Positions 1 to 38,583 of a DNA stretch of 38,583 nucleotides are shown in pieces; position 1 is the first letter of the stretch, and the number at the start of each line of letters is the position of its first letter. The position numbers and the translations under genes were made by a program. The notes under the pieces are model-generated. The model was not told where the DNA came from. It ran no database searches and saw nothing but the letters and a program-made list of their open reading frames with translations. The DNA is taken from positions 1 to 38,583 of IMG/VR virus record IMGVR_UViG_3300009412_002054. One strand, given 5' to 3'. The stretch is from a virus.

Positions 1-3000
1 CTACGCGAAGATGTGAATTTGCCAGAATGTCCCATCGTAAATGCATAGGAATGCCTCTCCTACGCTTCCAATACCAAGTGAAGTGCCCTCATTTTGATCG
101 TGGTACAAGTCAATTGTTCCTCCGCTGACAAATACCCCTCCGGTATTTGCCCGCTTAACCACATAGGTGTCGCCGACAACAGGATTCGCGGGAAGAGTGA
201 TTGTTATTGCGCTACCGGTGTTCTTCACCATCACGAAATAGTCCGTGCGTGAAAGCGTATTGTTGGTGGTAACACTCTTGATCTTATTGGTCACGCGGCC
301 TCCGATACGAATTCCTTCGAAGTACCCACCATAGGCCGGAGCTGGATTACTCCCCTCCGTATTGTTGGCATTGCCATAGATTGCAGCTATGTATTCGGTT
401 TGAACCGCATAACGTTGCCGGGCGCTTACGTCCGCTTCAATTCCTATTCGCTGACCCAAATAAACATCACCGCCACCCTTTGACTGGGCGCCAGTGATTC
501 TCACATGGTCCGGGCGAATTCGTACCTCAGAGGCAGGTTGATCACTCGCAGCTGGTCGAAAGGCTCTAAATCCACCATAAACAGCATCTAATTCAATGGT
601 ATGGGCGACCCCACCAGTGGGGCTGCCCGTGGTGTTATAAACTGTGGATTCGTTGTAGAGTGTAATTTTCCCGTTGTTGCCATCTAACACCGCTTTCGGG
701 GTACCATCTACCTCCTGTTGAGAACTGATTTTGCCTGATTTAATACGCCAATCGGCGATGTTTGCCTGCTCGGCCAAAAGCAGGTCCGTTGCCACGGAGG
801 TAAATTGCGCTCCAAAGTTTTCCCAGTTGGATATATTGAATGTTCCGGATCCACCGTCTACCCCATTGTATAGGTAATATACCCCTGAATGTAATACGAC
901 ATCCCGACGAAGGGGATTGTTGTAATATACGGCAGTTGCGCTATGGGATCCTCGATAGACGATCCCAGGTCCGTCATTTCCATCCTGGCCGTCAGCACCG
1001 TCAGCACCAGCAGGTCCCTGTGGACCTTGTGCTCCATCAGCGCCGTCTGCACCCTGCGGCAAAAAGAGTTCCCAATGGGTGCCATTGGTAGGTAGTATGC
1101 CTGTTGTGGCAGCCGTCGTGATATTGCGGTAGCTATCTCCCAGGTAGGTAACTACGTCTCCCTCGAAGTAACTGGCGGCCCCGCTGTAAGCACCGCGCAG
1201 ATTAGGCAGTACGACCGGATCTCCGGCAGGAGTTTGTATGATGCTTCCTCTGATGGTCAGCCTCCCAGGGTTTGTAACATTCCAATCAAATGAATACTGG
1301 CCATCCCCTACAAATAGTTTTCCTTCAGTAAGGTTGAAATAACAGAGACCGTCAAGGCTTTTTATTGTGCCTGTGGTGATGGTATCGCCATTTATGAAAG
1401 TCATCCCGTTGGTAAAGTCAAAATCTCTACGTCCATCGGCTACTGGGTAGAGAATTCCGAGTGCGAAGTGATACTGCCCGGTAATGTCTTCCGCACCAAT
1501 AGATACCTCGCTCAATTCCCAAACCCCAGTTAATGCGGCTGTGCTACATTTGGCATAGAGATAATAGGGCTTGAGAGGATCGAGACCAGCGAAATTCCTG
1601 GGATCCATCACCCAGATATATCCAAGACCTTCAATCTCAATCTCGTAATGCACCAGCTGACCGGCGGTAATGTTCAATGCATTGGGGTCGCCTCCAGCAT
1701 TAGGCAAAAGGGCAACGGACATGAGTCCAAAGTTTTGGCTTTTCGCCCCTACAGAAAGCATGAGGGTCTCAATGCTCAATGGTTTGATATTGACAGGGTC
1801 GAAGTAGCCGTCCGGATCAAAAACCAAGTCCTGTAATTTTCGCAGACGGGCGGTAGAACGTCGGGCGAGCTCGGCGCGTCTTCGATCTACATTTTTGGTA
1901 AGAGTCACATTATCAACCGCAGTGGCAATAAGCCGTTCCTGGGTGGTATAGGGTATGGTGTCAGAGAACGTAGCTGCGATTTGAGATGGGTTCACCAGTG
2001 GAAAGCCAACCTCGGTAACTCGAATGTCAGCATCGACTCCAAGATCCGGGTCAGTTACATTGACAATGTCCCCAGGGCGAAGTGTAACGCCCTGCGCCTT
2101 CACGTATTTTTCATCAATGGTGATGCTATAGGTCACCCGGGGAACGCTATTCTCATCGAGATATTCCTGTGTCCTTTGCTGCAGAATAGCCTCGGCTGCA
2201 TCGATGTATGTTTGCGGCATCCGAATATCAACCAATGTATACTGATCATTGATATCGGGTTTATTTAGAGCATTGGGCAATTCGTAACCGTTCTCTTCCT
2301 GGAAGGGCAGAAAGGTGATGGTTTTTGTCGCATGACTGTAACGCTCAATTTCAAACTCATATCCCGCCAAAGCACCGGTCTTGAATACAACTTTGGCCAC
2401 CGTCCCTTCAATTAGGTAATCATCCAGGTCAAAATCCAGGGTGTTATCAGTGATCTCCAGGGGATCTCCTGCGTCAATTGCAGTCACCGTGCTGGTGCGC
2501 TGCGGAAAAATATCATCAAAAGTTACAGCGCCTTCCCGGATGCCGTAAAGCGCCTGATTATTCTCCAAAAATCGGTCCTCAAATACCAGGCGTGTCGCTC
2601 CATTTCGGTAACTCGTGTCGATATTCTTTCTAGCGCCAAAACCAAATACCCTTGTCAGCAACCCTTTTTCATCTACCGTTTCCCTGTTAAGGCTGTAGAG
2701 CCCTTTCCCTCGCCCGTACTCGAACGAATAGGCTGTTTGGGCCCCTACGCTCTTTTGCAAGTAAATGGCCTTCCCTGAGAGTCTGTATTCCATTTCAAAG
2801 GCCTCGGCTACTTTGGTTAATGCTTGCCGACAGGTATCATTCGCAAATGAAAGGGTTTGAGCTTCAGCCACATCAACAGCGGCTATAGACCATCCCGGTT
2901 GGATTTCAGTGATATTGGTCAAAAGCAACTGCAGAAACGCATTTGGATCTCCATGGTAGCTGAAGTCGGCCTGACCCTCATCCATGAATATCTTGTTGTA

Positions 3001-3261
3001 GAGGAAATAGATCTCACCCTCGAGGTCAATTAACTGGCGGTGGGTAAAGTTACTGAGCTTCTCAACGTTTGGAGCAGAATTCAGGTAGAACCGCTCAGTG
3101 CCATAATCGATGTAATCTCCGATTTGAATAGGCAATGGGCTGGGGGTCACGACCTCCATGCGAATTCGATGTTCCCCCATGAGTTTCTGAGAGTACACGG
3201 TAGTCTCATCAATAGCTACTGAAGCTACCTGTTGGCCACTTCTATGGAATACGATTGTCAT
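1..3261 (-). CDS. Large phage tail/fibre protein with collagen-like segment
   Basis: 1086 residues, complete: the stop codon is the first three bases of the window. The N-terminal half (about 1-480) resembles baseplate/tail-tip proteins of siphovirus type. Around residues 689-728 there is a small aromatic-rich segment (GDVVTYLG...W) like carbohydrate-binding modules 5/12, then about 735-764 a Gly-X-Y collagen-like run, typical of fibre stalks. The last 90 residues form the Thr/Val-rich 'ITLP...GDTYVVKR...' beta module seen at the ends of many fibres. The start ATG shares its A with the TAA of the upstream gene (TAATG), so it is translationally coupled. Likely the host-binding tail tip/fibre. 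The family assignment rests on composition and motifs; the role is inferred. Confidence 0.8.
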   Translation of the reverse strand: MTIVFHRSGQQVASVAIDETTVYSQKLMGEHRIRMEVVTPSPLPIQIGDYIDYGTERFYLNSAPNVEKLSNFTHRQLIDLEGEIYFLYNKIFMDEGQADFSYHGDPNAFLQLLLTNITEIQPGWSIAAVDVAEAQTLSFANDTCRQALTKVAEAFEMEYRLSGKAIYLQKSVGAQTAYSFEYGRGKGLYSLNRETVDEKGLLTRVFGFGARKNIDTSYRNGATRLVFEDRFLENNQALYGIREGAVTFDDIFPQRTSTVTAIDAGDPLEITDNTLDFDLDDYLIEGTVAKVVFKTGALAGYEFEIERYSHATKTITFLPFQEENGYELPNALNKPDINDQYTLVDIRMPQTYIDAAEAILQQRTQEYLDENSVPRVTYSITIDEKYVKAQGVTLRPGDIVNVTDPDLGVDADIRVTEVGFPLVNPSQIAATFSDTIPYTTQERLIATAVDNVTLTKNVDRRRAELARRSTARLRKLQDLVFDPDGYFDPVNIKPLSIETLMLSVGAKSQNFGLMSVALLPNAGGDPNALNITAGQLVHYEIEIEGLGYIWVMDPRNFAGLDPLKPYYLYAKCSTAALTGVWELSEVSIGAEDITGQYHFALGILYPVADGRRDFDFTNGMTFINGDTITTGTIKSLDGLCYFNLTEGKLFVGDGQYSFDWNVTNPGRLTIRGSIIQTPAGDPVVLPNLRGAYSGAASYFEGDVVTYLGDSYRNITTAATTGILPTNGTHWELFLPQGADGADGAQGPQGPAGADGADGQDGNDGPGIVYRGSHSATAVYYNNPLRRDVVLHSGVYYLYNGVDGGSGTFNISNWENFGAQFTSVATDLLLAEQANIADWRIKSGKISSQQEVDGTPKAVLDGNNGKITLYNESTVYNTTGSPTGGVAHTIELDAVYGGFRAFRPAASDQPASEVRIRPDHVRITGAQSKGGGDVYLGQRIGIEADVSARQRYAVQTEYIAAIYGNANNTEGSNPAPAYGGYFEGIRIGGRVTNKIKSVTTNNTLSRTDYFVMVKNTGSAITITLPANPVVGDTYVVKRANTGGVFVSGGTIDLYHDQNEGTSLGIGSVGEAFLCIYDGTFWQIHIFA

Positions 3262-3869
3262 TATTGATCTGTTGAATCCCGGTAGGCAATCCCTGAGATG
3301 AAGATAGGTTCATCTTCAAAGAAGACGGGGTATTTATTGATATTCCAAAGTCTCTGTCGGCCAGTCGAATCCAAAACAAATGATTTGCCTCTAAATGGCC
3401 TTTTAGTAGCGAATACAAGACTATCTCTGGACCGGAAGATTTGAGCCTGAGTTGAATCCCAAACCGCAAAATCGTTTTCGCCTAAGTAGTATTTTGGATC
3501 AATTCCATTGGGCCTTAAAAACACATCGACGAATGCTGGATTGAACCATCTCATGATATAATCATCCCCAACAACTTTTTTGGACCATTGGGGAACCGGG
3601 CTGTGGTAGGATGCCTGTACCAGGGCATTGAATTCGTAAATCGCAATGGTTTTCTCCAGCAACTCTTTACGGAGTTGGGTTATGACGGAGTCTTGGCGTT
3701 CGATTTGAACCTGTTGATCCTTTATCTGCCGATCCTGTTGGCAACTTTCAATGTTGAGAAAGAAAACAGAGATAATCAACCCCACATTTATGATCCGAAA
3801 AAGCCTTTGAGTGGGGTTATCCGGATGGGTGAATCGCCAGATCCATTTTTTAATTCCAGGTATGTTCAT
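3261..3869 (-). CDS. Membrane-anchored coiled-coil protein with PAS-like domain
   Basis: 202 residues. One membrane segment (about 25-40) ends in a Cys, a Gln/Arg-rich coiled coil follows (43-75), then a domain at about 86-199 that reads like a PAS fold: 'MRWFNPAFVDVF', a 'GENDFAVWD' turn, 'AQIFRSRDSLVFATKRPF', 'RQRLWNINKYPVFFEDEPIFISGIAYRD'. No kinase, GGDEF or HTH domain follows, so it would be a free-standing membrane sensor or ligand binder. It overlaps the upstream holin-like gene by ATGA and the downstream fibre gene by TAATG, so it is co-expressed late. A lysis-timing or spanin-like role is possible but unproven. The PAS call is from pattern only. Confidence 0.65.
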   Translation of the reverse strand: MNIPGIKKWIWRFTHPDNPTQRLFRIINVGLIISVFFLNIESCQQDRQIKDQQVQIERQDSVITQLRKELLEKTIAIYEFNALVQASYHSPVPQWSKKVVGDDYIMRWFNPAFVDVFLRPNGIDPKYYLGENDFAVWDSTQAQIFRSRDSLVFATKRPFRGKSFVLDSTGRQRLWNINKYPVFFEDEPIFISGIAYRDSTDQ

Positions 3870-4150
3870 TCCTCCCTTCGCTTTTCGCGTATTATCTCCT
3901 CCCGGGTAGGCATCCCGGCCTTTTTCCTAAAAAGGTCTATTACGGCCATTGGTACGGCGATTAGAAGCCCGCCCAGCACTAGTGCCCCAAGGGGAACTAT
4001 TAATTCGGGGGTTTCTTCCCAGCTGTCTATATGATCAAATTGCCCAAATAGGTACTGCAACAATACCCGGGTTGTAACAGCCAATCCAAATACGAATGCC
4101 ACCCATTCCCATGGGCCGTATTTTGCGAATGATTCTTTGAGTTTTTTCAT
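3866..4150 (-). CDS. Small two-helix membrane protein, holin-like
   Basis: 94 residues with two hydrophobic helices (about 16-36 and 50-74), a short acidic loop between them and a strongly basic C-terminal tail (RKK...REKRREE). Size, two helices and charged tail fit class II-type holins, and it sits in the late operon. However, the endolysin and spanin-like genes are 10 kb upstream in the same operon, so the holin call is inference. Its stop overlaps the start of the PAS-like gene (ATGA). It could instead be a membrane partner of that protein. Confidence 0.6.
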   Translation of the reverse strand: MKKLKESFAKYGPWEWVAFVFGLAVTTRVLLQYLFGQFDHIDSWEETPELIVPLGALVLGGLLIAVPMAVIDLFRKKAGMPTREEIIREKRREE

Positions 4151-4158
4151 ATTACTAT

Positions 4159-5976
4159 TTATCCTCCCAACAAAAGGGAATTCGAGCTTTTTTTAGTTTG
4201 AGCCTCAGTGCTTGTGCCTTGGCCTGGATTGGCGGTAAATGGTATTTCATCACCGTGCAAAGTATTTCGTTCAATGACATAGGCTTCGGCGTGATTCGTG
4301 CTTCCATCACGTGGGGTGAACAAATTTGCAAACACCTTGGTCATGTCAGGGTTGGCGCTGGCATAGTGATTTACCACGCGGTTTCCCCCCGTGCTTTTGG
4401 TACCACTTACATGTCCGATGGCATAGAATCGGGCCACAGCATTTTGATTGCGAATGTCTGCGCTTTCGTCAATGGCAACAGCCCATATTTTATTATAGTA
4501 CATATTGAAATCGCCGGACGTCCCAGGGTGACCACCATCTGTTCCTGTATCAACCAAAACCCATCCACGATGCAGATACCAGTTCGTTCCTACGTGGGCC
4601 GTTTCCGGCTTGCGTATCGCGCTTGACACTTCAATAAGGTTCAGCGTCTGCCCGGCAAGCGGACCCCGGAAAGGGGCAAATACGAGATTCCCCCCCTTGC
4701 GACCCACAATCCCGCAGTTCCCCTGCTGAGAAATACCGACGTCTGCGTGTCCGGTATAATCACCTACATTGGTGCCTCCAGCTGTATTGTTTTCAAAATT
4801 ACCCAGGTAATTTCCAGTAGCTACATCATAGACGTGGATGGCAGCCCCAGTTCCCGACCCCTGGTCATTGTTGAACATCACGCAATCCCCTTTCGGACAA
4901 ACGTCAAACTGACCGTTTCCGATAAGGAAGCCTGCCGGAGGCGTAAAGGTGCGTTCTACGGCGTCCGCCTCAATGTCGTAAAGTACGCCCACGGGCTGGT
5001 CGCTGTAAGGGTCGCTGCTGCCGCTGGTGTATTCCTCGGTGGCAAAGTATTTCATGTCCCACGAAAAGCGGTTTTCCCCACTTCGGAATATTCCACTGGC
5101 CCCATTCCCGGAAACTCGGGGGGAGGATGAGTAAATTGTCGATCCGGCACCATTGGTGTATTTTACAACTGTATTTACCTCTTCATTACCTCCTTCATCA
5201 TCCCAAAAAATTGTATCCGTTACATCTACTCGTAAGGGTACATAGGTCTCAAAGAAGTGGTTTTTCAAATCATAACTATCGTCGTCCGTTCGTAGAACAA
5301 TCCGGTTGGATCCAAATTCGTGAGGCTGGATATACTCGTACCCGTTGACCCTCCTTTTTGTGCGGTTTCGCTTCGGATAACCCATTGATACGCCTCTGTC
5401 GTTCCCATCTCGGGTCCGGTCGGTAATCTTCCGCTCCCGATTTCCAAATGGATTGATCCACCAGGCAAAACTACCTTGAGAAGGCTCCGTGCTGCGACGG
5501 ATATTTATCCAGGGAGTATTGTCATACACTGTGGTCTCAGGTGGGAACAACCCGGTACGAGCCGATAGATGATAGCTTGGGGTAGTATTATAGTCGTTGT
5601 TGGTGGCGTTTACAGCAGTCACACGAATGTAGTAGGTGGTGTTTTCAGTCAAACCGTAGGCAATGCCATGCGTTCCGCTCACGCAAACAGTTGGTGTGTT
5701 ACTGCCCTTTGAAGTGGTGGCGTTCACGCAATTTCGGGGCCATTCTGTGAACCCCCCTGTATTCGCCGCTTCGTTGTAATACCCATTGGCATCCGGCCAT
5801 ACCTTGCCTTCAATTATGTAACCGGTTGCTCCAGGTACGGCTTCCCAGTCGAATTCCACGTGCCATTTTCTTTCCTTATCAATGCGGAGCTCTCGCCATG
5901 GTCCGGTATACACGCCATTGGTATATTGGGCTTGGCAAAACAGCGGGAAAAGTAATAATAGTGCTAGGTACCTCAT
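4159..5976 (-). CDS. Secreted fibronectin-III-containing protein of the tail operon
   Basis: 605 residues. It begins with a clear Sec signal peptide (MRYLALLLLFPLFCQAQ). Residues about 35-145 look like a fibronectin type III domain ('VEFDWEAVPGATGYIIEG...TTYYIRVTAVN'). The remainder, rich in Gly, Asn, Asp and Thr, looks like beta-strand repeats, with Cys pairs around residues 82-98 and 358-365. No catalytic motif is recognised. It starts inside the stop codon of the upstream fibre-like gene (TAATG). Such proteins may bind surface glycans, either on the virion or displayed by the host cell. A signal peptide is unusual for a virion protein made in the cytoplasm. The fold of the C-terminal 450 residues is unknown. 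Confidence 0.7.
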   Translation of the reverse strand: MRYLALLLLFPLFCQAQYTNGVYTGPWRELRIDKERKWHVEFDWEAVPGATGYIIEGKVWPDANGYYNEAANTGGFTEWPRNCVNATTSKGSNTPTVCVSGTHGIAYGLTENTTYYIRVTAVNATNNDYNTTPSYHLSARTGLFPPETTVYDNTPWINIRRSTEPSQGSFAWWINPFGNRERKITDRTRDGNDRGVSMGYPKRNRTKRRVNGYEYIQPHEFGSNRIVLRTDDDSYDLKNHFFETYVPLRVDVTDTIFWDDEGGNEEVNTVVKYTNGAGSTIYSSSPRVSGNGASGIFRSGENRFSWDMKYFATEEYTSGSSDPYSDQPVGVLYDIEADAVERTFTPPAGFLIGNGQFDVCPKGDCVMFNNDQGSGTGAAIHVYDVATGNYLGNFENNTAGGTNVGDYTGHADVGISQQGNCGIVGRKGGNLVFAPFRGPLAGQTLNLIEVSSAIRKPETAHVGTNWYLHRGWVLVDTGTDGGHPGTSGDFNMYYNKIWAVAIDESADIRNQNAVARFYAIGHVSGTKSTGGNRVVNHYASANPDMTKVFANLFTPRDGSTNHAEAYVIERNTLHGDEIPFTANPGQGTSTEAQTKKSSNSLLLGG

Positions 5977-7697
5977 TACATGTTGTTTGCTGTTAATATT
6001 GCCTCAATTGCCGCGCGATCTGTAGCATTCGGAGCTGGACTTACTACTACAATGCGTCTGACAGTACCGCCATAGTAGCTTCCAGGATCTGATCGCGCAC
6101 CAATTACAAAGTCACGAGTAGAACTATTATACCCGCCAATTGGATCGTTGTTGCCAAGAGAGCCGTTGGTATAAGTCTGTACATCAGTTGTAGAAGCCAC
6201 TACTGTTAGTAGAACTGGAGCCGTCGTGCTAAGACCACTCTCAAAAACCTGATGGGTAGATGTACCGACTTGAATGATAAAATTACTCGTCCCGGTCTGT
6301 CCAATGTTCAAATCTCTGGCCGAACCTTCTCGATCTGAAAAAATCCCCGTGGTACCACCGGGGCCTGGATCTGCTCCTCGCACTACAAATACCGCGAAGG
6401 TGTCCGTTCCAATTGCTGGATCAAAATCACTTTGAGATCCTAGCGACAAGAAGTCATCAACCCCGTCAAAATCAACTGCTAAATGTCCGTCACCTTCTGT
6501 AACAACACTAGGTTGTAGCGATCCGGTGGCTTGATCTGCTGATGCGGTACCACTGCTATTGGGATCCGTCGCCCATGATGATATAGAAGCCCCATTGGTG
6601 AGATTCTCAGCATTATAATCAAGCACAACATTATATCCCTGAAGATCATATGAGTTTTCAGTGTGTTCAGTGAGTTGCCCCTGAAGAAAAAAAGTATTTG
6701 AGGCTACGGCAGATGATATCCGCTTTACGAAAATCGGTTTGCGAGCATAAGCAATGTATCCATCTGCGGACAACACACCGTCCTCAGTCTCCAATGTGTA
6801 AGATGCTCCAGGCTTTATATAAACAGAGTCCAGCCTGGATTGAATGTAAAAAGGGTGTTCATCAAGGGTTATCCCAGCCCCTAGTGTAATCGTGTCATTG
6901 GCAGTGTGATAATTCCATACTTTTTCACCATTTGCAATTCCGGCTCCTGCAACATTGCCATTGCCATAAACCACATTTGTCCCAGTATTCTCAATATTCG
7001 GAGCGTAATCACTCCCCGAATCAGATGCAGCACTAACCCCATCGATCTCGTCCTCCAATTCATCAATGGCGTTTTGAACATTAGTGGCCAGTAATCCGGA
7101 CCCTGTATTGTCATAGGGAACTTCGCCGGCAATCTGATCATCTGTGCTGCCAGAGACGCCATCCAATTCATTCTGTAGTTCATTAAGGGCATCCTGGACG
7201 TTTGTTGCAACTAGATTGCCCTGGGGAGTACTAGGGACTTCAGCTGCGACCTGATCGTCTGTGCCACTTGCTGCTAATGCGAGTATCGCCTGGTAGATGC
7301 GCTGAGGCGTCCATCGATACACAGTGGTAGATGTTCCCGCCTCGGCGACCGCCTGGGAAACGATAGGAACCTGCAGGTTGTAAAAATTCTCTACTTCCGA
7401 TTGAGATAACTGGGTATTATCATCTCCATCTGCGATATCAGCCGGGATGCCGGTGAGGTCTCCCCAGTCAGTCGATCCCCCACCGCCGACTACATCCACA
7501 ATCCAGGTACTGCCATTCCACCGGTAATAAAACCCGTCCGAGTTTAGATACTTCTCATTGATGATCGGATTGGCAGGAGGCGTAGCCGAGGCTACATGGA
7601 TTATCGATTTGACAATCGGACGTGAGGCCGGTGGATCCTGGGCAAATAAGGAGGCCGAAATCAGTAATAAAATGGCGATTAAAAGGTGCTTTTTCAT
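5976..7697 (-). CDS. Fibre-like protein with signal peptide and lectin-like C-terminus
   Basis: 573 residues. Signal peptide at 1-20 (MKKHLLIAILLLISASLFAQ). Residues about 146-216 carry two copies of a phage-fibre repeat ('TDDQ...AGEVP...LLATNVQNAIDELEDEIDGVS'), widespread in tail fibre stems. The C-terminal 170 residues ('AVDFDGVDDFLSLGSQSDF...VFVVRGA...IFSDREG') look like a LamG/concanavalin-like beta sandwich, usually a glycan-binding fold. Fibre stem plus lectin suggests a receptor-binding protein, but the export signal is odd for that role. Coupled both sides: its ATG overlaps the stop of the 54-residue membrane gene (ATGA), and its stop overlaps the next start. Confidence 0.75.
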   Translation of the reverse strand: MKKHLLIAILLLISASLFAQDPPASRPIVKSIIHVASATPPANPIINEKYLNSDGFYYRWNGSTWIVDVVGGGGSTDWGDLTGIPADIADGDDNTQLSQSEVENFYNLQVPIVSQAVAEAGTSTTVYRWTPQRIYQAILALAASGTDDQVAAEVPSTPQGNLVATNVQDALNELQNELDGVSGSTDDQIAGEVPYDNTGSGLLATNVQNAIDELEDEIDGVSAASDSGSDYAPNIENTGTNVVYGNGNVAGAGIANGEKVWNYHTANDTITLGAGITLDEHPFYIQSRLDSVYIKPGASYTLETEDGVLSADGYIAYARKPIFVKRISSAVASNTFFLQGQLTEHTENSYDLQGYNVVLDYNAENLTNGASISSWATDPNSSGTASADQATGSLQPSVVTEGDGHLAVDFDGVDDFLSLGSQSDFDPAIGTDTFAVFVVRGADPGPGGTTGIFSDREGSARDLNIGQTGTSNFIIQVGTSTHQVFESGLSTTAPVLLTVVASTTDVQTYTNGSLGNNDPIGGYNSSTRDFVIGARSDPGSYYGGTVRRIVVVSPAPNATDRAAIEAILTANNM

Positions 7698-7858
7698 TTT
7701 TTGATGCTTGTGATGAATACTCCGTCTTGGTCCCGAAATACATATCTGTCGTGATACTCCTCCCGGACGATGTGCCGCTTGCGGGCGGCGCGTATTGCGA
7801 TGGCCAACGCCACCAAACTGATGGACAGGGCCACCAGGGAAATAGTTAGTACTGTCAT
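7694..7858 (-). CDS. Very small single-helix membrane protein (54 aa)
   Basis: 54 residues. It opens with one hydrophobic helix (residues 2-24, 'TVLTISLVALSISLVALAIA') followed by a basic stretch (RAARKRH) and a polar tail. Both ends overlap neighbours by ATGA, which strongly supports a real gene despite its size. The topology (N-out, basic residues inside) resembles small holins/antiholins or membrane accessory proteins, but no family is recognised. It lies between the 112-residue protein and the exported fibre-like protein. Confidence 0.7.
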   Translation of the reverse strand: MTVLTISLVALSISLVALAIAIRAARKRHIVREEYHDRYVFRDQDGVFITSIKK

Positions 7859-8193
7859 AATTGTGAGCTTGAAGTGATAACTGTATCAGTATCCGGATCC
7901 ACTACCGGTGCATTCTTAATCCATCCAGTCACCCGGTACCCCGGGTACCAATCACCGACCCCGGAAAACTCATCGTATTGTTGCCAGGTCGCCTCATCCT
8001 TGTTTCCGGCCGCTTTAGTTACACGATACCCATTGAGCACGATGGGTTCTGTTGCCAAGAAATCCCGCACATCTTGCAAGTCTGTGTATTGGGGATCCGA
8101 CTGATCCTGTTTGCCCACCATCAGCTTGTCGGTGAGTAGCAGGGCCGATTTGACCCGCTTGGTCATGGTGCTCCAAAAACTTAATCCGGCCAT
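7855..8193 (-). CDS. Phage protein of unknown function (112 aa)
   Basis: 112 residues, soluble, no membrane segment. The N-terminus (residues 1-45) contains a Lys-rich helix followed by 'LLTDKLMVGKQDQSDPQYTDLQDVRDFL', the phrase commonly seen at the start of short fibre/stem-attachment proteins that define a trimerising connector; the rest is acidic and aromatic ('DWYPGYRVTGWIKN'). It follows the Dit-like gene by one base and overlaps the 54-residue gene. Probably a small baseplate or fibre-connector component; this is inference. Confidence 0.6.
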   Translation of the reverse strand: MAGLSFWSTMTKRVKSALLLTDKLMVGKQDQSDPQYTDLQDVRDFLATEPIVLNGYRVTKAAGNKDEATWQQYDEFSGVGDWYPGYRVTGWIKNAPVVDPDTDTVITSSSQL

Positions 8194-8194
8194 G

Positions 8195-9178
8195 TTATCC
8201 TAATTTTATGGGTTGTAGTTTATCATCAAGTATGTTATAGCCCCGGTCGTCCCAGAGCTCGAGGTACTGTTTTCGGTCGATCTGAATGAAACGCCCCTGG
8301 TCATCGAGAATCCCTTGGAGTTTATTATCCAGGAGGTACTCATTGACCAACGGAGTGCCCGCAAATGCCATGAGCAACTTCACGCGGACCTGTGCCAGGC
8401 ATTGGCCGGGGGCGTTGCGAATTCGAGCAACAGTAAATCCGTCAACAGCAAAACCCTCACGTTCGGTATCGTCAATATTGATGGTTCGGGTACCAGGAGC
8501 AGCTAAAAGGGCGTGTAATCGTCCAACATTGGCTTGTAGGGAAGGCATATCAGTGGCTACAAACCAAATCACCAAGTCGATCTCCGATTGTCCGATTTTG
8601 GTCAGCTGATAACCTTCCTGGTTGTAGCTAGTGAATTCAGCCGCCTTGAGCTCCGGGCGATCATACTGCCCGGAGGTATCAGCTATGAACGCTCCAAAGG
8701 CTGAAAATGGCACATAGTCGATGTGATATTGGGCGATGGTTCGCTCCTCAGGAAGGGGATCTGCCGGTAAGGGTACCACGGGTTGCTGCAGGCGCATGGT
8801 GATTTGCGCCCAGCCCTGGCCCACATATCGGACCTGAATTTTCTCTTTGAGGTAAACCTGAAAGTCCCCCCAGTCCGTAGAAAGGGTCACCAGTTCTGTG
8901 ATGCGGCCAAAATCCTCGTAGAGTTCTCTCAGCTTGAGCACCGCATCCTGCTGGTTTTCCCCCGCAAGGAGTCCATAAAAGGTTATGGTTCGTCCGGCGA
9001 AGAATATTTCATCGGCCTCCACGTATGGCTCAAGGCCTTCGTCATCCAGCCAGTCATGGAAGGTTTTGCCCAAACGCTCAGGCATATCCAAAAAACCCTC
9101 CAGAGCCACATTGGACAGTGGAGCCCTGCCAGGATGGATCCCGTAGTTTACAAGCGGTATGCCGTTGAGTTTATACAT
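8195..9178 (-). CDS. Dit-like distal tail protein
   Basis: 327 residues. Two related halves are visible: 'TFYGLLAG...AVLKLRELYEDFGRITELVTLSTDWGDFQVYLK' and 'IDLVIWFVATDMPSLQANVGRLHALLAAPGTRTINIDD', each a beta-rich unit with a central helix, as in distal tail (Dit) hub proteins. It directly follows the tape measure gene (TAATG overlap) and precedes baseplate and fibre genes, the standard position for a Dit. The protein would form the ring at the tail tip to which the tail-tip/fibre complex attaches. Called from layout and internal duplication; no alignment was possible. Confidence 0.65.
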   Translation of the reverse strand: MYKLNGIPLVNYGIHPGRAPLSNVALEGFLDMPERLGKTFHDWLDDEGLEPYVEADEIFFAGRTITFYGLLAGENQQDAVLKLRELYEDFGRITELVTLSTDWGDFQVYLKEKIQVRYVGQGWAQITMRLQQPVVPLPADPLPEERTIAQYHIDYVPFSAFGAFIADTSGQYDRPELKAAEFTSYNQEGYQLTKIGQSEIDLVIWFVATDMPSLQANVGRLHALLAAPGTRTINIDDTEREGFAVDGFTVARIRNAPGQCLAQVRVKLLMAFAGTPLVNEYLLDNKLQGILDDQGRFIQIDRKQYLELWDDRGYNILDDKLQPIKLG

Positions 9179-12100
9179 TACCTTCCTATGTCCCTGGCGC
9201 TTCCGCCTCCAGGTTTTTCCGTGTTCTTATTGATTCCCTTGAGCTCTACTACTGCCAGTTGCAGTTCAGTTACTGTTGCAGCCGTATTGGCCTCAATGCG
9301 GGCTGTGGCAGTAAGCATATCTATCATGGCACTGTAGCCCTTCTCCTCCAGGAGGAAGCGTCGTTCATCGAGCTGAAAATGCTGCTTGGTGATGTCGAAT
9401 TGGCCCCGGAAGAGTCCGGTGAGTTCACTGGCTGTGGTCTCTGTAAGCTCCCTTCGGATCGCTCCCTGCAGGCCACGCTGCTGGGTACCGGTATCCAGTT
9501 CGTCGAGATCGAGTACGTCGGTCAGCTGGTTGTACCTATCCAGGGCTGCCTGTACCTGGGCATTGTAAGAGTCCCGGATTGCCTGGACTTCTCTCTCTGA
9601 GAGTTCGCCTTCACTCTCGGCAAAAGCCGCGAATTCTTCAAATAGACGCTGGAGGGGCTCCTCCAGGAGTTGATATTTGATGCTGTTGAAGATTGCCTGC
9701 TGCAGGATCCGCTCGATATCCCCGGCGAAATCTTCAAAGGAGTCATAGCCGCGCTTGAGGCCCTCGATGATACTATCGGCAATGGCGTCGCTGGTGGTAC
9801 CGGTAAATAATTCATTGGCCTGGCCCTCCAGGTCACCCAAAAGCCTATTGATATCTTCCCCTTCCTCGCGTAGCTGCCGCAACTGCTCGAAGAGCTCTTT
9901 GGCACGGTCCGTCAGCTGGCCACGCTCGTAGAGGCGTTCAATCTCTTCAAAGGTGAGCCCCAGAAGATCCGCATACTCATTGACCACTTTGGTCTTCCTT
10001 CCAATGCCTAAAAAGCCCCCATACTTTTCAGTCCGGCTCGAGGCGATGTACTGCTCGTTTCGGAGTTCCTGCAGGAGCAACCTTTCATCCTGGCGTAACT
10101 GTTCCTGTGCCAATTTAAGGGCTTCACGGCGGGCCTGGATGTTCTTCAGGGAAAGTTCTACCTCCTCGGCCAGTGCTATGTTACGTTCGCGCTGCAGGGC
10201 ATTAAGCCTTCGCTCACCGTCTTCGGCCAGTTGTTGAAGTCGGAGTATTTCAGCTCGTGCCTTCCGGGCGCTTTCACGAGCGCGGCGACCAATTGAGAAT
10301 ATACCGGTAATGGCATTTATGGCAGAAGTGAACCCCCCAACAATGTCACCTGTTGAAAATTTAGTATAAGCCTGAACAGCATCGCCAGCAACTTGACCGA
10401 GTTCTCCAATTGTAGAAATGGTATCGCCCAGGCCCTGATCAAAATAGGAAACTTCATCGCCCAATCTTTGGAAGGCGTCCGAAATGGCATAAATGTCATT
10501 GGCGATTTTCTGAAGTTTATCAGAAGCATCGGAATCAATGTCCTCCTCCAGGGCGTTAATCTTCTGGTTGATTTCCTGCGCCACCTCTTCGCTGAGTTGA
10601 CCAGCGGCTAAGAGGGCATTGACCATCCTTCGGGCATTCTCAACAACGGAACGGGCAGCCGTTTCGCTGAGGCCTTCCACGCCACGCATAAGGGCCTTAT
10701 ATTCGTCCGTCTCCTTTGCAAATGCCTCGTCCAGGGCATCCAACTCATTCTTAACCTGCTTTTTGAGTTCTTCAGCTGCAGACACAGCTCCTTCAGCCAA
10801 TAGTTGATTTCGCTGGACCTGGTAATCCGACAGAATCCGATTGCGACGTTCCTCGTAGGATTGCAAGCTGGCCAGTAAATCATTGTACTTATCACGCTGG
10901 GCTCGGTTGGCGGCGGCGAGCTCCTGATCAAGCAGACGGACGCGTTCGGCCTGGGCACCAGTGGCATAATTTTCGGCTACCGCCGCGTAGCTGTCTTCAT
11001 TCTCGGCAATACGTGATCGCAGGTATTCAGCATAGGTATCGAATTCTCCCAGCTGACCTTGGTACATCTCTCGGGCCTTTTCTATACCGAACTGCTTTTT
11101 GGCCTCCTCGAAGTCCTTGAAAAGGCGCTCCTGCTCCTGGAGCTCTTCCTTGAGTGCACGGGTCTGTTGTTTGAATTGCAGATCTGCTTCAGAGACGCGC
11201 TGAAGCTCCTCCAGACCAGAGAGATCGATTTGAACGTTGGCATTCTTGGGATCTTGATTGAATTCCTCCACAAGCCTTCGCACTTTGTCGAACTTGTCCC
11301 GCAGAGCCTGAAGTTCTTGCTCATCACGATCAAATTGCTTGCGGGAGTATTCCGCATCCAGGGCAGCAAGTCTTTCCAGGAGTGATTTCCGTTGTTTGAG
11401 TATTTCGGGAGAATCTGAATCACCTCCTGGGGTGAGGTCAAAGCCATAGGCTTTTGCTATTTCTGCCGCTTTACCGCTGAGTTTGGTGAAAACGTTGACG
11501 GCGTCCTCCTGAAGCTTATTCTGCTCTTCAATGAGTTCATTGATTTCTGTTTGAAGAGTTGATATCCGACCCTGGGCAGCCGTTTCTTCAATATTGGTAA
11601 AGATTCCCTGGGCCTGCTTGGAACTGCCTACTCCTTTGCGACGTGCCTCCTCAAGTTCCACTTGCTTATCGGCAATCTCTTGTTCGATTTCCAGTTGGCG
11701 CTGAGCACTTTCGGCCAGGGCTTTGGCCGCATCTGCAGAGGATTGCGCGGCTGCGGCTTTGTAGAGGGTCATCTCAATATAGGCCGGGGCATTCTTGATG
11801 AGTTCCTTTTCAGCCTGGTCCAGGGTCTCAACCTCACCGGTGGTAAGACCAAGTGTCTTGTTGTACTCCTTGAGGACGTCATCCTTATCCAATAGGCCGT
11901 CTTTTGCCAACTTAATGCTTGCCTGCAGGTCATTGACGTTCTGGATAGCCTTGATGTACTCAGTTGACTCAAAGGCTTTATTAAGAGCCTCCTGAGCCTT
12001 TTTCGTGGCATCAAGCTCATCTTTTGTTTTTACCAGATTGGATATAAGTGTAACCAGTTTTCCTCCATAGACAGTGAGAAGCGTTACCCCAAGGGTGAGG

Positions 12101-12534
12101 ACGGTATTCCAGGAAAAGAGTCCAGAGGCTACTTGCCTCCATACGGGGATGGTGGCCTTGCCTTCAGCCGCTAGGGCAGTATTCTGAACTCGTAGGCGGG
12201 CAATTTCATCGGCCAGGATGGGAATGTTGTTTGATATGGCCAGAAAACCTGTCTGTGCGTTAAAGGCGAAGTTGGGTAGTTCCCGGGTTACCTGATTGAT
12301 AGAATTCCCCAGGCTATTCCATTGGCGACCCTGACGGGCAATTGAGGCGGTGGTTTTATTCACCTCAATATCGGCATTCTTAAGGCCCCCGCTGATTTGT
12401 TGATTCACATCAGATGATACGTCCTCTGCCTCCTGAGCAATGCCCCGAAGATGCTTCTTGACCCTATCAGAATCTTTTTTGACCTGAGGTTCATTGATCA
12501 GGAATTCTACATCTATCGGATCGAATTTCTCCAT
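9178..12534 (-). CDS. Tail tape measure protein
   Basis: 1118 residues from the ATG at 12534; that A is also the last base of the upstream TGA. A GTG one codon earlier is possible but less likely. Long alpha-helical, Glu/Gln/Arg/Lys-rich coiled coils dominate (about 200-640 and 750-960). Hydrophobic segments lie near residues 130-160 ('LFSWNTVLTLGVTLLTVYGG') and 730-750 ('IVGGFTSAINAITGIF'). Length, coiled coils and a position just after the frameshifted chaperone are diagnostic of a tape measure, which sets tail length and is ejected with the DNA. At about 3 nucleotides per angstrom-scale repeat this implies a long, flexible siphovirus-type tail rather than the contractile tail of Mu itself. 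Confidence 0.9.
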   Translation of the reverse strand: MEKFDPIDVEFLINEPQVKKDSDRVKKHLRGIAQEAEDVSSDVNQQISGGLKNADIEVNKTTASIARQGRQWNSLGNSINQVTRELPNFAFNAQTGFLAISNNIPILADEIARLRVQNTALAAEGKATIPVWRQVASGLFSWNTVLTLGVTLLTVYGGKLVTLISNLVKTKDELDATKKAQEALNKAFESTEYIKAIQNVNDLQASIKLAKDGLLDKDDVLKEYNKTLGLTTGEVETLDQAEKELIKNAPAYIEMTLYKAAAAQSSADAAKALAESAQRQLEIEQEIADKQVELEEARRKGVGSSKQAQGIFTNIEETAAQGRISTLQTEINELIEEQNKLQEDAVNVFTKLSGKAAEIAKAYGFDLTPGGDSDSPEILKQRKSLLERLAALDAEYSRKQFDRDEQELQALRDKFDKVRRLVEEFNQDPKNANVQIDLSGLEELQRVSEADLQFKQQTRALKEELQEQERLFKDFEEAKKQFGIEKAREMYQGQLGEFDTYAEYLRSRIAENEDSYAAVAENYATGAQAERVRLLDQELAAANRAQRDKYNDLLASLQSYEERRNRILSDYQVQRNQLLAEGAVSAAEELKKQVKNELDALDEAFAKETDEYKALMRGVEGLSETAARSVVENARRMVNALLAAGQLSEEVAQEINQKINALEEDIDSDASDKLQKIANDIYAISDAFQRLGDEVSYFDQGLGDTISTIGELGQVAGDAVQAYTKFSTGDIVGGFTSAINAITGIFSIGRRARESARKARAEILRLQQLAEDGERRLNALQRERNIALAEEVELSLKNIQARREALKLAQEQLRQDERLLLQELRNEQYIASSRTEKYGGFLGIGRKTKVVNEYADLLGLTFEEIERLYERGQLTDRAKELFEQLRQLREEGEDINRLLGDLEGQANELFTGTTSDAIADSIIEGLKRGYDSFEDFAGDIERILQQAIFNSIKYQLLEEPLQRLFEEFAAFAESEGELSEREVQAIRDSYNAQVQAALDRYNQLTDVLDLDELDTGTQQRGLQGAIRRELTETTASELTGLFRGQFDITKQHFQLDERRFLLEEKGYSAMIDMLTATARIEANTAATVTELQLAVVELKGINKNTEKPGGGSARDIGR

Positions 12535-13264
12535 CACCTGGCCTTACGGGCTTTTAAGCGTTTTGCGAGTCCTTGACCGGTATCCTCTACCACTTTTTCC
12601 TCGCCATCGGGTTTCGTTTTAAATACACTGCGGTCGGCAATCATCAGCATTATGTTGGCGCGTGACACCTTCCAGAGTATGTAATGCCAGCTCCAGCCCG
12701 TTTCTTTTACGATCTGGTAGATGACTCCCCAGGGGCTATGCATGCCGGTATGGCTTAACTCCCCTGATTTTTCGGATCGTCCTGATCCTTTTGGCCCAGA
12801 TTTGGTCGGGTGATCGTCATCTGCCGTACCGATCTGGTAGTAGTCATAAAATCCTTTACTCCCCCGTAAACGAGCAGGGCTGATGCCAAGGTCATTATCT
12901 GTTGGGGAGTTGCTTTCCACCGGAGGTACCGGGCCAGAGGTCTTGTAAGGATCTTCCCGGACCAGTACCCATTCAAAATCGCTACGGCCACCGCTTTGCT
13001 GATGGACTTCCCGTGGACTTGGAGAAGGACCTGCGCCTGCTCGAAGGTGATTTTCTCCAGTTTGTCATCAGTGATCCCTGTGCTGGTGTAGTAAGCCGAT
13101 ACGCGCATCAAAGTGCCCATCGAGGGACACCTGAGCCTGAGCGTTATCGATTTTCGTATCCACCGGATAAACCAAGGGGCGGGAATTTTTACCTTCACGC
13201 CCCTGTGCAAAATGGTTTCTGCAGCCAGTCTTTCGACTGCAGGATTCTCACTTTTCTGACTCAT
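12534..13264 (-). CDS. Tail assembly chaperone, -1 frameshift extended form
   Basis: The downstream frame is open from 12920 to 12534 but has no convincing start of its own; it lies in the -1 frame relative to the 169-residue upstream gene, with a 166-base overlap. Continuing through a shift yields a protein of about 243 residues whose extra tail includes 'WGVIYQIVKETGWSWHYILWKVSRANIMLMIADR'. This matches the G/GT arrangement conserved between tail tube and tape measure genes. Candidate slip sites on the minus strand are GAAAAAT or the adjacent GGGG run, within seven codons of the zero-frame stop (about 12757-12775), or a GGGGGA run further upstream. Neither is a textbook heptamer. Confidence 0.65.
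12755..13264 (-). CDS. Tail assembly chaperone, zero-frame product (gpG-like)
   Basis: 169 residues, helical and basic, between the tail tube and tape measure genes. That position, together with a long overlapping -1 frame downstream, is the hallmark of gpG-type chaperones that coat the tape measure protein before tube polymerisation. The core (about residues 60-130: 'ITDDKLEKITFEQAQVLLQVHGKSISKAVAVAILNGYW') is a helical bundle. The C-terminal 40 residues are low complexity and lie in the overlap. The start is one base past the tail tube stop. Confidence 0.65.
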   Translation of the reverse strand: MSQKSENPAVERLAAETILHRGVKVKIPAPWFIRWIRKSITLRLRCPSMGTLMRVSAYYTSTGITDDKLEKITFEQAQVLLQVHGKSISKAVAVAILNGYWSGKILTRPLARYLRWKATPQQIMTLASALLVYGGVKDFMTTTRSVRQMTITRPNLGQKDQDDPKNQGS

Positions 13265-13265
13265 C

Positions 13266-13787
13266 CTACACGGTAGGCTCCTTGATGTCCATCGGTGCCA
13301 GGGCGGGGAACTCAGGAGTGAGTGGCGTGAGGCTCACATCCAGGGTCCAGATGTTGTTGCGCCGGAACTGGAAGTTCTTGGCCCCTACCACCTTCGCCCG
13401 GGGAATGACCATAATGGTGCCATCGAGCAGCGTGATAGTCACATGCTTGTAGATAATTCCCTGGTTGGCGGGCTTGCTCCAGATCTTCTCCTGCCCGACG
13501 GTGTTAACCTCTCCTCCGAGGAAGAGCTTCAGACGATCAGGCGAGGTATCCATGTACTCGAAAGAGAGCGTTTCGGCCCCCGGCTCACGAAAGGCCACTT
13601 TGGGGGTGTTGTTCATCTCGGCGTAAAGGTTCGTTTCGGTACCTTCTTCTTCGGTCATGTCAAAGGTGTCCCGGAAGATATCATCGAAAATATCCACCTC
13701 GGATCCGGCCAGCGCCCCACCATTGGCCGGGTCGATATCGGCGATCACGAAAGCACTGAATCCGTATTTATACTTGGTTGCAGGCAT
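13266..13787 (-). CDS. Major tail tube protein
   Basis: 173 residues, predicted beta-rich, acidic N-terminus ('VDIFDDIFRDTFDMTEEEGTETNLYAEMNNTPKVAF') and a C-terminal 'VVGAKNFQFRRNNIWTLDVSLTPLTP', typical of tail tube subunits of the HK97/lambda gpV-like fold in Bacteroidetes phages. It sits immediately before the frameshifted chaperone and tape measure, as expected. It would polymerise around the tape measure to form the tail tube. No sheath gene is visible next to it, again pointing to a non-contractile tail. Confidence 0.8.
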   Translation of the reverse strand: MPATKYKYGFSAFVIADIDPANGGALAGSEVDIFDDIFRDTFDMTEEEGTETNLYAEMNNTPKVAFREPGAETLSFEYMDTSPDRLKLFLGGEVNTVGQEKIWSKPANQGIIYKHVTITLLDGTIMVIPRAKVVGAKNFQFRRNNIWTLDVSLTPLTPEFPALAPMDIKEPTV

Positions 13788-13819
13788 GATTTATTGCGTT
13801 TTAATGGGTTATTGTATGG

Positions 13820-14437
13820 TTATACTTGCTCAGGATCGTTTACCTTCAGATCGGCCGGATCTTTCCCTCCATCACCGGACTTATTCGGATCCTCACCGCT
13901 ATCGCCGGAATCCTCCTGATTGTCCTCGTTACCGGCAGCGCCAGTATCGCTAGTGGCATCCGTATCGCTTTTCTTGGTGTCGGCCCCTGCAGCAAAGTGG
14001 GCGGCAATAGCCTGCCGGTAGGCCTCCTTGGACTGTTTCCCTTCCACGGTAACCTCCAGGCGCTCGGCCAGGGCCTTAAGCAATTTGAGTTTTGTGAGGG
14101 ATTCCAGGTAATTCGCCATTTCTTCCGCGCTCAAGGCATCCAAGGCCATCACCTCGGCAGACTTATTTGGCTGGGCCTCCTTTTTGGACTTGTCATCGCT
14201 TTCCTGGAAAATCGGGTCCTTCTGCTTTATCTCCTGCTCCCCGTGACGAATGTCCAGGACTTTGACCTCTTCCTTGTCTCTGCTGTGAACCTCGATTTTA
14301 CCATCCTTCAAACGGGAAGCAAAGGCTTCCGCTTCGTGTTGGGTGAAAAAGGCACGGCCATCACTTGCGATGAATACCTTATCAGCTTTGGGGTTGCGGG
14401 AAAAGACGAATTCGGCTACTTTATTGATTTTGCTCAT
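13820..14437 (-). CDS. Acidic-tailed phage protein between capsid and tail modules
   Basis: 205 residues. The N-terminal 50 ('KVFIASDGRAFFTQHEAEAFASRL') form a small module repeatedly found after capsid genes in Bacteroidetes phages. Residues 95-145 look like a HeH/LEM- or SAP-like helix pair ('MANYLESLTKLKLLKALAERLEVTVEGKQSKEAYRQAIAAHF'). The last 55 residues are a disordered Asp/Gly/Ser-rich tail. A structural or head-tail connector role is inferred from position; the function is unknown. Confidence 0.65.
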   Translation of the reverse strand: MSKINKVAEFVFSRNPKADKVFIASDGRAFFTQHEAEAFASRLKDGKIEVHSRDKEEVKVLDIRHGEQEIKQKDPIFQESDDKSKKEAQPNKSAEVMALDALSAEEMANYLESLTKLKLLKALAERLEVTVEGKQSKEAYRQAIAAHFAAGADTKKSDTDATSDTGAAGNEDNQEDSGDSGEDPNKSGDGGKDPADLKVNDPEQV

Positions 14438-14459
14438 GCTAAATGGCTTTTAAATGAGT

Positions 14460-14978
14460 TCATAAACTGCCCGAGATTATCCGGCCGGGCAGCTTTCGTA
14501 TGTATAGAAATGCCAGGAGAAAAGTCCCCACGACAAATACAATTCCCAGATAGAGAAAGGGCTTCATCCACCCGGGTATTTCCTTCTCCACCACCGTCTG
14601 AGTGGTGTCGGTCCGGGTTTCCTTCTCCCGGTAGAATTCGATGATTTCTTTGTATAGAGTAACGGCCGCTTTGAGCTCCTCGCACTCGCATTTGGCATCG
14701 ATCTGATTGCCATTCCTGGAGAGTGATAGGGTAGCCCCACCGGAGGTTTTCGTTGTGGGCTTTGGTCCCAGTCGATCCAAAACCTCGGACAGACTCACTG
14801 AGTCCTTCGGACGGGCTGTAAGCACCGTATCCTTCGCCTCCATCCGGGTGCTGACTGAATCCCTTTGAGTTGTTGTAGTTTGCGTGACTGGGGGTAGGTT
14901 GCTGGCACTCTTGCAAGAGGCTAACCCCAAGGATAATGATAGCAGCAAATACCAGGTTTTCGATAAGTATTCTGACAT
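14460..14978 (-). CDS. Lipoprotein with C-terminal membrane helix, unimolecular-spanin-like
   Basis: 172 residues. The N-terminus is a lipoprotein signal with lipobox Leu-Ala-Ser-Cys22; the middle is a polar, Thr/Lys/Glu-rich linker with a short helix (about 100-120); a membrane helix spans about 141-160 with basic residues after it. An outer-membrane lipid anchor plus an inner-membrane C-terminal helix is the architecture of unimolecular spanins (such as T1 gp11), which fuse the two membranes at lysis. The gene follows the endolysin by five bases, supporting a lysis role. A second frame overlaps it completely (14434-15012) but looks like a shadow. Confidence 0.7.
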   Translation of the reverse strand: MSEYLSKTWYLLLSLSLGLASCKSASNLPPVTQTTTTQRDSVSTRMEAKDTVLTARPKDSVSLSEVLDRLGPKPTTKTSGGATLSLSRNGNQIDAKCECEELKAAVTLYKEIIEFYREKETRTDTTQTVVEKEIPGWMKPFLYLGIVFVVGTFLLAFLYIRKLPGRIISGSL

Positions 14979-14983
14979 GGGGG

Positions 14984-15373
14984 TTAATCTTGCATTTCAT
15001 AGTGCGGTACATCTAGCTGGTGTGAAGGGAAGTTCCCGCCCCACCGGTTATCTTCGTGCAAGGACTCCCAGTAATCGCCCAGGGCCTGCAAGTCTTCTTT
15101 TCGCCAGGTGAGATCTTTGCCACCATTGATAAAGTGGTTCAGATCGATTGCCAGGCGTTTGTGATGCTGGCTATCCATGGTCCAGCTCCGTTTGCGGGTC
15201 TGCTCAAGACGAATCTGATCATCGAAAGTCAGCCCGTAGTAGTATAGGATTTGCTGATCCTTGGAGCGCCAAGCTTCCCCGAATGTGACACCGATATCGA
15301 GGGCAGCCCAGGCGTAGGCAATAAGCCTGGCCACGTTTTGGCTGAATATCTGTTGTCTCTCGCTCCTTTTCAT
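14984..15373 (-). CDS. Endolysin, M15-family L,D-/D,D-peptidase
   Basis: 129 residues, a single catalytic domain. The zinc-binding pattern of M15 peptidases is visible: Ser68-Gln-His70 ... Ala75-Ile-Asp77 (SxHxxxxAxD) and Asp121-Val-Pro-His124 (DxxH). 'GEAWRSKDQQ' near residue 32 and 'NRWGGNF' near 109 are also usual in phage M15 endolysins. It cleaves peptidoglycan cross-bridges or stem peptides at the end of the lytic cycle. There is no signal peptide, so it needs a holin. Followed directly by the spanin-like gene, forming a compact lysis pair placed between capsid and tail genes. Confidence 0.88.
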   Translation of the reverse strand: MKRSERQQIFSQNVARLIAYAWAALDIGVTFGEAWRSKDQQILYYYGLTFDDQIRLEQTRKRSWTMDSQHHKRLAIDLNHFINGGKDLTWRKEDLQALGDYWESLHEDNRWGGNFPSHQLDVPHYEMQD

Positions 15374-15393
15374 ACTTTGACCCCCGTAGGGAA

Positions 15394-15420
15394 GATCCGC
15401 TACCGCTTTGGCAGCGGATC
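15394..15420 (-). terminator. Strong hairpin between capsid and endolysin genes
   Basis: An 8-bp inverted repeat GATCCGCT ... AGCGGATC, with two further C-G pairs inside after one mismatch, lies in the only sizeable gap (93 bases) in the leftward late operon. There is no T-run on the minus side, so it may be a partial terminator or an RNA-stabilising or processing hairpin that keeps capsid mRNA more abundant than lysis mRNA. Confidence 0.45.
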
Positions 15421-15466
15421 CTTTTCTAACTAATCCAAATCCAAAGGGGTCCCCCCCTCAGGTCTT

Positions 15467-16585
15467 TTAGGCCGTCGGCTCTTCCCGTAAGAGGGCGATA
15501 CCCTTGTAATCCGCCCGGCGGGCCCGGGAACCGGTCCGTGCCAGGAAGGAGTAGATATCTCCGTAGAACTCGGGATCCCTCAGGCGCTCGAAGGCTTCTA
15601 CCCCGCCAAAGGCAAACTCAACAGCCTCCTTGTACCAGAACACGCTGGCCTCGCTGTCGGTGGCAGCGGCAGCTTCCCCGGGGGCCGCCACCGTGTCATC
15701 GCTCTTGGTTACCAGGGCGGCGCTGCGGGACATGATATTCCAGCCATTGGCCTTGTAGAGGATTCCCTTGCGGCGCTCCTCCTCGGTAACATTCTGGGAG
15801 TAGGTAGCCGTCACAATGCTATCGGCCGGGAACATCTCGGCCAGGGCTGTCGGCGAAAGCAGGCAATACATCATGCCATCCAACCAGCGGTCTTCCTGCA
15901 TGAACTTGGTCTGCATACGCTGCAGATCGTTGCGAGTATATGCTTTCCGGTTGCCGGTTGCTCCCGGGGCTACTCCTGCCCGGGCGGCACCTGTGGTATA
16001 GACCAGGTTACCTACGGGGATGGCACTGGCAGAATAGGCTCCCACGTTCGGGGAGTTGGTCCAGTTGTACAGGGTCCAGTTGGCAATAACCTGCCGGATT
16101 TTGGCAACATCCTCGGAGAGGACACTCTGTCGTTTGTCATACGACAATTCCTTGGTATCCGCGTGCGGGATGTGAACCGGATCGGTGGTGTATTCATCCA
16201 ACGGATACACGATGTCGGTATCGGTACGCTTGCGGATGGTAGCCGGTAGGGTGGTCCGGTTTTTGACAACATTGCCCGATCCTCCTGACTGCGGTATGTG
16301 GACTACTTTCGAGTTAATAACATTGTCATCCGCATTGTGGGAGGCCCGTAGGAATTCGTTGTTCTTGAATATCTCCTCCTCGATGTGATTCTGCCAGATC
16401 TCTACCTGGATAGCCCGTAGGGTACCGGCAAAGTCGCCGAATGAGAAGATTGTCCCCAGGACAAATGCCGCACCGGCCGAGGCGGCCAACACACTGACGC
16501 TGGGCTCAAAGAGCAGCGTGGCCACAAAGAAGTACACCAGGGTCAGGTACAGGAAATTCAGCGGTTTGAAGGTTAAGTTTTTCAT
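15467..16585 (-). CDS. Major capsid protein with hydrophobic N-terminus
   Basis: 372 residues. From about residue 55 the protein reads as a HK97-fold/Mu gpT-like capsid protein: 'GTLRAIQVEIWQNHIEEEIFKNNEFL', the 'VHIPQSGGSGNVVKNRTTLPATIRKRTDTDIVYPLDEYTTDPVHIPHAD' region, and 'AEMFPADSIVTATYSQNVT'. It is downstream of the protease/scaffold gene, the universal order. Odd feature: residues about 9-52 contain two hydrophobic, membrane-like segments ('FLYLTLVYFFVATLLF' and 'AASAGAAFVLGTIFSF'). These may be removed as a delta-like propeptide by the adjacent protease, or pack inside the shell. Confidence 0.85.
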   Translation of the reverse strand: MKNLTFKPLNFLYLTLVYFFVATLLFEPSVSVLAASAGAAFVLGTIFSFGDFAGTLRAIQVEIWQNHIEEEIFKNNEFLRASHNADDNVINSKVVHIPQSGGSGNVVKNRTTLPATIRKRTDTDIVYPLDEYTTDPVHIPHADTKELSYDKRQSVLSEDVAKIRQVIANWTLYNWTNSPNVGAYSASAIPVGNLVYTTGAARAGVAPGATGNRKAYTRNDLQRMQTKFMQEDRWLDGMMYCLLSPTALAEMFPADSIVTATYSQNVTEEERRKGILYKANGWNIMSRSAALVTKSDDTVAAPGEAAAATDSEASVFWYKEAVEFAFGGVEAFERLRDPEFYGDIYSFLARTGSRARRADYKGIALLREEPTA

Positions 16586-16650
16586 GGGTTCTCGTGCTTT
16601 TGCTATTCGCGTTTTGATTTGTGATTTATGGCAACCTGAAGGCCCAGGGG

Positions 16651-17157
16651 CTATCCGGCGTACTCCGTATTGAATCGGGCCTTGTACTTCTCTTTGAAGG
16701 CTTCCGGGTTCTCGCTCTTGAGCTGAACCAGCTTGCCCGCCTTGTCAAGCTCGTCCCAGGATAGCTTCAGGAGCTCAGAGTCTCCTTCTTTACCTGCCTT
16801 GGAGGCCAGGGTCTCCGCTACGCTCTTTTGTGCGGGTTTGGCGTCCAAAATAGCTTTGACGCTATCCAGATCGGACTTGCCGAGTTTGAGATAGTGCGGC
16901 TTCTCATCGGCGGTGATCTTGTGATCCTCCACGGCCTTGTCCAGAAGACTGTTCAGGGTAACAGTGGCCTGCTCCTCCCGGAGTGTCTTCAGGTTGGTTT
17001 CCGCTGTTTCTTTGGCGGTTGAGAGCTCAGTGATCTTGGCAGCCTGATCGGTGGCCAGGGTGACCAGTTTTTGCATCACCTCGGTAGGATCCATTTCGGC
17101 CCCTTCAGAAAGGGTCAACAGTTTGGCCGCTGAGGCCGATAGTTTGATTTTAGTCAT
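16651..17157 (-). CDS. Possible nested scaffold product (Mu Z-like)
   Basis: An in-frame ATG at 17157 begins 'MTKIKLSASAAKLLTLSEG', exactly where the protease domain ends and the helical scaffold begins. Initiation here would give a 168-residue scaffold alone, as phage Mu does with gene Z inside I. The sequence gives no clear independent ribosome-binding site, so this remains a candidate. Confidence 0.4.
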   Translation of the reverse strand: MTKIKLSASAAKLLTLSEGAEMDPTEVMQKLVTLATDQAAKITELSTAKETAETNLKTLREEQATVTLNSLLDKAVEDHKITADEKPHYLKLGKSDLDSVKAILDAKPAQKSVAETLASKAGKEGDSELLKLSWDELDKAGKLVQLKSENPEAFKEKYKARFNTEYAG

Positions 17158-17646
17158 GGGTTCGATTTTTGTTGTGTCAAATTGCTCGTATGCCTGGGAA
17201 AGTGTAACCATTTCCCCTTTTTCATTGTACAGCTGTACGGCCAGGGCTTCCGGGTTGCTGCCTGCATCTACAATGCTGGCCTCAATCATCCGGCTTTTGG
17301 TAAGCCAGATCTGCCCGTCAACGTTTTCCATCTCCAGGGGCAAGAGCCCGGCGCTGGCCATTCGGATCGTGCCGTTCTCAACCTTGTTGGCAATCTTCAG
17401 AGCGAAGTCGTCCGTATCATCAAATTGCGGTACTGCTGTAATGGCCGCCCCGTCGAGTTTGATCTCTGCCCAATTCCCCAGGGGCAATACTTCATCCCGG
17501 GACTCCCCACTAGGACGCTTGTGCATCCAAAGCATAATCGGGTTGTTGTTAAACAGGGAAAGGTCAATGCCCGAAGTGCGCACACGGAAGCCCTTATCAT
17601 TGAGGGCTTCGGTAGTAAGGGTAAGTCGCTTGTTGCTCTTTTTCAT
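16651..17646 (-). CDS. Prohead protease fused to scaffold
   Basis: 331 residues. Residues 1-145 are a HK97/Mu gpI-type prohead serine protease: His42 in 'MLWMHKRP', Ser98 in 'GTIRMASAGLLP', then the conserved 'MIEASIVDAGSNPEAL' strand. Residues 160-331 are helical, Glu/Lys/Ala-rich and match a scaffolding domain. Protease and scaffold in one gene with a possible internal start follow the Mu I/Z pattern. It acts in the procapsid, cutting itself and the capsid protein N-terminus. First gene of the leftward late operon. Confidence 0.88.
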   Translation of the reverse strand: MKKSNKRLTLTTEALNDKGFRVRTSGIDLSLFNNNPIMLWMHKRPSGESRDEVLPLGNWAEIKLDGAAITAVPQFDDTDDFALKIANKVENGTIRMASAGLLPLEMENVDGQIWLTKSRMIEASIVDAGSNPEALAVQLYNEKGEMVTLSQAYEQFDTTKIEPMTKIKLSASAAKLLTLSEGAEMDPTEVMQKLVTLATDQAAKITELSTAKETAETNLKTLREEQATVTLNSLLDKAVEDHKITADEKPHYLKLGKSDLDSVKAILDAKPAQKSVAETLASKAGKEGDSELLKLSWDELDKAGKLVQLKSENPEAFKEKYKARFNTEYAG

Positions 17647-17821
17647 GCACTGGGATGATCAGGGTTCCAGACAGATTTACGAGCAAAATAAAGGGCCTTT
17701 TCACGGGCTTAAAAATTCAACTTTCTGTTTATATAAAACTTTAGGTACCCGAGGTTACTTGTTTGTTTATCAATAGAAAATTGATTTTTACCCAGTACCG
17801 TTTAAGGTGCAAATTTGCCCT
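17647..17821. promoter_or_regulatory. Divergent late promoter region
   Basis: 175 A/T-rich bases separate the two late operons, so promoters for both must lie here. On the minus side TATTTTG (around 17682-17688) could be a -7 element for the capsid operon. On the plus side, an inverted repeat ATCAAT-AGAAA-ATTGAT at 17769-17785 sits about 40 bases before the terminase start and is a candidate activator site (Mor/C analogue). No transcription start can be proven. Confidence 0.5.
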
Positions 17822-18274
17822 ATGCCGACAAAGGAGAGTATTCAGCGCAAAAAGGAGTTTGCCCGCCTGCTTTACACCATGGAGGGGGTAACCACCCAGA
17901 AGGAACTGGCCGGCCGTACTGGGGTCAGTGAGCAGACCATCAGCAAATGGGTCCGGGAGGAAAATTGGAAGCAGTTCCGGGCTTCAGTGATCATCACCAA
18001 GGAGGAAGAACTCAAGCGGCTTTACAACCAGGTAGTTGAACTCAATGACGCCATTGAGCAAAAAGAACCTGGCCAGCGTTACGCCACCAGTCGGGAAGCA
18101 GACACTATTACCAAACTCACTTCTGCCATTCGCCAGCTGGAGACTGACACCTCGGTATCCGATGCCCTTTCCGTGCTGAAGGACTTTATCATTTTCGTGC
18201 GGGAAGACGATCCGAACCAGGCCCTGGAGCTCACCTCCTGGGCCGATGCCTTTGTACGAACGCTGATTAAGTAA
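17822..18274 (+). CDS. Terminase small subunit-like DNA-binding protein
   Basis: 150 residues from the ATG at 17822; a GTG five codons upstream is less likely. An N-terminal helix-turn-helix ('VTTQKELAGRTGVSEQTISKWVREENWKQFRAS', about 18-50) is followed by long helices ('EEELKRLYNQVVELNDAIEQ...TKLTSAIRQLETD'), the DNA-binding plus oligomerisation layout of small terminases. Its TAA is directly followed by the ATG of the large terminase. It would recognise packaging DNA; in Mu-like phages packaging is headful from the integrated left end. Confidence 0.8.
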   Translation: MPTKESIQRKKEFARLLYTMEGVTTQKELAGRTGVSEQTISKWVREENWKQFRASVIITKEEELKRLYNQVVELNDAIEQKEPGQRYATSREADTITKLTSAIRQLETDTSVSDALSVLKDFIIFVREDDPNQALELTSWADAFVRTLIK

Positions 18275-19780
18275 ATGGGAAGATACGAGAACAAAAAAGC
18301 CCTGATCGATTGGGAGGAGTTCGTCGAAGAGATGAACCGGCAGGCCCCGGTAAACCTTTTGGAATCCCCTTCAGAGAAACGTGCCCGCATCGCTCGATTG
18401 GAAAAGGACGATGAGGCCTGGTTCAAATACTATTTTCCGACTTACTACACCGCTGAGCCCGCTACCTTCCACAAGCGCAGTACCCGGCGGATCATGAATA
18501 ACCCGGAATTCATCGAAGTGCGCGCCTGGTCTCGGGAGCTGGCCAAATCCGGACGGACCATGATGGAGGTGCTCAAGTTGGCCCTTACCGGTAAGAAGCA
18601 CACCATTATCCTGACCTCCAACTCCAAGGACAATGCTGTGCGGCTGCTCACCCCTTACAAGGTGTCCCTGGAGAAGAACAACCGAATCATTCACGACTAC
18701 GGCGACCAGGTCCGGCACGGTTCCTGGAGCGATGAGGAGTTTAAAACCCGCAGTGGCGTGTCCTTCCGAGCCCTGGGAAAGGGTCAGTCCCCCCGAGGAT
18801 CCCGCAATGAGGCAAAGCGGCCGGACGTACTGCTGGTAGATGACTTTGATACGGATGAGGACTGCCGCAACCCGGATATCGTCAAAAAATATTGGGATTG
18901 GCTCGAGCGTGCCTTCTATGCCACCCGGTCCATCAGCAACCCACTGCTGATGATCTTCTGTGGAAACATCATTGCCGAGGACTGCACCATTACCCGGGCC
19001 ATGAAAATTGCCGACCGCGCCGAGGTCATCAATATCCGGGACCGAAAAGGGAAATCTACCTGGCCGGAGAAGAACACCGAAAAGATGATCGACCGGGTTC
19101 TCTCGAAGATATCCTACAATGCGGCCCAGGGGGAGTACTTCAATAACCCGATCACCCAGGGACAGGTATTCGACCACCTGAACTACAAAAAGCTGCCGCC
19201 ACTCAGCCGCTACGCCTTTTTGGTCGTCTATACGGATCCCAGCTACAAATCAGGCAAGAAAAACGACTACAAAGCCACCATTGCGGTAGGCCGGTACAAG
19301 GACGAATACCACGTGCGGTTCGTCCGGTGTGCCCAAGGTACCACCGCTCAAATGCTTGACTGGCATTACGAGGTGATCAAAGAGGTGGCCGGAAAAACGG
19401 CCCTCTTCCATTGGATTGAATGGCCTGCTATCGATGATACATTAAAGCGGGAGATTGCCAAAGCCAATCATAGGCACCGGGTCACCCTGCCGCTCAAGGC
19501 CGATGTGCGGAAAAAACCGGATAAGTTCTTCCGGATCGAATCCCTATTGGAGCCGCTAAACCGTAACGAGAAACTCTGGTTTGATAAAAAGCTGCAGGAC
19601 TCTGAGCATATGCGGGTGATGGAAGCCCAGTTTCTGGCTTTATCGCCTACAAGCCGAGCCCATGATGACGGTCCGGATGCCGTGGAAGGTGGTGTATTTA
19701 TTGTAAACAAAAAGACCAGCAATAACGCCCAAAAGATTCGGGTATTATCCTCTGGTTATGTAAATCCTAAACGCTGGTAA
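18275..19780 (+). CDS. Terminase large subunit (Mu gp28-like)
   Basis: 501 residues. ATPase part: 'KHTIILTSNSKDNAVRLL' around residue 108, a degenerate region near the Walker A position, then Walker B 'VLLVDDFDTDED' near 185. C-terminal RNase H-like nuclease: 'VVYTDPSYK' near 318 supplies the first acidic residue and 'HDDGPDAVEGG' near 463 the last. It packages DNA into procapsids and cuts it. The length is normal. Abuts the small subunit gene with no gap. Confidence 0.9.
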   Translation: MGRYENKKALIDWEEFVEEMNRQAPVNLLESPSEKRARIARLEKDDEAWFKYYFPTYYTAEPATFHKRSTRRIMNNPEFIEVRAWSRELAKSGRTMMEVLKLALTGKKHTIILTSNSKDNAVRLLTPYKVSLEKNNRIIHDYGDQVRHGSWSDEEFKTRSGVSFRALGKGQSPRGSRNEAKRPDVLLVDDFDTDEDCRNPDIVKKYWDWLERAFYATRSISNPLLMIFCGNIIAEDCTITRAMKIADRAEVINIRDRKGKSTWPEKNTEKMIDRVLSKISYNAAQGEYFNNPITQGQVFDHLNYKKLPPLSRYAFLVVYTDPSYKSGKKNDYKATIAVGRYKDEYHVRFVRCAQGTTAQMLDWHYEVIKEVAGKTALFHWIEWPAIDDTLKREIAKANHRHRVTLPLKADVRKKPDKFFRIESLLEPLNRNEKLWFDKKLQDSEHMRVMEAQFLALSPTSRAHDDGPDAVEGGVFIVNKKTSNNAQKIRVLSSGYVNPKRW

Positions 19781-19781
19781 T

Positions 19782-20195
19782 ATGCTGACCCCTGATGATT
19801 TCAATACCCACCTGTACTCCGAGCTGATCACTGCGATTGGAAGGAATGAACCTGCAGTACTTCAGGCTGCTATCGATGCGGCCAAAGGTGAGGCCGAAGG
19901 CTATCTGTCCCGGTTTGATGTTCAAAGCCTGTACGCGGAAGTAGCAGCAGACCGTGATCCGGTTCTTCTAATGCGTCTGAAGGATATTGCTGCCTGGCAC
20001 TTTATCAACCTGGCTAATGCGGATATAGATCTGGAGCTTCGCAAAACACGTTACGAGGAGGCCATTAAATGGCTCAAGGATGTGCAGCGCGGAATTGTAT
20101 CGATGCCCGATTGGCCGCTGCCAGTAGAGGAGGATCCTTCAGACTATGACGTTCTACGAATAAGTTCCCGCACCCGCCGCGAAACCAATTATTAA
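19782..20195 (+). CDS. Head-tail connector, Mu gp36-like (DUF1320)
   Basis: 137 residues. It begins 'MLTPDDFNTHLYSELITAIGRNEPAVLQAAIDAAKGEAEGYLSRFDV' and ends 'LKDVQRGIVSMPDWPLP', the signature of the DUF1320/gp36 family found in Mu-like phages between terminase/portal and tail genes. Helical connector that probably binds the portal to close the head-tail joint. Starts one base after the terminase stop. Confidence 0.8.
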   Translation: MLTPDDFNTHLYSELITAIGRNEPAVLQAAIDAAKGEAEGYLSRFDVQSLYAEVAADRDPVLLMRLKDIAAWHFINLANADIDLELRKTRYEEAIKWLKDVQRGIVSMPDWPLPVEEDPSDYDVLRISSRTRRETNY

Positions 20196-20214
20196 CCACT
20201 CAAGTACCGCTTAA

Positions 20215-22896
20215 ATGGCAAAAAAGACCAATATATCTGGCCTGCAACCCGAGAAGAACCCTGCCGGGGAGCCTATGCAGATTATCCTGCAGAAGATCGA
20301 TGTGCGCAAACCCATGCGCACCGAACAGGATATTCCCAAATGGCGGCAGGCGCTACGTTCTGCCGAAGGAATCAACCCCAGGCGGCAATTGCTCTATTCT
20401 CTCTATGCCGATGTGGAGATCGATGGGCACGTGGAGAGTGTGGTAGGCAAGCGAAAGGATGCCGTCACAGGAGCGAACTGGCAGTTTGTAGACAAGGATG
20501 GGCAGGCGCTCGAGGAGATCAATGAACTTATTGACACTACTGGATTTGATGAATTGCTGCAGGAAATCGTCAATACGCGATTCTGGGGGTATTCCATCTT
20601 AGAGCCCAAATTTTGGAAAGGGGTGGATGATACCAATGAGATGAGTGCCGGACTTTTGCCACGGTACCACTACCGGGTGGAGAAGGGTATAATTTCCTAT
20701 GATGCAATCGGGGACGAAGGTATCAATATTCGGGAGGGCATCTACCTGAAAACGGTTATGGAAGTGGGCAATGTCGCAGATTTGGGCCTCTACCTCAAGG
20801 CAGCCCCATATCAAATTCTCAAGCGCGGCGGTGTGGGAGACTGGGCCGCATTTATCCAGGTCTTTGGAAGTCCCCTGGTGGACGCTGTATGGGACGGGGT
20901 GGATGAAAAAGCCAAGAAGGCACTGCAGGATGCCCTTACCGGTCTGGGTCCCGGCGGCAGTATTATACGTCCTGCAGGTACGGAGGTGGAACTCAAAGAG
21001 AATCGGGCTAAAGATACCGGGGATGCCCACGGGAATTTCATGGCTTTCCTCAATCGGGAAATTTCCAAAGCACTGCTCGGTACCACCGAGACTACCGAGT
21101 CCAGCACGTCCTCCGGATACGCACAAAGCAAGACGCATGCCGATGAGGATGACTCCAAGCACGAGAACGATATCACCTACGTGCGTAAGGTGCTCAATTC
21201 CCGTTTTATCCGAATTCTCCAGGCGCATGGTTTTGATACCAAGGGCGGCCGTTTCATTGTCCAAGGTGAGACCCAGGAGCTTACCAAAAAAGAGAGTTTC
21301 GACATCCATAAATCCCTACGTAATGACCTGAAGCTGCCCATCGATGATGACTTTTTCTATGAGACCTACGATGTCCCACGCCCGGATAACTACGATGCTC
21401 TAAAACAGGAGATGGTTGCCCAGCGGCCTCCGGACCCAAATGCCCCGGAGCCTCCCGATAAAAAAAAGAAGACGAAATCGAAAAATCGCAAGGAGGAAAA
21501 GGAGGTCGAAGTAGAACTATCCAGTGAGACACCTTCCGATAGTTTTTGGCGTAAAACCCGGGATTCCCTGGTAAACGGCCTGGTCAATTTTTTCGTGAAA
21601 GCCCCGGCGGTGACGACCGGGGCGATTCCCATGGCATGTACCGATCACCGCATCAATCTGACAGCTAAGCAGCAGATAGACCAAGCCGGACTGATCCGAC
21701 GTATTTTTGCCAGTAATGGTCAGGCTCAATTTGATGCAGAGCTTTTTTGGGACACCTCCCGGATCCTGATCAGCGGCTTCTACGCCGGATGGAAAAATCC
21801 CGAAACGCTCAACCTGGCCATTGATCCGAGTTTTGTCTATGGCGCAGAGGATCCCGCCCTGCTCACGGCCTTTGAGCAGAACCTGTTTCGGTTCTCTGCC
21901 GGGAAGACCCTGGCCCAGGTGCAGCGCCTCAATGAGATATTTAGGCAGTCCTCCAGTTTTGAAGAGTTCTACAACCAGGCGAGCCTGCAGATAGAGTCAT
22001 ACAACCGACACTGGCTTGAGAGCGAGTATACCACAGCGGTTCTTACGGGCCAGGCGTCCTCATTGTACAACCGCCTGAAAAAACAAACCGACGTCTTTCC
22101 TTATTGGCAATACCGCACGGCCGGGGACCACCTGGTTAGGCCCACCCATCAGCTGCTCGAAGGGCTGATCCTTCCGGCCAACGATTCCAGGTGGGACAAG
22201 ATCTTCCCCCCCAATGGTTGGAACTGCCGGTGTACTATTCGGCCACGGATGGCCAATGAGGTGGACACCTCCAAGTTCCGGGAGATGCGAAGGCGTGCCG
22301 ATGCCTACCTGGGATCCGTCCAGGGGCGCAAGGAGGCCGCTACCGGCTGGGGGGTCAACCGGGCCAAAGCCACCGAAGTGTTCACTGCCAACCAGCAATA
22401 CGTGCGTAAATTCAAAGGGAAGGCCTCAAAGCGCCTGAATGCGCTCGGATTCTCGGACTACGGATTGGATAGCTATGCCAAGGCCAAAAAAGCCGCCACA
22501 GAGCCTGCAGTTCGTTTTGACGGGGATGCCAGGTTTTTCTACCGGGACCTTCAGGAGCACCAGGGCAAAAAGGCGCTTTTCGATTACAATCGGCGGCCGC
22601 TGAGTATCCAGGCGAAGGACTTCCAACGACATACCCGGGATGATCGCAAGCGACGTGCACATCGCACGGAGTGGCTCATGGCCATGGAACAGGCTATGAA
22701 GGCGCCAGATGAAGTGTGGCTTCAAGGCAGTGCCATGGAGGATATCATCTACCTGAGGTATTTCCAGGATGCGACCATCGTGGTGCGGGGTAAGATCGGA
22801 CCATCGGGGATTCGCCTGGTGAGTTGGTTTGAACTGGCCGAGAAGAAGTCAACCATCAGCAAGATCCGGCGCGGGCTGTTGGTACATAAAAAATAA
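20215..22896 (+). CDS. Portal-MuF fusion with probable C-terminal nuclease
   Basis: 893 residues, against about 500 for a normal DUF935 (Mu gp29) portal. Residues 1-400: portal ('QALRSAEGINPRRQLLYSLYADVEIDGHVESVVGKRK', 'GTTETTESSTSSGYAQ'). Residues 404-442: charged linker rich in Lys and Glu. Residues about 578-682: MuF/SPP1 gp7-like minor head domain, ending in the characteristic 'NGWNCRCTIRPR'. Residues about 762-893: an added domain with 'DEVWLQGSAMEDIIYLRYFQDATIVVRGK', a 'VSWFELAE' turn and 'IRRGLLVHKK', a pattern like the PBECR (barnase/EndoU/colicin/RelE-like) nucleases found at MuF C-termini. The first two assignments are firm, the nuclease moderate. In other phages such tails are thought to enter the host with the DNA. 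Confidence 0.85.
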   Translation: MAKKTNISGLQPEKNPAGEPMQIILQKIDVRKPMRTEQDIPKWRQALRSAEGINPRRQLLYSLYADVEIDGHVESVVGKRKDAVTGANWQFVDKDGQALEEINELIDTTGFDELLQEIVNTRFWGYSILEPKFWKGVDDTNEMSAGLLPRYHYRVEKGIISYDAIGDEGINIREGIYLKTVMEVGNVADLGLYLKAAPYQILKRGGVGDWAAFIQVFGSPLVDAVWDGVDEKAKKALQDALTGLGPGGSIIRPAGTEVELKENRAKDTGDAHGNFMAFLNREISKALLGTTETTESSTSSGYAQSKTHADEDDSKHENDITYVRKVLNSRFIRILQAHGFDTKGGRFIVQGETQELTKKESFDIHKSLRNDLKLPIDDDFFYETYDVPRPDNYDALKQEMVAQRPPDPNAPEPPDKKKKTKSKNRKEEKEVEVELSSETPSDSFWRKTRDSLVNGLVNFFVKAPAVTTGAIPMACTDHRINLTAKQQIDQAGLIRRIFASNGQAQFDAELFWDTSRILISGFYAGWKNPETLNLAIDPSFVYGAEDPALLTAFEQNLFRFSAGKTLAQVQRLNEIFRQSSSFEEFYNQASLQIESYNRHWLESEYTTAVLTGQASSLYNRLKKQTDVFPYWQYRTAGDHLVRPTHQLLEGLILPANDSRWDKIFPPNGWNCRCTIRPRMANEVDTSKFREMRRRADAYLGSVQGRKEAATGWGVNRAKATEVFTANQQYVRKFKGKASKRLNALGFSDYGLDSYAKAKKAATEPAVRFDGDARFFYRDLQEHQGKKALFDYNRRPLSIQAKDFQRHTRDDRKRRAHRTEWLMAMEQAMKAPDEVWLQGSAMEDIIYLRYFQDATIVVRGKIGPSGIRLVSWFELAEKKSTISKIRRGLLVHKK

Positions 22897-23032
22897 GCCC
22901 CTGAGGCGACCCCTGGAGCTTATACGGATTGTTTTCGTCTCGCTGTCTTTATCAGCCGTCAGAGCCCCCATCATCCGCAAGGTGCTGGCTCCTTCTTAAC
23001 CGAGACTTTAGAGGTGTAAATGTAGTGATTAA

Positions 23033-23548
23033 ATGAGTGATATCCAACGTATAAATGCCTGGTTTGATGGATTTGACCGGGAATTCTCCCAGATCATTCC
23101 CACGGTTGTGGCTGAAACGGCCACGGAGTATTTCCAGGAGCGATTTGTCACCCAGGAGTGGGACGGGATCCCCTGGCCGTCACTCTCACCAGGATACGCA
23201 TCGCGCAAATCGCGGGGTCGAGGACGTATACTCACGGCCAGTGGCACCCTGCAGCGTTCCATCGCCCCAACTATTGTAACCCCAAACCGGGTTGTGATCT
23301 CAGCAGGGAACGCCCGAAGCCCATACGCTCGTGTTCACAACGAAGGCCTGAGGATCACAGGTGTGCGACAAGTGGGCGCATACACCAACAGCAATTTTAT
23401 GGGGCGAGGCAAGCCGGTGAAAATACCGGCCCACCAACGGAGCGTTGATTTTAAAATGCCGCAGCGCCAGTTTATCGGTACCAGTAAATTCTTAAACCAG
23501 GCCATACGCGATCGACTGATTGCGGCCTATAACGCACGACAACGATGA
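23033..23548 (+). CDS. Virion morphogenesis protein (Mu gpG-like, tail completion)
   Basis: 171 residues matching the phage virion-morphogenesis/tail-completion family: 'RFVTQEWDGIPWPSLSPGYASRKSRGRGRILTASGTLQRSI', 'NARSPYARVHNEGL', 'VKIPAHQRS' and 'MPQRQFIGTSKFLNQAIRDRL'. It acts at the head-tail interface. It is preceded by a 136-base gap, the only one in this compact rightward operon, in which no gene or clear signal is seen, and overlaps the next gene by ATGA. Confidence 0.85.
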   Translation: MSDIQRINAWFDGFDREFSQIIPTVVAETATEYFQERFVTQEWDGIPWPSLSPGYASRKSRGRGRILTASGTLQRSIAPTIVTPNRVVISAGNARSPYARVHNEGLRITGVRQVGAYTNSNFMGRGKPVKIPAHQRSVDFKMPQRQFIGTSKFLNQAIRDRLIAAYNARQR

Positions 23549-23976
23549 AGACTATTTTCAAGGATATTTCCAACAGGCTCGACCTTGTGGCTTCCCTTCG
23601 ATGGGTCGACAAAGACAAAGGACAAATGAACTTCGAGCGGCCGCCGATTCTCTTCCCGGCTGCCCTGATCACCCTGGGGGTAGCACAGGCGCAAAACCTG
23701 AACCGGACACTGCAGGCCGGTCAGCTCCAGGTGCGCATACGCCTTTGCTTCAACTATGGGGGGAATACCAGTTCGATTACTCCCCAGGCAGACCGGGACC
23801 AGTCCCTGGAGTATTACGACGTCTTGGATGAAGTGGTATCCCAGCTGCAGGGATTCTCAACTGGGGAATTCAATGCCCTGGAGCGGCGTTCTCAACAGCC
23901 GATCCCTCGTCCGGATACCCACACAGTGGAGGAGATCATTTTCACGGCCGACTTCCGGGAATCCATCACACCTTAG
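23545..23976 (+). CDS. Tail terminator-like protein (Mu gp37-like)
   Basis: 143 residues: 'RLDLVASLRWVDKDKGQMNF...PALITLGVAQAQNLNRTLQAGQLQVRIRLCFNYGG', then 'YYDVLDEVVSQLQGFSTGEFNALERRSQQP', a mixed alpha/beta protein of the size and position of gp37-type tail terminators. Last gene of the rightward late operon. Its end overlaps the last gene of the leftward early operon by 11 bases, so transcription converges here and no terminator separates them. Confidence 0.65.
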   Translation: MKTIFKDISNRLDLVASLRWVDKDKGQMNFERPPILFPAALITLGVAQAQNLNRTLQAGQLQVRIRLCFNYGGNTSSITPQADRDQSLEYYDVLDEVVSQLQGFSTGEFNALERRSQQPIPRPDTHTVEEIIFTADFRESITP

Positions 23977-24301
23977 GAGGGGTGAGACTCCCGCTCCAAT
24001 CGTACCAGGGATAACGCTTTTTGAGCTCGGAGGGGCTCACCTGATTCTCGACCATTTCGGTCACCATGCCCAATCGCTTGGTCAGGTGTTTGATGATTGT
24101 GGTGGGTGTAATGTCAAACTCCAGGGTCAGCTGGAGCAGGCAGTCGTCGTAGCGCAGGCGGCAAATATTTGAGAGGTAATAGTAGCGGCAAGCCATTTTG
24201 TCGTAAAAGCGAGACTTGAGCGAATTACGCAGGCGGCCGGGCTCAGTAATATCGATGCTGGTTTTGATCAGGTCCTTGTGGAGCGCCTTTTCTCCTTTCA
24301 T
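23966..24301 (-). CDS. Unknown accessory protein (111 aa)
   Basis: 111 residues, basic, helical. The segment 'CRLRYDDCLLQLTLEFDITPTTIIKHLTKRLGMVTEM' (about 48-84) looks like a helix-turn-helix, so it may be a small DNA-binding regulator. It converges with the gp37-like gene (11-base overlap) and its ATG overlaps the upstream gene's stop. The position at the junction of early and late blocks would suit a late-gene activator, but that is inference. Confidence 0.55.
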   Translation of the reverse strand: MKGEKALHKDLIKTSIDITEPGRLRNSLKSRFYDKMACRYYYLSNICRLRYDDCLLQLTLEFDITPTTIIKHLTKRLGMVTEMVENQVSPSELKKRYPWYDWSGSLTPPKV

Positions 24302-24591
24302 TTGAATGGGAACTTAAAACGTTTCTCAATTCTACCCATACTCGTGTCATTTGATAGACATCTGGCTTGCCCTTTGGCTACAGATCTTGAGGGTTTGCAG
24401 GGAATTCCAAAAAATAATATACCGTGACCAGGATGCGTGATCTGGCTTACATCCCAAGGATACTCGTAGTAATCTTCGAAATTTATTTGTATCTCATCTG
24501 GCGGAAACCCTTGATGCTCCTTTTTGTAGGCCAAAATCTCCTTCCAAACGACATTCCTTAGATCATCAAAATAGCTTATTTGTGAACTCAT
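24298..24591 (-). CDS. Unknown accessory protein (97 aa)
   Basis: 97 residues, soluble, aromatic and acidic N-terminal half ('NVVWKEILAYKKEHQGFPPDEIQINFEDYYEYPWDVSQI'), basic C-terminus. No family recognised. Overlaps both neighbours by ATGA-type junctions. Base composition is more A/T-rich than the structural genes, as for the other genes in this 24-26 kb cluster. Confidence 0.5.
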   Translation of the reverse strand: MSSQISYFDDLRNVVWKEILAYKKEHQGFPPDEIQINFEDYYEYPWDVSQITHPGHGILFFGIPCKPSRSVAKGQARCLSNDTSMGRIEKRFKFPFK

Positions 24592-24806
24592 TGCTTCAAT
24601 ATTATTTGAGATTCGAGGCGTCCAACTTGTGAAAAGCTTATCTCGTTAATCGGAATAGTTATCGTAGTTCCTCGAGGAATACTCTCCAAAATTTTAGCGC
24701 CATTTTCTATCGGGAGCACACACAGTATTTGAAGGATTTCCACCCTACTGATTTTCGCATACAGCTCAACGGTATTGTATTCTGTATTATTCTTGTAGAT
24801 TTCCAT
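24588..24806 (-). CDS. Unknown small accessory protein (72 aa)
   Basis: 72 residues from the ATG at 24806; a TTG start 16 codons upstream is possible, but it would run through a strong hairpin. Contains 'NTVELYAKISRVEILQILCVLPIENGAKILESIPRGTTITIPINEISFSQVGRL', a beta-rich small fold with no known motif. Coupled to the following gene by overlap. Confidence 0.5.
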   Translation of the reverse strand: MEIYKNNTEYNTVELYAKISRVEILQILCVLPIENGAKILESIPRGTTITIPINEISFSQVGRLESQIILKQ

Positions 24807-24818
24807 GAGCCTGAAATA

Positions 24819-24839
24819 GCCCCGGGTTGCCCCGGGGGC
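24819..24839 (-). terminator. GC-rich hairpin between accessory genes
   Basis: GCCCCGGG-TTG-CCCCGGGGGC forms an 8-bp stem with one bulged G, standing out in an A/T-rich stretch in the gap between two minus-strand genes. The following minus bases (CTATTTC) contain only a weak T-run, so it may be a leaky terminator or an mRNA-processing barrier. Confidence 0.45.
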
Positions 24840-24859
24840 ATGATGGTTATTCAAATATA

Positions 24860-25348
24860 CTATACTTGGTCATCAGTTAGCTCCCTGTTAAACGGAACCA
24901 GCCTAGTTTTATTCGGAAGGTAAAGTGGGTGTTTGGGACTGCCGTCTTGATTTTTACCTAGACACAATGCCTCTGGAAACATTGGGACAACAGTTTTTTC
25001 AATCGCCTTTGCTGCAGAAAAACTTCCCCAGGCATATACTATAGCATCCGACAGTTTTAGAGGTACTCCCCACCTTACAAAATTTTGAACTATCGCCTCA
25101 TTTGAGTTATCGATATCGGTGGGTTTAGGGCTTACCGTGCTGAAGAGATTAATCATATACATGTGGCCATATTCGTGACGTTTGGCAAAGCCTATACACC
25201 TCCTTATTGTCGGATCATCCTCCCTTTCGTCTGCGGTTGAGGGATTCAGACCGATAAAGGTAATACAGGGTTCATTGGGGCATCCCCAAGATCTATATAG
25301 CCAGAATCTTTTTGTACGGTCCTCGTTAAACATGGCTTGACGAATCAT
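24860..25348 (-). CDS. DUF1643 family protein
   Basis: 162 residues. 'TKRFWLYRSWG...ITFIGLNPSTADEREDDPTIRRCIGFAKRHEYGHMYMINLFSTVSPKPTDI' is the diagnostic core of DUF1643; 'AIVYAWGSF' and 'GKNQDGSPKHPLYL' complete the family pattern. The function is not established; members are common in phages and mobile elements. Full length. Its ATG overlaps the TGA of the small lipoprotein gene upstream. Confidence 0.88.
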   Translation of the reverse strand: MIRQAMFNEDRTKRFWLYRSWGCPNEPCITFIGLNPSTADEREDDPTIRRCIGFAKRHEYGHMYMINLFSTVSPKPTDIDNSNEAIVQNFVRWGVPLKLSDAIVYAWGSFSAAKAIEKTVVPMFPEALCLGKNQDGSPKHPLYLPNKTRLVPFNRELTDDQV

Positions 25349-25548
25349 AGACAGATGTTTTCCAGAATAAAAATGTGCTCGACTTCGCCTTCAGTATAGT
25401 CCTCAGGCTTATCGTTTCCGGGGTAGGATTCCACCAACTGGTAGACATCGCTGCCAGGGTATCGGGTATAATGACTTACATGCTCCGGGCAGGGCTCCTC
25501 TTTGGAGCAGCTGGCCAGTAGTAGCGCGAGAAGTAATAAGCGTTTCAT
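25345..25548 (-). CDS. Small lipoprotein
   Basis: 67 residues. Signal peptide MKRLLLLALLLASC with lipobox Leu-Ala-Ser-Cys14, followed by a charged mature peptide of about 53 residues with 'CPEHVSHYTRYPGSDVYQLVESYPG'. Membrane-anchored on the periplasmic side. Linked by ATGA to the DUF1643 gene. Phage-encoded lipoproteins of this size often block superinfecting phage receptors or entry, which is a guess here. Confidence 0.7.
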   Translation of the reverse strand: MKRLLLLALLLASCSKEEPCPEHVSHYTRYPGSDVYQLVESYPGNDKPEDYTEGEVEHIFILENICL

Positions 25549-25570
25549 CTGATAATTGAATTTATAAGGG

Positions 25571-26080
25571 TTATTGGGTGTAGGAAAAATAGTGCTCCAG
25601 GAACATTTCCCTTACCTGAGGGGGATGAATGTAGTTATGGCTTATCAAGGATGAATCGGGCACCACGACATTGCGCCATTCCCAGACCAACAAATACTCA
25701 TCGGCATGCTTCACTAAAGCGTCAAGTGGCCAATTGAATCCGAATTTCGTAGCGATTAAATCCATAATCTTGTTTTCTGCCTTTCTGTATTCTGGAATTC
25801 GTTGCTTGACAGGACGGGGAATGTCCAAAAGGTATGCTTCCGAAGCATCATGCAACAACGCCTGTAGGCGATACTCTTCAGCAACTAGGTTGGCACAATG
25901 GATGGAGTGTTCCGCTACACTGTAGAATTGCAAAGTGTGACCAGCAAAACGTGGGATATGACATAGGGCATGAGCGATATCCTTGATGTCAATATCCTCG
26001 AGAACCATGTTAAACGGGTCCACATACCGGCCGGAAAACAGGCGAATTCTGTCTTTTTCGAAAAGGTTTTCTTTGTTCAT
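25571..26080 (-). CDS. HD-domain nucleotide phosphohydrolase
   Basis: 169 residues, YfbR-like HD hydrolase. Metal ligands visible: His58 in 'SVAEHS', His77-Asp78 in 'ALLHDASEAYLLDIPRPVK' with Glu81, and Asp127 in 'KHADEYLL'. This family removes phosphate from (deoxy)nucleoside monophosphates. In phages such enzymes reshape nucleotide pools, either to support modified DNA or to evade host defences that act on nucleotides. No base-modification genes are seen nearby, so the first option has no support in this window. Confidence 0.85.
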   Translation of the reverse strand: MNKENLFEKDRIRLFSGRYVDPFNMVLEDIDIKDIAHALCHIPRFAGHTLQFYSVAEHSIHCANLVAEEYRLQALLHDASEAYLLDIPRPVKQRIPEYRKAENKIMDLIATKFGFNWPLDALVKHADEYLLVWEWRNVVVPDSSLISHNYIHPPQVREMFLEHYFSYTQ

Positions 26081-26089
26081 TATTCAAGT

Positions 26090-26530
26090 TTAAAATTCAT
26101 CTTCATATCGCCGGTGCTTCAGGTAGCGGATGGGGTCCACCTTGTTCTTCCAGGCATGCAGGCGCAGGTGATTGTTGTATTGTCGGATCCCGGCAAGGGC
26201 TTTAAAGCGATCTCCCGGGCTCATTTTCTTCCAGAAGCCTTCCGTCTCCTTCTTGCGGGTTTTCAGGCCGTATGCCTCCCAGAACGCTTCAAAAGTGACC
26301 TCCGGGTCTTGTTTATGGATCTCGAAATTCTTCTTCAGAATTGCCTGCCAAAGTTTCATTTGCTCTTCAGTAGTCGGAAAATTTGGAGACCGATAGAGCC
26401 AGTCACGCTGTTTAAAGTTGAGTTGCCCCTCGAGGATTTCAAAGGCCCTTAAAAAGCCTTTAAAGTCATACCTAAACACCAGGATGAACCCGTTTTTCCT
26501 GCTCTTAACCGTGTATGTTGTGAATGTCAT
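26090..26530 (-). CDS. Replication-module protein with primosome-like C-terminus
   Basis: 146 residues. The C-terminal half ('VTFEAFWEAYGLKTRKKETEGFWKKMSPGDRFKALAGIRQYNNHLR...DPIRYLKHRRYEDEF') follows the 'FW..Y..K..KK.....W.k.....R..A...I..Y......Y.k....yLk.rrwede' pattern found at the ends of many phage replication initiator or helicase-loader proteins. The N-terminal half is unknown. It may help load host replication proteins during transpositional replication. Start overlaps the upstream stop (ATGA). Confidence 0.6.
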   Translation of the reverse strand: MTFTTYTVKSRKNGFILVFRYDFKGFLRAFEILEGQLNFKQRDWLYRSPNFPTTEEQMKLWQAILKKNFEIHKQDPEVTFEAFWEAYGLKTRKKETEGFWKKMSPGDRFKALAGIRQYNNHLRLHAWKNKVDPIRYLKHRRYEDEF

Positions 26531-26826
26531 CTTGGGAAGAGGGTTAGTTGTTCACCTGCGCGACAGTGGGCGTTGTAAAACTCTTTGGTTAAGACTGCAG
26601 ATGTGCAGTACATGAATCCCCCAGGTTCAGCCAGGGAAAAGAATCCAGAATAATATTCAAGTATGCCGAGATCCTGCAGGCCCTTCAGTATTGTTCGCAT
26701 TTTACGGTCTTTCTTGGATTTTCCTACAAGTGTTCGGATCGGACATATTTTGCTATCCAAGAAAACCAGTTTCTGATCTGATTTCTTTAGTAGATTTACA
26801 ACTTGGGCTGTTAATAACTCATTCAT
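26527..26826 (-). CDS. Small protein ending in a clamp-binding-like QLTLF motif
   Basis: 99 residues. Residues 1-65 look like a small winged-helix ('LLTAQVVNLLKKSDQKLVFLD...KDRKMRTILKGLQDLGILEYYSGFF'). The extreme C-terminus is 'GEQLTLFPR', matching the QLxLF pentapeptide that binds the bacterial beta sliding clamp. Together these suggest a DNA-replication accessory factor. No family is recognised. Chained by ATGA overlaps to both neighbours. Confidence 0.55.
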   Translation of the reverse strand: MNELLTAQVVNLLKKSDQKLVFLDSKICPIRTLVGKSKKDRKMRTILKGLQDLGILEYYSGFFSLAEPGGFMYCTSAVLTKEFYNAHCRAGEQLTLFPR

Positions 26827-27134
26827 GATAGTTTCTGATGTAATTGATCAGCCACCAGCTGGACGCGGTAGTCCCCGCCTTTGATCCGTATGACAAACCG
26901 CAGATACAGCTCGAGCTCGTGGGCCTCATGATACTTCACCTCAATTTTGAAAGGCTTGCTATTGCCTGGAAACTTGTCGATTTGTTTCTTGGCCAGTTTT
27001 CGGGCAACCCCCTCGAGGATGCATTGTTGAGCACGTCCTTCCCGGCCACCAAACACTTGGTACTCCAGACTGGATAGCGCCTGGTTTATTGCCCTGAGGC
27101 GCTCGAAAGTGAGGTCTATCTTAACTCCGTCCAT
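26823..27134 (-). CDS. Unknown early protein (103 aa)
   Basis: 103 residues, basic. An N-terminal helical part ('FERLRAINQALSSLEYQVFGGREGRAQQCILEGVARKLAKKQIDK') and a C-terminal beta part ('FKIEVKYHEAHELELYLRFVIRIKGGDYRVQLVADQL'). No known motif. It overlaps the gene upstream by 19 bases and the one downstream by four. Part of the early operon of small genes. Confidence 0.55.
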   Translation of the reverse strand: MDGVKIDLTFERLRAINQALSSLEYQVFGGREGRAQQCILEGVARKLAKKQIDKFPGNSKPFKIEVKYHEAHELELYLRFVIRIKGGDYRVQLVADQLHQKLS

Positions 27135-27424
27135 TTCCGTTCAATTTTAGGCGCCTTGCGAACCGATTTCAGGGGTTTTCCCTGGATATTTTTATTCATC
27201 CCGCTTGCTACTTCAATCACCCGGACATCATCGCAGCCCCACTGATGGGCCCAGGGGGGCATCACCCGGATCCGCTGGATATGAACCTCCAGGCGGGCTA
27301 TTTCCTTGCAAAGGGAGGTTTGTTGCTTCCGGGTAAGGACCACACCCTGGCCAGGATGCCGGAGGAACTTGATCAGCTGTCCTTGGGTCTGCTGAAGCCA
27401 TTGAAGTTTTTCTCCGAGTGTCAT
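27116..27424 (-). CDS. Unknown early protein (102 aa)
   Basis: 102 residues, strongly basic. The N-terminal 60 residues are amphipathic helices ('EKLQWLQQTQGQLIKFLRHPG...LTRKQQTSLCKEIARLEVHIQRI'), the C-terminus is Lys/Arg-rich ('KPLKSVRKAPKIERKWTELR'), consistent with nucleic-acid contact. No family recognised. ATGA overlap with the zinc-binding mini-gene upstream. Confidence 0.55.
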   Translation of the reverse strand: MTLGEKLQWLQQTQGQLIKFLRHPGQGVVLTRKQQTSLCKEIARLEVHIQRIRVMPPWAHQWGCDDVRVIEVASGMNKNIQGKPLKSVRKAPKIERKWTELR

Positions 27425-27573
27425 GCGCAGTCAGTTATACTACAGAGTATTTTTCCGCAGGCCTTGCATCGCTCCTGGTAGGATTCACAGGTGACAATGG
27501 TACGAGTCACGATAATGGTGGCCTCATTGTGAGGGCAGAACTCCTGTAATATTTTCAGGTACCAGGGGGTCAT
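27421..27573 (-). CDS. Tiny Cys-rich protein (50 aa), possible zinc knuckle
   Basis: 50 residues with five cysteines: Cys13-Pro-His15, Cys29, Cys36-x2-Cys39 ('CKACGKILC') and Cys44, then Cys49. Both ends overlap neighbours by ATGA, so it fits exactly in the space between two genes. The CxxC and extra Cys/His suggest a small zinc-binding protein, perhaps a transcription accessory factor. Weak but position-supported. Confidence 0.6.
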   Translation of the reverse strand: MTPWYLKILQEFCPHNEATIIVTRTIVTCESYQERCKACGKILCSITDCA

Positions 27574-27950
27574 GCCTTATGTCGAATTTTAAAAATAGAG
27601 GTGCGTTTATCAATTGTTCGGTGCAATAGGCCACCACTGAGCACATGTTCCTGCTTCCACCCTTTCAGCAGCAAGGTTTCTGTCATTTTTGGCCGATACC
27701 ATTCCCTGTTTGGAGGAGCTAAAGGAAATAGGTCCCGCATCATTGTGGATTGACTATCACCATCACAACGAGAACACGTTGTGATAAAAGGGGTGGTACC
27801 GGTATCCCGATAGATATATATATCCACGTTTCCGCAGCTACTGCACATGTAGCTATTTCTTGACCCTTGTATTTCGGGGCCACGATATTCTTGCAGATTA
27901 TCCATCATCTGTCGCCAGCGGCTACCAAATTCAATTTTGTCCATGGCCAT
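27570..27950 (-). CDS. Zinc-ribbon protein of unknown function
   Basis: About 126 residues from an ATG at 27950 (ATG at 27944 is equally good; an upstream start at 27986 would overlap the preceding membrane gene heavily). Two CxxC pairs, 'CSSCGN' and 'CSRCDG', some 20 residues apart, form a zinc ribbon at about 37-60. The C-terminal half is basic with 'LLLKGWKQEHVLSGGLLHRTID'. Possibly DNA- or RNA-binding. Confidence 0.6.
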   Translation of the reverse strand: MAMDKIEFGSRWRQMMDNLQEYRGPEIQGSRNSYMCSSCGNVDIYIYRDTGTTPFITTCSRCDGDSQSTMMRDLFPLAPPNREWYRPKMTETLLLKGWKQEHVLSGGLLHRTIDKRTSIFKIRHKA

Positions 27951-28113
27951 TTTTTTTGATAAGTTGTAAGAAGGGTGAAACAACAATGAGAAGGGGCATC
28001 ATCAAAAGGGCCACTCCGTAGAAGACTACACAGGCCAGGACCATCAGAATAGCGGATACACTTCCGATTATCAAAAAGCCGATATCGGTGGCGATTCTCT
28101 CGAGGCGATTCAT
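27931..28113 (-). CDS. Small two-helix membrane protein (60 aa)
   Basis: 60 residues. Two hydrophobic stretches run almost continuously from residue 12 to 53 ('IGFLIIGSVSAILMVLACVVFYG' and 'VALLMMPLLIVVSPFLQLI'), with a basic C-terminus. Overlaps the upstream gene by ATGA and the downstream zinc-ribbon gene by about 20 bases. Early-expressed inner-membrane protein of unknown role; exclusion of other phages or membrane tethering are guesses. Confidence 0.6.
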   Translation of the reverse strand: MNRLERIATDIGFLIIGSVSAILMVLACVVFYGVALLMMPLLIVVSPFLQLIKKNGHGQN

Positions 28114-28409
28114 GACTTGAACTTTTTTTGCACCATGGACTCCATGGCCACAATTATCCTGGAGAGCTCCAGACGGTTCATCTTCCGGAGGGCTTTTCGG
28201 ACCGGACTCTTTTCACTCTGCAACCATTCCCCCAGGCGTTTGGTATCGGGTACCGGAAATGGGCGGCCGCTCATACGCTTGGTCCATCCAAGTTGATGGA
28301 GCAGGCTGGTGATGTACCTGTGTTGCGGGTTGGTCGTATCAAACCCGCCCCAGTACTCCGGGGTCTTCATCCTTTTCCGGATCTGTTTGAAATTGATGCT
28401 TGGTGTCAT
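28110..28409 (-). CDS. Early phage regulator-like protein (Mu gp16-type?)
   Basis: 99 residues, strongly basic: 'NPQHRYITSLLHQLGWTKRMSGRPFPVPDTKRLGEWLQSEKSPVRKALRKMNRLELSRIIVAMESMVQKK'. The layout (short helical unit, conserved 'LGW', C-terminal helix pair) resembles the DUF1018/gp16 proteins of Mu-like phages, but similarity is faint. The start is preceded by a 16-base leader motif identical to that of the MuB-like gene. First gene after the non-coding structured region. Confidence 0.55.
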   Translation of the reverse strand: MTPSINFKQIRKRMKTPEYWGGFDTTNPQHRYITSLLHQLGWTKRMSGRPFPVPDTKRLGEWLQSEKSPVRKALRKMNRLELSRIIVAMESMVQKKFKS

Positions 28410-28414
28410 TGAAC

Positions 28415-28430
28415 TTGGATTTAGTTAAAA
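28415..28430 (-). promoter_or_regulatory. Leader motif TTTTAACTAAATCCAA, copy 1
   Basis: On the minus strand TTTTAACTAAATCCAA lies 6-21 bases before the ATG at 28409. The identical 16 bases lie 8-23 bases before the MuB-like start at 32851. An A-rich leader of this type replaces Shine-Dalgarno sites in many Bacteroidetes genes, so this may be a strong translation signal, or a regulatory site shared by two early genes. Confidence 0.5.
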
Positions 28431-28448
28431 ATGCCGGTCTTTCCCGGC
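28427..28448 (-). terminator. Intrinsic terminator ending the structured non-coding region
   Basis: On the minus strand, GCCGGGAAAGACCGGC (5-bp G/C stem, 6-base loop) is followed by ATTTTT, a textbook intrinsic terminator. It lies 24 bases upstream of the gene at 28409, so early transcripts either read through or a new promoter is used. It is also copy 1 of a three-copy hairpin family in this region. Confidence 0.6.
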
Positions 28449-28732
28449 TGTCAGGCCTCTTTGCTAAACCCCCGAAGGGGCGGCTGCTTTCACGGTGTGA
28501 CTTGGCGCTTCAGAAGGTTCAGTTTGCCAAACCGATCCTAATTACATGTTCGGTTTCCTCACACTCACCGAACTCGAACCCTCGTCTACTCACAGCCTCT
28601 CTCTGGAAGGGTTGGGCAGAGGCAAGGGATCGAACCTTGCTAAACCACACAACCACCCCACGTGCTGTGCTCTGCCAGTTGCCGGTCTTTCCCGGCGGTC
28701 ACCGCTCCCTAAAACGGAGCCGTCTTTCCGGC
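28433..28732 (-). repeat. Three related GC hairpins bracketing the tRNA-like element
   Basis: GCCGGTCTTTCCCGGC occurs at 28433-28448 and 28681-28696 (plus-strand reading), and a shorter form GCCGTCTTTCCGGC at 28719-28732. Each is a perfect stem with a TCTTTC loop and each is followed by a 'GTCA'. Further small hairpins lie between (CCCC-GAA-GGGG at 28470-28480, GCGG-TCA-CCGC at 28695-28705, GCTCC...GGAGC at 28704-28720). Ten-base TTGCTAAACC occurs at both 28461 and 28638. This density is unlike coding DNA nearby. Confidence 0.65.
28615..28676 (-). ncRNA. tRNA-like fold (acceptor stem and T-arm, no anticodon arm)
   Basis: On the minus strand GGCAGAG (28676-28670) pairs perfectly with CTCTGCC (28621-28615), and between them GCAAGG-TTCGATC-CCTTGC (28640-28622) is a perfect T-arm with a canonical TTCGATC loop, stacked directly on the acceptor stem. 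The 29 bases where the D and anticodon arms should be instead form one long imperfect hairpin (CACA..AC / GT..TGTG). Total 62 bases, too short for a normal tRNA; CCA is not encoded. It could be a tRNA mimic, a tRNA remnant or an RNase P substrate. Confidence 0.55.
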
Positions 28733-28883
28733 TGTCATTCTTTCCATGCTTTAGGGCCTATGATGTTACCAGGCGGGGACCCCATTTATCACTTCAGGTC
28801 AATATTCTCAGAGGGAACTTGAAGTGCTTTAAAACATGGCTTTTTGCCCGAAGAAATCCGAGACCTTTTTGCCCCTACCTCCC

Positions 28884-29060
28884 TCACTGAAAGTTGCAGA
28901 TGGCGAACTGCCCGATGGCGCTATCCGGGATGTTCAGCAGCAGCTCCGTGCAGGTCATCTTTGGGCACTGAAGTCTCTGCAGCATCGTTGTCACGAAAAC
29001 CCACATCACCAGCAGGATGAGCATCCACCGGGCCATTGTTTTTGCTTTTTGTAATTCCAT
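28884..29060 (-). CDS. Small membrane protein (58 aa)
   Basis: 58 residues: 'MELQKAKTMARWMLILLVMWVFVTTML' contains one membrane helix (about 12-27), followed by a short tail with three Cys ('QCPKMTCTELLL...FAICNFQ'). It overlaps the 3' part of the 97-residue gene upstream in another frame; the hydrophobic-helix content and good ATG context favour it over the shadow. The last gene before the non-coding region. Confidence 0.5.
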   Translation of the reverse strand: MELQKAKTMARWMLILLVMWVFVTTMLQRLQCPKMTCTELLLNIPDSAIGQFAICNFQ

Positions 29061-29214
29061 TGGATTTGAGTATTACTGTTTTTGCATCTACACGTACATA
29101 TCTGGCTCCTGCGGCCAGTAAATCTTCTTCCCGCGCCTTGGCCTGCTCCAGCACCTTTTGTGCTGTCTCACGCCAGGCTTTTGGGTTGTTTCCTATCTCC
29201 GGGACGGTGCTCAT
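28921..29214 (-). CDS. Unknown early protein (97 aa)
   Basis: 97 residues. N-terminal half: 'EIGNNPKAWRETAQKVLEQAKAREEDLLAAGARYVRVDAKTVILKSNG', a helix plus strand of coding character. The C-terminal 40 residues (Asp/Ala/Gly/His-rich) lie opposite in frame to the membrane gene 28884-29060 and look less real. The start is firm: it overlaps the stop of the upstream gene as ATGA. Either the two genes truly overlap by 140 bases or one boundary is wrong. Confidence 0.5.
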   Translation of the reverse strand: MSTVPEIGNNPKAWRETAQKVLEQAKAREEDLLAAGARYVRVDAKTVILKSNGITKSKNNGPVDAHPAGDVGFRDNDAAETSVPKDDLHGAAAEHPG

Positions 29215-29366
29215 TTTCCTGTTTTACGTATCCAGTCGTTGAGCGCGGCCTGCTCAGAAGGGAGTAACTCCTCCCGGCTGATCCAGTTCCCGTCACCGTC
29301 CAGGTAGACCTCCTTGCCATTTACCCAGATCGTTTTGTCTCCGTCATCGTAGATCTCTACGGCCAT
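29211..29366 (-). CDS. Small acidic protein (51 aa)
   Basis: 51 residues: 'MAVEIYDDGDKTIWVNGKEVYLDGDGNWISREELLPSEQAALNDWIRKTGK'-type composition, two short beta hairpins followed by a helix. Its ATG shares the A of the upstream TGA and its own TGA overlaps the next ATG, so it is translated in a chain. Length below usual gene-calling limits. No family known. Confidence 0.6.
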   Translation of the reverse strand: MAVEIYDDGDKTIWVNGKEVYLDGDGNWISREELLPSEQAALNDWIRKTGK

Positions 29367-29743
29367 CAGCTCCTGTATTCAAGTTTGTAATACACATGGC
29401 CTTCGTTCTTGAAAGGCTCCCGGGTGAGTACCCACAAGCGGTAGGTGGTACCCTTGCGTCCCGGATGCGCATCCTTAACCTTGCGCACGTAGGGCCCATA
29501 CTGCACGTAATATTCTCCCTTGTCCGATTTCTTGATTGTCTTCGGGGAAATACCGGTATCGGAAATGGACAGGTAAAAGGCCTTGGGGTCATGTGCATCG
29601 TCAAAGAAGCTGATTTTGTCCCCTTCCGCAAGTTTTAGTTTGTCAATGAGGTCACGACTGAAGCAAATCCTCCCATTGGCCTGCAGAGTTATATACTCGC
29701 CAGGCACGCTGCCGCTGGCTGCTATAAATCTTCTGGGTTTCAT
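29366..29743 (-). CDS. Unknown early protein (125 aa)
   Basis: 125 residues from the ATG at 29743, which overlaps the upstream TGA as ATGA; an ATG 33 bases further up would overlap more. Beta-rich with 'PGEYITLQANGRICFSRDLIDKLKLAEGDKISFFDD', which resembles an AbrB/SpoVT-like or transcription-regulator swapped-hairpin motif, then 'VQYGPYVRKVKDAHPGRKGTTYRLWVL'. A regulator is possible. Function unknown. Confidence 0.55.
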   Translation of the reverse strand: MKPRRFIAASGSVPGEYITLQANGRICFSRDLIDKLKLAEGDKISFFDDAHDPKAFYLSISDTGISPKTIKKSDKGEYYVQYGPYVRKVKDAHPGRKGTTYRLWVLTREPFKNEGHVYYKLEYRS

Positions 29744-30402
29744 AGGCTGGAGAATTGAACGTTGATATCTTGCCATTGGCCTTTTTCATTCTTCATGTAG
29801 GCCCGGCAATAGGTGGCGGATCCCACTACGCGCTGGCAGTCGTCCAGCTTGTCGAACTCCTCAATAAGCGTCTGGTTGCCCAGCTCCCGGACCTGCTTAC
29901 GTGCCTTGGCCAGCAGCTTCGGATCATACTCGCCTTTCGAGTTGCGAATCAGAATGTTATTGAGGATCTCGTAGAGTCCCTTGTTGCGACCGGCGAATTT
30001 TTCCTTGAAGATTTCCTGAATGGCCTGGATGTGTATCACGGCCTCATCGGTAAAGCTGAATCGCTCCTGACGTTCTACGGTCACCTTCAGGGTATCGTCT
30101 TCGTTTTTCAGGGTAAAGGATTTGACCTCCTTGGGCTCTTTCCCGTCGAGCTCATACATGCGCTCATAAAGCGCATTGGCATCGGATAGGGTTTGATGTT
30201 TGAGCCGGGTAAGTTCGCTCGATAGCTGGTGAAACTTACTGGTGGTCTGCACCAGGAAGTCCTCCTTGTCTTTGAGGTATTCCTTTTTGGCTCTGGCCTG
30301 GGATGCTTTGCGCTCTTTTTTGCGGCGCTCGAGCTCGGCCTGCAGCTCCTTGTCGGAGAGGCCCTCCAGGGAGGCGGGAGGGGCTTTGGTCTGGGTACTC
30401 AT
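29740..30402 (-). CDS. DUF3164 family early protein
   Basis: 220 residues. Long N-terminal helix ('LSDKELQAELERRKKERKASQARAKKEYLKDKEDFLVQT'), then 'VTVERQERFSFTDEAVIHIQAIQEIFKEKF' and a C-terminal 'LLAKARKQVRELGNQTLIEEFDKLDDCQRVVGSATYCRAYMKNEKGQWQDINVQFSSL', the pattern of DUF3164, which is encoded in the early regions of most Mu-like phages. The exact role is unknown. Confidence 0.85.
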   Translation of the reverse strand: MSTQTKAPPASLEGLSDKELQAELERRKKERKASQARAKKEYLKDKEDFLVQTTSKFHQLSSELTRLKHQTLSDANALYERMYELDGKEPKEVKSFTLKNEDDTLKVTVERQERFSFTDEAVIHIQAIQEIFKEKFAGRNKGLYEILNNILIRNSKGEYDPKLLAKARKQVRELGNQTLIEEFDKLDDCQRVVGSATYCRAYMKNEKGQWQDINVQFSSL

Positions 30403-30412
30403 ACGGGTAGTG

Positions 30413-30556
30413 TTAAGATGTTAAACTTGCTTTTTTCAGGAGTCTATCCTGGTACTTTTCCACGCCCTTTGCGAAAGGGTGTCCGGGGAAATGACGCAGC
30501 CACCGGTCCATTTCAGCGGCTCGCTTGAGCAATGCGCTCTTTGTGATCTCTGTCAT
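30413..30556 (-). CDS. Very small basic protein (47 aa)
   Basis: 47 residues, Lys/Arg-rich and helical ('ITKSALLKRAAEMDRWLRHFPGHPFAKGVEKYQDRLLKKASL'). It overlaps the upstream gene by 44 bases and ends ten bases before the DUF3164 start. It fills the only gap here and has coding-like composition. Could be a small regulator; evidence is positional only. Confidence 0.4.
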   Translation of the reverse strand: MTEITKSALLKRAAEMDRWLRHFPGHPFAKGVEKYQDRLLKKASLTS

Positions 30557-30797
30557 ACCTCTGGGCTTGATTGTCAATAAATTCTACCTTCTCGTTGAGC
30601 TCGGCCGGTATGCGGTAGGTAGGTACCGCTGTTTCATGTCCGAGCTCCTTGATCTTGGATACTGCCCGCATGCAGGCAGCCCGTTCCATGGTCAAACAAA
30701 TGCGTTGGCCCACGGAAAGACCAATGTTATTATCCCGGGTATATCGATATACCCGAAGCAGCTTTTCGATTCTATCCTCCAGCTGGTATTTGTTCAT
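30513..30797 (-). CDS. Unknown early protein (94 aa)
   Basis: 94 residues, helical: 'YQLEDRIEKLLRVYRYTRDNNIGLSVGQRICLTMERAACMRAVSKIKELGHETAVPTYRIPAELNEKVEFIDNQAQRYDRDHKERI'. No family recognised. Its ATG overlaps the stop of the gene upstream (ATGA). Probably a nucleic-acid-associated helper in the early operon, by position only. Confidence 0.55.
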   Translation of the reverse strand: MNKYQLEDRIEKLLRVYRYTRDNNIGLSVGQRICLTMERAACMRAVSKIKELGHETAVPTYRIPAELNEKVEFIDNQAQRYDRDHKERIAQASR

Positions 30798-31147
30798 AGC
30801 TGTGATCTGAGTTTATACCTGTTGGCGATAGCCTCCAGGATGGGTTTTGGGAAATAAGGGTCAATTTCTTCAGCGTACATAAGGAACAGGTCCTGGAAGT
30901 TTCCAAAGTCCTGGAGTCCGGCCTCCATGTATTCGTGGTGATCCATGTAAAAGGGCAGTTCGACCTTTCGCCGCCACTGATCGCAGAACCAGGCATGGAG
31001 CGCCTCAGAGCGAAGTAGATCCCGCATAGGCAATGCTCGACTTTCTGCGTAGTGCGAGCACCACCGCGCAAAGTAGTTTTCCCTGCAATTGTGATAATTC
31101 AGCAGGGTCACTCCCATGGCTTGACATATATGTTGGTCCTTGCGCAT
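30794..31147 (-). CDS. Unknown early protein following the P-loop ATPase (117 aa)
   Basis: 117 residues from the ATG at 31147, which overlaps the upstream TAA (TAATG); longer forms read through the ATPase gene and are rejected. Aromatic and His/Cys-rich ('CQAMGVTLLNYHNCRENYFARWCSHYAESRALPMRDLLRSEALHAWFCDQWRRKVELPFYMDHHEYM'). Tight coupling suggests it works with the ATPase. Family unknown. Confidence 0.6.
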   Translation of the reverse strand: MRKDQHICQAMGVTLLNYHNCRENYFARWCSHYAESRALPMRDLLRSEALHAWFCDQWRRKVELPFYMDHHEYMEAGLQDFGNFQDLFLMYAEEIDPYFPKPILEAIANRYKLRSQL

Positions 31148-31770
31148 TATCCCAGTTTTTCCCAGTATTCTTCGGCGCGTTTTTGAAATATCACAAAGGG
31201 CTCGGTGCCTCCGTACCGGGTCTTGGCCGTGGCCCGGTACCCTTCTACCCATACTTTGACATAGGAGAGGTACTCAATTCGTTTCCCCACGCGACCCTCG
31301 GGCTTTTTCCCTTCCGCATGCCCGATGAAAATGAAAAGGGTTTCCGGGTGGTCGGCCAGCAGCTGCTCATACTCCTGAAAGCTGATACCGAATAGCTGCA
31401 GGGAATCGATAAAGACAAAGCGGGCCCGATTGCGGCGCGATAGTCTAAGGCGGAGCTCCTCGAGGTTGTCTTCCAGGAGGAGAAAAGGGCTCGGGGCATT
31501 TTCCATACCTGCCCGACGCAGAGCATTGACAAAGGAGAGGGAGTCCCCTTCTTCCAGACCGTTATACCAAACCGTTCCAAACTCGGTTAGGTACCGGGCC
31601 AGTTGGGTGGTATAGCTCGTCTTTCCGTGGCCAGAGTGTCCATAGACAAACCAAGAGCCTACTACTTCGGGCAGACCGATATGATCCTTCCAGGGGCCGC
31701 TAAAATCCAGTATGTCTCTCGTTCTCATGTACAGTTCGTTTACACAGGTACCTCGCCGCAATTTGGCCAT
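31147..31770 (-). CDS. RecA-like P-loop ATPase
   Basis: 207 residues. Walker A 'GHSGHGKT' at 44-51, Walker B 'FVFIDSLQLFG' at 118-128, and a following 'LFIFIGHAEGKKPEG' that fits the sensor/third strand of a RecA/DnaB-like core. Too short for a full helicase, it resembles the single-domain phage nucleotide-binding proteins encoded after the MuB gene in Bacteroidetes Mu-like phages. May assist strand transfer or replisome loading. Confidence 0.75.
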   Translation of the reverse strand: MAKLRRGTCVNELYMRTRDILDFSGPWKDHIGLPEVVGSWFVYGHSGHGKTSYTTQLARYLTEFGTVWYNGLEEGDSLSFVNALRRAGMENAPSPFLLLEDNLEELRLRLSRRNRARFVFIDSLQLFGISFQEYEQLLADHPETLFIFIGHAEGKKPEGRVGKRIEYLSYVKVWVEGYRATAKTRYGGTEPFVIFQKRAEEYWEKLG

Positions 31771-31795
31771 TGTTCAATCAGGGCTTAAAAGATCA

Positions 31796-32851
31796 TTAAG
31801 TGGCTACACAGGTTTCGTTTTCCTTGACTTTATCGGCTACTACCTTCTGCTTGTTCCACTTTTCAAATAGGTGCGGGATCCCGCGCCAATCAAACTGAGT
31901 ATCGTTGATCAGCTCCAGGGCGGCATCGTAATCCTTCAGATGCTTTTTGTGGATAAATGTGTTGAGGATCTCCAGGGCCTCGGTGGCCACGCGTTCATTT
32001 TCCTCGGTGATTTTTTTCAGAGCATACACCTTGCGGTTAACCCGGCGCAGGTCTGCTTTACTGTCATCAATCACTTGTTTGATATAATCCCGATGCTCTA
32101 CACCGTTGGCCATGCAAATGGCCACGACATCCTCGGAGGTTGGCGGGTGGATCTCCACATACTTGCGCCCCAGGCGCGAGTAGATTTCCTGGTACCCCTT
32201 TTTGTTAAACCGGATGCCCCGCTCGATGCGGTGTTCCAGGTGATGGGTTGCCGAGAGGACAATCCCGCAGTGATCCTCCAGGGAATTATAGAGGGTGATA
32301 AAAAAGCAAAGCACGTGATCGGGCAGTTTATCGGCCTCGTCGATAATCAGTAGGGGCTGGTGACGCTGTTTGAGTTGGTGCACCAAGGTCTCCATTAGCC
32401 GGGAGGTATTCATCCCGCTGGTTGAACGTCCGATCACACGCATGATCTCTCCGAGGAAGTATTTGCGGTCCCAGTATTCGGCGCAACGGATATAGAAAAC
32501 CTCCTGGTTGTTGTAAGCGTAGTGCTCCAGGGCTTTGGTTTTGCCGGATCCGGCCGTGCCGATCATTCCAAAAACCTTGGCATCGGCTTGCGCATCACTC
32601 ATCAGCTGCTGGATACGCTCAAAGGTGGCCGTTTGAACGATCACCCAATTTTTTCCGCTGATGCCGAGTTGGGATCCTACATTGCGCCACATATTGTCAG
32701 CGATCTGATCCCAAATCTCGTGTTCGATTTGGTGCAGCGTTGCCGAGGAGACATTCTTGAGGCTATTGGCAGCCTTGTTCTTGCTGCCGTACCGCTCGAT
32801 GTGCCTAAGCACTGCCTGGTGGATTCGTTTTTTCTCTTGGTAAGGGATCAT
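31796..32851 (-). CDS. MuB-like target-selection ATPase
   Basis: 351 residues. N-terminal helix-turn-helix (about 18-46: 'ERYGSKNKAANSLKNVSSATLHQIEHEIW') as in MuB, AAA+ domain with Walker A 'GTAGSGKT' at 98-105, Walker B 'LLIIDEAD' at 167-174, then 'VLSATHHLEHRIERGIRF' and a helical lid. It binds DNA as an ATP-dependent filament, captures target DNA, stimulates the transposase and gives target immunity. Second gene of the transposition pair, 17 bases after the transposase stop. Confidence 0.9.
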   Translation of the reverse strand: MIPYQEKKRIHQAVLRHIERYGSKNKAANSLKNVSSATLHQIEHEIWDQIADNMWRNVGSQLGISGKNWVIVQTATFERIQQLMSDAQADAKVFGMIGTAGSGKTKALEHYAYNNQEVFYIRCAEYWDRKYFLGEIMRVIGRSTSGMNTSRLMETLVHQLKQRHQPLLIIDEADKLPDHVLCFFITLYNSLEDHCGIVLSATHHLEHRIERGIRFNKKGYQEIYSRLGRKYVEIHPPTSEDVVAICMANGVEHRDYIKQVIDDSKADLRRVNRKVYALKKITEENERVATEALEILNTFIHKKHLKDYDAALELINDTQFDWRGIPHLFEKWNKQKVVADKVKENETCVAT

Positions 32852-32858
32852 CGGATAT

Positions 32859-32874
32859 TTGGATTTAGTTAAAA
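32859..32874 (-). promoter_or_regulatory. Leader motif TTTTAACTAAATCCAA, copy 2
   Basis: Identical to 28415-28430. It begins at the end of the transposase gene (covering its TAA) and ends 8 bases before the MuB-like ATG. Same strand and spacing to the start as copy 1, which argues for a role in initiation rather than coincidence. Confidence 0.5.
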
Positions 32875-34866
32875 GTCTTGGTAGATAGACCGGTAGCTCT
32901 TCTGGGTGGTCTCCGCATTACTGACGGCCTTTTGGTGGGCACCGATCTCCGGATTGCGTTTGGTGCGGGATTTCGATTCGATTCCCTTCAAATGTGGGCT
33001 TACCAGTCCATTTTGCTCGGGAAGCAGCCCCTGGGTCTCAAGGATCTCGTCCATCCGATCCCGGCGCTCCACACGCTTCTCTTTGATCCGGTTGCCGATC
33101 TGGGCGATGTAGGAGCTCTCCCAATCCTGCTGTTCTTGTTTGCCCCTGGAGACCGTCACCTTGGTTTCAGCGGCGCTTACAAAGCGTAGGCCCATAGGCG
33201 TTTGCTCGTAGAGGTAAATGAGGCTTAGATCCTCCGGGTCGTACTTGATGTAGAATTTGCGGTCCACGTTTGCCTGGAGGAAGTCCAGGTCGGGCAGGCG
33301 GTCCTCCCCGTAGACCATGTAGGTGTGCTTCTGGCCTTTCTCGGTGAAGGATATGCCAAATGCGGTGCAGGTAACCGGTTTGGGGCGCTCGATCCAGAAA
33401 ATATCAACCATTTCAAAGAGGGTGATCTCAGGAGCCTTCGGGTTTTCGCTATTATGGTACATGTCCAATCGCGGCTGTCCGGTTTTGTGGTGCGGCCTGC
33501 TGTTCCATTCCAGTCGTGCCTCGACATAGGCCTCAATGGCTTCCTCCAGGGTGGGTAGATTATGGGCGTTAGCCAGGATGAACTCCATATTGGCCTGACT
33601 CTCCTCGGCACGGGCAGTTATGTTTTGTCCCGTGAAATACCATAGGCGCTTGAGCACCTGAGACTGAAATCGTCCGAAGGCACTTTCAATGGTTTTGGAC
33701 TTACCATTGTAGGGTTGAGTGCGAATGGCCAGGCGGGAGACTTTGGTAAGGAAATTACCGGCCTGGAGCTTCTTGTGTCCGCCCTGGTTGTCCATCCGGA
33801 TCTCATAGGGCCGGTGACCGGCATTCTTAACAGCCATTTTATAGGCAAAATATTGCGCCTCAAAATCCTCTGTTGGACTCACATGGTAGCCTAGTAGTAC
33901 CTCGCTGTAGGCATCCATCACTTCGTATACCTGGCAGGTGGACATCTTGCCCTTTTCGTCCTGGAAGTAAAGGTTTAACTTGGTGCCGTCGCTGTACCAA
34001 AGCGAGTCGCGCATCGAGGGCAGACTGGTAGAATGCTGGTAGGAGTATTTCTCCTTGGCTTTGAGTTCGCCATATCTATGGCCGTACCACATAGACTTGA
34101 TTTCAGGGGAATAGAGGTAGTTGTAGAGGGTTTTCTCCTCTTTGATCGCTTTAAGGCCCTCCATGATGGCGTATTCGTTGTACTGGTCTAGCAGCTGCGG
34201 TAGCGAGGCCACCTTTTGAACGTGCTGAGCCCATTGTGCCAGCACCCACTGTTTGGCCTTATCGCAGAGTTTCTCACTGTTCTTGTGTCCATGCCCGCCG
34301 TGGATAAGTGACTCATATCCATGTTTTACAAAGGCGCGATACTTGCGTTGCAGGCTGCGGTAGTTTTTCGGCAAAGAGTGCGGCCAGGTGTGGCGGGGCA
34401 GTTGGTGAATGATCTCGGCTAGGCTCTTCCATGTCTTTGTCAAACCTCCGGATCCAAGAGTTCGAGTGCGAAGGATCCGATCATTGATAAGCCGGCGGGC
34501 ACCGCCCAAAATAGCCGCTTCAACAGCATAACGATGTTGAATGTCCTCAGGAATAGCGGTCCCGTTTTCCAGCGTGTAATTGGCATAGAATTCGATGGCT
34601 TTAGGATCCCGCTCCAGAAAGTCCATGACTTTGATTCCATAGGACCGGTCGACCGGATCCCCGTACTTTTCAATGATTTCATCCCGGTATTTGTTGGGCA
34701 GGCTGACCCATGCGATCAGCGCAGGTTTTCGTCCGAATCCTTTACGAAGGACTTGAAAAGGGCCACGACGGACATAGTTGTCGTAGTTGACCTTGCTCAT
34801 CACTTTGGCTTCGCGATAGAGCCATCCCCCATGAACACACAATGTATTTTCGTAGGTCTCAAACAT
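32869..34866 (-). CDS. MuA-like DDE transposase
   Basis: 665 residues from the ATG at 34866; upstream in-frame starts run back through the regulator gene and are rejected. DDE core: Asp293 in 'LWYSDGTKLNL', Asp359 in 'EIRMDNQGG', Glu394 in 'TIESAFGRF', with 34 residues between the last two, as in the rve/integrase superfamily. Followed by a Mu transposase C-terminal beta-barrel ('ITLFEMVDIFWIERPKPVTCTAFGISF') and a basic tail. MuA lengths (663 in Mu) agree. It catalyses integration and replicative transposition and overlaps the regulator by eight bases. Confidence 0.93.
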   Translation of the reverse strand: MFETYENTLCVHGGWLYREAKVMSKVNYDNYVRRGPFQVLRKGFGRKPALIAWVSLPNKYRDEIIEKYGDPVDRSYGIKVMDFLERDPKAIEFYANYTLENGTAIPEDIQHRYAVEAAILGGARRLINDRILRTRTLGSGGLTKTWKSLAEIIHQLPRHTWPHSLPKNYRSLQRKYRAFVKHGYESLIHGGHGHKNSEKLCDKAKQWVLAQWAQHVQKVASLPQLLDQYNEYAIMEGLKAIKEEKTLYNYLYSPEIKSMWYGHRYGELKAKEKYSYQHSTSLPSMRDSLWYSDGTKLNLYFQDEKGKMSTCQVYEVMDAYSEVLLGYHVSPTEDFEAQYFAYKMAVKNAGHRPYEIRMDNQGGHKKLQAGNFLTKVSRLAIRTQPYNGKSKTIESAFGRFQSQVLKRLWYFTGQNITARAEESQANMEFILANAHNLPTLEEAIEAYVEARLEWNSRPHHKTGQPRLDMYHNSENPKAPEITLFEMVDIFWIERPKPVTCTAFGISFTEKGQKHTYMVYGEDRLPDLDFLQANVDRKFYIKYDPEDLSLIYLYEQTPMGLRFVSAAETKVTVSRGKQEQQDWESSYIAQIGNRIKEKRVERRDRMDEILETQGLLPEQNGLVSPHLKGIESKSRTKRNPEIGAHQKAVSNAETTQKSYRSIYQDF

Positions 34867-35068
34867 GTGTCTGTTCCTTTTCGGGGTTGATACCTTCCAA
34901 TACCTTGATGATTGCGTGGGCGTCTGTGAGAATGGCTCGCGCCATTTCGGTATTGGCGGCTCGTTGTCCGGACAGCACCAAACCGACGTAGGCTCGGGTG
35001 CAATTGTACTTATCTGCAAGACTCTGCTTGTTGATTTTTTTGGCTTGCTCTGTTGTGAGGCACTCCAT
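34859..35068 (-). CDS. Ner/Cro-like early regulator
   Basis: 69 residues from the ATG at 35068; the ATG at 35089 would leave almost no leader after the predicted promoter. Helix-turn-helix 'KQSLADKYNCTRAYVGLVLSGQRAANTEMARAI' (about 12-45). First gene of the early operon, directly ahead of the transposase and divergent from the repressor, the exact position of Mu ner, which shuts down early transcription and repressor synthesis. Binding to the GTGAAT half-sites is plausible. Confidence 0.75.
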   Translation of the reverse strand: MECLTTEQAKKINKQSLADKYNCTRAYVGLVLSGQRAANTEMARAILTDAHAIIKVLEGINPEKEQTHV

Positions 35069-35096
35069 TTTTTGTATGTTTGTTTGCATTGATTAA

Positions 35097-35127
35097 CAAA
35101 AGAAGTGAATAATATTCACATTCGCAA
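35097..35127 (-). promoter_or_regulatory. Early promoter with operator between its boxes
   Basis: On the minus strand TTG (35127-35125) is followed after 20 bases by TTCTTTTG (35104-35097), close to the Bacteroidetes -33 TTTG / -7 TAnnTTTG arrangement. Transcription would start near 35090, giving a leader of about 20 bases to the ATG at 35068. The 15-bp palindrome sits exactly in the spacer, a design for steric repression. The -7 box deviates from consensus in its first bases. Confidence 0.5.
35105..35119. promoter_or_regulatory. Operator palindrome GTGAATAATATTCAC
   Basis: A perfect 7-1-7 inverted repeat in the 78-bp region between regulator and repressor. The same half-site GTGAAT recurs at the repressor GTG start (35147), at 36521-36526 with its inverse TATTCAC at 36537-36543, and at 36666-36671. 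This distribution marks it as the main binding site of the repressor, the Ner-like protein or both. Confidence 0.7.
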
Positions 35128-35146
35128 GCCAACTAAGCCTTAAAAA

Positions 35147-35659
35147 GTGAATTTTAACAACTATTTCGCGGATAATCTTCGCTATCTCCTGAAATCAAAG
35201 GGGAAGACGCAAGGGTGGTTGGCAGAAAAAATTGGGAAGGATCGTACCAGTATTGGCGCGTACGTAAACCGAAAAAGCATTCCAGATCAGAACCTTACCA
35301 TTGAAATTGCCCATATTTTGGGAGTAAGCCTGGATGATTTACTTCTCCAGGATATGACAAGTGAGCAATACTCACATATCAAAAGGCCATCTGCGCTTGA
35401 GTTCAATTTGGAAGGGGTGAAACCCGACGGCCCCGAAGTCCGAGTATTTGATGCTGTAACCAAATTGGTTGAAGAAATCGCCAAGGTCACCAATAGCGAA
35501 CTCCGCAAGGAAATGGAGGATATGCGTGAACTGTTGCGCGAAGGGGTTTTAAAGAAAGCAGATCGGGAGCGCCTGGAGTACATCTACAACACGCTAAAGA
35601 AGGCAGAGCTCAGCAATGCCCTGGCGAAGACTCAGCAAAAACTACAGGGAAATTCCTAG
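35147..35659 (+). CDS. Phage repressor, XRE-type
   Basis: 170 residues, GTG start. N-terminal helix-turn-helix ('LRYLLKSKGKTQGWLAEKIGKDRTSIGAYVNRKSIPDQNLTIEIAHILGVSLDDLL', 11-66), then a C-terminal coiled coil ('VTKLVEEIAKVTNSELRKEMEDMRELLREGVLKKADRERLEYIYNTLKKAE') for dimerisation. There is no S24 peptidase domain, so LexA-type self-cleavage is not expected. Divergent from the early operon, like Mu c. Its start codon is part of a GTGAAT half-site, suggesting autoregulation. Confidence 0.85.
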   Translation: MNFNNYFADNLRYLLKSKGKTQGWLAEKIGKDRTSIGAYVNRKSIPDQNLTIEIAHILGVSLDDLLLQDMTSEQYSHIKRPSALEFNLEGVKPDGPEVRVFDAVTKLVEEIAKVTNSELRKEMEDMRELLREGVLKKADRERLEYIYNTLKKAELSNALAKTQQKLQGNS

Positions 35660-35841
35660 GAAAGCAGGGGTAATATCTGCTGGAGGATTTCGTTACCTCC
35701 ATACTCTTCTCTCTCCAGGCGTTCAAATTCCTTACTGACCTCTCCGCTTATAGCCTGGAGCTCCGCACTGGTGATTTCGCCATCATCGTATCTACGATTG
35801 GCTTCCTTGATGGTCAAAATAAGCCGGTCAATCGGTGTCAT
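35656..35841 (-). CDS. Small protein at the end of the cargo operon (61 aa)
   Basis: 61 residues, helical and Glu-rich ('LILTIKEANRRYDDGEITSAELQAISGEVSKEFERLEREE'). It converges with the repressor (4-base overlap) and overlaps the membrane-protein gene by 14 bases, so likely translated with it. No family recognised. Confidence 0.5.
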   Translation of the reverse strand: MTPIDRLILTIKEANRRYDDGEITSAELQAISGEVSKEFERLEREEYGGNEILQQILPLLS

Positions 35842-36370
35842 TGTCTCTCTTGATTTTAAAGGCGGCTTCGACCAAGTTTTCCAGTAATGTCATCCGGTCG
35901 TTTCGAGCAATTCGTGATTTATAGAGGTAGTAATGTAGCAGGGCGGCTACTAAGGTGGCCAAAATAGTGGCTCCCGCCGCATAGATGTGTAAAAGCCAGT
36001 CATCCCACCTGAGCCCCGGATCGTATATCCAATAGATCTGGATGAAATACATGTAGAAAGGAACGATATAACTGACTCGATAAGCTCTTAATTGGGCTGC
36101 AATCAGTAGGAAAATAGGGGAAAGGGTTTGGGTAAGTACCCAGATGTAGGTTTGAGTGTCTTTAAAGCCATGCGTGTTGTCCAAGGTGAAATCATCGGGA
36201 AGTATCTTGTCGGAGATAAGCATGATCCCCGACAAGACTACCACCACACTACCGATCAGGCTAATTACCGCCCTGGCTACCGGGTCGCTCCACCTTCTCT
36301 TTGTCAACACCGTCTCCTCCCTGGTCTCCAGGTCGTTCGATTTTTGTTTTGTCGACTCCTCGGATTTCAT
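35828..36370 (-). CDS. Four-helix membrane protein of the cargo operon
   Basis: 180 residues with four predicted membrane helices (about 35-53, 75-93, 98-116, 125-146) after a charged N-terminus. The annotated ATG overlaps the lipoprotein gene by 110 bases; alternative GTG/TTG starts near 36313-36308 ('VLTKRRWSDP') would shorten the overlap. Together with the lipoprotein it lies behind the repressor, where many prophages carry genes expressed in the lysogen, such as superinfection exclusion. That role is inferred. Confidence 0.6.
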   Translation of the reverse strand: MKSEESTKQKSNDLETREETVLTKRRWSDPVARAVISLIGSVVVVLSGIMLISDKILPDDFTLDNTHGFKDTQTYIWVLTQTLSPIFLLIAAQLRAYRVSYIVPFYMYFIQIYWIYDPGLRWDDWLLHIYAAGATILATLVAALLHYYLYKSRIARNDRMTLLENLVEAAFKIKRDNDTD

Positions 36371-36464
36371 ACTCGCTGTCTGTTGATTTTTCGCAAGCCG
36401 TAGCTGCCAAGCCCATTACTACCAGGGCAATAACTAAACCAATTTTGGAACTGATACGTTTCAT
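36261..36464 (-). CDS. Lipoprotein with duplicated ERPGDQGG-type repeat
   Basis: 67 residues from the ATG at 36464. Signal peptide with lipobox ATAC (Cys23). The mature part is two copies of a 16-residue unit: 'GVDKTKIERPGDQGGD' and 'GVDKEKVERPGSQGGN'. Similar short lipoproteins ending in PGDQG are common in Flavobacteria. First gene of the operon whose upstream region contains repressor half-sites. Surface or periplasmic role unknown. Confidence 0.65.
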   Translation of the reverse strand: MKRISSKIGLVIALVVMGLAATACEKSTDSEYEIRGVDKTKIERPGDQGGDGVDKEKVERPGSQGGN

Positions 36465-36506
36465 TGTGCTAATTTTTAGGTGTTTACCCAAAATTAGAAC
36501 AACGAT

Positions 36507-36551
36507 ATATCCCTGCATGAGTGAATTGGGGGAAGGTATTCACAGGGATAT
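36507..36551. promoter_or_regulatory. Complex operator-like inverted repeat upstream of the lipoprotein
   Basis: Outer arms ATATCCCTG (36507-36515) and CAGGGATAT (36543-36551) enclose GTGAAT (36521-36526) and TATTCAC (36537-36543), the same half-sites as the early operator. Directly to the right ATTAACAAAAGTGAGGTATTC (36550-36570, listed in part) resembles the ATTAACAAAAGAAGTGAAT stretch at the early promoter. Probably controls the cargo operon. Confidence 0.6.
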
Positions 36552-36570
36552 TAACAAAAGTGAGGTATTC

Positions 36571-36615
36571 TAGCATCTTTTCATGCTATAAAAACCATAA
36601 TATTTCTATGGTTTT
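36571..36615. repeat. Two adjacent A/T-rich inverted repeats
   Basis: TAGCAT-CTTTTC-ATGCTA (36571-36588) and AAAACCATA-ATATTTC-TATGGTTTT (36591-36615) are perfect 6- and 9-bp inverted repeats, side by side. The second has an A-run on one side and a T-run on the other, so it could act as a weak two-way terminator, or both may be protein-binding sites near the prophage end. Confidence 0.5.
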
Positions 36616-36698
36616 CCTGGTAAATGGGTATCTGGTTATCAAAGCTCCAGCCAGGTAAGGAAAATGTGAATCAAAATCGCGGGGAAATCATACCCGCC

Positions 36699-36790
36699 AA
36701 ATCGTACAGGTCAGTACAAATCGTACACGACAAAATACAAATCTCCACACTCTCATATCTGTCGAAAATCGTAACTAACTGATAATCAGT
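36699..36790. repeat. AAATCGTA repeats and a 13-bp palindrome
   Basis: AAATCGTACA occurs at 36699-36708 and 36718-36727, and AAATCGTA again at 36766-36773, all in one orientation. Five bases on, ACTGATAATCAGT (36778-36790) is a perfect palindrome. Iteron-like spacing near the end of a transposing phage suggests transposase or host-factor binding sites. Confidence 0.5.
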
Positions 36791-36832
36791 GACGAGATTT
36801 TTCAATACTTCATTTCTTTAACATTTCCTTAT

Positions 36833-36916
36833 GAAATAAGGGGGGTCGTTTTAACACTTTTCGCTGCATTTTACCCCCCATTTTAAGAAATAAGGGGGGT
36901 CGTTTTAACACTTTTC
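36833..36916 (+). repeat. Two 30-bp direct repeats, candidate transposase end sites
   Basis: A 30-base unit beginning GAAATAAGGGGGGTCGTTTT and ending AACACTTTTC is present twice without mismatch, 36833-36862 and 36887-36916, 54 bp apart. Multiple same-direction copies of a 22-30 bp site near the immunity end are what MuA recognises as L1-L3. The unit CGTTTTAACACTTTTC loosely resembles Mu sites (CGTTTC...CGAAA). The first copy also starts with a CCTTAT-GAA-ATAAGG hairpin. Confidence 0.6.
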
Positions 36917-36926
36917 AAACACGGAT

Positions 36927-37001
36927 TTGACTGCCCTATTGACTGCCCTATTGACTGCCCTATCCAAAAATGTAAATTGAATAGTACCAATAGGGCAGTC
37001 A
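36927..37001. repeat. Three tandem TTGACTGCCCTA units plus an inverted copy
   Basis: TTGACTGCCCTA is repeated three times in tandem (36927-36938, 36939-36950, 36951-36962), and the inverse AATAGGGCAGTCA lies at 36989-37001, 26 bases further on. The prophage end probably lies between the 30-bp repeats and this point or just inside it; this array could belong to either side. A fold-back structure is possible. Confidence 0.6.
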
Positions 37002-37368
37002 TTGAAAGAAACAAAACAGGGTTAATTTTGCGGCGAAATAAGACCTTTTGAGGCCCCGAAATTCAACGGATGGGGGGAATGAAGGGGGTTTCCTTTGGGA
37101 TGCTCAGAGCGGATTCAAAGGTATTCAAGCAGAATGTACGATTCAATTTTCCTGGGCTGATGCCCGTTTTCGCTCGAAACGCCCGTTTTTATTGGCGTTT
37201 TCGCTTTTTTATGCTATATGTTAAAAATGTACTATTCATTTTACGGGCCCTAAACCTAACCCCCCGCCCTGCAGCGCCCCGGCATTTTTAACAATATATA
37301 CTTTGGAATAATTCCATAAAAACGGAAAATATCCATAAATTAGCTTCCCTCTTTTTTTGAGAAACGCT
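37002..37368. other. A/T-rich spacer before dinB
   Basis: 367 bases with no gene. The 73-residue open frame here is A/T-rich with no coding character. A possible dinB promoter: TATACTTTG (37297-37305) resembling a -7 box, immediately followed by the 11-bp palindrome GGAATAATTCC (37305-37315), a possible repressor site. No clear -33 box. Probably host DNA. Confidence 0.4.
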
Positions 37369-38583
37369 ATGCAAAAAACCATTCTACACCTGGACCTGGA
37401 CACCTTTTTTGTCTCGGTGGAACGCAAGCTGGACAGTCGCCTGAAAAACAAGCCGATCCTGGTGGGCGGGCTCAGCGACCGGGGCGTGGTGGCGGCCTGC
37501 AGCTACGAGACCCGGGGGTACGGGGTGCATTCGGGCATGCCCATGCGGATGGCCCGGGAACTCTGCCCGGAGGCGGTGATCATCCGGGGCAATGCGGGTA
37601 CCTACAGCAAACACTCGGACGAGGTCACGGACATCATCAGGGAACAGGTGCCCCTGTTCGAAAAGTCGAGTATCGACGAGTTCTACGCGGACCTGTCCGG
37701 CATGGACCGGTTTTTTGGTTGCTACCGCTATGCCTCCGAACTCCGGCAGCGCATCATCCGGGAATCCGGCCTGCCCATTTCCTTCGGGCTTTCGGTGAAC
37801 AAGGTAGTGTCCAAGGTGGCCACGGGGGAGGCGAAGCCCAACAACCAGCTCAAGATCGATTTCGGGTACGAGAAGCCTTTCCTGGCCCCCCTGTCCATCA
37901 AGAAGATCCCGATGGTGGGGGACAAGACCTACCAGACGCTCCGCAACCTCGGGCTGCGGCAGGTCCGGACCCTGCAGGAAATGCCCCTCGATGTGGTGCA
38001 GCGGGTGCTGGGCGCCAATGGCACGGTCATCTGGAAGCGCGCCAACGGTATCGACAACCGCCCGGTCATCCCCTTCTGCGAGCGGAAGTCGATTTCCACC
38101 GAGCGCACCTTCGACCGGGACACCATCGACGTGGTGCGCCTGCGCGGCATCCTCACCGCCATGACCGAGAACCTGGCCTTCCAGCTCCGGCGGGGCGGCA
38201 AGCTCACCGCCTGCGTCACGGTCAAGCTGCGGTATTCGGACTTCAACACGTATTCCCGGCAGCTGCGCATCCCGTATACCTCTGCAGACCACATCCTGAT
38301 CCCCCGGGTGATGGACCTGTTCGAAAGGCTCTACGACCGGCGGCTTTTGGTGCGCCTGATCGGGGTCCGTTTCAGCCACCTGGTGCCGGGGAATTACCAG
38401 ATCGACCTGTTCGACGACACCCAGGAAGCCCTGAATTTGTACGCGGCCATGGACCGCATCCGGGAGCGCTTCGGGGACAAGAGCGTCCTGCGGGCCTCGG
38501 GGATGGGGGCCCGGACCATCGGCCGGATGCAGAACCCGTTTAACGGGCAGCCGCCGACGGTGCTGGCGCATCGGAAACAGTAG
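37369..38583 (+). CDS. dinB: DNA polymerase IV (host)
   Basis: 404 residues from the ATG at 37369; a TTG four codons upstream is less likely. Y-family polymerase: 'LHLDLDTFFVSVE' (metal-binding Asp at 9), 'SSIDEFYADLSG' near 103-110 (second catalytic Asp-Glu), and a little-finger domain. A QIDLF clamp-binding motif lies at 344-348; the last 55 residues extend beyond it. It performs translesion synthesis. Codons are much more G/C-rich than in the prophage, marking it as chromosomal. Ends on the last base of the window. Confidence 0.93.
   Translation: MQKTILHLDLDTFFVSVERKLDSRLKNKPILVGGLSDRGVVAACSYETRGYGVHSGMPMRMARELCPEAVIIRGNAGTYSKHSDEVTDIIREQVPLFEKSSIDEFYADLSGMDRFFGCYRYASELRQRIIRESGLPISFGLSVNKVVSKVATGEAKPNNQLKIDFGYEKPFLAPLSIKKIPMVGDKTYQTLRNLGLRQVRTLQEMPLDVVQRVLGANGTVIWKRANGIDNRPVIPFCERKSISTERTFDRDTIDVVRLRGILTAMTENLAFQLRRGGKLTACVTVKLRYSDFNTYSRQLRIPYTSADHILIPRVMDLFERLYDRRLLVRLIGVRFSHLVPGNYQIDLFDDTQEALNLYAAMDRIRERFGDKSVLRASGMGARTIGRMQNPFNGQPPTVLAHRKQ

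What the first reader, a model, noticed from the sequence alone, without database searches (positions are those of the whole stretch)
20215..22896. Single protein joins portal, MuF head protein and a probable nuclease
Seen: an 893-residue frame containing a DUF935-type portal, a charged linker, a MuF domain with its 'NGWNCRC' ending, and a further 130-residue domain ending in 'WFELAEKK...RRGLLVHKK'. Known: MuF proteins in other phages carry C-terminal toxins of the PBECR and related nuclease groups. Inference: twelve copies of a nuclease would be built into the portal vertex, which is unusual because the portal and MuF are normally separate genes. The domain might act on host RNA at injection. 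No immunity gene is seen next to it (the 136 bases after it hold no gene).
Basis: partly seen in the sequence, partly recalled or inferred. Interest (0 to 1): 0.75.

Follow-up and report, generated by a model that had tools for sequence, protein, structure and literature searches.

The report
Phage-head RNase paired with guardian RNA
A phage of Bacteroidota-type bacteria fuses its DNA-gate protein to a predicted RNA-cutting toxin, and the supposedly empty DNA after it holds a small folded RNA gene that is found next to intact copies of this toxin and not next to inactivated ones, so it is probably the toxin's antidote.

Summary
The three-part protein is real: Portal_Mu (residues 61-386), Phage_Mu_F (589-675) and PBECR2 nuclease (779-892), all above Pfam cut-offs. 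It is no artefact: 33 other loci, mostly Bacteroidota, have the same single ORF. Iyer et al. 2017 already reported PBECR fused to MuF and portal. The new part is next door. Fusions keeping the putative catalytic H-R-S/T residues have this slot; six that lost them overlap or abut the next gene (three independent losses). Helix P1, absent from the search model, pairs in 8 loci found only by that model (0 of 20,000 shuffles). Four genomes keep the RNA without any PBECR2. Other Bacteroidota MuF toxins have short RNAs in the slot; glutamine-deamidase ones have a small protein. Most likely the RNA is the toxin's antitoxin, working like type III toxin-antitoxin. Structured RNA: about 0.95. Antitoxin role: about 0.65. 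Nothing was tested at the bench.

The parts
20215..22896 (+). Portal-MuF-PBECR2 fusion gene, 893 aa
   Evidence: Open frame; three Pfam domains above cut-off; same single ORF in 33 other loci
20395..21372 (+). Portal_Mu domain, residues 61-386
   Evidence: PF06074, E 4.1e-63
21373..21624 (+). Variable charged linker, residues 387-470, with an invariant FxxAP motif (F460, A463, P464)
   Evidence: Alignment A2; a role as cleavage site is inference
21979..22239 (+). Phage_Mu_F domain, residues 589-675
   Evidence: PF04233, E 7.2e-12
22549..22890 (+). PBECR2 nuclease domain, residues 779-892
   Evidence: PF18810, E 1.5e-11 (5e-13 alone); AlphaFold2 pLDDT 95.3
22630..22632 (+). H806, putative catalytic histidine of the N-terminal helix
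   Evidence: Position predicted for PBECR in PMC5512222; conserved with R817 and S870, lost with them
22663..22665 (+). R817, conserved arginine of the same helix region
22822..22824 (+). S870, putative catalytic Ser/Thr of the late strand (S/T-W-F/Y)
22921..23009 (-). Structured pseudoknotted RNA, proposed antitoxin/immunity RNA
   Evidence: Covariance model hit, 73.5 bits (a training sequence); covariation; out-of-sample P1 test on relatives
23001..23006 (-). RNA helix P1, 5' strand GUCUCG
22937..22942 (-). RNA helix P1, 3' strand CGAGAC
22973..22978 (-). Pseudoknot 5' strand GCGGAU
22924..22929 (-). Pseudoknot 3' strand AUCCGU
23017..23024 (-). Promoter -7-like box TACATTTA (TAnnTTTG in 20 of 21 fusions of this kind; the window is the exception)
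23033..23548 (+). Next late gene, gpG-like connector / tail completion protein; marks the far end of the slot
   Evidence: phrog_26, E 2e-19

Best explanation
This is a MuF polymorphic toxin of a temperate Mu-like phage. The toxin, a PBECR2 domain predicted to be a metal-independent RNase, is carried on the portal-MuF protein of the virion. Its antidote is a roughly 90-nt pseudoknotted RNA, transcribed towards the toxin gene from its own host-type promoter, so a lysogen would make it while late genes are silent. Shown: the fusion; the conserved putative active-site residues; the structured RNA on the opposite strand; joint loss of active-site residues and slot; a similar slot behind other MuF toxins; orphan copies of the RNA. 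Inferred: the domain cuts RNA; it reaches the next cell, probably after cleavage of the portal linker; the RNA binds and blocks the toxin, protecting the lysogen from its own toxin and from that of related incoming phages.
For: Domains and residues. Slot of 105-254 bp in residue-bearing fusions against -4 to +4 nt in residue-less ones; three independent changes on supported branches, both traits together. Minus-strand TAnnTTTG: 20/21 against 0/6, control junctions 100/954. RNA covariation: cells paired 89.9% against 30-48% when slid; P1 and pseudoknot 0 of 20,000 partner shuffles; P1 confirmed in 8 loci found by a model without P1. Model R1 hits only residue-bearing PBECR2 spacers among 99 sources. 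New genomic RNAs: 3 beside intact residue-bearing PBECR2, 1 beside a broken one, 4 in genomes without PBECR2. Same slot holds a small protein behind the same promoter box in the Gln_amidase class, where published modelling proposes an immunity protein for a Bacteroides glutamine deaminase MuF toxin.
Against: No expression, binding or toxicity data. Only three independent losses, too few for a significant sign test. The window's own promoter box has one mismatch. Orphan RNAs could mean that the RNA has a job of its own unrelated to the toxin. No significant structural match in PDB. R1 does not detect the spacer RNA of some PBECR2 fusions (Pedobacter group, L015, L039, L169). Release from the portal is unexplained.
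Confidence: 0.62

Rival explanations
1. The RNA is a packaging, folding or delivery factor for the toxin-bearing portal (pRNA-like or chaperone-like), not an antidote.
For: It lies in the packaging region beside the portal gene; it is present with active toxins and absent with degenerate ones, which also fits a delivery role.
Against: It has its own promoter box on the strand opposite to the late operon; orphan copies persist in genomes without the toxin; degenerate fusions still make a portal without it; the same slot holds a protein in the Gln_amidase class.
Confidence: 0.12
2. The RNA is an antisense or transcription-interference element that keeps the late toxin and gpG genes silent in the lysogen (type I-like), with no binding to the toxin protein.
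For: It is convergent with the late operon and fully complementary to the intergenic part of that transcript.
Against: Antisense action needs no conserved pseudoknot across phages, yet structure is kept while sequence changes; the core does not overlap the toxin coding region; orphan copies have no cis target.
Confidence: 0.15
3. The PBECR2 domain is an ordinary structural or nucleic-acid-binding end of the head protein, as proposed for Mu gp30, with no toxic role.
For: Some relatives have lost all putative catalytic residues yet keep the domain and its RGLL tail; Iyer et al. predict an inactive PBECR in Mu gp30.
Against: H806, R817 and S870 are kept in the window and in most relatives and are lost together with the slot.
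Confidence: 0.15
4. The frame is an assembly artefact joining two genes with a missing stop.
For: Portal and MuF are separate genes in Mu and in hankyphage.
Against: Single frames in 33 other loci from independent assemblies, including isolate genomes.
Confidence: 0.01

Closest known systems
PBECR domains fused to MuF and portal (Iyer et al. 2017, PMC5512222)
   Same: The general architecture, the putative active-site residues and the predicted RNase role were described there.
   Different: In the passages read, neither an RNA beside the toxin nor the link between active-site loss and loss of the spacer is mentioned.
MuF polymorphic toxins (Jamet et al. 2017, PMC5576092; Bxa, Alexei et al. 2024, PMC11699363)
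   Same: Head-borne MuF protein of temperate phages with variable C-terminal toxins and an adjacent immunity determinant.
   Different: Here portal is fused as well, and the adjacent determinant appears to be an RNA on the opposite strand rather than a small ORF.
Type III toxin-antitoxin (ToxIN, CptIN, TenpIN)
   Same: An RNase-type toxin paired with a small pseudoknotted RNA (type III features from general knowledge).
   Different: Different toxin family; single-copy RNA, convergent, with its own promoter; toxin is a virion protein; inhibition not shown.
Phage Mu gp29 and gp30
   Same: Homologous portal and MuF modules; gp30 has a predicted inactive PBECR.
   Different: Separate genes; gp30 overlaps gene G by 4 nt, so there is no slot.

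Membership tests
PBECR2 (PF18810) | Profile match above the curated cut-off | tested here: met
   45 bits in the full protein, 49.7 alone, cut-off 27.1
[quoted passage not shown]
   H806 and S870 in the alignment of 32 C-termini, as described in PMC5512222
PBECR2 (PF18810) | BECR fold | tested here: inconclusive
   Confident model with helices followed by strands, but no significant PDB match; best is a CDI toxin at E 0.36
PBECR2 (PF18810) | RNA cleavage | not testable with these tools
   Needs an enzyme assay
MuF polymorphic toxin | MuF domain followed by a C-terminal toxin domain | tested here: met
MuF polymorphic toxin | Encoded by a temperate tailed phage near portal and terminase | tested here: met
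   Transposase, transposition protein, repressor-like regulator, large terminase
MuF polymorphic toxin | Small ORF under 150 aa right after the toxin gene (89.4% of MuF toxins in PMC5576092) | tested here: not met
   No conserved ORF in the spacer; next + strand gene is the 171-aa gpG-like gene. A typical, not strictly defining, feature
Type III toxin-antitoxin | Small structured RNA encoded beside the toxin | tested here: met
Type III toxin-antitoxin | Toxin of the ToxN/CptN/TenpN families | tested here: not met
   The only Pfam toxin match is PBECR2
Type III toxin-antitoxin | Antitoxin RNA as tandem repeats upstream on the same strand | tested here: not met
   Single copy, downstream, opposite strand
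Type III toxin-antitoxin | RNA directly inhibits the toxin | not testable with these tools
   Needs co-expression and binding assays

The most novel reading that the evidence does not exclude
Bacteroidota phages carry a whole class of RNA immunity: several toxin types fused to MuF or portal-MuF, apparently mostly nucleases, each have their own small convergent RNA antitoxin in one fixed slot; non-nuclease toxins fill the same slot with an immunity protein; and orphan RNAs in host chromosomes guard against incoming phage toxins.
Probability: 0.45. Interest if true: 0.92.

Novelty: new variant of a known kind. Interest (0 to 1): 0.8.

Why it matters
Polymorphic toxins are thought to be guarded by immunity proteins. 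If an RNA does the job here, immunity searches that look only for ORFs have missed a kind of antidote. It would also explain how a lysogen tolerates a head-borne RNase, suggest superinfection protection by orphan RNAs, and give a directly testable toxin-RNA pair. Class-specific RNAs in the same slot may also hint at what each toxin cuts.

Tried and rejected
Assembly artefact: rejected. Small peptide immunity gene in the spacer: no conserved ORF on either strand. Known RNA family: none at gathering score in eight loci, and only chance-level matches in the window at E up to 10. Searching with the C-terminal alignment A1 failed because no stretch was conserved enough, so the full-length alignment A2 was used. 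Foldseek against PDB gave nothing significant. The whole-spacer alignment A3 mixes RNA types and aligns poorly. The core alignment A5 was trimmed by hand with the pseudoknot in view, which biases its own statistics, so P1 was re-tested on loci found by a model that does not contain P1. An anticodon-loop mimic was considered for the PBECR2 RNA and dropped: its P3 loop is not conserved. Literature searches found no earlier report of an RNA antitoxin for MuF toxins in the held library, which lacks most subscription papers and all preprints.

Full report
WHAT IS THERE. The frame at 20215-22896 is a real 893-residue protein with three Pfam domains above their curated cut-offs: Portal_Mu 61-386, Phage_Mu_F 589-675 and PBECR2 779-892. 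The genome is a temperate Mu-like phage: a transposase, a transposition protein, a repressor-like regulator, a large terminase and a gpG-like connector protein are encoded around it. The window is a virus record of 38,583 bases.

NOT AN ARTEFACT, AND NOT RARE. Searches of viral contigs and prokaryote genomes gave 35 ORFs with portal, MuF and PBECR in one frame, 33 of them outside the window and its identical copy L002. Those from named genomes are Bacteroidota: Pedobacter, Mucilaginibacter, Flavobacteriaceae, Litoribacter, Tannerellaceae. P. gingivalis phages have the same architecture at 34% identity, annotated as 'portal'. In hankyphage and Mu the portal and MuF are separate genes. Iyer et al. 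2017 already stated that the simplest PBECR architectures are fusions to MuF and portal domains, and predicted RNase activity and injection. So the finding as first written is a new member of a known kind.

ACTIVE SITE. [quoted passage not shown] In the window these are H806 and S870, with a conserved R817. The alignment of 32 non-redundant C-termini shows H, R and S/T kept in most members and lost in L006, L007 (with its near-copies), L011, L016, L038 and L113; in these all or nearly all of the three are gone (L007 keeps the Thr). The R.GL tail is kept in these too, so it is not a mark of catalysis. AlphaFold2 gives a confident model (pLDDT 95.3, pTM 0.90), but no solved structure matches significantly; the best is a CDI toxin at E 0.36.

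THE SLOT. The distance from the toxin stop codon to the next late gene splits cleanly. Fusions with the active-site residues have 105-254 bp; those without have -4 to +4 nt, after choosing the obvious start codon of the next gene where the mechanical ORF starts too early. On a tree of the portal-MuF part the state changes three times on well-supported branches, and residues and slot go together each time. A sign test on three pairs cannot reach 0.05. Two cases outside the set agree: Mu gp30, with a predicted inactive PBECR, overlaps gene G by 4 nt, and the residue-less PBECR2 of genome G284 overlaps the following ORF.

THE RNA. Read on the minus strand, the spacer starts beside the next gene with the Bacteroidota -7 promoter box TAnnTTTG (consensus from general knowledge). 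The box is present in 20 of 21 residue-bearing fusions and 0 of 6 without; control junctions after other ORFs in the same loci have it in 100 of 954. The window itself is the exception, with TACATTTA. Then comes a core of about 90 nt: an outer helix P1, a stem with the conserved CCARCACCU...GAUGGGG, a hairpin P3, and a pseudoknot between the loop and the 3' tail. The pseudoknot is GCGGAU/AUCCGU in the window, GCAGGU/ACCUGC in L003, ACGGGU/ACCCGU in L112, GGGGAU/AUCCCC in L116, and by eye of swapped polarity, AAUCCA/UGGAUU, in L015 (read; L015 is not in the statistics). On 14 sequences 89.9% of cells pair, against 30-48% when partners are slid by 1-3 columns; the covariation score is 0.310 against 0.192 for shuffles (0 of 500). 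Shuffling partners never reaches the observed P1 or pseudoknot complementarity (0 of 20,000 each). Because the core was trimmed by hand, this was repeated below on unseen loci. Rfam has no match, and there is no conserved peptide on either strand.

SPECIFICITY AND PREDICTION. A covariance model (R1; pseudoknot and P3 only, no P1) searched 99 sources, 1.28 Mb. It found 15 places with E below 1e-7, all in spacers of residue-bearing PBECR2 fusions on the minus strand, and nothing credible in the residue-less loci or the other MuF loci. Fourteen of these are training sequences and L004 is a near-copy of L003, so this shows specificity, not sensitivity. In draws of 395, 395, 350 and 125 Bacteroidota genomes (overlapping) new RNAs appeared. 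L202, L205 and L213 lie beside intact residue-bearing PBECR2. L196 lies beside a frame-broken PBECR2. L195, L206, L207 and L210 lie in genomes with no PBECR2 match at all; L195 still has a gpG relic about 3 kb away. L208 (E 7.6e-4) is doubtful and L197 (E 0.005) is probably chance. One genome holds four PBECR2 places, all four with the RNA, though three of those RNAs are copies of training sequences. P1, which the model does not contain, pairs in all eight new RNAs (self mean 6.50 against 3.83 across, 0 of 20,000 shuffles), and the pseudoknot pairs at 5 or 6 of 6 positions. The pseudoknot is part of the model, so only P1 is an independent test.

GENERALITY. Bacteroidota MuF genes that are not fused to the portal carry many other C-terminal classes. 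Of 97 non-redundant ones with an extension over 85 aa, 94 have the minus-strand promoter box within 300 nt. Classes matching LPD3, CdiA_C (weakly, below cut-off) and unnamed domains have a short stretch of roughly 50-75 nt there, in several classes a long hairpin with class-specific conserved loops, running into a T-rich stretch at the toxin stop codon. The Gln_amidase class, whose expected target is protein, has instead a conserved minus-strand protein of 77-99 aa behind the same promoter box. For a Bacteroides glutamine deaminase MuF toxin, Alexei et al. 2024 modelled the adjacent small ORF as an immunity protein at the active site; whether it is the same family as the ORF here was not tested. 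MuF genes with short ends lack the box in 6 of 10 cases. By analogy this makes the slot an immunity slot. Structure statistics were done only for the PBECR2 RNA.

MECHANISM PROPOSED. Shown: fusion, active-site residues, structured RNA with a promoter box of its own, coupled loss, orphan RNAs. Inferred: in the lysogen the RNA is made from a host-type promoter and neutralises any PBECR2 made by leaky late expression or brought in by a related phage; on infection of a cell without the RNA the domain cuts RNA. A portal-tethered domain cannot pass into the cell unless the linker is cut; the invariant FxxAP motif in the otherwise variable linker is a candidate site, not shown. Twelve copies assumes the usual twelve-subunit portal and no processing.

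COMPARISON. It works like a type III toxin-antitoxin system (RNA against an RNase) but is not a member: the toxin family differs, the RNA is single-copy, convergent and separately promoted, and the toxin is a virion protein. It is a MuF polymorphic toxin by architecture and context, but lacks the small immunity ORF described as typical. No earlier report of an RNA antitoxin for MuF toxins was found in the held library; that library is incomplete.

LIMITS. No expression or activity data. E-values of the model are rough. Fisher values treat related loci as independent. Some PBECR2 fusions (Pedobacter group, L015, L039, L169) have a spacer with the promoter box whose RNA R1 does not detect, so the claim that all of them hold the same RNA is not made.

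Noticed in passing
L014 8028-8701 versus L003/L004: Near-identical portal parts (about 97% by eye from the alignment) but diverged MuF-PBECR2 end and spacer: a cassette swap that takes toxin and RNA together.
   Followed up: partly
L063, L072, L077, L079, L087, L134, spacer after the MuF gene: The RNA of this LPD3 toxin class has an apical hairpin with a near-constant 7-8 nt loop (UUGUAGU / UUGCAGU) and changing stem pairs, reminiscent of a tRNA anticodon loop.
   Followed up: partly
L167, within 150 nt after the MuF stop: Two tandem copies of the LPD3b-type RNA element, reminiscent of type III antitoxin repeats.
   Followed up: no
L027 (hankyphage p00) 7784-8083; also L044-L048, L061, L064, L073: Gln_amidase MuF toxins have a conserved minus-strand protein of 77-99 aa in the same slot behind a TAnnTTTG box; a candidate immunity protein.
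   Followed up: partly
window 21592-21606 (residues 460-464): Invariant FxxAP motif inside an otherwise variable linker between portal and MuF; possible maturation cleavage site.
   Followed up: no
L206 / L214: Orphan copy of the RNA between phage-like genes and host genes, as if carried as cargo at a prophage edge.
   Followed up: partly
G1150:C1, four places (L209, L211, L212, L213): One genome carries four PBECR2 fusions, each with its RNA.
   Followed up: yes
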